The position numbers and the translations under genes were made by a program. Source: Diphasiastrum complanatum (Eukaryota; Streptophyta; Lycopodiopsida; Lycopodiales; Lycopodiaceae). Taken from it: a DNA stretch of 64,000 nt. Below are positions 1 through 64,000 of this stretch, one piece after another. The stretch is from positions 35,594 through 99,593 of the forward strand of contig MU831867.1 in NCBI GenBank assembly GCA_029204225.1, given 5' to 3'. How positions within the stretch are numbered: the first letter of the stretch is position 1; each line of letters starts with the position of its first letter. Under the pieces are notes generated by a model. That model had not been told where the DNA came from, ran no database searches, and saw only the letters and a list, made by a program, of their open reading frames with translations.

Positions 1-657
1 AGCAAAAGAAAGCAAAATTTTGTGTAGAATCCATCTGCAGTGAGAAAACTGAACTTTGGCAGATTGTTTGAAAGTTATTAAGTGATCAGTATTCTAATAA
101 AGAACACGTCATAATTTGCAATATATGTATTGTTGGAACACACAATTTGGAATAATACGGTTATGATAAGAAAGAGGTATCACTATTGGAACATACAGTG
201 TTGATGCCATACTGATACTTGTACTTGAGAGGTTTTAAAGAACGAAATTTGAGTAAATATACTATGAACTATTATGGAGATACTGGGAAACAAGGATGGG
301 ATCTCTGTTACTATAAATTGTTGGAACATGATCGTAGGAGTATACTCAATTTTCTATCAGAATTATACTATCAAGAATCAATTATCCATATATATATTAA
401 CATTGAGTACACACTAGACGAAGAGTGCTGGGCTACTGTAGATAGTGAGATTAGTGAAACTATTACTGAATTGTTACCTGAAGGTAGCTATTCTATTTTA
501 GCCTCGTTATATTTATGAAGAGTTTGGAACACTCTTTTATATAAAATATGGTGTATCCTATAAAGATTCAGGATTGACTGATAGAGAACCATCGATACTC
601 GCGTAAAGTGAGATTTGATACTTGATTCCACTAATTTACCCCTTTGAACATTTCTAG
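1..657. other. AT-rich flank, no recognised gene
   Basis: This is AT-rich sequence to the left of the copia insertion. A 99-codon open frame at 219-518 on the plus strand has no motif I recognise and is not supported as a gene. The right edge adjoins the minus-strand reading frame that stops at 658-660. Confidence 0.5.
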
Positions 658-741
658 TTAAATCAATCCCTTGCTAGAAAATAGTTTAACACATGACTCC
701 ATAAACCAAGTAGGTTGCACTAGTCCATCTTCAAGATCTAC
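658..741 (-). pseudogene. 3' end of the minus-strand reading frame cut by the copia insertion
   Basis: Reading leftward from the left target-site copy, the minus strand is open for 27 codons to a TAA at 658-660. The phase is the same as the 219-codon minus-strand frame that runs into the right target-site copy at 7177-7181. If the element and one CCCGA copy are removed, the two halves form one continuous frame. The tail peptide contains DLEDGLVQPTW and SSKGLI. I do not recognise it. Continuity of frame suggests the young copia split an open reading frame, but chance over 27 codons cannot be excluded. Confidence 0.45.
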
Positions 742-745
742 CCGA
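741..745. repeat. Left target-site duplication of the copia element
   Basis: CCCGA lies immediately before the 5' LTR. The same five bases follow the 3' LTR at 7177-7181, as expected for copia integration. Confidence 0.9.
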
Positions 746-1400
746 TGTGAAAATTGTCAACATTTCCTAGCTAGTTTGAGGCCTAAATTGGCTAAAATTG
801 TAAATAGTTTTGGTTCTGGAGTTTCACACGTGTGAACCAGGCCACAATGTTTTTATTTACTGTATTTTTTCAGTATGATGAAGTGTCAAACTTCATACCC
901 TTCAAAATGAGACCATTTTGATGTATTTTGGTCATATAAGCCATTTTTAGCTATTTTTCCTATATAGGGAATATCTAGGGTCAAGTACCTTCTAGAGAGA
1001 GGAGAGAGAGTCATCTTCCTCATCCATAAATAGTAGGGAAGTCGTGGAGAACAGGTTGGAGAAACCTTTTGTATGCTTCATTGAGATCAATAGATCATTG
1101 TCATTGTTTCTTCCTCCATTGAGAGCATTGTTGTGTGTATTGTCTTCAAGCTATTGTGTATGATCTTAGGTGCTTTCCAAAAGTGATAGGCTGATGTATT
1201 ATGGACTGTATAATGCTATTTTGGGCCGCACTTGATGTTTATGGAAGTTTCCATTTGTGATAAATGCTTTTTGATCAAGTTCTTTGCATTCTAGGTAGCA
1301 TAGAATGTGTTGCCAATTCCTAGCTTATGTAGTTTGGAGTGCAAGCATTCAAGCCAATGATCTTGGAGTATAGATCCACTTAGGATCTGTATTTTTCACA
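746..1400 (+). repeat. 5' LTR of the copia element
   Basis: The LTR is 655 bp, TG to CA, with perfect short terminal inverted repeats. It differs from the 3' LTR at three positions: G/A near 862, T/A near 1219 and G/A near 1225. A TATATAGG stretch near 961-968 could be the core promoter. I infer this from position and composition only. Confidence 0.95.
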
Positions 1401-1412
1401 TGGTATCAGAGC
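1401..1412 (+). promoter_or_regulatory. Primer-binding site, initiator Met tRNA
   Basis: TGGTATCAGAGC directly abuts the 5' LTR. It is the standard plant copia site complementary to the 3' end of initiator methionine tRNA and primes minus-strand DNA synthesis. Confidence 0.93.
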
Positions 1413-2572
1413 TGGTTGGCTTCTATTTACAGTAAGTATTCCATTTTTGGTGATATTTGGATGTTTGATCAAGTTCTAGCATGATTTTGCATTGCTTTGT
1501 TGATCAAATCTTACTAACCTTTGTTTTGTGAGTTGAACTTGTGGATCAAAAGCATATTTCAGGTCTATTGAAGATCAGAGGCTGAAAAGAAACTATTTTG
1601 GATCAGATCATAACACCTAATCATTTGTGATTGTGAGGCTTGTGCATATTCAATACTAACAATGTTCTTTTCAATCCTATTGTTGACAATCTCCATTCTT
1701 GGATGAACACTCTCCTTAAGTGGATGAAACTTCTCCTTAAGTGGATGACAAATGCTCTTTTGAGTGAGTTGTAATTCTCCTAAAGGCTGAGCAAAGCTCC
1801 CATTTGGATGAAAGATCCCCTTTTTTGGGTGAACATATTGTAAGCTCCATTGTGAAGAGCATATTGTAAAGATTGTCATCAATTTTGGCATAATTTTTGG
1901 TGTACTTTGTTGAGCATGTAAGTAACTCTCCTTATGTAATTTGATTGGAGCATTTGCTGGAAGGTGTTAACCATTATGCAAGTGTGTTTTCAGGTTCTTA
2001 ACAGGTTGAGGAACATTCTCATGTGAAGTGATCTTAGATCTACATCTAAACACCAAGATTTGACAAGATAGTGAAGCTAGTCTTGTGATTCACTAAGTGT
2101 GCTCATTCATTCACCTCTAAATCTTGTATTTATCACTTGATGGAGTTTATAAACTTTTAGAAGTGTGGTTTACATGTGGTTTTACAGGTTGAATCAATAT
2201 CTTAGTGTGTTGATCATATGTTGATCAAGTTTGTTCATTACTAGGTAATCTTGGCATCCTAGTTTTGGGTATTTTCTAAGAATGCAAGTAACTCTTCACA
2301 CCATAACTTGATTTGGTCACTTGCTGGAAAGTTTGAGAGCTTAAGCAAGAGTGTGTTCAGGTTGGTTTGATTTTGTAATCCATTCTTAGTGTGTGCAAAG
2401 TGTTGCATGTGTTTCAATCTTCCTTTCTATGCTTGGAAACCATCTAGGTTCAAGATAGAAGTGTTTTAGGGTCCTAAATCTTCATAGATCTCTTTATCTA
2501 TCATTTGTTTAGAGAAAAGTGAGTGCTAAGTGCTTTAGGACAAAACCTAAAAGTTGAAGAAACATTAGAATC
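1413..2572 (+). other. Long untranslated leader of the copia element
   Basis: About 1.16 kb separates the primer site from the gag-pol start codon. It contains a short tandem repeat at about 1700-1763, with TGGATGAA plus CTCCTTAAG recurring every 21 bp. It also contains a diverged direct duplication of about 90 bp (about 1912-2000 and 2277-2365) sharing GTAACTC, TTGCTGGAA and a CAGGTT ending. Open frames here, such as the minus-strand one at 1565-1891, look incidental. Confidence 0.7.
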
Positions 2573-5500
2573 ATGGCTTCCAATGGTGGGATCATGCTAG
2601 AGTCTAGTGAAAGGTTGAGTTCATCAAACTACTCTACTTGGAAAGTGAGGATGGAGTCCTTACTTGAGTTGAATGAACTCATGGACATAGTTGCAGAAAT
2701 TGAAGAGAGACCTCTCACACTTCAAGAGCAACAAAGGTTTGATAAGAAGGCCAAAAGGGCTCTTCATATCATTAAAATGAATGTTACAAATGAACTTCTC
2801 AAGGAAGTTGGAAAGTGTCAAAGTGCAAGTGAGGCATGGAATGCCTTAAAGAAGCTCTTTGAATCAAAGTCCACATCTAGGGTATTGACCCTAAGGAGAC
2901 AAATATTTTCTAGTAGGCAAAGAGAGGGTGAAAGTGCTCATGCATTTATCTTGAGAGTTAAGTCCCTAAGTGATGATTTAGCATGCATTGATGAGAACAT
3001 AAAAGATGGTGAAATAGTCCAAGTTATGTTGAATGGTTTGCTAAATGAACATGCTAACCTTGTGCAAAGTTTTGCCATTCAAAGAGTCTTGCCAAGTGTG
3101 GTTGACTTGCAAGAAATTTTATTGGCTGAAGAACATAGGTTGCAATCAAAGCTTGATGGTGCATCCTTGCAAGGTGGAGGTGAAGAGGCTTTCTTCACAA
3201 AAGGCAAATTCAAGGGCAAAGGTAAAGGCAAAGGGAAATGGTCCAAAGGTGGTAACTTTGATCATGATGATCACTCTTCCTCTTCCTCTTCTACTAAGAA
3301 CAATAAGTCAAAGTTCAAGTGCTTTTATTGTGGGATAAAAGGTCATTTTGCAAATGAATGTTATAAGAAGAAAAGAGAGCAAGGAGAGAGGCAAGGAAAT
3401 CTTACAATAGATGAGGAAGAACATAACACATGTGAATCACTTGTTATGACTTCAAGTTTGTTAGCCAACATAGATGATAATGATCCTTGGTGGATTGATA
3501 GTGGAGCCTCATCTCACATGACAAGACATAAGGAATACTTTACATCCTTATTGTCTTATGAGGGAGAAGGTAACATCATCTACACTGCAAATGATGGTCA
3601 ATGTGACATCAAAGGCATAGGCACTATTCCTATTTCCCTTTCAACAAATAGGAAAGCAAATCTTGAAAATGTTTTGTACATTCCTTCAATCACTAAGAAT
3701 TTGCTTAGTGTAAGTCAAATGATTGACAAAGGACTTGATGTGGAGTTCATTGGAGATGCATGTTTGATAAGTAAATGTGGATCCTTGATTGCTCAAGGTA
3801 GGAGGCATGGTAAACTTTTCAAGCTTGATGCATGTGTGATCTCTAATCATGAAGGATGTATGGCTAGGGAGCAATTGACAAACCAAGAAGTTTGGCACAA
3901 GAGGTTGGGCCATCCCAACTTCAAATCTTTGGAGGTAATGGCAAAGAAAGAGCTTGTTCTTGGTCTCCCTAAAAGTCTTGTTGCAAACAATAGTGTTTGT
4001 GAACATTGTGCCTTGTCCAAATCTCATAGACTTGCTTATTCTAGATCTACTTCTAGATCTAAAGAAGCTTTTCAACTTGTGCATTCTGATATTCATTCTT
4101 CTAGTACAACTAGCAATGGTGGGGCAAAGATGTATGCAACTTTCATTGATGACTTTAGTAGGTATACTTGGATCTATCTTCTTAAAAGTAAGGATGAAGT
4201 GTTTGCTGCATTTGTCAAGTTCAAGAATGAAATGGAAAACCAATTCAATACAAAGATCAAATGCTTAAGATCTGATAATGGAGGGGAATACACCTCAAAT
4301 AGGTTCAAAGACTTTTGTATAGCACATGGGATTAAGAGGGAGATGTCTAGTCCTAGGACTCCACAACAGAATGGAGTGGCCGAGAGGAAGAATAGAACCC
4401 TTTGTGAATGTGCCAAGGCAATGAGACTACATGCTAATCTTGCTAAGTCTTTTTGGGGGGAAGCTTTAGCATGTGCTAACTATCTATGTAATAGATGGAC
4501 AAGTGCTTCCTTGGATGGTAAAACTCCTCATGAGGTTCTTTATGGTAGAAGGCCGAGTGTCAAGCATTGTAGGATCTTTGGATGTACATGTTTTGTCAAT
4601 ATCACACTTGATGATAGAACTAAAGAAGATCCTTCATCAAAGAAGGGTGTGTTTGTTGGCTATAGTGAAGTAAGCAAGGCTTACAAAGTGTACATTCCTT
4701 CTACAAAGAAAGTTGTCATAAGTAGGGATGTCATCTTTCATGAAGAGAATGTTTCCAATGTTGTTGATGTTGATGTTGATGTGCCTACTAATCATCATGA
4801 TGTGCAAGATGTCTTGGATGAAGATGGAGATGCCACTCCAAAGCAAACTTCAAGGAAGACTCAAAGGCAAAGGGCTAAGCCATCAAGGCTAACCTATGAT
4901 GAAAAAGGAAAGCAAGTGGTGGACAACTCTAACTTTGCTTTTCTTACCTCTTTTGATGAACCAACTTGTGTAGGTGAAGCAATTCAAAAGAAGGAATGGA
5001 TCCAAGCCATGGATCATGAGCATCAAGCACTCATCAAAAGCAACACATGGAGGTTGGTAAAGCTTCCAAAGGACAAGAAGGCAATTGGTTGTAAGTGGAT
5101 CTTCAAGATCAAGACAAATCAAGATGGATCAATCAACAAGTACAAGGCAAGGTTGGTGGCAAAGGGGTATGCTCAAGAATATGGTATTGACTATGATGAG
5201 ACCTTTGCACCCGTGGCAAAGATGGTAACTATTCGAATCCTAATCTCTCTTGCAACTCTTTATGATTGGGATATGTGGCAAATGGATGTTACTAATGCCT
5301 TCTTGAATGGTGATCTTGAAGAAGATATTTACATGGAGCAACCCGAGGGCTATGTTTCACATGATGAGCCTAATCATGTGTGCTATCTCCAAAAGAGTTT
5401 GTATGGGCTAAAGCAAGCACCAAGGAGTTGGTATGCTAAGCTCAATTCCTTCTTACTTTCTCAAAACTTTGTTATGAGTGAGTATGATCATTCTCTCTAC

Positions 5501-6526
5501 TTTAGATTGAATGAAAATGATATCACTTTACTTTTGATCTATGTTGATGACATTATCTTAAGTGGTGGTAACAATCTAGATATAGATGAAATCAAGATGG
5601 CACTCAAAAGAGAGTTTGAAATTCAAGATCTTGGTAAACTTCATTATATCTTAGGAATAGAGATTATTAGAACTTCTAAATCTACATTCATATGTCAAGA
5701 AAAGTATGTTAACTCTATTCTAAAAAGGTTTCATATGGAAGATTGTAAAGTTGTTTCTACTCCTATGGAATCAAATGTAAAGCTAACTACAAGAAGTAAT
5801 GAAAGATCCTTCAAGGACATTACTCTCTATAGAAAGCTAATAGGATCTCTTATATGGTTAACCATCACAAGACCTGATCTAAGCTTTGTGGTTGGTAAAC
5901 TAAGTCAATTTATGCAAGATCCTAGTGAGGCTCATTGGAAGCTAGGAAAGAGAGTACTTAGATACATCTCGGGATCTAGAGATTTTGGCATCTTGTATGG
6001 AGGTACTACACCTAACCTTTGTGGATTTTCAGATTCAGATTTTGCAGGTGATCAAATGGATAGGAAGTCAACAAGTGCCTTTGCAATCTATCTTGGAGAT
6101 GGAGTGGTCTCATGGCTATCAAAGAAGCAACCAACTATCTCTCTATCTTCCACCGAAGCCGAGTACAAGGCATTAACAACATGCACCAAGGAGATTCTTT
6201 GGATCAAGAGGATGTTATTGGATCTTCACTTGTTGGAACCAGAGAAGACTCCAATCATACTTTGTGATAACCTTTCAGCCCAAAGCTTGGCAAGCAATCC
6301 TGTTTTTCATGCAAGGAGCAAGCACATTGAGATTGCTCACCATTTTGTAATAGATCAAGTCATTGCCAAAGAGGTGGAGCTTCAACATGTCTCTTCAAAG
6401 GAGTGTGTGGCTGATATCTTCACCAAACCATTGGGAAAGGACCTATATTTAATGCATAGATCTAATCTTGGAATGTGCTCAAAGACTATGTTGAAACTAG
6501 CATCCAATGTTGAAGAGGGAGTGTGA
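2573..6526 (+). CDS. Copia gag-pol polyprotein, apparently intact
   Basis: One 1,317-codon frame encodes all the enzymes needed for copia retrotransposition. In order: gag (about 1-230), a CCHC zinc knuckle (C250, C253, H258, C263), an aspartic protease with DSGAS (D309), an integrase with HHCC-type residues (H442, H447, C476, C479) and a DD35E core (D506, D568, E604), a reverse transcriptase with YVDD (D992, D993), and RNase H (D1154, E1195, D1232). No stop or frameshift breaks it. The start codon opens a gag-like N-terminus. The last codons overlap the first five bases of the 3' LTR. All catalytic residues looked for are present, so autonomy is plausible, but activity is inferred. Confidence 0.95.
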   Translation: MASNGGIMLESSERLSSSNYSTWKVRMESLLELNELMDIVAEIEERPLTLQEQQRFDKKAKRALHIIKMNVTNELLKEVGKCQSASEAWNALKKLFESKSTSRVLTLRRQIFSSRQREGESAHAFILRVKSLSDDLACIDENIKDGEIVQVMLNGLLNEHANLVQSFAIQRVLPSVVDLQEILLAEEHRLQSKLDGASLQGGGEEAFFTKGKFKGKGKGKGKWSKGGNFDHDDHSSSSSSTKNNKSKFKCFYCGIKGHFANECYKKKREQGERQGNLTIDEEEHNTCESLVMTSSLLANIDDNDPWWIDSGASSHMTRHKEYFTSLLSYEGEGNIIYTANDGQCDIKGIGTIPISLSTNRKANLENVLYIPSITKNLLSVSQMIDKGLDVEFIGDACLISKCGSLIAQGRRHGKLFKLDACVISNHEGCMAREQLTNQEVWHKRLGHPNFKSLEVMAKKELVLGLPKSLVANNSVCEHCALSKSHRLAYSRSTSRSKEAFQLVHSDIHSSSTTSNGGAKMYATFIDDFSRYTWIYLLKSKDEVFAAFVKFKNEMENQFNTKIKCLRSDNGGEYTSNRFKDFCIAHGIKREMSSPRTPQQNGVAERKNRTLCECAKAMRLHANLAKSFWGEALACANYLCNRWTSASLDGKTPHEVLYGRRPSVKHCRIFGCTCFVNITLDDRTKEDPSSKKGVFVGYSEVSKAYKVYIPSTKKVVISRDVIFHEENVSNVVDVDVDVPTNHHDVQDVLDEDGDATPKQTSRKTQRQRAKPSRLTYDEKGKQVVDNSNFAFLTSFDEPTCVGEAIQKKEWIQAMDHEHQALIKSNTWRLVKLPKDKKAIGCKWIFKIKTNQDGSINKYKARLVAKGYAQEYGIDYDETFAPVAKMVTIRILISLATLYDWDMWQMDVTNAFLNGDLEEDIYMEQPEGYVSHDEPNHVCYLQKSLYGLKQAPRSWYAKLNSFLLSQNFVMSEYDHSLYFRLNENDITLLLIYVDDIILSGGNNLDIDEIKMALKREFEIQDLGKLHYILGIEIIRTSKSTFICQEKYVNSILKRFHMEDCKVVSTPMESNVKLTTRSNERSFKDITLYRKLIGSLIWLTITRPDLSFVVGKLSQFMQDPSEAHWKLGKRVLRYISGSRDFGILYGGTTPNLCGFSDSDFAGDQMDRKSTSAFAIYLGDGVVSWLSKKQPTISLSSTEAEYKALTTCTKEILWIKRMLLDLHLLEPEKTPIILCDNLSAQSLASNPVFHARSKHIEIAHHFVIDQVIAKEVELQHVSSKECVADIFTKPLGKDLYLMHRSNLGMCSKTMLKLASNVEEGV
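6511..6521 (+). promoter_or_regulatory. Polypurine tract
   Basis: TGAAGAGGGAG immediately precedes the 3' LTR, inside the last gag-pol codons. The position and purine content fit the plus-strand primer of an LTR retrotransposon. Confidence 0.75.
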
Positions 6527-7176
6527 AAATTGTCAACATTTCCTAGCTAGTTTGAGGCCTAAATTGGCTAAAATTGTAAATAGTTTTGGTTCTGGAGTTT
6601 CACACGTGTGAACCAGGCCACAATGTTTTTATTTACTATATTTTTTCAGTATGATGAAGTGTCAAACTTCATACCCTTCAAAATGAGACCATTTTGATGT
6701 ATTTTGGTCATATAAGCCATTTTTAGCTATTTTTCCTATATAGGGAATATCTAGGGTCAAGTACCTTCTAGAGAGAGGAGAGAGAGTCATCTTCCTCATC
6801 CATAAATAGTAGGGAAGTCGTGGAGAACAGGTTGGAGAAACCTTTTGTATGCTTCATTGAGATCAATAGATCATTGTCATTGTTTCTTCCTCCATTGAGA
6901 GCATTGTTGTGTGTATTGTCTTCAAGCTATTGTGTATGATCTTAGGTGCTTTCCAAAAGTGATAGGCTGATGTATTATGGACTGTATAATGCTAATTTGG
7001 ACCGCACTTGATGTTTATGGAAGTTTCCATTTGTGATAAATGCTTTTTGATCAAGTTCTTTGCATTCTAGGTAGCATAGAATGTGTTGCCAATTCCTAGC
7101 TTATGTAGTTTGGAGTGCAAGCATTCAAGCCAATGATCTTGGAGTATAGATCCACTTAGGATCTGTATTTTTCACA
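6522..7176 (+). repeat. 3' LTR of the copia element
   Basis: This 655-bp copy has the same ends as the 5' LTR and differs from it by three substitutions. It is followed by CCCGA at 7177-7181, the right target-site copy. Confidence 0.95.
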
Positions 7177-9570
7177 CCCGACACAAGAAAATGACCATTA
7201 ATTCACCAAAAATTGACAATCTCCAAGTATTGGCATCAAGTAGCTCAACACTTGAGAACTTGATCATGGATGAGTGATATAATGAACCTCCAATAGCTTC
7301 ATTTACATTAGCAAAACCAGCCAAGAATTCTAGTACAACTCCAACAATAAGATATTGCAAGACAATGTAGCTAGTTTGTCCATATCTTGACAATTTGCGG
7401 ACATCCACATAAAATAACTCAACCATGAGATAGAACAAGTAAAGTAAATTTGAACAACACTTCCTTGCTGATCCTTTGACATTACTTGAGTTTAAAGACT
7501 CTTGCAAAAATAGATCCATAACATCTTTGCCAAATAACCTTCCTTTGATGCTCTTGACTAGCTCCAAATCGCCACCTTTCCTTTTGTGTTGTTGAAGCCC
7601 TTTGAGACCAACCTGTTGATCTTCCTCTTGACCATCAAAGTCATTGAAAAAACTTTGTTTTTCAGATCCATTACTTGACTTTCCAGCATGAAAACCATGA
7701 GAACTAATATCCACTTGCATAACATCATCTGCACGAGAAGATTCTCCAAAACATGTGAGTAAAGCAAAGTGAGTCGCTTCCACTTGCTTACCTTTCTCTT
7801 GATCATCAAAGATATGAATATCTTCAGACATGAACCTCTAGAAATACTCCCTCTCAAACATATGATCTAGATCCAACAAGATCTCATCAATGCTTGATCT
7901 CAAATTTCCACAAAGGTTAGTGAAAACAATGTCACCAATGTCACCATCATAAATCAAAAGATACATTCCAGACTTTCCATCCAACATGAAGTAGAGTAGG
8001 TGAAGATGAGTATCAAACCTAATAAATCCAGCATTCTTGAGTCCACAAGAAACCTCAATAGGATCACCAATGAGATCTTCCTTTCCTTGAAGAAATGGCC
8101 TCTCGATTTGTTCCATGTAGTCTTCTCCAACCAACGTTTTGCCATCTCGGTCATGAGTGATCAAATCATAATCATAGAATCCTTTGAGTTGATGAAGAGA
8201 TGTGAGATCCATGCCTTGGATCTTCTCAAGAAACAATCTTTCATTGCTCTTTCCTTCATAAGACTCCATCTTAATGATTGCATCATAAGAAGTAGAAACC
8301 TCAAAAACATTAGAAGCCATGAAAAAAATGATTAGTACCTTCAACATAAGGATGATTGAAGTACTCTCTTTTTTCAAACAGGAACTTCTACTCAATGTTT
8401 TAGCTAATGACTCATATGAAAATGATTCTTCCTCACTATCATTCACAATGATATCATTCAAAATACCTCCTACTTTGAACTCTTTACATACTTCTCTTCT
8501 TCTTAACTTGTGAGTATCTCCCTCACCAAGTCTCATGATAGAACCATTTGATCTACTCTTTTTATGAAGACATGTGATTCCACTTGCTTGAAAAATGACT
8601 TTTTGGAATCGTAACAAAATAATGTAGAAGAACCACCTCCTTCATGCATGCACCTAGCAACATCTTTTTCCATATGATCAAAGAAATCATTAGCAACAAC
8701 CTTTTCCAAGGAAGAACCTTCACCTCCATTGATGAAGTTAGCTCTTTCCTTACCTTTTGGATGCTTGCACTTGCCATGAAGAACCATTGAAACACCATCA
8801 TTATCCTCAAGACTAGCCAAGTTAGCACAAAGATGAACATCTCCAAGAAGCATATTAGATCTTGAACTAGATCTAGCATAAGGAAGCTTGTTAGACTTTG
8901 CATAAGATCCACCAATCTTATTGATGCTAAAAGGGAACTTCGAAAAGTTGAGTCCAATCTCCTTTTCCATTCCATATTTTTTGTTAGCCATAACAAAAGC
9001 ATCAAGCTTGAAAAGTCTGCCTTGTCTATTGCCCCTAGCAACCAAGATTTCTTCCTTTGTAATGAAACAAGCATTGCCACCAAACTTTACCATGTATCCT
9101 TTCTCTATCATTTGACCAACACTTAACAATTCTTTGAAAATGAAAGAATGTAAAGAACACCATCAAGTCTTGTTTTTCTATTAGTAGAGAGACAAATAGG
9201 AATTGAACCAATACCTTCAATCACACACTCACCACCATTGGCCATGTGAATTGCTTTCTTGGCTCCATCATAAGCGATCAAAGAAATAAAGAACTCTTTG
9301 TGACTAGTCATGTGTGAACTAGCTCCACTGTCAATCCACCATGAATCTTTGTCACCTCCACTTGATATCGGACTTGAAGAACACATCAAAAGAGAATCAC
9401 CACCACCTAGATCCTCATCATTAGTAGTAAAGTTGATTTGCTTGCTACCTTCGTCTCTTTGCGTCTTCAAACATTCATTAGCAAAATGCCTTTTGATTCC
9501 ACAATAAAAGCATTTTAACTTAGACTTATCTTTCTTTTTGCCAAAAGAGGAAGTCTCCCTCTCACCACGA
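7177..9570 (-). pseudogene. Older copia-derived region with an unrecognised coding insert
   Basis: On the minus strand, from right to left, are: a CCHC zinc knuckle (9471-9512), a protease segment with WWIDSGASSHMT (inside 9123-9470), the copia linker with LSVGQMIEKG and LFKLDAF (inside 8533-9129), then two long frames in one phase separated by a single TAG (7838-8617 and 7172-7831). The last two show only scattered copia likeness (EKGKQV, NTWRL). The integrase DDE core and reverse transcriptase expected there are absent. This could be a defective copia whose enzyme region was replaced by captured sequence, or a heavily scrambled element. Frame changes between segments mean no single protein is made as it stands. 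Confidence 0.6.
7838..8617 (-). CDS. Unrecognised 259-codon frame inside the copia-derived region
   Basis: I do not recognise this protein. The frame is rich in acidic and leucine residues, with stretches such as SYDAIIKMESYEGKSNERL and DLITHDRDGKTLVG. It contains a hydrophobic segment near residues 90-103. It lies where copia integrase would be expected but shows no DDE motif. A single TAG separates it from the next frame in the same phase (7172-7831). Together they give about 480 codons, or about 507 if the reading is carried across the young copia insertion. The presence of long frames argues for recent coding function or recent capture, but homology is untested. Confidence 0.35.
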   Translation of the reverse strand: MLRFQKVIFQASGITCLHKKSRSNGSIMRLGEGDTHKLRRREVCKEFKVGGILNDIIVNDSEEESFSYESLAKTLSRSSCLKKESTSIILMLKVLIIFFMASNVFEVSTSYDAIIKMESYEGKSNERLFLEKIQGMDLTSLHQLKGFYDYDLITHDRDGKTLVGEDYMEQIERPFLQGKEDLIGDPIEVSCGLKNAGFIRFDTHLHLLYFMLDGKSGMYLLIYDGDIGDIVFTNLCGNLRSSIDEILLDLDHMFEREYF

Positions 9571-9765
9571 TTTTGTCAAAATTAGGGTTTTCACAAAATC
9601 ACAAAAAATTGAATATTTTAAATTCTACATGCAATTTCTAAAAACATGATACATCATCTTGTAGCCTTCAATGAGACCTTACTTATGCACTAAAACTCAT
9701 TTAATTTCAATAAACCAAGTGTGAAATCAGAATTGATCAAGTATATAAAATATATTGAGTTTTGA
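9571..9765. other. Short spacer, nothing recognised
   Basis: AT-rich sequence between the copia remnant and the first En/Spm-like copy. Nothing in it can be assigned. Confidence 0.4.
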
Positions 9766-10743
9766 CCCGTCGGTGGGACATCTTTCATACCTGAGGCCAC
9801 CCCCGTAGACACTCCTAAGGCCACATCTCCCATACCGGAGGCCACCCCCGTAGACACTCCCAGGGCCACATCGCCATCAGCTGCCATCCCGCCATTGTAT
9901 GACATGGATGGTCACATCATTGAGAATAACCATGGTAAGAGGATTATCATGCGCATGAGGGAGCTCATATATATCCACTTTCCTAGAGACATTTTTCATG
10001 GCTGACGCGATGTCAGCGATGACCACAAGAATCGCGTCATTGACCAGCTACGTAGTGAGTTCCTTGTCCCATCCCAGGACATGAAATTTGCATGGAAATG
10101 GATGAGGAGCTGCATGGGAGCTGTGATGAGCCACCGCAAATCGGAGATCCAAGATGCAGTGAAAGTTGAGAGAGGCAGGACTTCCCACGTGGAGAAAGAG
10201 GGTAGAAGTATGCAAAAAAAGAGTATCGAGATGATCCAGAACGCTTCAGACAGCAGCGAGAGGCAGCCAGGGTCCGACTAGAGGCCACGGGCGCTTCTCA
10301 CTTGGGGGCAGTGGTGGCGAGGGATATTTTCAAGCCCACTTTGTAAGTTTACCCTATACCCATTTGTGATATTTGACTATTGATTGTTTTTTTTTTTTTT
10401 TGCTCTTGGGAGTTTTTCGTAAGATACATTGAAATAAAATACTCTCTTTATATGATCAAAATTTGGAATGTTTGTGCAGCGGTCCACACATGATGAGCAT
10501 TTGTTTGCGTATTCCCACGGTACATAGGCAGTACTCAAGTTATTGGAGAGGCAGGGCGTGCGTATAAACTGGGATGCTACTCCTCCGGTACTACATGAAA
10601 TCCATTTTATGTTTTTTAAACTTGATATTCTCTCCCACTCTCATACGATTGTTCGAAAGACTAATTCATGTGTTTTGTGCGTGCAGGAACAACAAGGTCC
10701 ACATGACGGAGATGATGAGGAGAAATTAGATAGTTCTAGCTAG
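9766..10743 (+). pseudogene. En/Spm-like (Transposase_24-type) gene remnant, copy 1
   Basis: The plus strand matches copy 2 (11117-12836) segment by segment. Shared parts are a Pro/Thr-rich stretch ending SPSA, the block around DRDIF/DWR, MSHRKS, a basic helix ending in a G-rich H-x-G-x-G region, then an intron and LLERQGV-x-I-x-WD. A stop codon (TGA near 10002) replaces the tryptophan seen in copy 2, and frameshifts follow. The Pro/Thr-rich part contains an imperfect in-frame duplication of about 48 bp (9780-9875). The layout resembles the plant Ptta/En/Spm Transposase_24 family, but I see only weak motifs, so the family name is tentative. Confidence 0.45.
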
Positions 10744-11110
10744 TGTTTTGGCCCTATAGCTAGCCTTTCCATGTTTACATACACTTGTGTACATGTTTTT
10801 ACATCTATCATTTTTATTCATACATTTGCCATTCATCATTCGATGCAGCTAGTTTTTTATGTAATCTTGAACCTTGACTAATCATGTAATTGAAATGTAT
10901 TTGGCCCTAAAACCATGTAAAAATGTTTAATCTATTTATTATAAAGTGTAATTATTGTGGCTAACATGTGATTATTGTGGTGTACTTATATTCAACTATG
11001 GTTGAATGCAAAGAATCACTTTTTTTGTTCTACCCTAAACCCTTAACTCAAGTATTTGAATTTATTTCTTGCACTAATTAACTCTACATGGTTGTATGTT
11101 CTGAAAATAT
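10744..11110. other. Spacer between tandem En/Spm-like copies
   Basis: AT-rich sequence with no coding signal. It ends in a TTGCAG that could be a splice acceptor for the first exon of the next copy. Confidence 0.4.
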
Positions 11111-11116
11111 ATTTTA

Positions 11117-12836
11117 ATGCTTGCAGAGATTATCCCAATCGTATCCTCAATGTCTCATAACACATCTCCAAGTCACGGATCTGCCCGCAATCACAAGTCA
11201 TCCCGTTTTTCATCCATGAGTGACGATGAAGTCCTCAGTTATATGGATGGGATGTTTTCCTCGCGTGCAGATAGAATCATGGAGAAACTACGGACTCGTT
11301 GGGATGCACGGAGTTCAGATAGGTTGTCCACATCATCTCTTCTAAGGAGATCCAGTCCCCACAACCCTCCGCCCGAGGTGTTCCCCCCTTCCACGAGGGT
11401 CTATCTGAGCGGGAGTCCTTCCCCCGTGCACTCTAATGCCAGTGCCTCTTCTCGACATTCCGGCCGGGAAAAGAGCAATCGTAGGAGGAGGAGTCACCTC
11501 AACGATGGCTCCTATTGTGGCGATGACGCCAATAATGTCGCGCTTCATGTGGCCTCGAGTCCAGCACATCCATCTAGCAGGCCTCGTCGTAGGTCTTCCA
11601 AGAAGCAACGTGGATGGTGCGTGATACTTTGACTCTTGTATCTGTCACACCTGATTATCCCAATACCCCCACACTCTATCCTTACATTTTTTCTTCTTTG
11701 GTACCCACGCTCCCTATGGGGTCTCCATGGCACCATGATCTCTCTTGCCAGGCCACTCCACCCATTTTGTCTCCCATTCAAACCCCTGTTGGTAGCACTC
11801 CCGCTCAAACCCCTCTCCAACTTTCTCCTCTTCGTACCCCTCCCCACTCTTCTCGTGATCGCCTTCAAACTCTTCCCCAAATCATTCCCGTTGTAGCCAC
11901 CTCCCCCACTCCTCTTGACACTCCCTTTGCCACCTCTCCATCAGCTGACGTCTTGCCATCCTATGACATAGATGTGGAGAAGCACATAGTGGAGGATGAC
12001 CGTGGTGGTCACGTCATCACTCGCATGAGGCAACTCACGCATGTGGTCTTCAACAGGGACATTTTCAAGGACTGGCGCAAACAAAGTGATGAGGAAAAGA
12101 ATCGTTGTATAGAGAATTTCCAGTCTCCTCCCCTGATTTGGAATCTGACCGAATATGGATGGGACTACGCATGGGAAGCATGATGAGCCACCGCAAATCA
12201 AAGATCCGAGATGCGGTGAGAGCTGGCAAATCTAGGCCATACAACATGCACAAGGACGATTGGAAGTTTGCAAAGAAAGAATTTTGAGAAGATCTAGATC
12301 GTTTCAAGCAACAAAGAGAGGTAGCTAAGAAGCGAATGGAGACGACAGGGCCCTCGCACCTGGGCAGTGGTGGCCAAGATTCTTTTCATGCCCATTTCAT
12401 AAGTCTCCCCACCTATAAGTTGAACTTGTTTTGGTCATAATTCATATTTTATTTGTGGATATGTTTAAATTAAATTACAATCACCAATTTGTCAGTTCAT
12501 GCATAAATCTGCCGTAAAGCGGTCTCCCACAAAAGAGGAGTACAAGTATGCATATTCCAACAACTTGCAATCATTACTCAAATTATTGGAGAGACAAGGA
12601 GTAGAAATTGACTGGGATGGATATTCTGAGGTATGTATTATGGTTTCAACATCTATTTTGACTTCACCACATTCATTCGGTCGGACACTCTAACAACATC
12701 ACTTACAAAATTTACACATCTTCATTGCATGCATGTATCGTAGTCCTAGTCTCATGCATCGCAATCACATGAATCTGATGACCATGGCCAGGATGGGGAT
12801 AATTCAGCTGGATCTAATAATTAGGCGTTTCATTTT
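11117..12836 (+). pseudogene. En/Spm-like (Transposase_24-type) gene, copy 2, most complete
   Basis: Probable exons run from 11117 (Ser/Arg-rich, with MSDDEVLSYMDGMF) through a Pro/Thr-rich linker (11614-11940) to a conserved block (about 11940-12410). That block contains DIFKDWRKQSDEEKNR, WDYAWEAMMSHRKS, KDDWKFAKKEF and KQQREVAKKRM. Further exons lie at about 12490-12630 (LLERQGVEIDWDGYSE) and 12745-12825. A TGA follows KKEF and there is a frame change in the middle of the conserved block, so this copy is not intact. In the plant Transposase_24 family such proteins accompany CACTA elements. I see no CACTA termini nearby. Confidence 0.45.
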
Positions 12837-12954
12837 GATATATATTTGTAATTTGAACATTTATGTATCAATATATATAATTTGTTGAAGTTAAGCCCTC
12901 TACATGGCTTTTCAATTGCATGTAGTCCAGTTTTAGGATAGAATGGAGCCATTT

Positions 12955-13352
12955 GACAAGGTTATAATGATGTCCATGGGAGAACCTTGGCCACCACTCC
13001 CAAGGTGTGAGGGTCCCTACAGTCTCCTGTAGCTTCTTAGCGGCCTTCTGTTGTTGTTTGACACAATCTGGATTTTCGGAAAATCCTTTCTTCACAAACT
13101 TCAAGTCTTCCTTGTGTCTTGATTCGGATGGATATTCTAGATCCGAGGTATATATGGCTTCAAGATATACTTTAACTTCACTACATTCATGTGGTCTGAC
13201 TTTTACTCTCATCACATTTCTCAGATAACTAAATTATATTCATTGGATGCAGATATCACAGTCTCAATCTCATGCATCGCAGTCACAGGAGTCCGATTGC
13301 GACATCAATGGCCAGGATGAGGACCACTCAGCTGGATCTAATTATAATTAGG
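12955..13352. pseudogene. En/Spm-like gene, copy 3, with an internal inversion
   Basis: From about 12955 to 13115 the minus strand encodes the block matching copy 2 (RHKEDLKFVKKGF, KQQQKAAKKLQE). From about 13118 to 13352 the plus strand matches the end of copy 2 (GATGGATATTCT, then an intron, then CAGGATGAGGA and CAGCTGGATCTAAT). The two parts therefore face opposite ways, which implies a local inversion after duplication. Confidence 0.5.
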
Positions 13353-13882
13353 TATATTTCACTAATCCAATTTGTAACATATCTCTGTACTTGGAACATT
13401 TATGTATGAATATATATTCGTTGAATTTAACTTTCCTTCATCAATTTTTAAGTGCTTATAATGTAACTCAAATAAATGTTGCAAATTTTTTTATTAACAA
13501 TAATGAATGAACAAATGATTTTGCTTACCAACTTCAAAAGAAGTGGTGCAAAAGACTCTTGGGGTCGGATGGAGTCCATCTTAAGGGCAGAATGGAGCCA
13601 GTAATTTGGCTCCATTCTACCCTAATTTTTTTTTTTTCTGATTTTAAACCCTCGGAATAACCCTCAGAAGAGGGTAAGCTTTTGATAGAGATATACCAAG
13701 GGATATCTCGGTATAATCCTCGGAATAGAGAGGGTCACCAATAGCTTGTTGGGAGGGATATACGAGGGGCCTCGGTATATCTCTCAGTATGTGTGTGCTA
13801 TAAACAACACAAAAACAAGGTGAAGAAGCCTTGATTACCGAGGCAATTATCGAGGATCTAGTTCCTAGGCATACTTCAGGGT
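13353..13882. other. Spacer with short CCTCGGTAT-type repeats
   Basis: No gene is seen. The sequence has repeated short words around CCTCGG and GGTATATC (13650-13880), a run of T at 13627, and no recognisable termini. Confidence 0.4.
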
Positions 13883-16484
13883 TTATACCAAGGCATACGA
13901 TGTTTTTTCAAAAAAAACTTCTTCGTAAAAGCCTCGGTAATAGGGTCTGAAATCCTCCAAAATGTTGTAGTGCATCTTACGTATTATGGCTTTTAACCCA
14001 TCAAGGCCATTGAGAGAGAAATTTTCATAACACTTGGAGATGTCGGTAGACCACATAGAGGTGATTATGCTTGGCATGTTAAGGTAGAATTCAGTGGATG
14101 AGTTGCATTGCCAAAATAGATTGGTATCCACATTTAGGATACTTTGGTATGTATTTGTCTTAAGGCATGCACCCTCCATGAGGAGTGGAGACTAAATACC
14201 AAGAGCTCTTGTAAAAAATGTGGCCACCTTAGAAAAGTAGCAATCATGTGCATTGGTGATCCATCTGAAAAAAATTGTGTGCTTTAGTAAAAAAGGTAAC
14301 TCTTCTTTTCCTATTAGGTATTTTGGTATCTTATTAGCAAATGTATGCTTAATAACATTCATGGAATCATTAATAGTATTGTTAACTTAATCTAGAAAAG
14401 GGGCAAAATCTGAACTAGACAACCTTTGTAAAGCCAAATTTCTAACAAAATAGATGCACATGAAATAGGGATTACATTGGGCCCTATCCACACCATTCAC
14501 ATATAAGTTGCTAGGGATCCATTCACGCTCATCAATGGCACTCCTTAGCTTGTTTTCAGTTAAGCTCTTATCATGCAGCCATTTAGTTTTCTTTGAATAG
14601 TTTGTTACAACATGTTTGCAAATTAGGGCATGTTTAACAATCATATCATGATCATGTTCTGATATATGGGTAACATTTTAGCCAACTTAACCCATCCTTG
14701 GTACAATTCAGTAGCAACCTCATTGATATTTGATTGATGTATAGGGATATGATTAAGTCCGTTATTCAAGTTGTTCTTGCTAATAGTTTTAGTATCCATG
14801 GAAATCACATGCCCAAAACTTTCAAAAATAAAATCTTTAAATCGTTTAGTGCTAGAGCATATATAAGGTGGGATATCATTAACATCGAAGTCACAAAAGA
14901 CTTGAAAGGGCTTATACCATTCATGTTTCAAATGCAAAAAGTAAGTCCAACCAAACACAATTTGCTCAAAGATCTCATCAATAGAATCGATGTCTGCAAT
15001 AAAGTCTTGGATTAAAATTGTTTGACATTTATACTCTCAAGGCATCTATTGTAATAACGTAAATGTAAAAACATCTCCCCTTTGTTTCTCCTAACCATAA
15101 GTTGTAGCCTGCCTGCTGCATTGACCTCCAATGATCTTTTTACTTCTTCTCCTTCTTCTTGCACATGGATTAGTCTCGGTAAAAATTCAGCTTTTGTAAT
15201 GGGAAGATCTTCTTTGCCACTACTATGTCCCGCATTACTTTTATTAGGAAAGTACTTCATGTTCTTGTTGCCACTGCTTGACATGACCGAGCTTGGATTA
15301 TTCAGATTGAGGGACCCTGATCTCTTGTTTGTATTATGGAAGTATTTGTCTTGCAAGGTAGAAAAACTAGATTTTTTCAAAAGGCGCTCAATTTCACGGA
15401 TGTTCTTGGCATCTCCAAGATGTGCTAGAAGCTTAGTAGTAGGGTCATTGGTGAGTTCTATGGTGGTATCAATCATGTGTTGTCTAATGTAGAGAAAAGC
15501 AAGGTGGGCTTTAACACCATCTCTTATAGGTTTATGTAGCCAAAGAAAAAAGACATTCAATTGGTTCTGAAGGGAAGCACCAGGGAAGTATTCATCATAA
15601 ATTGATAGCGTGATCAAACCAGATAATGGAAGAGTTGTTTTTGCATTTGTCATTGCAGATAAGAAAGGTCTTTTCTAATTCCAAATTCTAGCTTGATGTA
15701 GGTTTTTTGTGTTAAAACCAGTTTTAAAATGGCCCCTAGTTCTAGCCCAGGTCTGTTCAGAAGGACATCTCAAAAGCTCAAATTTGCTCATTTTTATGAC
15801 AATATCAAAAGCAATAAGGGGGTCAAAAGTAGGATTCTTATGTAAAACCGCTTGCTTGCAGGTCTGGACTTCAATATTAGTAATATGAGTAAGAGAAATC
15901 CAAAGTTCAATAGTGATTGGGGCCAAAACATTTATAGACAGAAGGCTCCATAGCTTGTAGGCAATTTTGGAAGACTTAAACTCAATAGTACTGGGCACCA
16001 GAGATACTTGGCAACTCTTATCTTGGCAAAACTCAAAGTAAGACTGATTATCTGCTTCACAGATTTCTTGTGAGAAGGGCTCTAGTTGGGAAGTACTATC
16101 CTCATCAAGGTCATCAATAAAAATCAATGGATGAGGCGAGAGAGGGGGTTCAGTGGGGATAGGGATATCAGTAGTCAAGGCACCATTAATGATAATTGCA
16201 AAATCTTTCTTCATCAGCAATTCTATCAATATAATTGGGGAGGTTGATACAAATGTTCTCAACAATGTTCAGGGTGTCTTTTTTTTTCTAATAAAATCCA
16301 TATAAATCTTAATCCAATCCATGGTGGTCATAAGATCTACGAGGCAAAAGATTCTATCATCAGGACCATCAACATCACATGTAGCTTTATCAGTAGAAAT
16401 AATAAGATTGTGAATTTCAAGCCTTGATCTTATGGCTTTGTGGGGTTCTGGACGTCGAAATAGGTTGTTGCATCCACAAATCAC
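13883..16484 (-). pseudogene. Decayed gene with a reverse-transcriptase-like block
   Basis: Several minus-strand frames line up head to tail with stops and frameshifts between them: 16269-16484, 15675-16265, 15012-15653, 14641-14958 (readable upstream to about 15010), 14387-14644, a continuation across 14200-14386, and 13883-14179. The last contains STDISKCYENF, which resembles the first catalytic aspartate motif (motif A) of reverse transcriptases. The block before it (NSSTEFYLN) has no clear match I can name. No later RT motifs (such as x-DD) follow, so the gene is truncated. It does not look like copia or gypsy pol. A Penelope-like or other non-LTR source is possible but unproven. Confidence 0.4.
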
Positions 16485-17475
16485 TCCAAAGCACTATGGG
16501 CTACTCTCCAATCGTCGCGCACGCACTGTGGCCCATCTTTCCACAGCCATCTCCCTCCCTCTTCAACTATGGCAACTCTGAGGGTTTTACAAGTGTCTAA
16601 ACAAACTGATCGAATGGTCTCCTCTCACCACGGTTGTCCACAGCCGTCAAGGAGCAATTTAATCCTACTAGGGCACCCACCATAAGCAACTTACAGTTCA
16701 GACTTGGGTTTTCCACAGAGAAAGATTCTCATTTTTCTCTATTTCAACCCTAGTTGTCCATTCTTCATAGCAAAAGATGAAGATTGATCTCTAATAACAG
16801 CATGGCCGCCCACGGCCTCTTGTAGGACCACTCGCCCTACCAACGCGCTCCCTTGTGGATCTTTACTGCTCAGAAATGATTTCAGATAATGAAAGATATG
16901 AAGCCTTCTCTTTTGAAACCCCAGCCTTGGTTTTTGGCTGCTTACTAATTACTTTTTCATCCTTCCATGCTTGAGCATGGCTTCTTGCAGTCATCACCTA
17001 GCTACTCCAATGCCCTACTGTAGCTTCTTACAGTAGCAAAAACAATCTCTTATAGAGAAAGATCCAAGCTTTTTGCTCTGTAAACCCAAGTCTGCAAAGA
17101 CTAAGCCTTGTTGCATGTTCCTAGAACTGGTTGTAATCCAAATACTGAGAACCAAATTGCTATGGTTGCCTTGTCTGTCCAACCACCATTGTCAGCTCTT
17201 CTCGACACAAAACCGTTCGTCAATTCATTGAGAATTGCTCCCGTTATCAGTATTTCTTATGGGTTGCCTCATAGCCTGCCTGCTATGAAATTTTCTTTTA
17301 CTTTGATTCTACGAATTGATTCTGTATGCACTGAATCAAAGGGTTTTGCATCTCTGATCACCCAGACCATCCTGTACCCCGTACGACATCCTTATTGTTG
17401 CTCGGTTCTGATGCTACCATCGATGGAATCACTCTTCCAAGAGCTTTGATCGTGCACGTTCCTCCATAGCCTAAA
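16485..17475. other. Probable leader of a minus-strand LTR element
   Basis: This lies just downstream, on the minus strand, of the primer site at 17476-17488. No convincing protein is found. The 113-codon plus-strand frame at 17108-17449 has no recognised motif. Confidence 0.35.
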
Positions 17476-17488
17476 GGCTCTGATACCA
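17476..17488 (-). promoter_or_regulatory. Primer-binding site, minus strand
   Basis: The minus strand reads TGGTATCAGAGCC, complementary to initiator methionine tRNA. It lies directly inside the candidate LTR at 17490-17881 and shows the element is oriented leftward. Confidence 0.8.
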
Positions 17489-17489
17489 A

Positions 17490-17881
17490 GTTAACATTCT
17501 ATGCAGAAATTTTGATCTAGTGCAGAATGCACATCAGAGATGCAATCACTGACTTATTGCCAACCATCAAAACCATAAACAACATCCACAAGTAATAGAG
17601 TGATGGAGGAGCTCACATAAGCAAAGAGCTCACAAAGCAAAAGCATCTTTATTACAAAGAGAATGATACATATACAAGCAAAGGTCCCCTTTAGCATGGG
17701 GATGCCACGTGGCATAAGCCTAATAAATGCATTAATTTCATTGTGGCCTCTACGTGGCATTTTAGCCTATATACAGGTAAACTCCCGTTATCGGCCCGGG
17801 ACAAGCCCTTGGGCTAGCTTCTTAACTAAAGCCTACCTACCAAACTAAAACAGTTCATAACAACTGTAAACTACACTAACA
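17490..17881 (-). repeat. Candidate LTR of a minus-strand retrotransposon
   Basis: On the minus strand a segment of about 392 bp starts TGTTAGTG and ends near ATGTTAAC just before the primer site. It includes TGTATATAGG as a possible TATA box and an AATAAA. The 3' terminal bases are not a clean CA, and no partner LTR was found to the left, so the boundaries are approximate. Confidence 0.5.
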
Positions 17882-19287
17882 TTACAAACATAGTTGAGCT
17901 TATTAATTCTAACTGTTTCAAGGGTGGTCACCACGTGCTAATTAGTGTAGAAACTCGAGGTACCATCATATGTATGATGAGAGTTCTTTGTATATACACT
18001 TTTTGAGAAAGAGAAATTTTGAGTCATTGGAGAGAATATTCCTCTTAGGATCCCCATGCAACTTGAATAAGCAATTGACCTCCTATTCTTGCATTATAGC
18101 AGTCAAACACCATGCAAGTGCTCCTATGTCCAATTATAGGTCTGGACCCTCATATGATTATTAATTACTTTATCGGCCAAGCCTGAAATGACGAGGCATA
18201 ACTAGTAACCACATACACTAGAGTGACCGACTATCCATGTCAAGAATTATGCCGAATCCCTCATACTGGACATGGACGTAACATAGGGACAACTAAAGTG
18301 GTTCTTTAGTCTCATGACATTGCTTGGCATGTCGAGTTGCAAGGGACGATTGAACAAAAATGGACCAATCAAGTTGCAATTATTCAATTGAGCCACTAAA
18401 GTTGCAACAATGCATGTAAGTGTCTGTATGTTTTTTTTTTATTGTTGTCATGTCTTTGCCCATGCACACTCTGAATCAAAGCAAAGAAAATGTCAACTAG
18501 TATGCCAAACTTCTAGGAGAATAGGATTTTAAGATAGTCGCTTACTTTGCATCCAATTTCACACATTGTTGACCTTGCCTTGCAAAGGCAATACTATGTG
18601 TTGAGGTCGGTCAATGGAGTTTGGAAGAAAGTCAACGTTAAAAAATAAATTTTGGTGTTGGTTGAACACTTGAGGTCTGGACCTTGGTGGAAGACTGAAA
18701 TAATGTCGTACTATACCAACAAAGTTAATATAGATTTTGTAGTAAATAATGTCGAACCCATAGAGGACAGCGTTAGAAAGTTATGTATTTGGTACAATTT
18801 ATGATTTATTTCGAGTGAAGTGGCTTCGGGCATTATTCTGGTTGTCAACAGACATTAGAAAGAAACCAGTATTACTTGTGTTGGGGGTGTGTAGTGTTAA
18901 TAATTCCATAACAGCAGTCTTGTCTCTATCAAATCGAATGAAATGCATTCTATAGGTGAGATGTTATCATAGTAGTATAATAGTACTACATTTCAACTGA
19001 TTAATGTGTCAATAGAGAGTCGAGAAATGTTCGATGTATTCATGTTTGTGCAAACAATTAGTCAATCGCGTTTGCGAACTATTCATTTCTAGACAAAAGA
19101 CCTCAACAACTTAAGTCCAAGGTTATGGTTAAAGAGCACGAATAGTTTTAGAGCACGTTAGAAACTTATGTCAGTTACAAGCAAGAACACAGATCAAAGA
19201 CTCAATTCTTCAGACAGGGACTGACATCTCAAATATATACATACAATTTTATTCAATGATCGTGCTAGACTGTACCAAATTTAGACG
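17882..19287. other. No recognised feature
   Basis: About 1.4 kb without a supportable gene. Short frames lack motifs and I see no terminal repeats. Confidence 0.4.
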
Positions 19288-20420
19288 TTATTTGAGTGCC
19301 GAAAAGAAAGTATTCGCAACAGACGAAGTGGTCAGCCTTTCGTTAATACATTCTGCATCTATTTGTTGAGCTTCAATATGAAAAGTTATCACCTCAAATT
19401 CAATAGACAAAATAGGATGCATACCATAAGTAAGAAAATATGGTGTTTGCTTCATCGTGATCTTTTCTGTGTTACAATAAGCCCAGAGAACTGATGGTAA
19501 TTTCTGATCCCCATTAGTCGCATGTGCAATAGTAATCTTGTTCAGAATCTTACATAATATTCCATAAACTCTCTCAGTCAACCCGTTTGCTTTTGGATTA
19601 TAAGGGGTTGTCTTTCTGTGTTTAATCAGAAAATATGTTGTCAACAGTTGTATTGTGTCATTTAAAAAATGTGTACCACGGTCACTTACTAATTCAAGAG
19701 GACAACCATATCTTTTGATTATAGTTTTGAATAAGAACGTTGCGACAGTTTTCGCATCGTTTCGTTTCATCGCTTCTGCTTCAACGTTCTTTGTAGCATA
19801 ATCCGTTGCAACAAGAACATAACAACACTTCGTATGTTGAATCACAGGTTTGATAGGACCGACAAAATCAATCCCCCACTTCTCAAATGGTGCAAGAGGT
19901 AGGATTGGTGTCAACGGCCAATTCATTGCTTTTGTTGGCTTTCCAGATCTCTGACATGGATCACACGAACGAATATAATTCGATACATCCTTGAACATAG
20001 TTGGCCACCAGTACTTGGCAGTCAATATTTTATTAACAATATTCTTTAAAGCAAAGTGTCCGCCAGCATCCTCTGAATGTAAGACTTGAACAACCTTTTT
20101 AAAATCTGTTGTTTCGAACATCTTCTTAGTTGATGATCAGCACCAAGCTTGTACAGGACATTGTTAATAATCGTATAAGGTGCTACCTTATATTGAAAAC
20201 TGTCTTCTTTCTCCAAATCATAACCATCTGGATATATCTGATCCTTAAGATAAGCAATGTTATCAGAATATAACAAATTCGTAGATGAGATTTCGAATAA
20301 ATTTTCGTCTGAAAAATCATCATTAATTGGTTTTTCAACTTTTCTCGTGCTGAGTCACGATAGATAGTCAGCATTTGTATGATATTTTCCTTGGCGAAGT
20401 TCTACTTAATAAGTGAATTC
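19288..20420 (-). pseudogene. Ty3/gypsy pol remnant: RNase H end and integrase
   Basis: The minus strand carries the end of gypsy RNase H (ELRQGKYHTNADYLS near 20385-20420), then a spacer, then the integrase zinc-binding region (H-x-AGGHF, C-x2-C in SCDPCQRSGKP). The integrase core follows with GIDFVGP, SDRGTHFL and NPKANGLTER, which supply the D, D and E. The order is that of Ty3/gypsy pol. A stop after NADYLS and a frameshift near 20110 disable it. No LTRs or reverse transcriptase are seen around it. Confidence 0.8.
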
Positions 20421-21170
20421 CTGCAGATGATAGTATTGGTAGTTCTTCCAAATGTTCGTATCAAAAATTGTTGGAGTATCATTCACTATATTTACTTCAT
20501 ATGTTTTGTGTGATTTAGACCTTTTTGCTAATGATCTACTTTAGCAAAATTGCTTTTGGCCATCTTTTTTTTGCTGCTTTTAATTGAAAGCTGCTCTCTA
20601 CTATTTGAAAAGAAAAAGCTTCAAGCTATGCACTTTCGTTGGGAGTGATAAGCGAAAAGCCAAACACATTAAATTCTCTATCTCTAGAGTTGCATGAGCA
20701 TCACACCAGAATATTATTGTTGTTGGCATGCAATTCCTTTGATATGTAGGCTTCAAATTTTCATCTCTTGCTTTCAAGAGATGCATTGGGGTATGCAGGT
20801 GCATTCAAAATAGCCGAACTTGAGGTTCCAAAGTCAACTTGTGAGATCTCAGCTTTTGCCAGGAGAGAGGTACCATGCGCCTCCTCCAACATGTCAGCTA
20901 TCTTTAGTGAAGGGTTAGAACGCTCACCTTCCTCAGTTGGATTTGTCTCCAATCTTCCACTTTCATTACACATAAGGGATTCTGTGCCACTGCAATCTTG
21001 CTTGTGACTTTATTTTCTTAGAATAATTATATCAGCTTTTTGTGTAGCCTCTGGCTCGGATTTGCAGACAAGATTTTTCCTTGTGGAAATCGTTGGGATG
21101 ACAATTTGTAGACAAGATTTTTCCTTGTGAAAATCACTATCTAATAAGGTGATTAGCGACTAAGTGGAAA
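20421..21170. other. No recognised feature
   Basis: Spacer between the gypsy remnant and a candidate LTR. A 79-codon plus-strand frame at 20768-21007 lacks motifs. An AGACAAGATTTTTCCTTGTG word occurs twice at about 21067 and 21111. Confidence 0.35.
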
Positions 21171-21705
21171 TTCATAGCAAATTCTTATTTTGGTGGTGAT
21201 GAAGACTATTGCCCCTCCTGCAGACATGAACGAAGTTAGGGACGGAACGCTGAACTGGAGCTATAGTCTTTTGGGTGCCACGTGTCAATGTCTCATTGGC
21301 ACGCGGTGACTCGTTGTTATGGACCCGCGTCAGTGTGCACAACTGACGCATGTCGTTAGTCATGCGTGACTCCTATGGAGGGAGATGACTCACCTGGACT
21401 ATGTATATAGAGGTGGATCTCCATGAGCTGGGTATTCATTCTCTCCTAGAGAATGAAGAGCACTTCCACTGGTGGTCAGGTCGGGACGAGTATCTAGGCC
21501 TCAAGATATAGGTAGGTAAGGGTCGAGGGTAAGGCATGGTGGTATGGGACACCATGGCTTACATTGATGGTGGTCTGTAGCTCAAATGCACAGGAGTGAG
21601 GTGGCAGTACCTCTATGGCTGGGTGGTAACGTAGCGTTCGTCACTTGTTTGTGCTTTAGCAATGACCGGCATGACGATGGGGATTCTAACAGTTGGTATC
21701 AGAGC
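21171..21705 (+). repeat. Candidate LTR end with primer-binding site
   Basis: A TGGTATCAGAGCC primer site at 21693-21705 follows sequence ending TTCTAACA, the expected CA end of an LTR. A TATGTATATAG at about 21401 may be its TATA box. The left end of the LTR could not be placed and no second LTR was found. Confidence 0.5.
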
Positions 21706-22210
21706 CACCGATCATTGTGAATAAGGTGCAATCGCTCTAACTTATGTTATTGGTTGGTTTGAACTTTTAGCTGATGTTTTTGAAGGCTTAGTTGATTTTG
21801 TTGAATCGATCTGAACAACTTTGCTTTTTGGTTTGTCTCAATCTGAGGTCGTTTTGATTGAAAACGAACCACCTTTGCTAGCTACGGTGGTAGTAGTCGG
21901 TTTCTTTTGAATGTTTTACGATTTTAAAAAAAAACTTCAAAAACCGATTTCATTTTTTGGCCTTGTTTTGGGTTTTGGAAGTCGAAAATTTTTTACAATC
22001 AAAGTTTTTTTTATTTGATGCCAAAAAAAAAATAATTCCGCGGGCACCCGCGCGTCCGCGCGGATCTGCGTGCCTGCCTGCTGGTTTTCCGTACCGTACA
22101 GTGTCAAAAATTTCTGTGCTGTTTTTTTTTTTTGGTAGCCGCTCTAGTCTGCGGGACTCCCAGAAATCAGCATACTGGAGGAGCTTTGTTTATCTATAAT
22201 AACTACTATT

Positions 22211-22474
22211 GACAAGAACCTTAACTCTTGGTTTGTAGATATTGATCCATGGTGGATTGATAGTGGAGCAAGCGCTCACGTAACAATGCACAAGCATTAC
22301 TTCTCATCCTTGATGACCTATGAAGGTGAAACAGCCAATGATCTTGAATGTGTCATAAAAGACACTGGAACAATTTTTATTTCTCTCTCTACAAGCAAGA
22401 ATCATAATCTAGAAAATGTTTTGTTCATTTCTTTCATAACTAAGAATATTTTAAGTGTGAGTCAGAAACAATAG
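22211..22474 (+). pseudogene. Copia protease fragment
   Basis: The plus strand encodes DPWWIDSGASAHVT followed by a stretch equivalent to the region between protease and integrase, ending NILSVSQ. This matches residues about 305-385 of the intact copia polyprotein in layout. It ends in a stop and has no neighbouring gag or integrase. It may belong with the primer site at 21693, about 520 bp upstream. Confidence 0.8.
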
Positions 22475-22974
22475 TTAATGTAATAACAAAACTAATTCAA
22501 TACTACCATAAACATAGTTTATTATCATTCACAAGTGCAAAAATGAACAATAGAGAAATATTGCTTCCTTGCCAATTATTAGAACTCGGATCATATAAGC
22601 AAAAACAGTAGAATAAGACTAATCATGTGTCGAATTGTCGAAAGTAGTCTATATTGTTGACTGATGAAAAATACATCTGTTGTCTACTCTGATTGCACTA
22701 TAACAATAGCACATCTAATTTTGCTATGAATTTAGCTCTTACACAAGCTGTAATCGCGATAGCTTATTATTGATCAATCTACACCTATGGCGAAACAGAT
22801 ATGAGAAGAAGAATGAATGAATATTTTTGATGAACAACTTGAAGAACATCTACTAAAATTGTTCTTAAAATGAACTAATCTAATGATCTATTTCTAGTTG
22901 TTGATGGCACAACCCTAACTGAATGCGTCGTTATCCACCTGGCAGGTGCCACGGAGAGCTACCAGATTGGATTC
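22475..22974. other. No recognised feature
   Basis: AT-rich sequence between two copia fragments of opposite orientation. Confidence 0.35.
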
Positions 22975-23860
22975 AAAATATGTAGCTTCTTGTTGTTCCA
23001 AGAGACAAGACCTTTGTTGAATACAAAGACATATCTTGATGTCAACTTTCTTCTATCAACATCTCCAGCCCAATATGCATCTGTAAAACCTTGAAGAAGA
23101 TTAACATGGTCATTCGAATTTCAACCATAACAAATGCAATAATTTTGTGTCAACTATAAATATCGAAGAACTCTAAGTAGAGTTTTCCAATGAATGAAAC
23201 CTAGATTCGACATGTATTGGCTTAGTGTACTAATTGAATAAGCAATGTCAGGTCTGGTACAAATCATGGCATACATGGGTGAACCAATAATAGAATGATA
23301 AGGATATTGTTTCATCTGTTCGACTTGTTCGAAAAACTAGAGACACTGGTTCTTCAAATATTTTGAGGTTAGAAGTTTTGGCGGCTTTATAGTTGGCCAT
23401 TTGATGTTTGAATAGCAAGCTACGAATGCACCTTTGCTGACTGATGTAAATCAACCTATGATCACGATCTTTGAAAATGTGTATACCAAGGTAGAAATGG
23501 GCCTCTCCTAAATCTGTCATATTGAATTCCTTCAATAGCATCTTTTTTTCATCCTCCAGCATTTGAATGTCATTACTATAGAGTAATGTGTCATTAACAT
23601 ATAATGTAATGATAATGAAAGATGAATTCACTGATTTGTAGTAGACATTACAATTAGCTGAACTTGGTATAAAGCCTTGTTGAATAAAGAATTCGTTGAT
23701 TCAATGAAACCATGCATGAGACGACTATTTAAGCCCATAGAGAGCTTTTCAAAGTTTGCATACATGATGGGTGTTTCCCTCCCACTCGCAGCCTTCGGGT
23801 TAATACATATAAATGTCTTCTTCGATAACTCCATGTAAAAATGATGTTGTACATTCATCT
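22975..23860 (-). pseudogene. Copia reverse transcriptase and RNase H fragment
   Basis: The minus strand carries decayed reverse transcriptase (YANFEKLSMGLNSR in place of the family's YGLKQ region; LYVNDTLLYSND in place of YVDD), then DLGEAHFYLGI, then RNase H with FTDAYWAGD and SWNNKK. The second catalytic aspartate of YVDD remains while the first reads asparagine. Stops separate the parts. Confidence 0.75.
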
Positions 23861-24506
23861 AGTGAAACTCTAGATCTACCACTGTTGAAAATGAAAGCAA
23901 AAGTCTAATCAATGAATGTTTGACCACTAGAAGTTTCTGAATAATCAGCAAACTCACATTCACATGTGTTATTGTGAGCATTTTTTGAAAGTTTAAGCTT
24001 GTTCAAAAAATTGTAAGAAATCTTAAAATCTAGTCATTGTTTAAAAACGCTTGATAGTTTTCAAAAAAACAGACATGCAAGTGTTTGGAAGTGCTCACAT
24101 GCATCTTTCTTTAATCAAAATTTTATGCAATCAATCAACACAAAGAATATATTAGAAAAATACTACAAAAGGAAATTCTTCCTACTTAAGGCCTCTCTAA
24201 CACGTTCCTAAGCATGCTAAGATGGGAAGATAAAGAAGGAGAGGGCTAGAGATGGTAGCTAGTGGAAGTTGATCTTCCTAAAAGCTTGTTAGGCCTAGTT
24301 GGTTTACTCCTTGAGCTCCTTGTAGAAGTAAAACTAAGATTGAACGCATCCTAAGGCATCAAAGCAAAGCTAAACTACTTCAAAAAGCATCAAATATTCT
24401 TTTTACAAACTAAAGAGAAACATACACATGGTTAGCAAAGTGAATCTCACATGCAATGGAAAACCAAAGAAGCAAACATACATCTACAGCATTCATCCTC
24501 ACAAAT

Positions 24507-24507
<1 letters not shown>
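23861..24507. other. No recognised feature
   Basis: AT-rich spacer. No gene or terminal repeat was identified. Confidence 0.35.
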
Positions 24508-24599
<92 letters not shown>

Positions 24600-24600
24600 A
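24508..24600. repeat. Compound (CT)n(AC)n microsatellite
   Basis: About 71 bp of CT dinucleotides run straight into about 22 bp of AC. The frames read through it (Ser-Leu or Arg-Glu repeats) are artefacts. Confidence 0.98.
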
Positions 24601-25886
24601 TGCACAAAATGGAGGGAACTCAAGCTCTTGCACTCACAAATGAAGTATGAGTACATGAAATTCAAAGATTTGGCCTTTATATAATTGGGTCCAAAAGAGT
24701 TTAAGTGGCACATGACTATTGGCCCATCTCTAGCCTTAGAAGTCTAAGTTAACTTGGCTTTTATTTATTTTGCCAAGTAACTTGGCTTTTATAGCATTTT
24801 GTATGTCCTACTTGGGTTGTGCCATTCTATTCTGTAGTTGTACTTTGAAGCACATTTGCTTATCAATTGAACTGATTAACATCTATAATGCTCTTGTTGG
24901 AAAAACGCGAAAACCCAAAGGGATCTGGTTTTTCTCGGTGCGTTGAACTACGCCTATCAGATTCAAGCTCAACATAAATTTTAAGCTCTACTTGATTCAC
25001 ACTTTGAAATCGTCAGAGACTATGCAATGCAATTGATTACGTAGCCAAACATGAATGAAATTGTGCGCGGAAGCAAGGATCATCAAATGCATTCAAAAGC
25101 ATTCAACATTCAACATCAGACACTTATGTTCAATCTATGAATCGTTTATTTGCAAAGAAAATCAAACGTAATAGAAAATGCACAATGACACAAGACCATA
25201 TCTCTTGGAAATAGCTTGATTAGAATTGCAAGAGAGTGCACACGACAGTCAATCTGTTGATAACATTTTGCATCTGTGCGCCTTATTTATATCTGTACAA
25301 TTTAATTACGTTCATGATCTTATTTTCAGCCTTGAAGTTGATTGTACTCTTTGTCACATTTAAACAATAGTCATTGCAGCTAATTTTGCACCCTGTGTTC
25401 ATTCACCTTCTCATTTTAACATAAGAATGATGAAAACAAACCACACGAAAGTATTCACTAACACAGAGGAACACTGAATTTCATTCAAGACATCAATTAA
25501 TTGTAAAATTGAAAGATATCTTTGTCAAACACTTACTTCCAGACACCTGCCTCATGAATTGGAAAAGAGAAACAAGTTTGCACACAGAGAAGACCCGATC
25601 GGTGTGGTCAACTCCACAAACTAGTTAATTTAGAGCAAGGAACCAATAATCAATGGATACCACCCAATATGATGTCAGAGAAAACACGACGCTCTACCCC
25701 AGAAACTAATTCACCAAGGAAGGAACCAATAAATGGAAGCCTCCCATTCTTGTCAATTCCTTCCAATCAAACAGCCTTCACAGCTCTAACTGTGAGCCTG
25801 TGGTGTTTGGAAATACAAATGAAAGGACGACAACGGCTCTCCTAATAGTAGAACCACAAGTAAAAGGGTCATCAACCAGCACCAAG
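24601..25886. other. 3' flank of the EDR2-like gene
   Basis: This follows the stop codon of the EDR2-like gene on the minus strand and should contain its 3' UTR. I could not place the polyadenylation site. An AATAAA occurs on the minus strand near 25143-25148. No other gene is seen. Confidence 0.35.
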
Positions 25887-25982
25887 TTATTCAGAAAAGC
25901 CGTCAGTCGCAGCTCCAATTTTGAGCCGAGAGCAACGAACTGCTCCAAGCAGGCATTCTGGGAGCTCGTCCTCAGTTTCAGC
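25887..25982 (-). CDS. EDR2-like gene, last exon (C-terminus of EDR2_C/DUF1336)
   Basis: After a CAG acceptor at 25983-25985 the minus strand is open for 31 codons to a TAA, beginning AETEDELPECLLGAVRCSRL. EDR2-family proteins end their DUF1336 domain with a closely similar block (E/D-E-x-P-E-x-L-x-G-A-V-R), followed after a short variable tail by the stop, as here. The phase joins exactly to the exon at 26256-26357 across a 273-bp GT-AG intron. Known family role: Arabidopsis EDR2 has PH, START and DUF1336 domains, binds phosphoinositide and restrains salicylate-dependent cell death. Whether this paralogue shares that role is inference. Confidence 0.82.
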   Translation of the reverse strand, partial: AETEDELPECLLGAVRCSRLKIGAATDGFSE

Positions 25983-26255
25983 CTGTATGCACCATGCATA
26001 AAATAGCAATGTCAAACCAGACATTAAACCACAAACTTTAATGTTACAAGGGCTCAATAAATGCCAGGGCCTACACCAGAGGCTACCAGAATTGCAAGAA
26101 GAAATATATCTTCTCATTGCTATCAATAAACAGCAAGCTACAAACGTCTCCAATGCTTAACCAATTGGCCAGCTCATCCAAAATTGTCACATTTTGTAAA
26201 ATCCAGGAATGGTAGATCCAAGTGCTACTAGAGAACGACAATTTAAAGGTTTTAC

Positions 26256-26357
26256 CCGTATCAAGAATGCCATATCAACGACCAGGGCAGTCACATAGCC
26301 AAAGACCATGCTCATTACTCCACGAACTACTCCAGAAGATCCCATGTTCACATCCAC
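26256..26357 (-). CDS. EDR2-like gene, penultimate exon
   Basis: A 102-nt exon with a CAG acceptor (26358-26360) and a GGTAAAA donor. It reads 34 codons in phase 0: VDVNMGSSGVVRGV, then a hydrophobic stretch with FGYVTALVVDMAFLI. EDR2-family proteins have VDVDIGSS at this point, followed by a hydrophobic V-V-D-M-A-F-L segment, so identity is strong. The preceding exon ends ...NYFE at 62100, leaving no residue gap and no overlap. The upstream intron is therefore 26358-62099, about 35.7 kb. The hydrophobic segment may contact or span a membrane. Confidence 0.85.
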
Positions 26358-26479
26358 CTGTATACAATATGTTCCTCATTTCAGGTCAAAGGCATTTGCA
26401 TTAAGCTAACAACAGCACTTTAAATTGAAGATGCATAAGAGCTGAAAAGTTCAAGATGAAAGAACACTGATCATATGCA

Positions 26480-27129
26480 TAAAATACCGACTGGCATTCC
26501 TGGTTGCTGCATATTGTTTGGCTTTTGTTGATCTTCTAGAGTTGTTGCTATGGTTGCCGAGTTGTGCTATGACTATGCTATTCCTGGGCTATTCGACTAG
26601 CTTTGGATATCTCAGTTGTTGGGGTCTTGCATATCGAGGATTTCTTCTGGCATTCCTGGGCCATCAGCGTGCCCTGAGAGAGTTTCCTTCATGCTTGGTT
26701 TCTTTTATGCATCTACATCAGATTATAGTAGTTGTTGTAAAGTTATTTGTGGAGTTTGTATGTTGCTTTTGGAATACCTGTTGTGACAACTCATGTCCTC
26801 TCCTTCAATATTTCCATCAGTTCATGCATTATTTCTCCTGTATTATGAGTACTTAGATTGTGTTTTTGTATATAGTCCTTTTGATTGGCTATTACCAAAG
26901 CTATTGCTTGGGGCCAACATTGTGGAAAATGTATTTGAAGTAGGGGAGAGTTAGGTACTGGGAATAGCCCCTAACCAGTATACCCTTAGGTACTGGGCCA
27001 CTACCATTGAGGGCATGTCCTTATGGGACCCAGGAACCCTAAGTTGCCCTAATCTCTAGAAGGTTCCACTAAGGCCTTGGATAGGATAAATATATAGGGG
27101 TATCATTGTATTCATTTCTCAGGTTATGA

Positions 27130-27198
<69 letters not shown>

Positions 27199-27351
27199 GT
27201 CCTTATTAGTTTTCTCACTCCATTGCTTGTAGGGCTATGGGTATGATTTGATATGATGTATCATGTCTCTTAGCTATTCTTGTAGGGATTAGTCTATGTT
27301 GTCTCATATCTGATCTTTATGCTTCATTGATACTAATGATATCAATGAAGC
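26480..27351 (+). mobile_element. Probable 3' end of an LTR retrotransposon, with LTR
   Basis: A segment starting TGTGGAAAATG at 26921 is preceded by a purine-rich GCTTGGGG tract typical of a polypurine site. It contains a TAAATATATAGG that could be a TATA box and a long CT array, and ends near a CA at about 27351. The upstream 400 bp include an open frame at 26518-26856 without known motifs. Boundaries are approximate and no partner LTR was found. Confidence 0.4.
27132..27195. repeat. (CT)n microsatellite
   Basis: Sixty-four bp of uninterrupted CT inside the probable LTR. Confidence 0.97.
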
Positions 27352-27360
27352 CACTTACGG

Positions 27361-30300
27361 TTGCAGCATCATGTCCGATGGCTGGACTGATGTCAGGAGG
27401 AGGCCGATTCTCAACATACTGGTCTCCAGCTGCATGGGCACACAGTTTTTGAGGGCAGTGGATTGCAGCAGGGGGGGGGGGGGGGGAGTCATATCTGCAG
27501 AGTTCATGTTTGATGTCATCAGGTCTTCCATCCTAGCCATAGGCCCACAGCATGTCGTCACGGTGGTGACGGACAATGCCACGAATTGCATTCAGATGGG
27601 TGTACTGCTAGAGGCCGAGTTCCCTCATATTGTTCATACCCCCTGTGTAGCGCAGGACATAGACCTTCTAATGGGGGTCATTGGAGCACTTCCCTGGGTT
27701 AGAGCCATCGTCCGGGAGGCCCTCTTTCTGGTGACTTTTGTCACCAGAAAGAGGCGTGTTCTTGCCATGTTCCGGGTGTTCAGCCATCTGGACCTCCGTA
27801 AGCCAGCCCCCACACGCTTTGCATTCGACTTGGTGGTCATCGACCGTTTGATCATGTGCAGGGCCCAGCTTCTACAGATGGTTGCCAGTGATCTTTGAGG
27901 TGCCAATACATTTCCGCGCACTGAGGATGGGGAGCACTTTTCTTCCACGGTGAGGGGAGACCAGTTCTGGAGGGATGCACAGACATTGTCAGGACTGCTT
28001 CGACCCCTCTACATTGTGCTCCGCATGGCTGACAGCGTGGGGTCGACACTTGGACTAGTGTATGAGCTCATGGACCGGATTGGACAGTTCCTGCAGATGC
28101 CCATCTTCCAGCCAGAGAGGTAAGCGGTACAGTGTTGTAATTGACCTTTATCTTTTCAGTACTTGCTAGTTTGTTTTTCTGTCAATGTTAAGTTTTTTCG
28201 TAATGCCCTAAACCACATGCCCCTCACCTGCAGGATGACAGAGCTGAAGTTCATATGGGAGACGCAGTGGAACTACTTCCACAGGAGTATCCACAACGTT
28301 GCACACATGATGCATCCCCTCTTCCTCTCTCCGACACAGATCGCAGCCAGGGAGCTCGAGGCCGATTGGCTTCAGTACATTCACAGGGTGGGTCCACACA
28401 TAGGTTTGGATCCTATCAGGCTCATGGAGGAGCTCGCTGCATTTCGTTTCGGCATGGGCACGTTCGGCCACTCGGCTGCTCAGGATCCAGAGAGGAGGCA
28501 GCTTCCCATTACCTGGTGGACCATGTTCGGGATCACCTATCCATCCATACAGCGTCTTGCACTGCGTGTCCTTTCTCAGGTATGCATCTCATTTCATCCT
28601 CCATTGTTGTGTTTCGTTGACGTTCCACCCGTGCACATGTGCTGAAGCATTGCATTGCACGTATCACAGGACTGCGCTGCCTCCGTGTGTGAGCGTAATT
28701 GGAGCACATGGGCACTCATTCACACGAGGAGAAGAAACCGGTTGTCAGTGAGTCAGTTGGAGCGGTTAGTGTTCTGTAGCACCAATGCACGTCTCGCCAG
28801 GAGACTTCCGACCATTACGAGCGCATTGCAGGTGATAAGCTATTCTCCCATAGTAGTTTGGTTGACTCCTGGTATGTTGGTTTCATTTCTTGATAAAGTT
28901 GTCTCTCTGACATGCAAATTTTAAACCTTGCAAACGAAGATATCTGATTTGGAGCGCAAGGTTGACTTGCCTACGGACAACACCCATCCCATGCCTGCAG
29001 ATGACCTGGGCACACAGTTGATGGCAGAGAGAGAGGGGGAGCTTGCCGAGATGAGAGAGAGAGAGAGCTTGGGCTTGAGCACAGAGAGCCCCCATTGTAT
29101 GAGGCAGATGAGCCAGTGTCAGAGGATGAGCCCATTCGGGTTGTGTTTGCCAGATCAGAGAGGGATGAGGTAGATGATACAGGTGCAGGGCACACGCCAC
29201 GGGCAGGGGTCACAGGTGCATCACGTGGCAGAGGTTGGACACATGGCACAGGTTATACCGGCAGACAGGCAGGGCACACGGGGGGGCCAGTGGCATACCT
29301 ACCTATGTCGACATGATGGAGGAGGCTCTTGATAGAGGGCAGAGTGGTTTAGATGCCGGTCCTGCAGATGTTTGGATGCGTGCAGCACAGAGTCATGGCC
29401 GTTACTACGACAACACACCAGAGGAGGCACCAGATGACTTTGATTGCACAGATTGGGAGGCCATGCAGGGTCTACAGGGTGCACATGATGAGGCACGGGA
29501 TGAGGCTCGGGTTGATTCAGGGGTTGGTGCACAGAATGATTCAGAGGTTGGTGCACAGGATGATTTAGAGGCTGGTGCACAGGATGAGTCCCAGAGCCCA
29601 GAGCATTTGTATTCGGATGCCCAACTGGACGACTTGGTTGCCACATTGGATTCAGAGGCCCAGCAGATGCCGAGTGTCAGGGCGCCCCCATCATCTCTTG
29701 CTAGCATGCCATACACAGAGTCCCAGCCAGAGTAGCCACATGAGGTGCCTACAGTTTCTCCAGCTCCTCAAAGGGTGTATGTGCGTCGCACAGCTCCTCC
29801 AGTGCCATCGATGCCATTTAGGCCTGCAGCCCCTCCATCGCCGTCCACTTCTGCAGCACCAGGTCTCCATGGCAGGCCACCATCTGTGCCCAGGTTTTCT
29901 CTTGCAGCGCCCACATCCACAGTGGCTCCTCCAGTGGTAGCACCCACATCACATCCTCCTTTGGCAGCACCCAGGATGTACCAGTACCAGCCACCACAGC
30001 GCCCCTTTCAGTACATATCGCCACTGTACTCGCCTCCTGCACAGCCAGTTCCTCCACCTGCAGCAGCCCCACGGGCACACACTCCACGAGCTCATCCTCC
30101 TCGCTCAGGTGCATAGGGAGTTCCCTCTTTTGCTTCCCTATCCCAGTCGGCCTCAGCTTGGGCCCAGCCTAGCCAGCCAGGTGATTTGCATGGGGGTGAC
30201 GAGGCATTGACAGCTCCTCTTGTCCGCAAGAGACCAGGAAGGCCCAAGGGTGCACCGAACAAGAAAGGCAAGGCACAGAAACTGCCAGGGAGGAGAGGAC

Positions 30301-30545
30301 GACCACGCAGGGCTCCAGGTACAGGTAGAGGTGCAGTATCACAGCCAGTTGGAGCAGGTGTTGTTGGTTTGGCCTGCTTGGGGGCTGATGCGGAGGCTGA
30401 TTGGGAGGATGAGGATGACGAGTCTCCCCCCTCGGATACACAGCCCATGCCAGTTCCAGACAGGCAGAGATATCGGCTACGAGAGTCAGCTCGGGGCCGT
30501 GAGTTGTCTCCAGAGCATTCGTCTGAGTCAGAGCCAGAGCATTGA
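27361..30545 (+). pseudogene. Family 1 hAT transposase, near complete, with inactivating changes
   Basis: Likely exons are 27361-28119, 28234-28579, 28670-28831 and 28940-30545, all with GT-AG borders. Exon 1 is DUF659: MSDGWTDVRRRPIL, VVTDNATNC and a C-x3-D-L region whose usual histidine reads glutamine (CVAQDIDLL). Exons 2-3 carry the hAT C-terminal region (CERNWSTWALIH, LERLVF). The long last exon encodes an acidic, then proline-rich, then basic tail with AT-hook-like PGRPKG and RRGRPRRAP, ending LSPEHSSESEPEH. Breaks are a TGA at 27896, frameshifts in a GA run near 29060 and a G run near 29283, a TAG near 29735 and a TAG after RSGA. A G14 run lies at about 27470-27486. Confidence 0.8.
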
Positions 30546-31072
30546 TTGTGGCTCTGTTGTTTTAGTTTCAGTAGTTTGTCTCTAGCAGACGGTCTACCAT
30601 TGTACTCAGATGATTTTTCACATTATATATAGTGTTTGGCCTACATTATTTGATGCACATTGTGCGTATGTCGCTCTGTACATGTGATGCTTTATTTTCA
30701 ATTTTATGTCGAATTCTATGTGCGTGTGGGAATCCTATTTTCATTTAATTTCGTTTGAAGTGAATGCTAGCTTCACATATATGCACCTACATCATGAGCA
30801 CAGCAATCACCCCTACACCCCAAACGACATTTCATAAACACATGTAATACATCTGCATTTAAAAAAATTACAGAGATTGCATCTTACATGACCAGGCTCG
30901 CGTTGCACAAAAAACAACTATGTATATATTCAACCGTTGTATCAAGATAACATCACATATACTGTCACTTTTTTAAGCAGCCATCTAGTTATTTGCTGCA
31001 CCATAAACTGCCGAAAACTACATAGCAATAGTCCGCCACATACGGCTAGACCTTATCTATTCTAAACATCCC
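30546..31072. other. Intergenic space between the two convergent family 1 genes
   Basis: AT-rich 3' flanks of the transposase and of the small gene. It matches the same interval in copy b (33152-33650) and copy d (51899-52382) in position and in words such as GGTCTAGCCGTATGTGGC. Confidence 0.6.
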
Positions 31073-31437
31073 TCACTGATCCTCCACCGACTCCTCGCCC
31101 TCGTCTGGTGCATTGTTTTGTCGCTCTTGCTCTGCCTCCCGGTTAGCCCGAGCTGCCTCCTGGTTAGCTCGACGTCTGGCCGCCCTTTCCCTGACCATGA
31201 TGAGCTGCCGTTGTGTGAAATTCATTCCGATCTGCTCATCCAGATCCAGCTCGACAGCGGGGACAGGATCCACAGCGGGGGCGGGTGGCTCCGGTTCCGG
31301 ATTTCTCTGCCGAGTCTGTCGCAGCATCTCTCGGATATCTGCCTCTTGCTTCCGATGTCTCTCGTTGTGCCTTCGGATATCTTCCCAAGCTTCCTCCTGG
31401 CTTCGCCCTCGGCCTTCGATGGTATGCGCTCTGCCAT
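31073..31437 (-). pseudogene. Family 1 accessory gene, copy a, frameshifted
   Basis: Minus-strand relative of the intact 32786-33151 gene. It begins MAERIPSKAEGEARRKL and regains the conserved frame at EMLRQTRQRNPEP through LDLDEQIGMNF to GEESVEDQ. Against copy b, one base is missing near codon 17-18 (AAGCTTGGGAAG versus AAGCTCGAGGAAG), which breaks it. It converges on the transposase gene that ends at 30545. Confidence 0.7.
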
Positions 31438-31669
31438 CTCGATCGACCTTCTTCTCACAGCACCCTAGTCCTTGAACACCCTCTCACAGCACCCTGTCTC
31501 TCAAACAGCCTGTCTCTCACAGCCTGTTCTCACAACCTGTCACCGGCTCTCGCTTGCTCTCTCACTGTCTATCACTAGCTCTCTCACAGCCCCTGAAAAT
31601 GCCGACCACAATGGCATTGTGAGTGCCTATTTATCCCCATAGCCTGATCGGCCATGTGGATCCCCATCA

Positions 31670-31865
31670 TCCATCCATGTGCCTCTGTACCTGCCCCCGT
31701 GTGATGCTCCCCCCCTGTGTTGGTCTCCCATTGGGCCCGTGGTCTGCTCACCCACAATGCCCATGTGCCTCTGTACTTGCCCCCATGTGATGCTACCCCC
31801 CTGTGTTGGTCTCCCATTGGCCCCTCGGTCTGCTCACCCGCATTGCCCATGTGCCACAGCACAAG
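31670..31865. repeat. 85-bp tandem repeats near the end of family 1 copy a
   Basis: GCCTCTGTACNTGCCCC recurs at 31681 and 31766, a period of 85 bp. Shared words are GTGTTGGTCTCCCATTGG and GTCTGCTCACCC. The same array occurs at the equivalent place in copies b and d. Confidence 0.85.
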
Positions 31866-32195
31866 TCCCCTGCATCATGTACTGTACCCTCTTTTTTTAA
31901 ACCCAGAACCTCTTTTTTTTACTTTTTTTTGTCCTTTTTTGGCAGTTAATATGCAAAAAAAATTATTAAAAATATTTAAAAAAAAAAATATTAAAAATGG
32001 TACCTCCCTGGTACCGCGGTTATGGTGCCGCCCTCAGACCAACGGTACCAGGGCGGCACCACAAAAATAATATTTTTTATTATTATTATTTTTTAATAAA
32101 AAACCCTTTTAACAGGTTAATACAAGGTAAAAAATTCAGGAAAACAAAGGGTTAGGGTTTAGAAAAAAGATCTTATTGTGCAGGGGACTGTACAG

Positions 32196-32535
32196 GGGGC
32201 ACTGTGGGAGAGCAGACCTTGTGGTCAATGGGAGTGTAGCATGTGGGGGGGCAGCAAATCCGGACAGGTATACCGTCACATGGGCACTGTGGGGGAGTAG
32301 ACCACGAACCCAATCAGAGTGCAGCATGTGGGGGAGCAGTAAATCCGGACAGGTACACCGTCACATGGGCACTGTGGCGGAGCAGACCACGGACCCAATG
32401 AGAGTGCAGCATGTGGGGGAGCAACAAATCCGAACAGGTACACCGTCACATGGGCACTGTGGAGGAGCAGACCACGGACCCAATCGGAGTGCAGCATGTG
32501 GGGGAGCAATACATGGGGCAGGTACAGTAGCACAT
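32196..32535. repeat. 85-bp tandem array, family 1 copy b, about four units
   Basis: TGGGCACTGTGG begins units at 32281, 32366 and 32451, exactly 85 bp apart, with a partial unit before and a degenerate one after. Each unit contains GCAGCATGTGGGGGAGCA, AAATCCGGACAGGTA and CACCGTCACA. A subterminal location suggests transposase-binding or promoter repeats, which is inference. Confidence 0.9.
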
Positions 32536-32594
32536 GGGATCATCAACAAGTGCAAATGGGGAAACAGACTGTGGGGTTAAATAGGCACTCACGA

Positions 32595-32785
32595 GGCAGT
32601 GAGAGAGCCAGTGAGAGGCTGTGAGAGAGAGCCAGTGACAGGTATCATCAAGAGGCATTATGAGAGGCATTGTGAGAGGCTGTGTCACAGACCCAGTGAA
32701 AGGCTGTGAGAGGGAGGCTGTGAGAGAGCCAGTGAGAGGCTGTGAGAGGCTGTGAGAGCCAGTTCGAGAAACAGGGTGTCGTGAG
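32595..32785 (+). repeat. GTGAGAGGCT-type minisatellite before the accessory gene
   Basis: Short units around GTGAGAGGCT and GAGCCAGT repeat irregularly up to the start codon at 32786. Copy d has the complementary version (CTCACAATGCCTCTCAC) before its own damaged gene, so the repeat is a family trait of the 5' leader. Confidence 0.75.
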
Positions 32786-33151
32786 ATGGCGGAGCGCATA
32801 CCACCGAGGCCTGAGGGCGAAGCCAGGAGGAAGCTCGAGGAAGATGTACGAAGGCACAACGAAAGGCATCGGAAGCAAGAGGCAGACATTGCAGAGATGC
32901 TGCGACAGGCTCGGCAGAGAAATCCAGAGCCAGAGCACCCAGCTCCCCCTGTGCCCCCCGCCCCCGCTGTCGAGCTGGATTTGGATGAGCAGATCGGAAT
33001 GAACTTCACATGGCGGCAGCTCATCATGGTCAAGGAAAGGGCTGCCCGCCGTCGTGCTAACCAGGAGGCAGCTCGGGCTAACCGGGAGGCAGAGCGAGAG
33101 AGACAGAACAATGCACCTGACGAGGGCGAGGAGTCAGTGGAGGATCCATAG
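32786..33151 (+). CDS. Family 1 accessory protein, intact, 121 residues
   Basis: The only unbroken copy of the second gene of family 1. The protein starts MAERIPPRPEGEARRKLEED, is rich in Arg, Glu and Ala, and has two helix-like charged segments (about 12-48 and 80-110) around a Pro/Ala linker and a conserved core LDLDEQIGMNFTWRQLIMV. No zinc finger, transposase motif, signal peptide or membrane segment is seen. The charged helices suggest a coiled coil. It points toward and ends about 500 bp from the transposase end. I do not recognise the family. Three copies in three elements show that it travels with this hAT family. Confidence 0.75.
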   Translation: MAERIPPRPEGEARRKLEEDVRRHNERHRKQEADIAEMLRQARQRNPEPEHPAPPVPPAPAVELDLDEQIGMNFTWRQLIMVKERAARRRANQEAARANREAERERQNNAPDEGEESVEDP

Positions 33152-33650
33152 AAATGTTTAGAATAGATGGGGTCTAGCCGTATGTGGCTGACTATTGTTA
33201 TGTAAGTTTCGGCAGTAGATGAGGCAGCATTTAGTGTCTAACATAGTGTAAAGAACAGCCCTAGCCGTATATGGCGGGAATACGTATTGTAATTTTGATA
33301 CATCTGACGAATTAATGTACGGTGTGTTTTTTGTGCAATGTGTGCCTGGTGTATTGCAATGTAGTATGTGTGTTTATGAAATGCTATGAAGGGGGTTGTA
33401 TTTCTGTGTTGTGCATCTGCTATCAATCTCTGCAGTTGAAACTAATTGTAATTACGCACATACTATTCGAAATAAAATTGAAAACAAAGCATAACAATTA
33501 CAAATCGACAAATACAAAATGTGCAGCGAATAAAGTACGTCCAACACTTAATATAGTGTGGAAAATGGTCTGAATACAGTGTTCGACCATCTGGCCGCCA
33601 AACATGGAACATGATATCAAACTGCTAAAAATAAAATAACAGAGCTACAA

Positions 33651-34278
33651 TCAATGCTCTGGCTCTGACTCAGATGAATGCTCCGGAGACAACTCAGGGC
33701 CCCGAGCTGACTCTCGCAACTGATATCTATGCCTGTCTGGAACTGGCATGGGCTGTGTATCCGAGGGGGCAGACTCGTCATCCTCATCCTCCCAATCTGC
33801 CTCCGCATCAGCCCCCAAGCAGGCTAAACCAACAACACCTGCTGCAGCTGGTTGTGATACTGCACCTCTACCAGCAACTGGAGCCCTGCGAGGTCGTCCT
33901 CTCTTCCCTGGCTGTTTCCGTGCCCTGGCTTTCTTGTTCGGTGCATCCTTGGGCCTTCCTGGCCTCTTGCGGACGAGGGGAACCGTCAATGCCTCATCAC
34001 CCCCATGCAGATCACCTAGCTGGCTAGGTTGGGCCCAAGCTGTGGCCGGCTGGGATAGAAAAGTCAAAGATGGGTGTCCCTGTGCAGCTGATAGTGGAGG
34101 ATAGGTCCGTGGAGTGTGTGCCCGTGGGCCTGCTGCTGGTGGAGGAACTAGCTGTGGAGGGGCTGTCCCTGCAGAAGACAAGTACAGCGGCGATAAGTAC
34201 CGAAAGGGGCGCTGCGGTGGCCGGTACTGGTACATCCTGGGTGCTGCCAAAGGAGGAGCCGGTGCCATGGGTGTTGTC
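33651..34278 (-). pseudogene. Family 1 transposase C-terminal tail, copy b (distal part)
   Basis: The minus-strand frame equals the end of copy a: proline-rich MYQYRPPQRPF, then RKRPGRPKDAPNKK and GKRGRPRRAP (AT-hook-like), then an acidic stretch and LSPEHSSESEPEH at the stop (33651). Unlike copy a it has no stop in this region. It is cut off from the proximal tail by the insert at 34279-34668. Confidence 0.8.
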
Positions 34279-34668
34279 TGTTGAAATAAATGCCTATTTT
34301 GCCCCTTAAGGCTTGTATACTTGTAACTTGTAAGTTGTGCATAAGACATGGGGGTAAAACATTTATGTACATAGTACACCCCACTTGTGCTAATTAGGCA
34401 AGTAAATCAAGTAGGTTAAGGACCCATGTGGGTTCTAGAGCTAGAATTAGCAAGACACCACCTCTATACATAACATGCTATATGTAGCCCAAACTTTGGA
34501 GGGGTTTCCACGCCCTACTACACTTTGAATATTCATTCATGTTGTGTGAGCTTTGGAGTCCTCTCTCTCTTGCTTTTGTGTTCTACTCCATAGCTGGTTT
34601 TCTGAAGCTTTCATAGTGTGCTTACTATGCTGTTATGATACTCCATAGCTAGGCCTTGGAATTTGACA
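34279..34668. mobile_element. Solo-LTR-like insertion inside the transposase tail of copy b
   Basis: A 390-bp segment starting TGTTGAAATAAA and ending TTTGACA interrupts sequence that is continuous in copy a. Flanking bases are TTGTC and CTGTC, a 4-of-5 match to a target duplication. TG to CA ends and size fit a solo LTR. The parent family is unknown. Confidence 0.6.
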
Positions 34669-35080
34669 CTGTCAAGGGAGGAGGATGTGCCGTGGGTGCT
34701 GTCACTGGAGGAGCCACTGTGGATGTGGGCGCTGCAAGAGAAAATCTGGGCACAGATGGTGGCCTGCCATGGAGACCTGGTGCTGCAAAAGTGGATGGCG
34801 ATGGAGGGGCTGTAGGCCTCAATGGCATCGGTGGCACTGGAGGTGCTGTGCGGCGCACATACACCCTCTGAGGAACTGGAGGAACTGCAGACACCTCGTG
34901 TAGCTACTTGGCTGAGACTTTGTGTAGGGCATACTGGCTAGAGAGGATGGGGGCGCCCTGACGCTCGGCATCTGCTAGGCCTCGGAATCCAACTCTGCAA
35001 TCAAGTCGTCCAGGTGGGCATCCGAATATAAATGCTCTGGGCTCTGGGACTCATCATGTGCACCATCCTCTGGATCATCC
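34669..35080 (-). pseudogene. Family 1 transposase tail, copy b (proximal part)
   Basis: The minus strand matches copy a over 29577-29955 (QDDPEDG, SPEHLYSDAHLDD, VYVRRTAPPVP, GLHGRPPSVPRFS). It carries a TAG in place of a glutamine-type codon near 34977. It ends where the gypsy LTR begins at 35081. Confidence 0.75.
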
Positions 35081-35438
35081 TGTTACGAGCTCGTGACCAG
35101 TGTCGAACCCTAGAGAACACAGATAGGTCAGATACCACAGTCAGGGTCGTGTCCAGCATACATGACCAACAGGGCAAGACAGTGTGAGTAGTGTGCCCCA
35201 ACACGGTCCATAGCCATGGCGGGCCTAACACAGCCTAGGGACCCTGTCAGCAGGATAGGGCCTCCAGTTGGGTCCCGACGTGCAGTCAGCCACGACAGTG
35301 ACACGTGGCCGACACTTGGCAGTTGCATGCTACCAGTCCTCACACTGGGCTAGGAGGGGCTTACTCTATATCAGGGAGTAGGCAAGGTTGGGTGGATCAG
35401 TTAGTGTTTGTCCTACTGTGGTGTTAAGACCTATTACA
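35081..35438 (+). repeat. 5' LTR of the Ty3/gypsy element
   Basis: A 358-bp segment starts TGTTACGAGC and ends CTATTACA, followed one base later by a primer-binding site. It begins exactly where the hAT tail of copy b stops, so it likely marks the insertion edge. Confidence 0.75.
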
Positions 35439-35439
35439 C

Positions 35440-35452
35440 TGGTATCAGAGCC
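35440..35452 (+). promoter_or_regulatory. Primer-binding site of the gypsy element
   Basis: TGGTATCAGAGCC, complementary to initiator methionine tRNA, one base after the LTR. Confidence 0.85.
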
Positions 35453-36299
35453 ATCTTCATCCTAGGGAATTCAGTTTTCAGCAGTGGAGAAAGTAGCTAG
35501 ATTGCTCAGAACTTCTTCGAGTTCTCAGAAAGTAGAGGAGCAGGGCCAGCGCTGTAGGAACAATCTCCTACTGAGGAAATCTTGGTGGATTTACTTGCTT
35601 TTTTGACAGAATTCGAACCAGAATTCAGGGGTAGTTCCATCGCTGCAAAATCAGATAGTTACTTCTGATTTTTGAGTGTAAAACACTGTAATTTGAGCGG
35701 AAATTCAAGAGGAAAGCTAGTACAGATCCAGCGCTGATAATATCTTCTGAAATCCTGAGATTTGGAATCCTTTTGAGGCCCTTTAGTCTGATTTTCAGTA
35801 GCCACAGATCTGAAAGACAGATAGCGAGGGTAGTGAGTCAACAAAATCAGGATTGTAGGTGATTTTTAGGCCAATAATTTTTGACTTGGTGGGCCCATAG
35901 AACTGTTGGCCAGTCAGCGAGGGTCTACAATAAATCAAATTCAGTTTTTTGCCTACAGTTTAAGCTTGGAATTTGATTTTTCAGAGCAGGCAGTTCAGCG
36001 AGCAGAGGCCTTCACAAAATCGGATTTGGTACATCTGTTTTTTGACTCCAATCTGGGAAAATTTGATCTACCCGAGTTGTTAACCTGACATCGAGGGTAG
36101 GAGCAAGGGAAATCAGAGATTTGCTTGCATCTTGGCATCCTGGTTCCTGATTTTTCCGGACAGCAGGTCTGAAAGCAGTTGAAGAAAAGCTGAAAGGGCT
36201 TTTCTTGATTCTCTTTGTGGAAGTACAGTTCTCAGAAAGAGCTAAGTTTTCTTTCCCTCCTTGTACAGAAGTTAAGGTACCTCTTTCTCAGTTTCCAAG
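35453..36299 (+). other. Leader of the gypsy element
   Basis: About 850 bp between primer site and gag start. No coding feature is supported. Confidence 0.6.
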
Positions 36300-37286
36300 A
36301 TGACCACTCCTCAGGGACTTGATCAACCCCCGGAGAGAGGCTTCGACGAACTTGAAACAGAAGCCTTGGCTTACAGTAAAGGGAAAGAACCTATGGAAAT
36401 GGAAGAACAGGAACAGTTCGCCGAAGAACTTGACGAACTGGTTACCAAGGAGCATTTTCTCCAGTTGTTAACAGAAGTGGATGAACTGAAGTTGGCATTA
36501 GCCAATTTCAAGTCCAGTGTGGATGACTCGTTCGCTGAACTCAAGAGCTTGATTTTGAGTTCCGCGAAAGGAAGCCTTTCCTCCACTTCTCAGTTGTCCC
36601 CTTCTCCACTTCCATCAGTTTCGGGAGAGACTTTACGGTCTCACCCCAGTGTTTTTAAAGATTTAAAGCCTCCTACTTTTAATGGGGAAGAGAAGGATAG
36701 AAATGCGGATATTCTTCAAACCTTCCTCAGCAAATGGAAGAACATTCATGCTCTTAAACAGACCGCTGACCATTTGCAAGCTATTGAGGCCAGTCTTTCC
36801 TTAGGGCCTATGGCCTATAAGTGGTGGTTAAATCTCCAGGAGACTGGGCAGACTCCCCGGTCATGGAAAGCTTTTGAAGAAGCTTTCCTAAGAGAATTCC
36901 TACCAGAAAATGAACTTGATAGAGCTTGGGAAGCCTGGGAAAGAACAGTAATGGACAAGTCCCTCATCCAATATATCTCGCAGTATCGAGAAGCAATTTT
37001 AAAAATTAAAAATATGGATGATTATCAGAAAATCAGGGGATTTGTCCGTGGCCTCAAAGATAAATATAAAGTAGAGGTCCAGAGAAACTCGCCTACTACC
37101 CTTGTGCAAGCTCTCAGATATGCTCAAATCTATGATGATTCAGTGGGTAGGAAGAGGGCGAGACAACAACCACTTTCTGAGCAGCCTCCTCAGAAAGACT
37201 TTCAATTTAAAAAGAAATTTTTAAAAAGAAAGAATCAAGATAAATTTAAAAGGGAAGCTCCTCAGAAACACCCTTCACTCATATAG
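36300..37286 (+). CDS. Ty3/gypsy gag
   Basis: A 328-codon frame with the retrotransposon gag core: PPTFNGEEKDRNADILQTFL, a W-rich region with ARxWW-like YKWWLNL and FLREFLPENELDRAWE, then YRGFV-like RGFVRGLKDKY and a basic C-terminal region. A stop (TAG at 37284) falls before the zinc knuckle, which reads CFVCMGKGHTVR then TAG then CPKG at about 37327-37380. Both stops are presumably later mutations. Confidence 0.8.
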   Translation: MTTPQGLDQPPERGFDELETEALAYSKGKEPMEMEEQEQFAEELDELVTKEHFLQLLTEVDELKLALANFKSSVDDSFAELKSLILSSAKGSLSSTSQLSPSPLPSVSGETLRSHPSVFKDLKPPTFNGEEKDRNADILQTFLSKWKNIHALKQTADHLQAIEASLSLGPMAYKWWLNLQETGQTPRSWKAFEEAFLREFLPENELDRAWEAWERTVMDKSLIQYISQYREAILKIKNMDDYQKIRGFVRGLKDKYKVEVQRNSPTTLVQALRYAQIYDDSVGRKRARQQPLSEQPPQKDFQFKKKFLKRKNQDKFKREAPQKHPSLI

Positions 37287-39316
37287 CCCTTAAAACCAGA
37301 TGATTTTGAGAAAGCCAAACAAGAATGTTTGTGCTTTGTGTGTATGGGCAAGGGACACACAGTCAGATAGTGTCCCAAGGGGCCTTTCACTAAAAAAGAT
37401 AAGAAAGATAAAAAACAAGTTCATCTTGTTCAAACTGTATGTTTCCCCAGTGACTCGGCAGCTTCCGAGATCAAAGTGTATCATGAAGATCATGAACACT
37501 GTTGCCAGCTGACCTCTGCAATGCTAGCGAGACCCTTCAGCTTTGGGCCGCATGACCTAGTACGTATGCATGGGAGAGTTGGTAACCAGTCAGTAAGAGT
37601 TATGGTTGATGATGAGGCAACCCATAATTTCATCAACTACACCCTGGTTAAAAAGCTTAAACTACCAGAAGTACCTAGTCAACATAGGTACATAGTTTCA
37701 TTAGCTAAGGGTGAAGATAAAAAAATATGGGAAACTATGGTAAGTAATTTGAATCTTGGTATTCAGGGGTACCAAGATGAAATAAACTTTTAGATAATGC
37801 ACCTAGATCGTACAGACATTGTTCACGGGAGAGATTGGCTCTATAGTTTAGGACCTTCCCTCCACAGAAACTATCAGGAGAACACCCTCAGCTTTCAGCA
37901 TAAAGGCCGAGAGATCCAGTTGCATGGGGAGCATGATGTTCCCAACAGTCCTATGGTCTGCAGTTCAGAGCTCTGTCAGCTAATCGGAGACGAAGACCAT
38001 CAGGTATTCTTATGTGACTTTCAGTTTATTCCTGAAGTTTCTATTTCCAGTTCTATTCAGCAAAAAATCAGTAGATTAGAAACTTTATTGTCTAAATTTA
38101 AAGATATTTTTCCTGAAGATTTGCCACATGGTTTACCACCTAGCAGAGAGGTAGATCATGTAATAAACCTAGTACCAGGTACAGCACCTGTTTCTAAACC
38201 TCCGTATCGGGTCAGCCGAACAGAGGATGAAGAAATAACTAGGCAGTTAACAGATTATCTTGGGAAAGGCCAAATTCAGACCAGTAGTTCACCATGGGCC
38301 TCACCAGTCCTATTGGTGAAGAAGAAAGAGGAGTCTATGCGTCTTTGCGTAGATTACAGAGCCCTCAATAAAGTCACAATTAAGAATAAGTACCCTATGC
38401 CTCGGGCAGACGAGTTGTTTGATCAACTCGATGGGGCTAAATTTTTCAGTAAAATAGACCTCAGATCGGGATATCATCAAGTCCGTATTAAGTCGGAAGA
38501 TGTCTCGAAAACAGCTTTTAGGACTCGTCACGGTCATTATGAGTTTAAGGTGATGCCATTTGGGCTCACAAATGCTCCAGCTACCTTTATGACCTTGATG
38601 AACAGTGTCCTCAGACCATACTTGGGTACGTTTGTAGTCGTATTTTTAGATGACATCCTCGTCTACAGCAAAACGAGGAAGGAGCATCTAAAACACCTCA
38701 GAAAGGTGTTTCAATTGCTCAGAAAGCATAAGCTTTATGCTAAACAATCCAACTGTGAATTCTTCGTTGAAGAAGTAGCATATTTGGGTCACATTATCTC
38801 TTCAGATGGGATTAAGATGGACCCAAATAAGGTTAAAGCCATACTCAGTTGCCTGAGACCTCAAAATATTTTAGAACTTCAGATCTTTCTTGGTTTGGCG
38901 GGATATTACTGACGATTTGTCAAGGAATATGCTCAGATAGCAGTTCCCATGACAAATCTTCTCAAGGGGAAGGGAAAGGAGTTCATTTGGGAGTCTGCAC
39001 AGCAGGAGAGCTTTGATGCTCTCAAAACAGCCTTAGCTACAGCACCAGTTTTAAAGGTCGTCGACCCCAATCAGCCATTTGTGGTCGAAACAGATGCTAG
39101 CGACTTTGCAGTAGGTGCGTGCTAACTCAGAGTGGACGACCAGTTGCGTTCGAGAGTAAAAAACTCGAGCCAGCTCAGACTAGGTACAGTGCCTATGAAA
39201 AGGAACTCTTTTCCATAGTCCATGCCCTTAAGACTTGGAGGCATTATTTGTATGGTGCCAACTTTGAGGTCCTGACAGACCATGAGAGTCTCAGAACTGG
39301 AGAGAAGCGCAATTAG
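37287..39316 (+). pseudogene. Ty3/gypsy pol: protease, reverse transcriptase, partial RNase H
   Basis: After the broken zinc knuckle come a protease-like region (VDDEATHNFIN, aspartate then A-T in place of D-S-G-A-T-H), a stop at about 37792, then [10 protein letters not shown] and a long reverse-transcriptase frame to 38912. RT motifs are [39 protein letters not shown] and YLGH. A TGA at 38911 sits where the family has an arginine (YY then RF). RNase H follows (ETDASDFAVGA, FESKKLEPAQ, YEKELFSIVHALKTWRHYL, LTDHESL) and breaks off at about 39300. Integrase and the 3' LTR are missing. Confidence 0.85.
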
Positions 39317-40090
39317 TTCAAGCGAAGTGGACTAGTTTTGCAACTCTCCGTCCAACGGCCCCGTTTCTCCAAATGGGATCCGATTCGGGTGCCGTCTGTT
39401 TCGGCCAGTGGACAACCTCGATATCAACCTGTGGGAACAAACAGGACGAGGAAACGACTGACAGTTGGCCTGCAACGTCCGTCCGAAGTTCGACGTTAAA
39501 CAGGTCTTCGGGACACTTTGTCCGGTCGGGACCGTAATTAGTAAGCTGTTGAAGTTCATCCGGGAAGAAACCGATCCCATCAACGGAGTCATAGTAGTGT
39601 ATAGCTTGTCACTCTTCTGGTGAGCCCTAATTTCCCCCAGAGACTTCTGCTCCTGAGAACTTGTCACTCTTCTGGTGAGCGTTCACCTCTCCCCAATCCT
39701 CTGGCGAGCATTCACCTCTTTGAGACGGTCACTGATGCACCCTAAACCCTAAATTAGTAATATGTTTGTCATAAAAACCATCATCTTCACTCGAAACCAC
39801 TCTTAGATCTTTCTTTGCCGCTTTTTTGGAAATTAGTTCCCAATGAAGGTTCGTAATAATTTATGAACTGCTCACTAGCCATGGTTGTTTAGTAATATCT
39901 CAGTTATGAGAGGCATGGCCCAGTGGTTAGGTCTGTTGCAAATGTTTTTGGTACCGTTTTCCTGTTTTTTAACTGGAGGGGGCAGGTGGGTGCCAGACAC
40001 CCTCTGATAATCCATTCCGAGGGGAAAACAGGGGCCATAAATTGCTTTTATTTGCTTTTGGAATGGGGAACAGTGTAGGCAGGTGCCTGT
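39317..40090. other. Unassigned sequence with a 20-bp direct repeat
   Basis: No gene is seen. CTTGTCACTCTTCTGGTGAG occurs at 39605 and 39660, 55 bp apart. Confidence 0.5.
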
Positions 40091-40188
40091 ATTTTTTTTT
40101 TTTTGAAAAAAAAAAAACCTGAAAAAAAACGGACGCGGGCGCCCCTTGGACGCGGATGCGCGTCCGCGTCCGCCATCCGCTTCCTTAG
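40091..40188. mobile_element. GC-rich end fragment (A-type terminus)
   Basis: The complement of this fragment starts CTAAGGAAGCGGATGGCGG and matches the left end of the small element at 53511-53839. It abuts an (AT)n tract at 40189-40206. Confidence 0.6.
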
Positions 40189-40206
40189 ATATATATATAT
40201 ATATAT
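40189..40206. repeat. (AT)n tract between two transposon ends
   Basis: Eighteen bp of AT repeats, flanked on the left by the A-type end and on the right by the B-type end CAGACATGAGGG. Confidence 0.9.
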
Positions 40207-42507
40207 CAGACATGAGGGTCCGGGCCAAAATGGCCGCGTCCGACCCCCAGACGCAGGGTCGGACGCGAGAGTAGGCAAAGGGTGGAAGAGGGAGAGTGTG
40301 GGAGAGCATAGAGAGAGAGAGAGAGGGAGAGAGAGAGAGAGAGAGAGATGGTGTTTGTGTGTGTGTGTGTGTGTGAGAAAATTGTGTGTGTGAAAATTGT
40401 GTGTGTGTGTGAAAATTGTGTGTTGATTTGTGTGCATTCAGTTGTGTGTGTGTGGTGATCTGTGTGTGAGAGAGAGAGAGGAAGAGACAGAGAGTGTGAG
40501 GAACGTAAAGAGAGAGGATTTGTGTGCACAGTGTGTGTGTGTGAGTTTAGGATTTAGGTTCAAGGGTGCTTGGGTTTGGGGTTTAGGGCTTAGGGCGAGC
40601 CGTCCACAGATGCCACGGACTCTATTTCTACTGGTGCACCCACTGCCACCGACCCTGCCACTGGTACACCCAACCCAGCGCCACCGCCCCCATCGTCGCA
40701 TCTGCACCCGCCACTGCCGCTGCATCCGCACCCGCACCCGCCCCTGCCACCGCCACCGCCACCGCCTCCGCCTCCGCCAGTACTCCCCATGGATCCACGG
40801 CCTCCACTGCTGCACCTACGCGTATGCCATCACCGTCAGATCTGCACGGCCCGTCCACATCCTCCGCTTCCGCACCTGCACCTATGCCACCACCTCCACA
40901 TCTGCATCGTCCATCCGCATCCTCCCAGCCATCCACATCCCGAGGCACCAGACAGATGTCCATGCCGGGATCTTTCAGAGAGGGGCAGCACAGAGAGGCC
41001 ACCAGGAACATAGCACAGATGTTCTATGAACTGAACCTCCCCTTTATCATGGCATCATCCCGCATCTTTCGAGAGGCTATCTCGAAAGTTGCAGTTTGCG
41101 AGCCCGGCTACACACCACCCACAGCCGACGCACTACGAGGCCCCTTGCTCCAGGACCGGGTTGCATCAGTCAAAGAGAGATTGGCCGCACTGCATGAGGC
41201 TTGGGATAGATACGGCTGTTCCATCATGGCTGATGAATGGACTGATCGTCGCAGACGTCTACTCATCAACGTGATTGTTTCTAGTTGTTACGGTTCCATG
41301 TTCTTGTGCAACATCGACGCCTCCGAGGCAGGGAGAGTGCATTCGGCCGAGTACATTTATGGCATCATTCGCGCGGCGATAGAGGAGGTCGGACCACAGC
41401 CCGTTGTCCAGGTATAATATTCTTTCATTAGTTGCTTGTTCATTTGCTGCTGGATGTTGATACAATAGTTCTGCGTAGTTTTCGATTGATTGCAATGTGT
41501 TTCCGAGCTGTGAACTGATCGTGTGAATGTATCGCGAAAGGTTGTGACGGACAATGTGTCCAACTGCTGCGGTATGGGGGAGCTTCATATTGCAGACTAC
41601 CCCTCCATCGTGTGGACGCCATGCGCCGCACACTCACTGGACCTCCTCCTGGATTCCATCGGGCGCCTGCCTTGGGTCAGTGACATTCTCACAAGGGCAC
41701 TTGCGGTCGTGAACTTCGTCACACGCAAGCGCCGCATGACGGCACTTTTCCGCACATTCAGCAGGTAAGCTGCCACTTACTTTTTGGCTCGTCAAGATGC
41801 TCTTTTTTTTGGGCTCGTTTCATGTGTGCCTCTCATTCCGTTTGTCAATGCAGGCTCGACTTGAAGAAGCCCGCTCGCACCCGCTTCGCCTACCAATTCA
41901 TCATGCTTGAGCGGCTACACAAGCTCAAGGGTGAATTGCGGCACATGGCCACTTCGGCAGAGTTCACCGCCATGGACCTGTCCACGACCCCAGACGACTT
42001 GGCCTTCCACTACATCTTATTCATGAAGCCTTTCTGGGTGAATATGCAGCAGCTAATGGACATCATGCGCCCCATCTACTCTGTTCTGAGGCTTGTTGAT
42101 CGCGAGGGGTGCACGATGGGCCTCATCTATGAGTTCATGGACCGCATAGGCGAGTCTCTCCAGCGTTCCGAGCTGGACCCTGCCAGGTATAACTTTTTTC
42201 CGTCTCACCATCCTTACTTCCATTTTGCACTCTGTTTCGTCTTGTTGCCGCAACACGATGGTATGTAACTGTTGCCTCCACGTGGTTTGGTCCACAAGTT
42301 GGAGCCTATCAGGCGCTTGTGGCAGCGGCGATGGGAGAAGTTTCACCGGCCCATTCATAGTGTGGCCCACATACTGCATCCGCTTTTTCAGAGCGAGAGG
42401 GGGTACGACGATGCAGAATTGCGTTCGGACTGGTTCGCATACATCCGCCTCCTCAGCAGCGACACTAGGTTCCGCAGCAGGCTCGAAGTGCAGAGGCTCG
42501 GTTACAG
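40207..42507 (+). mobile_element. Family 2 hAT transposon, left copy (BED exon deleted, 3' truncated)
   Basis: Starts with the B-type terminus CAGACATGAGGGTCCGGGCC at 40207 and a GCGTCCG-rich end. GA and GT microsatellites and a TTTAGGG-like leader follow, then the transposase from the Pro/Ala linker onward. Compared with the right copy, the leader joins the linker directly at GGCGAGCCGTCCACAGATGCC, so the zinc-finger exon is missing. It ends at the splice donor at 42508, where the inverted right copy begins. Confidence 0.7.
40600..42507 (+). CDS. Family 2 hAT transposase, catalytic exons, no stops seen
   Basis: Exons read as about 40600-41411, 41541-41764, 41854-42186 and 42299-42507, each with GT-AG borders. 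Residues include AVCEPGYTPPTADALRG, YGCSIMADEWTDRRRRLLIN, VVTDNVSNCC (catalytic aspartate), TPCAAHSLDLLLDSIG (C-x2-H of hAT), FVTRKRRMTALFRTFSR, LDLKKPARTRFA and LIYEFMDRIGESL. This is the DUF659 plus hAT RNase-H-like fold. The N-terminal BED finger and the C-terminal dimerisation exon are absent, so the copy cannot be autonomous. The lack of stops in four exons suggests it is young. Confidence 0.75.
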
Positions 42508-42514
42508 GTAAACA

Positions 42515-42900
42515 TTGTAGGGGGTACGTGTGGCTGTGGCGGAGGCGGAGGCGGGTGCGGATGCGACGGTGGGGGTGGGGGCGGTGGCGCTGGGTGTACC
42601 AGTGGCAGGGTCCGCGGTGGTAGTGGGTGCACCAATGGAAACAGAGTCCACGGCATCTGTGGACGGCTCGCCGGGCTCAGCACTTGGCTCAGCATATGCC
42701 TCAAGAATGCGAGCCCGCTCCGCAGAGGGGATGACCATACAAACGCCGATCCCGTAGCGTCCCCCCGTGGGTCGGACTCGCAATCCCCCCCAAATGTGCT
42801 CGAACCCGTGAGGCGTTCCCTGTGAACTGCTTTCGACAAAAAGGGCAACGCCACTTTTTGTCGGGCATCAACTCCACCTCATCCCAAATGGGACGAGCGA

Positions 42901-42904
<4 letters not shown>
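42515..42904 (-). CDS. Family 2 hAT transposase N-terminus with BED zinc finger, partial
   Basis: The minus strand starts MVARPIWDEVELMPDKKWRC, with C-P-F-C-x-K-x-F and RVRAHLGG, a BED-type DNA-binding finger (C-x2-C ... H). The coding sequence then shifts frame near 42790 and continues as a Pro/Ala/Thr linker equal to the one at 40605-40690 in the left copy. The rest of the transposase is missing. Confidence 0.75.

Positions 42905-42962
<58 letters not shown>
42904..42962. repeat. (CT)n microsatellite directly upstream of the BED start codon
   Basis: On the sense (minus) strand this is a GA tract ending at the ATG. A short CA tract follows on the plus strand. Confidence 0.95.
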
Positions 42963-42974
<12 letters not shown>

Positions 42975-43024
42975 GAAGCACGCAAACTAATATCTCTCTC
43001 TTCTCCTAGACCCCAAACCCAAGC

Positions 43025-43048
43025 ACCCTAAACCCTAAACCCTAAACT
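43025..43048. repeat. Short telomere-like (CCCTAAA)n tract
   Basis: About three CCCTAAA units in the family 2 leader. The equivalent place in the left copy (40545-40600) has degenerate TTTAGGG-like words. It is too short to imply a former telomere. Confidence 0.8.
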
Positions 43049-43210
43049 CACACACACACACCATGTCTCGTACACGCGCGCACACACACAAATCCTCCCT
43101 CTCTGTCTCTCACACTCTCTGTCTCTTCCTCTCTCTCACACACAAATCACCACACACACACACATGTGATACACAAATCAACTAACCCACACACACACAC
43201 ACATAAATTA

Positions 43211-43211
<1 letters not shown>

Positions 43212-43245
<34 letters not shown>

Positions 43246-43248
43246 ATA

Positions 43249-43316
<68 letters not shown>
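43212..43316. repeat. (CA)n and (CT)n microsatellites
   Basis: CA at about 43212-43244 and CT at about 43252-43316, inside the 5' region of the right family 2 copy. Confidence 0.95.
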
Positions 43317-43318
<2 letters not shown>

Positions 43319-43582
43319 GCCCTCTTTCTCTCCTCTCGGGCTTCTGCGGAACAGTCCGCTGCCCGCGCGCCCTTTTTTTTTTTTAAAAAAAAACGCGTCC
43401 GTGGCTCGAACGCGTTCTAGGCCACGGACGGGTCCGCTTTCGGATGCTGGACGCGTCCAGAAAAAAATTTCAAATTTTTTTTTGGACGTGTCCGACCCCG
43501 CGTCGGGGGGTCAGACGCGTCCGGGTCCGGGTGTCGAACGCGGACGCGAAAAGGCCACGTCCGGCCCGGACCCTCATGTCTG

Positions 43583-43599
43583 ATATTATATATATTTAT
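43583..43599. repeat. TA-rich spacer between two B-type termini
   Basis: Seventeen bp of A and T only. A B-type terminus ends at 43582 and another starts at 43600, pointing away from each other. Confidence 0.85.
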
Positions 43600-43850
43600 C
43601 AGACATGAGGGTCCGGGCCGGACATTCTGCGTCTGGCGTCCAGAACCAGACGCGTCCGATCCCCGAACGTGAAGTCGGATGCGTCCAATTTTTTTTTGAT
43701 TTTTTTAGCAAAAAAATTAAAAAAAATTAAAAAAGCGGGCGTCCAATTTTTATTTATTTATGTATTTTTTTTTTTAGCACAAAAAATAATTTTTTTTTAA
43801 AAAAAATCAAAAAAAAAAAAAAGCGGACGCACCCCTATGTCACACCTACT
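43600..43850 (+). mobile_element. Further family 2 terminus
   Basis: Begins CAGACATGAGGGTCCGGGCC at 43600 and continues as GCGTCC-rich and A/T-homopolymer sequence, like the ends at 40207 and 43582. The other end of this copy was not found. CT arrays and ordinary sequence follow. Confidence 0.6.
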
Positions 43851-44107
43851 CTCACGCCCACTCTTGCACCTACACTCACCATTCTCCACTCTTTTTCTCC
43901 CTATGTCACGCCTACTCCCCCCCTATGTCACACCTACTCTCTCTCTCTCTCACCACTCTCCTCTATTTCTCTCCTTATGTCACGCCTACTCTCTCTCTCT
44001 CCCTCTCTCTCTCTCTCTCTCCCCCCCCCCTCTCCCTCCCCAGGGAGGGCACGCAGGGAGGGCGCAAGGGAGGGTGCAAGGGGTGGGCGCAGGGAGGGGG
44101 CGTAGGG

Positions 44108-44111
<4 letters not shown>

Positions 44112-44154
<43 letters not shown>
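44112..44154. repeat. (CT)n microsatellite
   Basis: Forty-three bp of CT. It follows GGGAGGGC-type short repeats at 44041-44110. Confidence 0.95.
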
Positions 44155-44157
<3 letters not shown>

Positions 44158-44639
44158 CGCACACGTGCACGCGCACACACACACCATCGGCCGCCCGCCC
44201 ACCATCGGCAGGCCTACTTCGTTATATCATAGTTGCATGCCTCATCCCGGAACGCATCTCGGAACACGTCCCAGAACATGTTCGGGATTTTGTCCCGGAA
44301 TGCCTTTTTTTTTTTTCTTTTTTGCCAATATGGGTATTAGATGGCTGCATTTTTTATGGGGAGTTTCAATATAATTTTTGCAAATGTTTTTATACATTGC
44401 AGAAGTAGGATTTTGTTGAATACTAGGTGTTAATGGTTAACTAATTCATTGATTCCTGATGTGCTGATTAATTGATTCAGTGATGGAGGTCCACAATGAA
44501 GTTATTAGCAAATGGGAATACCGACATCGGTGAAATGGACTGTGCTCTCTCCCTCCCTCTCTATCCATCTGAGATCACAACAAACCTTAGGGCATACCGA
44601 ATCATGGCTGAAACCATACTGAAGAGATAAAAACACATG

Positions 44640-44642
<3 letters not shown>

Positions 44643-44684
<42 letters not shown>
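44643..44684. repeat. (CT)n microsatellite
   Basis: Forty-two bp of CT. Confidence 0.95.
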
Positions 44685-44686
<2 letters not shown>

Positions 44687-44977
44687 CCCTCCGCCCATGC
44701 CGCGCATAAAGGCCCCGCAGGATGCCTACATGGCAACGCTGCCCACGCTGGCTGCCAGGGTGTGGCAGTGCTGCCTGTGTGGCAGCGCTTGCCAGCGGTG
44801 CCGCCGCCGGCTCCTCTACCTTCGAATTCCTAAACCTACTGCTTTTCCCTCTTCTTTGTCCACTCAGAATTGGTACCCATCCCCTATACTCCATCAAAAT
44901 CCACCGAACTGTTCCCATCTTGGCAAGAAGATCAGTTCAAAGCTGATTTCCAGAATATGAAAATAGAACTCTGGTAG

Positions 44978-45430
44978 TTGAAAGAAACGGTTGCAATGCT
45001 GATTAAGGAAAGGAATATGATGCAGTCCAAGATTACACATTTGGAGCAAGCAATCGGCAACAAACAGATTTCAGCCTTTGAGTCTACCACCACTATGATA
45101 AAAGCATTGGAACAAAAGATTGAGCAGCAGAAGGAAGAAGCCCTTTCTTGGGCATCGGTACTAAAGCAAGGTACTAAACCTAGTGCTCCCATTACGTCAG
45201 CCATTTCAGCCACGATCCAGAGAAATCTCGGGAGCAAAAGGCTCTCAACATTAGGGTCAGAGGGATTCTAGACACACAGGATGTTGTAGTAGAGGCCAAG
45301 CGCTTCTTGGATACCACATTAGGACATTGGACAGATGGTTTGGACACGACGTGGAGGACTACTAGAGATACAGCCACGTGGATCATCCGTTTCACCTCCT
45401 TGGCGACTAAACGAGACTCTTTATGATGTA
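44978..45430 (+). pseudogene. LINE ORF1-like remnant
   Basis: A plus-strand frame with a heptad-like coiled coil (MKETVAMLIKERNMM, IKALEQKIEQQKEEALSWA) leads, after a frame change, into a block reading REQKALNIRVRGI and TWIIRFTSLATKRDSL. Coiled coil followed by a nucleic-acid-binding-type domain is the layout of plant LINE first open frames. Several stops follow. Confidence 0.5.
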
Positions 45431-45499
45431 AAGCTAAGCTCCGTGGCTTCAGGTGGAGGAGAGGAGTAAGGCCTTTCAGGAAGCTAGGGAGTCAGGCAT

Positions 45500-46350
45500 A
45501 TGAGTTATATACAAAGATGGACGAGTGTGTCGTTTTGATAGCACTTGTGATGGTTCCCATAGTTAGGGATTTGGGGTGCCCAGGGTTGGGAGCACCTCGG
45601 GGCCCCATCCACGCCACCTTCGGATTGGAGTGTGAAATTGTGCTAGCATGCACTCATCTTCTACTACAGGGGACCTGGTTGACTTTATTACTGGCTGAAG
45701 TAGGCCCGCTATATATGGACTTGTATTGTGGGCCAGGATATTGGTTTGTACAGAGATCTTTTTATTGCAGCATGTTATTTTCCACTAGAGTCTTCATCTT
45801 TTGTTGAGGGTATTGGATCTCCATACTAGGACCCCTCACTGGATATTATCAGATTTGCAGAGCGAGGGCATATTCTCCTCACTGGGGATTTTAATGCTCG
45901 GACATGCGATAGACAAAGTTCTTTGACACCACAGATCAGCTTCGTGTTCGTGCCCTTTCCAGTGATATACTTGGAGTTACCAAGACTTCCGAGGACAATT
46001 TGGGACCTATTAGTCCATATGGTGAGCACTTATTACAGTTTGGAGAGGCACATGAGCTAGCCATTTATAATGGCTTATCCTGTTGACCACATTCAGATAG
46101 ATATACATGCCATTCTCATAGTGGAGGACATAGTGTCGTTGACTATCTCATGGGATCACCATCCTTCGTCTCTAATTTCCATGTTTCCCCCACCACCCTT
46201 TCTGATCACTCCTTTATCTCTTTCGCTATCGGCCACCTTCCGCCCACTCATCCATCTTCACTACCTATGCTTACTCGGGCACCCAAATACACATTTGACC
46301 CCATTTACATCCCAATGTACCAGCAGTCCCTGGCTTCGCTTCTATTTTTA
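45500..46350 (+). pseudogene. LINE endonuclease (APE-type) remnant
   Basis: The plus strand carries GHILLTGDFNART at about 45870-45905, then LLQFGEAHELAIYNGLS, TCHSHSGGHSVVDYLMGS and TLSDHSF (about 46194-46217). These are the GDFN, SVVDY and SDH motifs of the apurinic-type endonuclease of non-LTR retrotransposons. Frameshifts and stops separate them. Reverse transcriptase does not follow. Confidence 0.75.
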
Positions 46351-48480
46351 ATTTTTTTTTTAAAAGCAACCTTAATGGTTCCCTTAAATGCTATAGGTCA
46401 TCCCTATGCTTGAATTGCAGTGGGTTCTTTAAACCCAGTCTTGGTAATTTCATCAAGAATATATTCTGGAAGAAAAATCATGAAAATGAGCAAACACCAT
46501 GGATGTTGTTAGTTGCTGGGATTTGGGATATTGCTTCCCTGCATTTTCATTTCTCGCTACCTGCGGTATGCAATTACCTCATCCTCTTTCATTGCAGTGA
46601 CAGTCAACACAGAAATCCTTCTTGAGTTTAGGAAGCTTGTCAAACTTCCGTTGAGGTAGGACTGTTTGGTGTCTACAGTTCTGCTTGATACTTCATTCTT
46701 ATTGCCTGATTCCCATTTATCACCCCATCCACTTTCGATGCAATTCTCCACGTTCTCCTCTTCCACAACGACCCCACACAACATCACCAGTACATTGATC
46801 AACATTGATCAGTACATATTATGATCAGTTTGCATTGAATAGGCGAATCACCCCAAACCCAGGTATTATCAGGGATCTGTAGGCTCCTACAGTACATTCT
46901 TTTCTATATATATATACACATATTATAATAATTTATATACTGTTTATATTGTATATACATAAAAACAGTACATACATACATATGTATGTACATATAAACA
47001 ATATATAAATTATTATATACTTTTTTTTGGCAATAAAACCAAAAAAAATTCAATATACCCTACACCCCAGGTAGTTTGTACAGTTTGTTATGACTTTAGA
47101 TGGTTCAGTATGGCTCCCAATCAGTGCATGTCTAATCAATGCATCGGCAACAAATATGATGCATAGTTTGCAAACAAAGGATCCAATTCAAAAAGTTCAG
47201 AGAACCATGATCAAGCTCTTAGGACAATATCTAACAACTCAAAAGAACATGATTGGGCCAAAGAAAGAAGAAGTGAAAATAATCAAAACTCTTCCTACCA
47301 ATCTTTCCACAATCAAGCTGATGATTTCCAATCTTCATCTGATCCTCATATTCTTGTGGTGGATCTAGTTCTTGTTGTTTTTTTTATGTTCCTTGGAAGT
47401 CTAAGAATGAATACACAAGGACTAAAAGAGTGGTACAATTTGATTGATTTGTAAGCTATGTATGCTATTGGCATCCAATATACAAGCTTTGTTGAATTGC
47501 AAAGCAAAAGTTCTTAAATAGAATTGATAGTTCAAGAATGCTATTATGATTGATTATAGTAACAAGAACCGTCGAAAAACATACTATAGATCCGTATATT
47601 AGTTCAAAATCCTAACAACGTCTCATTTTGAATTTAGATACAATAAGTGTCTGGGAGTCAATTTACCAATATGTGCATTCTTTTTAAGAATAAAGTTTTA
47701 TGGTCCCAAGTACCATAAAAAAACTAATCGCATTTTTAACCATGTTAGCTTATTTTGGCAAAAAATGATACTATTATGGGCATGATAGCAGATAAACTTC
47801 TATCCCTTGAAACCCGACAAGTCCAACCTGCGATGGCAGATGTTGGAGCAAGTTGGAAAGAACCCCAATTGATATTAATTAGTTTTTACAACATATTGGA
47901 CAAGCGGTAATTGAACTTCATGAAAGTAATAAAAAAAAGAGATAAAAAACCACAATACTTGTTCGATCAATTACAATCTTTAGCTTCGAACCACTTGGCG
48001 ACTGTAAACATAGGAAACCCAAAGTCGTGAAAGATTGGACTAGTTGATGATTATTCAAATTCCATCATTTGTGTGTGATTGCATGATCGGAAAACAAGCA
48101 AGGCAATCCTTCAATGCGAGTACCCATCAGACTAAAAGATGTATTGGGGTTAATACATTGTGACCTTAAAAGACCGGCCCCAACACAATCACTTGGAGAT
48201 CATCCATTGATAATTTATTCCTCTCAAAAAACTTGGATCTATTTTCTGAAGTATAAATCATAAACATTATAGTTCTTTGTTGATGTTAAGAACCTTATGC
48301 AAATTGAAACCAAAAAGACGACGAAAATCCTAAGGACATATACTAGAGGTGAATTCAAGTCTGGTAAGCTTAATTCATAACAACATACCTTCAAAATTGA
48401 TCTCCAACCAGAGCTTTAGAAGGTGCAACAGTGCAACTTTTCAAGAGGTTTATAGTAGATATTAGCGAAGTGTTGACATT
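46351..48480. other. No recognised gene; contains an AT-rich palindrome
   Basis: Apart from the inverted repeat at 46920-47020 I see no coding or terminal structure. Confidence 0.4.
46920..47020. repeat. AT-rich imperfect palindrome
   Basis: The arm ATTATAATAATTTATATA near 46922 is matched in reverse by TATATAAATTATTATATA near 47001, with the inner part GTACATACATAC / GTATGTATGTAC also self-complementary. It could fold into a hairpin of about 100 nt. Confidence 0.75.
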
Positions 48481-48690
48481 TAACAGTCCTTGGCTGTGAA
48501 AGACAACCTCTATATGCAAGTTCTAGGGAGTCTGATCTATTCTATGATGCTTACAAGGTTCAAAATAGCATTTATAAGAAATGCTTCAAGTCAATTTTCC
48601 CAAATCTCGGAGTTTGTATTGGAAAGGATCCAACAAGGATATTTTGATATAACCAATAAATTTAGCCAATTGATGAGAAGGTTCTATTAA
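48481..48690 (+). pseudogene. Weak copia reverse-transcriptase tail fragment
   Basis: A 66-codon frame with YMQVLGSLIYSMMLTRFKIAF is similar in layout to the copia segment reading LIGSLIWLTITRPDLSF in the intact element. It is strongly decayed and isolated. Confidence 0.45.
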
Positions 48691-49719
48691 CTAACTAATT
48701 GTCTATGGACCTTTATCCAACTCTACCTAGTTGCAGACAATGAGGAAAAATTTCCCCCCCTTTAAGAACACTAGCATTTTCCTTTGGATACATAAGTGTT
48801 TTTTTGGGATTTTGAAGTGAATTTTGGATGATGTCAATTGAACTTAGGATTCAACATATCCATTGATTATTGGCCAGGCTAATTCCCTTGAAGTTCAAGG
48901 TTCCACTATTTCATGTATTCTAGTGTTCATTTTTGTTCAGTCCTTATTATGGCGTGTGGTTGGATTAGCTCTTACTAGTTATGTAATTCACTTTCCTTGA
49001 TAGTCAATTTTGCTGGGGAATTAGCGAATCACCACACCAGAAGCATGTTGTGTGATGTGCAGAATTGCGGGAACTAGATAAGCTAATACGAATCATAGAC
49101 AATGTAACAATCAATCAATACAACAACGCAAATAACACTGCTGGAAGAACAGAACATCCTTTGTATTTTCTTTTATCAGAGTGAGTCGACAATGCGGTGC
49201 CAAATAGCGGCCTGACTCTCCTCTTACAATTCTATCTATTTCTATGTCTTTTTCGTCTCTCACTTTTTCCTTTTGACTATTCTATATTTATATTCCACTA
49301 ATGGGAATTAAAAGATAACTAGCTACCTAGTCATTACAAGAGAGGTTTACGCTAAACTATCAGCTAACTACGTATTAACTCTTGTAACGTTGCCTACGGC
49401 TGAGTGTGACATTTTGTCTCACAACTGCCAAGCTTCGAATTCGATAATTCGAATCGCTTGATAGTTCGTTGCTCGACGATTCGTTTCAGTGCTTGTACAC
49501 ATTCGACAAATTGTTGGCTATTCAACCGTTCGATGGTTAAATGTGTCGTTGTGTTCAGCTATTCCAACAAATTTTGCAAGTTCATAAGCTAATTTGTACA
49601 TAAACATAAGCATTTTGCCTTTTTTATCTCCATTCTTCCATTCTGCTCTGGGTTCTAATTTGATTTATTTGACAATATATGGCAAAAGACTTGAGTGAGA
49701 GTTTTACAAAATGCCACTA
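48691..49719. other. No recognised feature
   Basis: Spacer before the family 1 hAT cluster. TG...CA bounded stretches exist but no LTR could be confirmed. Confidence 0.35.
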
Positions 49720-50731
49720 GACAGACTATGCGAGGCGGAAGGCCCTTCTGAAGGGCTCAGAGTCGGTGATGGCAAAGGGCAGGGTTCAGCTCGTAAATCA
49801 GGCTGGCCACGGCCTGTGTGGCCTCTCTGTCCATGTGCGGCTGATGCGCGCAGCGAATGGTCTTCTGCACAAGGGCTCTCCCTGGTGGGCGACGGGTGGT
49901 GGACCTCCAGCACGGTGCACCAACCGTGACGGGAATGGACGATGACGCGACAGGCTGGGCACTGTGCATCGGCTGTAGACGTGGAATGGGGAGAGTGGGA
50001 TGCACTGGCAGGGATGGGTGCAACAGCACAGGTGGGGTGCACTGGTGGAGGGGCAACATCTGGCATGGGGTACGAAAACTGCTGGCTGAGGAGGTCATCT
50101 GGATGGGAAGGGAAGGAAGAAGGGATCTCTTCCACATCCTCGAAGGCCCCAGCAGAAGCATCCTGGGCCTGCTCGGGTGGCGAAGAGTCCATGAGAAAGT
50201 CGTAGACTGGGGGAGTGCGAGCAACAGTGAGTGGTGGTGGAACCGTAGTGGCAACTGGCGGATGCGATCGGACGGGATCCACCGGAATCTGAGCAGATGG
50301 GGGTGCGTGAGGCAGAACTGTCTGAGGGGGATGAGGGGCAAAGGGACCGGAGGAGGATGCACTCCCTCTCCTCGTGCGTGCCAGCCAAGCAGGCAGCAAC
50401 TCTGGGTCAGCCACATAAGGAGCGGTGCAAAATCGGAGAATGCCCTCCGAAATGGTGTTCTCCCCTGCCACGAGCCGCGGCCCGTAGGTGTGCAGTAGTC
50501 GCTGCCTGTCAGGGACGGTCATGCTGCCACAAGGGGCAGCATTCAAGGTGGCACCATTTTTGGCGCGTGCACCGAGCAGATGGCCTTTAAGGCGAGTGAG
50601 GGATGTAGCAAACTCGACGAGACAGTATCGGCAGCGCACGATCTTCTGACCGGTCTTGTTGGCCTTGTCGGCAACCCACCTGACAATGTCTACCTCGTCC
50701 CACAGACCGGAAAGGTTGGATTGCACCATTG
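49720..50731 (-). pseudogene. Family 1 transposase N-terminal part with BED zinc finger
   Basis: The minus strand begins MVQSNLSGLWDEVDIVRW, with a BED finger (CRYCLVEFATSLTRLKGHLL: C-x2-C, then H). A block ending CTAPYVADPELLPAWLARTR follows, then a long Pro/Ser/His-rich linker. The frame shifts near 49930, after which another frame reads REATQAVASLIYELNPALC, equivalent to the region just before DUF659 in family 2. The catalytic domain is absent here but is present, without the BED part, in copy a. Together they define the full protein. Confidence 0.75.
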
Positions 50732-51009
50732 CAATGGAGAAAACTAGGGACAAAACGCTGGAAAAAAAACAGCAGGGTTCACTGTTGGAGAGACGCTGAA
50801 AATGGGCGAAGGCAGCGCGAAGCAAGTCAGACGCAAGGCTGGGCAATGCGTGGGTGACGGGCGACGCAAGGAATCGAAGGCAAGCAGGCGGAAACAGTAG
50901 CGATGGCAGGGCGGAGGAGGGCAAAAAAAAATTTGAGCTGAAATGCGAGGGGGGCAGGTAGTTTAGGTTAAAAAAAAATTTTAAAAATATTAAATAATAA
51001 ATAATATAT

Positions 51010-51152
51010 TATATTGTGGTACCGCAGTACCAACATGGTACCGCGGTACCAGTACGGTCCCGCGGTACCGGGATCCGCGGTACCCAGTACCGCGGTACCA
51101 GTACGGTCCCGCAGTACCGGGATCCACGGTACCCAGTACCGCGGGACCTATG
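51010..51152. repeat. GGTACC-rich subterminal array, 5' end of family 1
   Basis: GGTACC or close variants occur about ten times in some 140 bp, often as CGCGGTACC, so many units are self-complementary. The outer edge is GGGACCTATG. Confidence 0.85.
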
Positions 51153-51166
51153 ATATATATATATAT
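51153..51166. repeat. (AT)7 between copies c and d
   Basis: Exactly 14 bp of AT. GGGACCTATG to its left and CATAGGTCCC to its right form a perfect palindrome, with two element ends facing each other. Confidence 0.9.
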
Positions 51167-51352
51167 CATAGGTCCCTGCCATCGCTACTGTTTCCGCCTG
51201 CTTGCCTTCGATTCCTTGCGTCGCCCTTCGCCCACACATTGCCCTGCCTTGCATCTGACTTGCTTCGCCCTGCCTTCGCCCATTTTCAGCGTCTCTCACA
51301 CAGTGAACCCTGCTATTTTTTTTCCAGCAATCCATCCCTCATTTCATCTGCA

Positions 51353-51898
51353 ATGGTGCAATCCGACCTTTCCGGTCTATGGGACGAGGTAGACATTGTC
51401 AGGCGGGTTGCCGACAAGGCCAACAAGACCGGTCAGAAGATCGTGCGCTGCCGATACTGTCTCGTCGAGTTTGCTGCATCCCTCACTCGCCTTAAAGGCC
51501 ATCTGCTCGGTGCACGCGCCAAAAATGGTGCCACCTTGAATGCTGCCCCTTGTGGCAGCATGATCGTCCCCGACAGGCAGCGACTACTGGACACCTACGG
51601 GCCGCGGCTCGTGGCAGGGGAGAACACCATTTCGGAGGGCATTCTCCGATTTTGCACCGCTCCTTATGTGGCTGACCCAGAGTTGTTGCCTGCTTGGCTA
51701 CGAGCTGGAGCAGGTGTTGCTGGTTTGGCTTGCTTGGGGGCTGATGCGGAGGCAGATTGGGATGATGTTAGTGACGAGTCCTCTTCTGATACACAGCCCA
51801 TGCCAGCTCCAGACAGGCACAGATATCGGCTGCGAGAGTCAGCCCGGGGCCCTGAGTTGTCTCCAGAGCATTCGTCTGAGTCAGAGCCAGAGCATTGA
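51353..51898 (+). CDS. BED-finger protein fused to the transposase tail (deletion product)
   Basis: A 182-codon frame begins MVQSDLSGLWDEVDIVRR and carries the whole BED finger (CRYCLVEFAASLTRLKGHLL) up to VADPELLPAWL. It then passes in frame into the distal tail (RAGAGVAGLACLGADAEAD, acidic, ending LSPEHSSESEPEH). The joint lies near 51698. DUF659 and hAT domains and the AT-hook-like segment are gone. No stop interrupts it, although the open frame also extends 339 bases upstream of this start. I chose 51353 because copy c has the same start and leader. Keeping DNA binding without catalysis is the form of known transposition repressors such as P-element KP protein. Repression here is inference. 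Confidence 0.75.
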   Translation: MVQSDLSGLWDEVDIVRRVADKANKTGQKIVRCRYCLVEFAASLTRLKGHLLGARAKNGATLNAAPCGSMIVPDRQRLLDTYGPRLVAGENTISEGILRFCTAPYVADPELLPAWLRAGAGVAGLACLGADAEADWDDVSDESSSDTQPMPAPDRHRYRLRESARGPELSPEHSSESEPEH

Positions 51899-52382
51899 TT
51901 GTGGCTCTGTTGTTTTATTTTTAGCAGTTTCACATCATGTTCCATGTTTGGCGACCAGATAGTCGAACACTGTATTCAGGCCATTTTACATATTATATTC
52001 AGTGTTGGACGTATTCTATTCACTGCACAATCTGTATTTGTCAACTTGTAATTGTGATGTTCTACTTGCAGTTTTACTTCAAATGGTGTGTGCGTGTTTT
52101 CAATTAGTTTTCACTACAGAGATTGAGAGCATATGCAGAACACAGAAATACAACCCCCCTGATAGCATTTCATAAACACATACATCAGATTGCAATACAC
52201 AAGGCACGCATTGCACGAAAAACACACCGTACAGTAATTCATCAGATGTATCAAAATAACAATACGTATTCCCGCCACAAACGGCTGGGGCTGTTTTTTA
52301 CACTGTGCTAGACACTAAATGTTGCCTCATCTACTGATGAACATTACATAACAACAGTCAGCCACATACGGCTAGACCCCAT

Positions 52383-52736
52383 CTACGCTAAACATTCCAA
52401 TGGATCCTCCACTGACTCCTCACCCTCGTCGGGAGCATTGTTATGTCGCTCTCGCTCTGCCTCCCGGTTACCCCGAGCTGCCTCCTGGCCAGCCCGACGT
52501 CTGGCCGCCCTTTCCCTGACCATGATGAGCTGCCGTCGTGTGAAGTTCATTCCGATCTGCTCATCCAAATCCAGCTCGACAGCGGGAGCAGGGGCCACAG
52601 CGGGGGCGGGGATTTGCAGCTCTGGGTGTCTCTCCCGAGTTTGTCGCAGCATCTTTGCAATGTCTGCCTCTTGCTTCCGATGCCTTTCGTTGTGCCTTCG
52701 CCCTCAGGCCTTGGTGGTATGCGCTCTGCCATCTCA
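52383..52736 (-). pseudogene. Family 1 accessory gene, copy d, deleted and frameshifted
   Basis: The minus strand begins MAERIPPRPEGEG and lacks a segment of about 28 bp present in copy b (GCCAGGAGGAAG through GATGTAC), which breaks the frame. The conserved part MLRQTRERHPELQ through LDLDEQIGMNFTRRQLIMV to GEESVEDP is still readable in another frame. It is convergent with the fused gene, as in the other copies. Confidence 0.7.
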
Positions 52737-52974
52737 CGACACCTTGTTTCTCAAACTGGCTCTCACTGGCTCTCACAATGCCTCTCACAATAACTCTCAC
52801 AATGCCTCTCACAGCCTCTCTCTCACAGCCTCTCACTGGCTCTCACAGCCTCGCGAGTGCCTATTTAACCCCACAGCCTGTTCCCCCATGTGCAGTTGTT
52901 GATGATCCCTCCATGTGCCCTTGTACTTGTCCCCATTAATTGTGATGTGCCAATGTACCTGCTCCATGTACCTG

Positions 52975-53250
52975 TACCACATGCTGCACTCCGATTGGGT
53001 CCGTGGTCTGCTCCCCCACAGTGCCCATGTGACGGTGTACCTGTCCGGATTTGTCCCATGTGCCTCTGTACCTGCCCCCATGTGATGCTCCCCCCCTGTG
53101 TTGGTCTCCCATTGGACCCATGGTCTGCTCACCCACAGTGCCCATGTGCTTCTATACTTGCCCCCATGTGATCCTACCCCCCTGTGTTGATCTCCCATTG
53201 GCCCCTCGGTCTGCTCACCTGCAGTGCCCATGTGCCACTGCACCAGTCCC
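52975..53250. repeat. 85-bp repeats of family 1 copy d
   Basis: GTGTTGGTCTCCCATTGG-type and GTCTGCTC-type words recur with an 85-bp period. The order matches the arrays of copies a and b. Confidence 0.8.
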
Positions 53251-53396
53251 CTGCATCGTGTACTGTACCCTCTTTTTTTACACCCAGAACCCCTTTTTTT
53301 TACTTTTTTTTGTCCTTTTTCGGTAGTTAATATGCAAAAAAAATCATTAAAAAATTAAAAAAATTAAAAAAATTAAAAAAATATATATATTAAAAA

Positions 53397-53490
53397 TGGT
53401 ACCGCCCTGGTACCGCGGGTCTGAGGGCGGTACCGTACCGGCGGTACCACTGATATGGTACCGGCGGTACCATACCAGCGGTACCACAGG
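53397..53490. repeat. GGTACC-rich subterminal array, 3' end of family 1
   Basis: GGTACCG and GGCGGTACC variants recur about eight times up to the terminus GGGTACTATG at 53489-53498. Confidence 0.85.
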
Positions 53491-53510
53491 GTACTATGAT
53501 ATATATATAG

Positions 53511-53839
53511 ATCTAAGGAAGCGGATGGCGGACGCGGACGCGAGTCCGGACGCACGTCCGCGTCCGCGTCCGGACACGGACTTGCCAGGGGTGCGTCCGC
53601 GTCCGGACGCGTCCGATTTTTTTTTTTTTAATTTATTAAAATAAAAATAAAAAATAGTTGCGTCCGGACCCCCGGACACGTGCGTCCGTACTCCGGACGC
53701 GTGCGTCCGGGGGCGTCCGGACCCCCGGACACGTCTATTTTTTTTTTTTACGCGTCCGACCCCACGTCCGGGGGTCAGAGCGTCCGGGTCCGGACGCCGG
53801 ACACGGACGCGGGCAAAACGGCCCGAACCCTCATGTCTG
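53511..53839. mobile_element. Small GC-rich non-autonomous element (A-type and B-type ends)
   Basis: About 330 bp between an (AT)n tract at 53499-53509 and another at 53840-53859. The left end is (AT)CTAAGGAAGCGG; the right end, read on the complement, is CAGACATGAGGGTTCGGGC. The interior is dense in GCGTCCG and GGACGC palindromic words plus T/A runs and has no coding capacity. The right terminus and words match family 2, so it may be a non-autonomous relative. Confidence 0.6.
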
Positions 53840-53859
53840 ATATAGATATATATATATAC

Positions 53860-55802
<1,943 letters not shown>

Positions 55803-56039
55803 TTAAGAATGAACTGAACTTTGAAGTCTGAAAATTGAGTGTTTACCTCTCACTTTGGGCCTCAACCTCGAAGGGCCAGCCTCGTCCAGTGTAGCAAGAG
55901 TGAGTGTCGTGTCAGAAGCATGCATGCAAGGGTCAATCTCATACCCTAAATGCGCCTTCATGCGTGTGGGCCCTCTCGTGTAATTGAGGTGGCAGTATCT
56001 GCAAGTCCATCTCTTGGTGCCCGATGTGCCATAGGCCAC
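55803..56039 (-). pseudogene. BED zinc finger fragment of another hAT element
   Basis: The minus strand reads GTSGTKRWTCRYCHLNYTRG and PTRMKAHLGYEIDPC, a BED finger (W, C-x2-C, H) unlike those of families 1 and 2. The frame has no ATG in phase at its upstream side. A CT array (GA on the sense strand) starts directly upstream at 56044, the same placement as at 42904. No catalytic part follows. Confidence 0.65.
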
Positions 56040-56040
56040 A

Positions 56041-56043
<3 letters not shown>

Positions 56044-56116
<73 letters not shown>
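56044..56116. repeat. (CT)n microsatellite
   Basis: About 73 bp of CT upstream of the BED fragment. Confidence 0.97.
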
Positions 56117-56120
<4 letters not shown>

Positions 56121-56504
56121 CCTCTAGGCTCTCTCTCTCCTAATCTAGTTTCTAGAATCAAGTATCTACACTCAAAGCCCTAAATTCTAACCCTAAACCA
56201 CAAAGTTCCAAGTTCCAAGTTCCAACTATTAACTAAATGGTAACCACTAACTAGTAACTACTAACCACTAAAAAAGATCAATGCTTATTGCTAACTTCTA
56301 ATTTTCTAACTTCTAATTCCTAACTAGTTGCCAAATCCAGCCACTAGGTACCATGATCATTGAATGATCAATGATCAAGATTCAATGAACAATCATTGAT
56401 CTTGAAATGCACATTGATGTTTGCACATTGCACAAAACATAAATGATAAAACACAATGCCCTAAACTCTCAATGAAACCATGGCAAATGCTATCTCCAAT
56501 GGCA

Positions 56505-57120
56505 AATGCACATGCTCATTGCTCTCTCGGATGTCCGTTGTATTATGAGATACGGGGGAGGTATTATTGTCTCTTTCGCGATGGCCTGCATACACTTCGC
56601 AGTTTTGTCTCCTATCCTGATGCTCGTTGCTTGGGACTTCTTGTTCGTGAGATGCTTACTCTCCGTCAGTCTCATCTGCCTGTACTAGATCACCTAGGGT
56701 TAGACTCCCAACAGTTGCTTCTCACTGGCTTCTTTCGGACTTGAGCACATGCTGATGACTCCGATGATGAGATTCCTATCCCTGTGCCACCGCGGAAAAA
56801 GCCCAGATGTAGTCGCCACTTGCCTCCATCAGGGCCCACTGTACGCTCCACTCAGCAGACACTTCTACTTACTTTCGCTGATATGTACTTATTCTCCAAC
56901 TGGCGCAGGTTGTGGAAATTGGTACTTTTTCTGTAGTTCTTCTGTTATACCTGGCCCGGGTTGTGGGCTTATTTCACTTCTGCTTTGTTCTACTTTCATT
57001 CATAGCTAGTTTATAGCATTTTACGGCCACGTCCTCCTATGGATGACGCTCCCACTGTTGCTTGTACATATTTTCTTTTTGGTCTTATGCACCCACGGGT
57101 GCCCAAAAGACGTTAATAAA

Positions 57121-57124
<4 letters not shown>
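56505..57124 (+). pseudogene. LINE 3' end remnant
   Basis: The plus strand reads CPLYYEIRGRYYCLFRDGLH and LRSFVSYPDARCLGLLVREM. In plant LINEs a zinc-finger-like C-P-L-Y block and a YPD-x-RCL block close the second open frame. A stop, a 3' UTR and AATAAAGC at about 57114-57121 follow, then a CT array from 57125. Confidence 0.55.

Positions 57125-57182
<58 letters not shown>
57125..57182. repeat. (CT)n microsatellite at the LINE 3' end
   Basis: Fifty-eight bp of CT directly after AATAAAGCTT, in the place of a poly(A) tail. Confidence 0.95.
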
Positions 57183-57187
<5 letters not shown>

Positions 57188-57364
57188 ACCTGTTTCCACT
57201 GTTTTAATTTGCAATTTTGTTTTAGTTTCATGTCTCATACGATTTGAATTTTGCTATAGCCTGCTGCCTATGACCAATTACCATTCTTATTTCATTCCAG
57301 GTTTGCCTTTATGTCCTTGTTTTGGAGTGGCTCATAAAAGTGCATACAAGCCTAAGGTTGTTTC

Positions 57365-58240
57365 AAACCATTGGGCAAAGTGGCCATGAGATTTAAGGCG
57401 GCCGTGATGTCTGTTGCATTTTGGGATGATACACATGCCATTGTCACATCCATGAGGCCTATCTATAGTGTGCTGCACCTTATTGATAGAGAGGGTTGCA
57501 CTTTAGGCCTTCTCTATGAGTTCATGGATAGGCTGGGAGAGCAGCTTCAGAGTTGCACCAGCATAGATGTTGAGAGGTATATTACTATGTTGAAAGTTGA
57601 TTCTTCATTGCAGCTGGAAAGGTTGGTGTTTGTGCATGCCAACCTACGACTTCTAAAGAAGCTAAGGGAGATCAGGGAGCCCATATAGGTAATCTAAATT
57701 TTGTAGAGTCTACCATGATCTCTCTATTTTCTAGACTCTGAACCTTTAGGCTTCAACGTTTAAATTTGCTATTTTTTTTTAAATCATTTACCAGTTCTGT
57801 CAACTGAGAATGAGATCTTGGTTTAATTTCATAGGTTAATCCCAATGACATCGATGTGGCAAGGGTTCCAGACTTGCCACCAAAATCACAAGAGGAGGAA
57901 GATGTGTATGCTTTACTCCATCGGGAGGCCTTAGCGGCTGCAGGTTGATTTCGATTCCCAATTCCCCGATTCACTGCTTTATATTAGTACTTTGTAGATA
58001 TACTAGATAATCCTGATTCCAATTTCCTTGTGTGCACTACGCAGGGCCTACCACTCGAGTTGTTGCATCACGTAGGACCAAGAGAGGGTCCAAGCCATCC
58101 AATTGGGGAATCAGACACCTCTGAGAGTCCCTCTGACTCAAATGAGAAATCCGCCACTGAGGGTGAGGATGAGGATGAGGATGAGGGTGAGGGTGAGCAT
58201 GATGATGTCCGGATGACCCTGAGCTTGAGGCCATGCTAGT
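57365..58240 (+). pseudogene. hAT transposase C-terminal fragment
   Basis: Exon-like pieces: FWDDTHAIVTSMRPIYSVLH and GCTLGLLYEFMDRLGEQL (to about 57575), LERLVFVHANLRLLKKLREI (57614-57688), NPNDIDVARVPDLPP and EEDVYALLHREALAAA (about 57841-57942), then a tail from about 58045. The first matches family 2 (MRPIYSVLRLVDREGC), the second the hAT C-terminal region. A TAG sits at 57686-57688. Exons between the first two pieces are missing. Confidence 0.65.
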
Positions 58241-60277
58241 GCCTCCACGATGACAACTTCCGAGGCGGGCAGTTAGAGGCTAGAGCACTCAGTGCTCAGT
58301 ATAGTAGCATACTCTAGGCACTAGTATAGTAGTTATATATATGACAGTTGACTCATGAGGCCTTAGGCTTGATCTTGGAGGCTATGTAGTATGCTTGAAA
58401 CTCTTGTTATTTACACCTAAAGTTTAAACTTTTGACCCTTGAGTTGTAATTTGTGATTTGTCAGTGGTCAATACATTGTACAGTTTTTAACTTTACTATT
58501 TATAATTTTTGGAAGTCCTTGGATGTCTGAGACTGTGATGTGTTGCATGCATTGTAATTTGTGCATGTGTCGTGACTCATGAGTCAACTTTGAAGTATCA
58601 AGCTATGAACTATCTTATATGTACTATAGCTTAAAAGTTACGCTGAATCGTGATTCATTTAAATTGTAAATTGTAATCTATATTTCAATTTTCTGGTCAC
58701 TGGTAAGTTGGAATTGGACACGACTCACATCATGACTCACTACGTGTGAACTTTGAAGCACTTGCCACTGAGCACTGTGAACTAAGAACTTTCAACTGTC
58801 TTGTAACATGTACGGACTCTATGTGGGTATCTAGTTTTTACAAGTGTATATAATATGATCGCCTATTTATGTGGTCCCATAGCTGATAGGGCCCAAATTA
58901 GGGGCTAGGGCTAGGGTTTATAAGATAAGGGCTAGGCAATGGGCATTGGGCATAGGAGTGTGATTGTTCAATGTTGACATGTAATCCAGTACCTACTTAG
59001 TACTACCATGTGGCAATGAGCATGCAAACCCTCACGAGCTAAACTTCTTGCTCTCTTACAGGACTCTAAAGATGATGATGGTTGTGTTTTTGCATACTTC
59101 CTGAATGCACTTAAGCATGATTTCTCAAGGGCCATAAGCTTTGTGCTGGCATGAACAGATTCTTGCAACCTAATAACCTTAAACCTGTTACCTATCCATG
59201 ACAATATCAATAATTGACTGAGGGAAGCGACCGTACACAGTTTCTTCTCTTGAAATTGCAATCTCTAGGGCATTCTCATGAAATTGGATGTATCTACTTG
59301 GTACTAGTCTTTCTATAACATGTCTAAACCCCAAAAACCCATAAAAACACATTTTAAAAAAAGAAAACAAAAAAAACCTAAAAAAATTTCCCATTTTGGA
59401 CCTAAACCTGCCATTTCAAACGCGTTTCAAAATGACGTATGAAACGACCCCATGAAACATTGATTATGACTTTAATTCCATGAGGGTCCCAACCCCTCAT
59501 AATCATAATTAATTTATGGGTCAGCAGGCCTACTGACCTTCTTATAGGATAATAATCCGAGATCAGTCCAAACTTGGGCATGACAGGTATTACCTTTGTC
59601 TTTTTGGAGAACAAAAGCCCAAGTCTTCATAGCCTCTTGATGTTCGCTCAGATTTGTCTCTAACTGACTGATCTTGCTCGTCATTGGTGATGGCATTCCT
59701 TCCACAGCTGGACTTTCTGCTTGAGGACCGTATTATCTTGGATTAGAGTTGGCATTGCTAGCTTAAGTTGTTGTACTTCGAGTCATAGAGCATCCACTTC
59801 TGCCTTCAGATAAACTTTGAATGCTTTTCGTGGTGTATATATGTCTTCTACAAGGATGGCGTCAATTAGAGGAGCTGAGGGCATCAGAACAGCAGAAGAG
59901 ATGGAAGACGGAGAGAACGTAGAAGTAGGCAAACTGGACAGGGTAGGCAGCACTGTTGCCAACGTGGCAGCAGTGGCCTTGTTGGCAAAAGGCTACATTG
60001 CTACCTGCATGGCAGCAGGTAGTGCTACTGCTGCAGGGAGCAGGGGAGGACCAGGGGGAATGGGAGCTGCTAGCAACCCCCACCCCCCTCTTTCTCGGTG
60101 CCATAGGAGAAGGGCAAAGGTAGATGGAGGGTGATGGGAGAGAGAATTGGAATAAGAATTAGAATTATTATTATTATTAACGTCTTTTGGTACCGAAAGG
60201 TACATAAAACAAAAAAGAGTATAAAACATGATGAGCATTGTCCGCATAGGAGGAGGGCAAGGTAGATGGAGGGTGAA

Positions 60278-60281
<4 letters not shown>
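58241..60281. other. Unassigned; possible LINE ORF1 fragment on the minus strand
   Basis: Around 59510-59830 the minus strand has coiled-coil-like pieces (SKISQLETNLSEHQEAMKTW) that resemble the LINE ORF1 at 44978, but stops are frequent. GCGTTTCAAA words occur at 54579 and, inverted, near 59420. Nothing else is supported. Confidence 0.3.

Positions 60282-60323
<42 letters not shown>
60282..60323. repeat. (GA)n microsatellite
   Basis: Forty-two bp of GA, adjoining the hAT fragment that starts at about 60325. Confidence 0.95.
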
Positions 60324-60324
<1 letters not shown>

Positions 60325-60325
<1 letters not shown>

Positions 60326-60780
60326 TTCGGGCAATTACATAATGGGGTACCTTTGACGACCTCACACCTATTCTAATGAAGCTCGCAGTTCGCATCCTCT
60401 CACAGGTATATATTGTACGCTTTATTTTAGCACGTCATTGTCTTTTTTGTTTCTATGGTAGTATTTCTGAGAAATGTTCGACTAATTAGGTTGTGCGTAG
60501 TTTTTGGTTTCAAAAACTGATCAATGTCGGCTGTGAGAGAAAATGGAGCACCTGGGCGCTAGTTCATATTATAAAGTGAGTATGATATCAACGGAGCAAT
60601 TTGAGAGGTTGGAGATCTGCAACACCGACAACAGGTTACTTTCCCACATTGGGCTTCTTGGAGGTGAACTCAGAAATTTGCATCATAGTTCTTGAGGATG
60701 GGACAGAGCTAGATATGCCAGAGGAGGATATCACAGCAAAGATCTACGAGGACATCCGCTAGGATGGGCTCTACCAGGGA
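60325..60780 (+). pseudogene. hAT transposase C-terminal exon fragments
   Basis: LHNGVPFDDLTPILMKLAVRILSQ precedes a GTATAT donor at about 60403-60408, equivalent to the end of exon 2 in copy a (RLALRVLSQ). After an intron, NVGCERKWSTWALVH (about 60520-60566) and STEQFERLEIC match the dimerisation exon. Stops interrupt it. Confidence 0.6.
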
Positions 60781-62099
60781 CGAGTCACCAGACAGGTCAC
60801 TAAGACCTACTCCTCCTGGCATACGGCTCATTCATTCAGATGCAGAGGTTTAAGCCGAGCCAAATGATGTAGAGTTGGTGTTATTGTTGGAAACAATGTT
60901 GAGCACGAAGGGATTCTTTGATGCCAGGTGAACTTGGAGCGTACGAGCTAGGACTGCTGGCAGATCCAGCAGCAGGCGAGCCTAGCTAACTTGTATGTGT
61001 GGCCAGCGCAGGAGCGTGGAGCACCAATTAAGTAAAAGGGCACCAATAGCAGCTCTATATGGACTGCATGTCCAGAACAATATGAAACATTCACGTTTTG
61101 ACGCTCCGAACTTGCAAATTGGAATATTTATTGAAACCTGCATAAACGGAGCACATGGTGCACTTCTGTGTTTTGATTTGTTTACAGCCTTTCGTTTTTC
61201 GAATGGTGATCACATTCATCCCAATAGTTGGATAACTTGGATTATACTTGGATTCAATAATGATTGTACACATTTTGGTCAAAATATGCCTCTTAAGTTT
61301 TAACTATGCGCCATTATCTAGTGACTAAAATGGTAAATCCTTGGTGAGTTTCAGAGGATCCTACCATGCATATCACCACACTATAACCCAAATACTTAAA
61401 AAACTAGATTCTCAGGGTTGACAAGTTATCACCGCCAACTTTTTACTACAGAGAAACTTTCTGTACTCAAGGGCGAATGGATGTGCTATCACACTATCCG
61501 AACATAGTTCAGCACATTGATTTCCTTCTGTCAATGTCATAACTTATGTTTCCTGATTGGCTAATTTGAATTGGTCAACCTGATTCCAAATCAGCCAAAA
61601 AATTAAACGAATGAGCACATCTGTACATATATTGTAAGAACAATTTAAGAAAATTCCTCTCCCTACCACTTTTCTTATTCTCCTCCCTTCACATCAGCTT
61701 ATGGCATGCAAGAGCTTAGAAATTGTTTGATGAGATGGCAAGACGGGAGAACGGGGTGAGGGTTCATCCAATTTAATCAGATTTCCATAAAGATAGAATT
61801 ACAAAAATCCAATTCAAATTGGACCGAAAAGCTTAAATGCAGAACCGTAAATTGGATCTGAGTTAATTACGATTCAAGGAAACATTGGTTGTGACTGGAC
61901 AAAATCTAGCCAAACAGGTAAGTAAACAATATTTGATCAATTTTGGGCACTTTCAAAGTTGCACACAACAAAATTGATAATTTGCAAGAAATTTTTGTGG
62001 TATAAGAGTGCCAATATTCCAATTTGTAGACATGCTAGCTGGTAAAAAAACCTCAAAGCTTGATGTTCTTATGACTTCATTTCCTCAAAATCAGCCTAC
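60781..62099. other. Intron sequence without a recognised feature
   Basis: Right part of the giant intron. A 102-codon plus-strand frame at 60995-61303 has no motif. Confidence 0.4.
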
Positions 62100-62195
62100 C
62101 TCAAAATAATTGTGCCCGATGTGATAATGAGATTCCAAAATCTGACCCAGTGCTACAGGCCGCGACCCCACTGCCTGTTTAACTATCCATGAACC
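62100..62195 (-). CDS. EDR2-like gene, fourth exon in the window
   Basis: A 96-nt exon with a CAG acceptor (62196-62198) and a GAG|GTAGGC donor, reading GSWIVKQAVGSRPVALGQIL to HNYFE in phase 0. In EDR2-family proteins the same place reads GSWIV-x-Q-x-VG, then a variable stretch and Y-L/F-E. The middle of the exon departs from the usual CLLGKAVDC, so this is a divergent member. The next exon in order is 35.7 kb away at 26357. Confidence 0.82.
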
Positions 62196-62364
62196 CTGCG
62201 ACCATTTTTCATTTATATAAGTATCCCCAAGTTCAAAATTTATGCAAAAGGGTTATACGGAAATCACATGGTGATTGGTGATTAAGACTTTCCACCCATA
62301 TCTTATCTTCAGAAACATATGAATTTCTTTTTTAGACTATTAGCAAAAGAAAGGAACTGAGCAC

Positions 62365-62507
62365 CTCGGGACAGAAGGGATAAGTGTGAGTCTCTTGTTC
62401 CGAAAAGAATCATCTCCATGGATTAGTTGGTGCAGCAACGACCCTTCTGAAATTTCTTCAGTAGTAGCAAAGTAAAATACCAAGCTATAATTCACCGTAT
62501 AGACCAC
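62365..62507 (-). CDS. EDR2-like gene, third exon in the window
   Basis: A CAG acceptor (62508-62510) and an AG|GTGCTC donor bound a 143-nt exon: VVYTVNYSLVFYFATTEE, GSLLHQLIHGDDSFRNKRL, LIPSVPR. It aligns with the family's HYSxVFYF, GSLL, GDDxFRNxRLKLIPSVPKGSWIV. The length is one base short of a multiple of three, so the obvious donor puts the next exon out of frame. Two weaker in-phase donors exist nearby (TCT|GTCCCG and TCA|GTTCCT). Confidence 0.82.
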
Positions 62508-62786
62508 CTGGAGAGTTTACAGACATGATAAAATCACTATTTGAGCAGCATCTCTGAAGTGAACATGTCAATGGTGAAAACACTATCTGTGTCACTGATT
62601 TTACAGCCATTCATATTAGCTTTTATGTTCATACACCTTTGACAGCATGATGAAAAAAGTCCAAACGTATGAAGGTTAAAGCATGAACTTGTGCAAAGCG
62701 TGTACAGAATCTGCATCTTTTTTTAGATTTCAAATTTAAGTAGAGCATATCAATATCAACAATCAAATTTACAAGAAGACTCATAC

Positions 62787-62834
62787 CTGCAAATTGACAA
62801 CAAACAGGAAAAGATTTGGATTAGGTTGCAAATT
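62787..62834 (-). CDS. EDR2-like gene, second exon in the window
   Basis: A 48-nt exon (CAG acceptor, CAG|GTATGA donor) reading NLQPNPNLFLFVVNLQ. The family has F-x-V-V-N-L-Q just before V-P-G-x-T-H-Y-S. Phase 0 at both ends. Confidence 0.8.
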
Positions 62835-62993
62835 CTGCAAAGAGACATACAACCCCATCATCCATAGTTTATTGAAGAACTAATGCAAAATGCCCATCAA
62901 ATAATACACAGTACATATACTCAGTTTTTACGGAACTCAAAGTGTTGTTCTTCTACAGTCCATGAAATAGTGTTAGATAAACTGTAACGTTAC

Positions 62994-63095
62994 CTGGAGA
63001 ATACTGTGACATCTTTGGGCAGCACAATCTATCCTTTCTTTTGATTTTAACCAGTCAACTCCCAGAAGTTGACAGATCGGTTCTGCTCCCGGAAT
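62994..63095 (-). CDS. EDR2-like gene, first recognisable exon in the window
   Basis: A 102-nt exon (TTAG acceptor at 63096-63099, CAG|GTAACG donor) reading IPGAEPICQLLGVDWLKSKE and RIDCAAQRCHSILQ. This is the start of EDR2_C, where the family has L-x-x-V-D-W-F/L-K. The PH and START domains should lie upstream, beyond 64,000. I searched 63,100-64,000 and found no convincing earlier exon. Confidence 0.8.
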
Positions 63096-64000
63096 CTAAA
63101 CAAATAATATCACCAACAGCTAATACATCACTCAGGAAAAAACTTCAACTGCAGAAGAGTTAAAGAACATCATAAAGTAAGGTTGCAAAAAGGCGATTCA
63201 AGACATGACCTCATTATATCTGGAAAGTGCTCAAAGAAAAGATGGAAAAGGACCAGATGGAATGGAAATTTACTACCATGGTAGAACAGCAGAAAACTGC
63301 TGCACTTTCAGTGTAAGACATCCAGCATCTACATTATAGTACAGAACGTTTCCAGTCTAGATTCGAGGGATTTCAAAAAACTGGAATAGAAAGTGCAAAT
63401 TGCTATCAAGTTTAACTTAGTGCTACAAGTGCTAAACGATGGGTTACAAGCATGGGAGTGAGAATCAAGCAGCACAATAAGAATCATTGTGATCATCCTG
63501 AACTTTTACGCAAAACTTTATTGAAAGAGTTGAAACTGAGCAATAGTTCTCACAACATATCATTTTTCACCTCTACTTGATCTTACTGCAAATGATGTCC
63601 ATTATGCTACTTACAGTGCTGGGCCTCAAGGATACTTAGTCTATTCAAGGAATTCATGATCCTCTTGAGGCTCATCCTCATCTCTAGTGATGATATTCCA
63701 GCAATCTTTGTCCATTAGTATATGGCACTATATGCTGCATTTTAAACTTCCAAATGCTCAAAGCGGGCTCTTAGCCAATAGGGTTTATAGCCACTTTCAA
63801 AATATAATGAATCTTGCAAAAAAACTTGAATAGCCATGTAGATCAGTGATAAAGCTACAAGCTGATATATATTCACACAGAAAATAGATTCTCCTATTTT
63901 AGATGCGCCCTCCTTAAAGGCAGGTGAAATTTGGAACATTCTAGAATCTTTTCTGGAATCAAGAAAGCATTACATAATTTTTTTCCTTGCTGAATGCTAG
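63096..64000. other. Intron or upstream sequence of the EDR2-like gene
   Basis: No exon is secure. On the minus strand, ATGAGGATGAGCCTCAAG to CAGCACT|GTAAGT (about 63620-63690) has splice-like borders and an amphipathic reading (MRMSLKRIMNSLNRLSIL), but no family match. Confidence 0.4.

Follow-up and report, generated by a model that had tools for sequence, protein, structure and literature searches.

A hAT element in the genome of Diphasiastrum complanatum contains two convergent genes, a transposase gene and a small second gene of ∼121 codons (named ORF2 here), whose ends lie ∼0.5 kb apart. In the main clade, ORF2 was kept beside the transposase through many copies, which is a long joint inheritance, and selection seems to have preserved it as the element spread. 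The usual picture of a hAT element is that of a transposon with one protein. We consider it probable that this plant hAT has two genes, the second of which encodes a helper; the existence of the gene is well supported, and the mechanism is one that we infer.

The window, a stretch of 64,000 nucleotides on contig MU831867.1, contains ORF2 three times, as a sequence-only reading of this DNA had reported: an A-type copy on the forward strand (32786..33151), a B-type copy on the reverse strand (31073..31437), and a C-type copy, also on the reverse strand, which had been placed at 52383-52736 and whose coordinates we correct to 52398..52732. One copy is intact, as had been said: the A-type frame is open over 121 codons and ends in a stop, and the other two are broken, the B-type copy by a 1-nt deletion that causes a frameshift near codon 18 and the C-type copy by a 31-nt deletion, with loss of the stop. 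The arrangement given in that reading was also recovered. All three copies converge on a family 1 transposase tail, with 494, 524, and 496 bp between the end of ORF2 and the transposase DNA, and each has an 85- to 86-bp tandem array upstream, placing the gene between tail and array. The array upstream of the A-type copy is of A type (85 bp, 3.7 units; 32197..32508), a B-type array (86 bp, 2.1 units) lies at 31675..31855, and a B-like array (86 bp, 2.1 units; 53055..53236) lies upstream of the C-type copy. A TATA-like TTAAATA (32577..32583, forward strand), a candidate promoter site, stands ∼205 bp before the start of the A-type ORF2 in a stretch that is common to all three copies with small differences, and between this site and the gene are GTGAGAGGC-rich short repeats (32600..32770, forward strand) that may form the 5′ leader. 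ORF2 would be transcribed from the array side, from a TATA promoter beside the subterminal array.

The B- and A-type copies, at 31437 and 32786, differ in type and stand head to head, so we take this pair to belong to two adjacent elements. A single element with two ORF2 copies was considered and rejected, paired copies being read as neighboring elements at (AT)n. At several loci two elements flank one (AT)n tract (e.g., L028, 1298/1357; labels of this style denote loci fetched elsewhere in the same genome). Such placement may account for paired ORF2 copies, and the finding of family 1 ends in (AT)n, with two elements per tract, suggests a preference for TA repeats. A near-identical twin of the window pair (30–34 kb) is present on another large contig (L009, C2:64560500-64570200), with identities of 99.5% and 100% in ORF2.

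The transposase is of the DUF659/hAT type. In the copy that converges on the B-type ORF2, the DUF659 part (27314..27898, forward strand) matches Pfam family PF04937 with an E value of 5.9e-31 (1.4e-40 in L077) and is followed on the same strand by a weak match to the C-terminal hAT dimerisation domain PF05699 (28145..28645; E 0.011, 15.9 bits as compared to a curated cut-off of 21.4) and by the C-terminal tail (30186..30545). No MULE transposase family was among the Pfam matches, DUF659 being found instead. The A-type ORF2 faces a C-terminal transposase reading frame on the reverse strand (33651..34406, ending in ...SPEHSSESEPEH), and the C-type ORF2 faces an internally deleted transposase on the forward strand (51353..51898), in which the N-terminal part is followed by the tail. 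That ORF2 might be an exon of the transposase was ruled out by its position on the opposite strand.

A complete element was found in L011 (oriented coordinates), where it runs for ∼6.8 kb from CATAG at 1182 to CTATG at 7951 with (AT)n on both sides. In the terminal inverted repeats (CATAG...CTATG) only 5 bp match exactly, followed by differing GGTACC-rich modules, and the (AT)n in which the ends lie would mask an 8-bp target site duplication. From left to right, the element consists of a GGTACC-rich end, the 85-bp array, the TATA-like site and the GTGAGAGGC-rich leader (these two placed from the window copies), ORF2, a spacer of ∼0.5 kb, and the transposase, which is on the opposite strand and extends to near the right end. 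L024 contains, on its reverse strand at oriented positions 1198-2429, a non-autonomous derivative of 1.23 kb that lies in (AT)n at both ends. It retains the left end together with ORF2 but no transposase, and the final codons of ORF2 pass into the right end at GGATCC.

DNA searches covered the assembly of 1.74 Gb (5176 contigs), and in each search the best 40 candidates were scored, out of 2358 for A-type ORF2, 2283 for B-type ORF2, and 2190 for the transposase tail. Both ORF2 searches gave 40 matches among the best 40 scored, and one ORF2 motif, searched as a degenerate pattern, matched the genome 8 times as compared to 0 for a control pattern, so the occurrence of ORF2 is not due to chance. 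A pattern with LDLDEQIGM altered at another codon had 0 genome matches, and a QLIMV... pattern matched 54 places, one of which (C15:22199185) falls in L058. Judged from first-look search candidates, which are not the same as confirmed copies, the copy number of ORF2 and transposase looks high.

Transposase DNA was present within 1 kb of ORF2, in convergent orientation, in 33 of 39 rows, each row being an ORF2 copy with at least 900 bp of DNA after it; the rows come mostly from the best matches to the window A copy and count near-identical duplicates (e.g., L005/L012 and L015/L017/L020). In six of these 33 (L010 twice, and L012, L005, L013, and L026 once each), the nearest transposase DNA is a part other than the tail, so the elements concerned are internally deleted or rearranged. 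The six rows without nearby transposase are one A-type copy in L010, which is 1.7 kb from transposase DNA with another ORF2 in between, L024, L049, and the E-type copies L051, L052, and L055. Viewed from the transposase tails, ORF2 was at the expected place in 13 of 20 and was convergent in all 13; these 20 are the first 25 tail matches minus five in which ORF2 had been seen before (the window, L009, L011, L014, and C5:76405536, which is beside an ORF2 match), and the count is 18 of 25 with those included. Among the seven tails lacking ORF2 at that place, in L089 the final ORF2 codons adjoin upstream DNA, L080 and L083 have ORF2 leader repeats there, the near-identical L086 and L087 run into another element end, and the near-identical L094 and L097 have rearranged transposase DNA. 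The sequence-only reading had proposed checking whether ORF2 copies lie beside DUF659/hAT genes; they do in the main clade, and the association is weaker in an intron-bearing lineage (type E).

The 48 distinct copies, typed by protein motifs as A (19), B (23), or C (6), have an open frame in 31 cases (A 11/19, B 17/23, C 3/6); columns that are insertions with respect to the window copy were excluded from this count. The A and B majority sequences are separated by 12.5 nonsynonymous and 18.5 synonymous differences (6/7/18 by codon position), which gives a dN/dS of 0.20 at kappa 2 (0.17–0.23 over kappa 1–4); the corresponding values at kappa 2 are 0.59 for A-C, from 11 differences, and 0.26 for B-C, from 22. 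The window A and B copies are 87.1% identical in the coding region, as compared to 72.8% with 98 gap positions in the spacer behind it. On a tree of 73 distinct sequences, the ratio of nonsynonymous to synonymous changes (N:S) on branches whose descendants are not all of type E was 47:69 on internal branches and 139:78 at tips (p = 4.7e-5), and the 52 A-D sequences alone gave 49:59 and 166:96 (p = 0.0017), with the counts made by parsimony on related copies and the p-values therefore rough. Single copies decay afterwards, C-to-T and G-to-A together making up 154 of the 231 changes at main-clade tips. For the transposase, N:S was 67:78 internally and 118:69 at tips in the N-terminal block (p = 0.0026; 13 sequences) and 17:22 and 44:37 in the DUF659 block (10 sequences), and the internal ratio did not differ between ORF2 and transposase (p = 0.38). 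In the main clade, ORF2 was held by purifying selection to a degree that these counts do not distinguish from that on the transposase. The substitution test suggested in the sequence-only reading is thus positive for the main clade; it is negative for the intron-bearing lineage.

Other frames served as controls for these counts. The internal N:S was 83:21 and 83:18 in the two other sense frames and 75:31, 50:52, and 86:17 in the antisense frames; the second of these, which shares wobble positions with ORF2, gave 50:52 on internal branches and 178:93 at tips (p = 0.004), and the counts alone do not cleanly set ORF2 apart from it. A chance frame was rejected on the A-B dN/dS of ∼0.20, the difference between internal and tip N:S, and the other-frame controls.

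The diverged relatives bear on which strand is coding. A pattern with one wobble position changed led to L049 (type D, intact, 115 codons) and to L051, L052, and L055 (type E), and, with L052 as query, the best 40 candidates scored contained 68 matches, at identities down to 74%, of which 20 were fetched. The E gene starts with ATGGCAGAGCGCATACCAGTTGAC, continues with GTGAGCG, and resumes after TTTGTGTGCAG with AGGGAGAAGCT; its protein is MAERIPVD joined across a 107-bp GT-AG intron in phase 0 to REKLLEDVRRHNERH, with the exons in frame. Of 22 E copies, 20 have the donor motif and 21 the acceptor, and the occurrence of such an intron in diverged relatives supports a real gene on the ORF2 strand. 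In types A-D the E intron is absent and the C-terminal helix contains an in-frame duplication of 21 bp; the Pro-rich linker is longer in types A-C. The E copies L052, L055, L057, and L058 group with A-D on a midpoint-rooted tree, a placement that favors a putative intron loss in A-D.

It could be argued that the constraint acts on a frame of the opposite strand, or on DNA or RNA rather than on protein: an antisense open frame spans the region, antisense frame 2 has a lowered internal ratio (above), and the E intron is more conserved than exon 2. We find this highly improbable: the sense ratio is the better one and has fewer internal stop changes (49:59 with 1 as compared to 50:52 with 4), the ATG is shared, the sense-strand intron joins two sense exons in phase, and A and B stop at the same codon using different letters.

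The E lineage itself gave no purifying signal (N:S 70:37 on internal branches and 168:83 at tips, p = 0.81). With C-to-T and G-to-A set aside, exon 2 in loci L057-L076 and L052 accumulated 0.265 changes per site on internal branches (34/43/30 by codon position) as compared to 0.075 for the intron, and the rates were closer at tips (0.324 and 0.234). This fast change of exon 2 may reflect diversifying selection, relaxed constraint, or block recombination. Because the HPELQIP and KFEAEF blocks recur in A-D and in E, block recombination between subfamilies is likely, and we therefore do not claim positive selection in E.

In 20 of the 22 E copies the transposase tail was absent within the ∼1 kb read downstream. 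Six loci (L059, L060, L062, L066, L076, and L052) have in common a downstream region other than the hAT tail, which in L060 and L052 includes a decayed opposite-strand frame convergent on ORF2; Pfam gave no match for either of two frames of the L060 downstream region, and the next 5 kb of L060 contain the shared region followed by a further, oppositely oriented hAT copy. Some of the E copies may therefore be broken or located within another kind of element. L074 and L075, which are among the most diverged E copies, do have a convergent transposase tail (E 4.8e-43 and 4.8e-38), and a search with L075 listed 40 matches of 83–100% identity; in 10 of these relatives, convergent transposase DNA was found in 5 (600-bp stretches) and the tail itself in 3 by protein comparison.

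The many E copies without a hAT tail in the DNA read, several of them sharing a different downstream region, would also fit a captured host gene fragment that is carried along as Pack-type cargo and does nothing for the element, and the L024 derivative is likewise ORF2 without transposase. Such cargo would not be expected to show main-clade selection indistinguishable from that on the transposase, nor a place and orientation that are constant in diverged subfamilies, including L074, L075, and half of the 10 L075 relatives, and no host parent gene was seen among the best 40 candidates per search of this genome. We thus consider cargo an improbable explanation.

The ORF2 product ranges from 105 to 121 aa and is predicted to be small, highly charged, and mostly helical, with a Pro-rich hinge and an acidic tail. 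A model built from 21 sequences places helices at 10-45, 66-73, and 76-108 around the hinge (mean pLDDT 76.6, pTM 0.29), in agreement with the earlier description of the protein as charged and probably helical, and VE-D-DEQIGMNFT-RQLIMV is a well-conserved stretch. The protein had also been called unfamiliar, and it is: Pfam gave no family above cut-off (window copy, L049, and L011), a PDB sequence search gave no match better than E 0.06, and a PDB fold search with the model gave no match.

As an accessory factor, the ORF2 product would aid the element by one of two routes, either by acting together with the transposase at the ends of the element or by maintaining the activity of its ends and promoters. 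The second route corresponds to VANC-like anti-silencing, in which binding of ORF2 to its own family's 85-bp subterminal arrays would keep these free of methylation and both genes active. VANC proteins are described as binding noncoding tandem repeats, which vary from one related element to another (as presented in PMC10398659 and PMC5735166). Arrays with a period of at least 60 bp were found upstream of ORF2 in 14 of the 16 stretches tested (the two exceptions are stretches of L022 and L023), their units being 79–91% alike within an array and 74% between A and B, and ORF2 has variable blocks and the 21-bp duplication, all of which would suit such binding. However, array type and ORF2 type are not locked, as the C-type ORF2 of the window has a B-like array (94%) and the C-type ORF2 of L013 has an array 89% like A; the divergence between A and B arrays is about that of the spacer (72.8%) and not greater, and no DNA-binding domain was found in ORF2 by Pfam and PDB searches. 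Anti-silencing of this kind is in our view rather unlikely. Because array and ORF2 types are mixed and the arrays diverge no faster than the spacer, a helper acting in the manner of MURB is somewhat ahead of it.

A more far-reaching proposal is that a plant hAT lineage evolved its own trans-acting gene for anti-silencing or for helping transposition, independently of MuDR, VANDAL, and algal hATv, with ORF2 acting through the subterminal arrays and diversifying in blocks between families. The many changes at codon positions 1 and 2 beside a conserved intron in E would fit such diversification, and we put the proposal forward tentatively, as possible and on balance doubtful.

Among known systems, Ac, Tam3, and Tol2 are known as one-gene hAT elements with a transposase only, mudrA and mudrB converge on each other in MuDR, VANDALs are MULEs, and the second protein of PIF/Harbinger has a Myb-like domain, which a Pfam search did not find in ORF2. 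By gene arrangement, the present element is likened to MuDR of maize, in that a transposase gene is accompanied by a second gene, convergent here; MuDR contains mudrA, for the transposase, and mudrB, whose product is given in accounts of the element as of unknown function and present only in Zea, and it belongs to another superfamily, whereas the transposase here is DUF659/hAT. VANDAL with VANC, of Arabidopsis, is similar by its description, with an accessory gene and noncoding tandem repeats that differ between families (PMC10398659, PMC5735166), but in the present element no MULE family matched the transposase, and array and ORF2 types are mixed. PIF elements, in which a transposase and a second ORF are reported as usual (PMC2528002), share the two-gene plan and are of another superfamily. 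One-gene elements such as Ace of Tisochrysis lutea, with a single ORF of 713 aa matching PF04937 and PF05699 according to its description (PMC10138859), are of the same superfamily and are without a second gene. Also cited in this comparison are PMC3276141, PMC2874221, PMC3878927, and PMC9659126.

Two-ORF hAT elements are already known in algae. Shanks of the haptophyte alga T. lutea is described as 6,768 bp long with two ORFs (793 and 580 aa), for which that description gives no Pfam or HHpred prediction, and as placed by Repbase in the small hATv group (PMC10138859). It resembles the present element, by that account, in its hAT classification, similar length, and two ORFs; its ORFs are of ∼793 and 580 aa without a Pfam match, whereas here ORF2 has 105-121 aa and the transposase matches DUF659. 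The sequence-only reading had called the second gene undescribed, which holds for this gene within the open-access literature searched and does not hold for two-ORF hAT elements as such, Shanks being in print (PMC10138859). In plants, no two-ORF hAT element was found in these open-access searches.

A second gene kept for so long would mean that certain plant hAT lineages require a helper or benefit from one, as do MuDR and VANDAL, and it adds to the instances that raise the question of why DNA transposons with two genes have arisen more than once. If the reading of an independent helper is true, it would represent a separate origin of two-gene autonomy in the hAT superfamily. ORF2 offers a small new protein for the study of transposition or anti-silencing, and the two-ORF Shanks/hATv elements of algae are worth comparing with it. 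The window also contains a second hAT family (40791-42268), whose DUF659 is ∼42% identical to that of family 1 and at which tblastn with ORF2 gave only weak low-complexity matches (best E 0.08), and a Copia-like polyprotein frame that stays open over 1322 codons (2558-6526).
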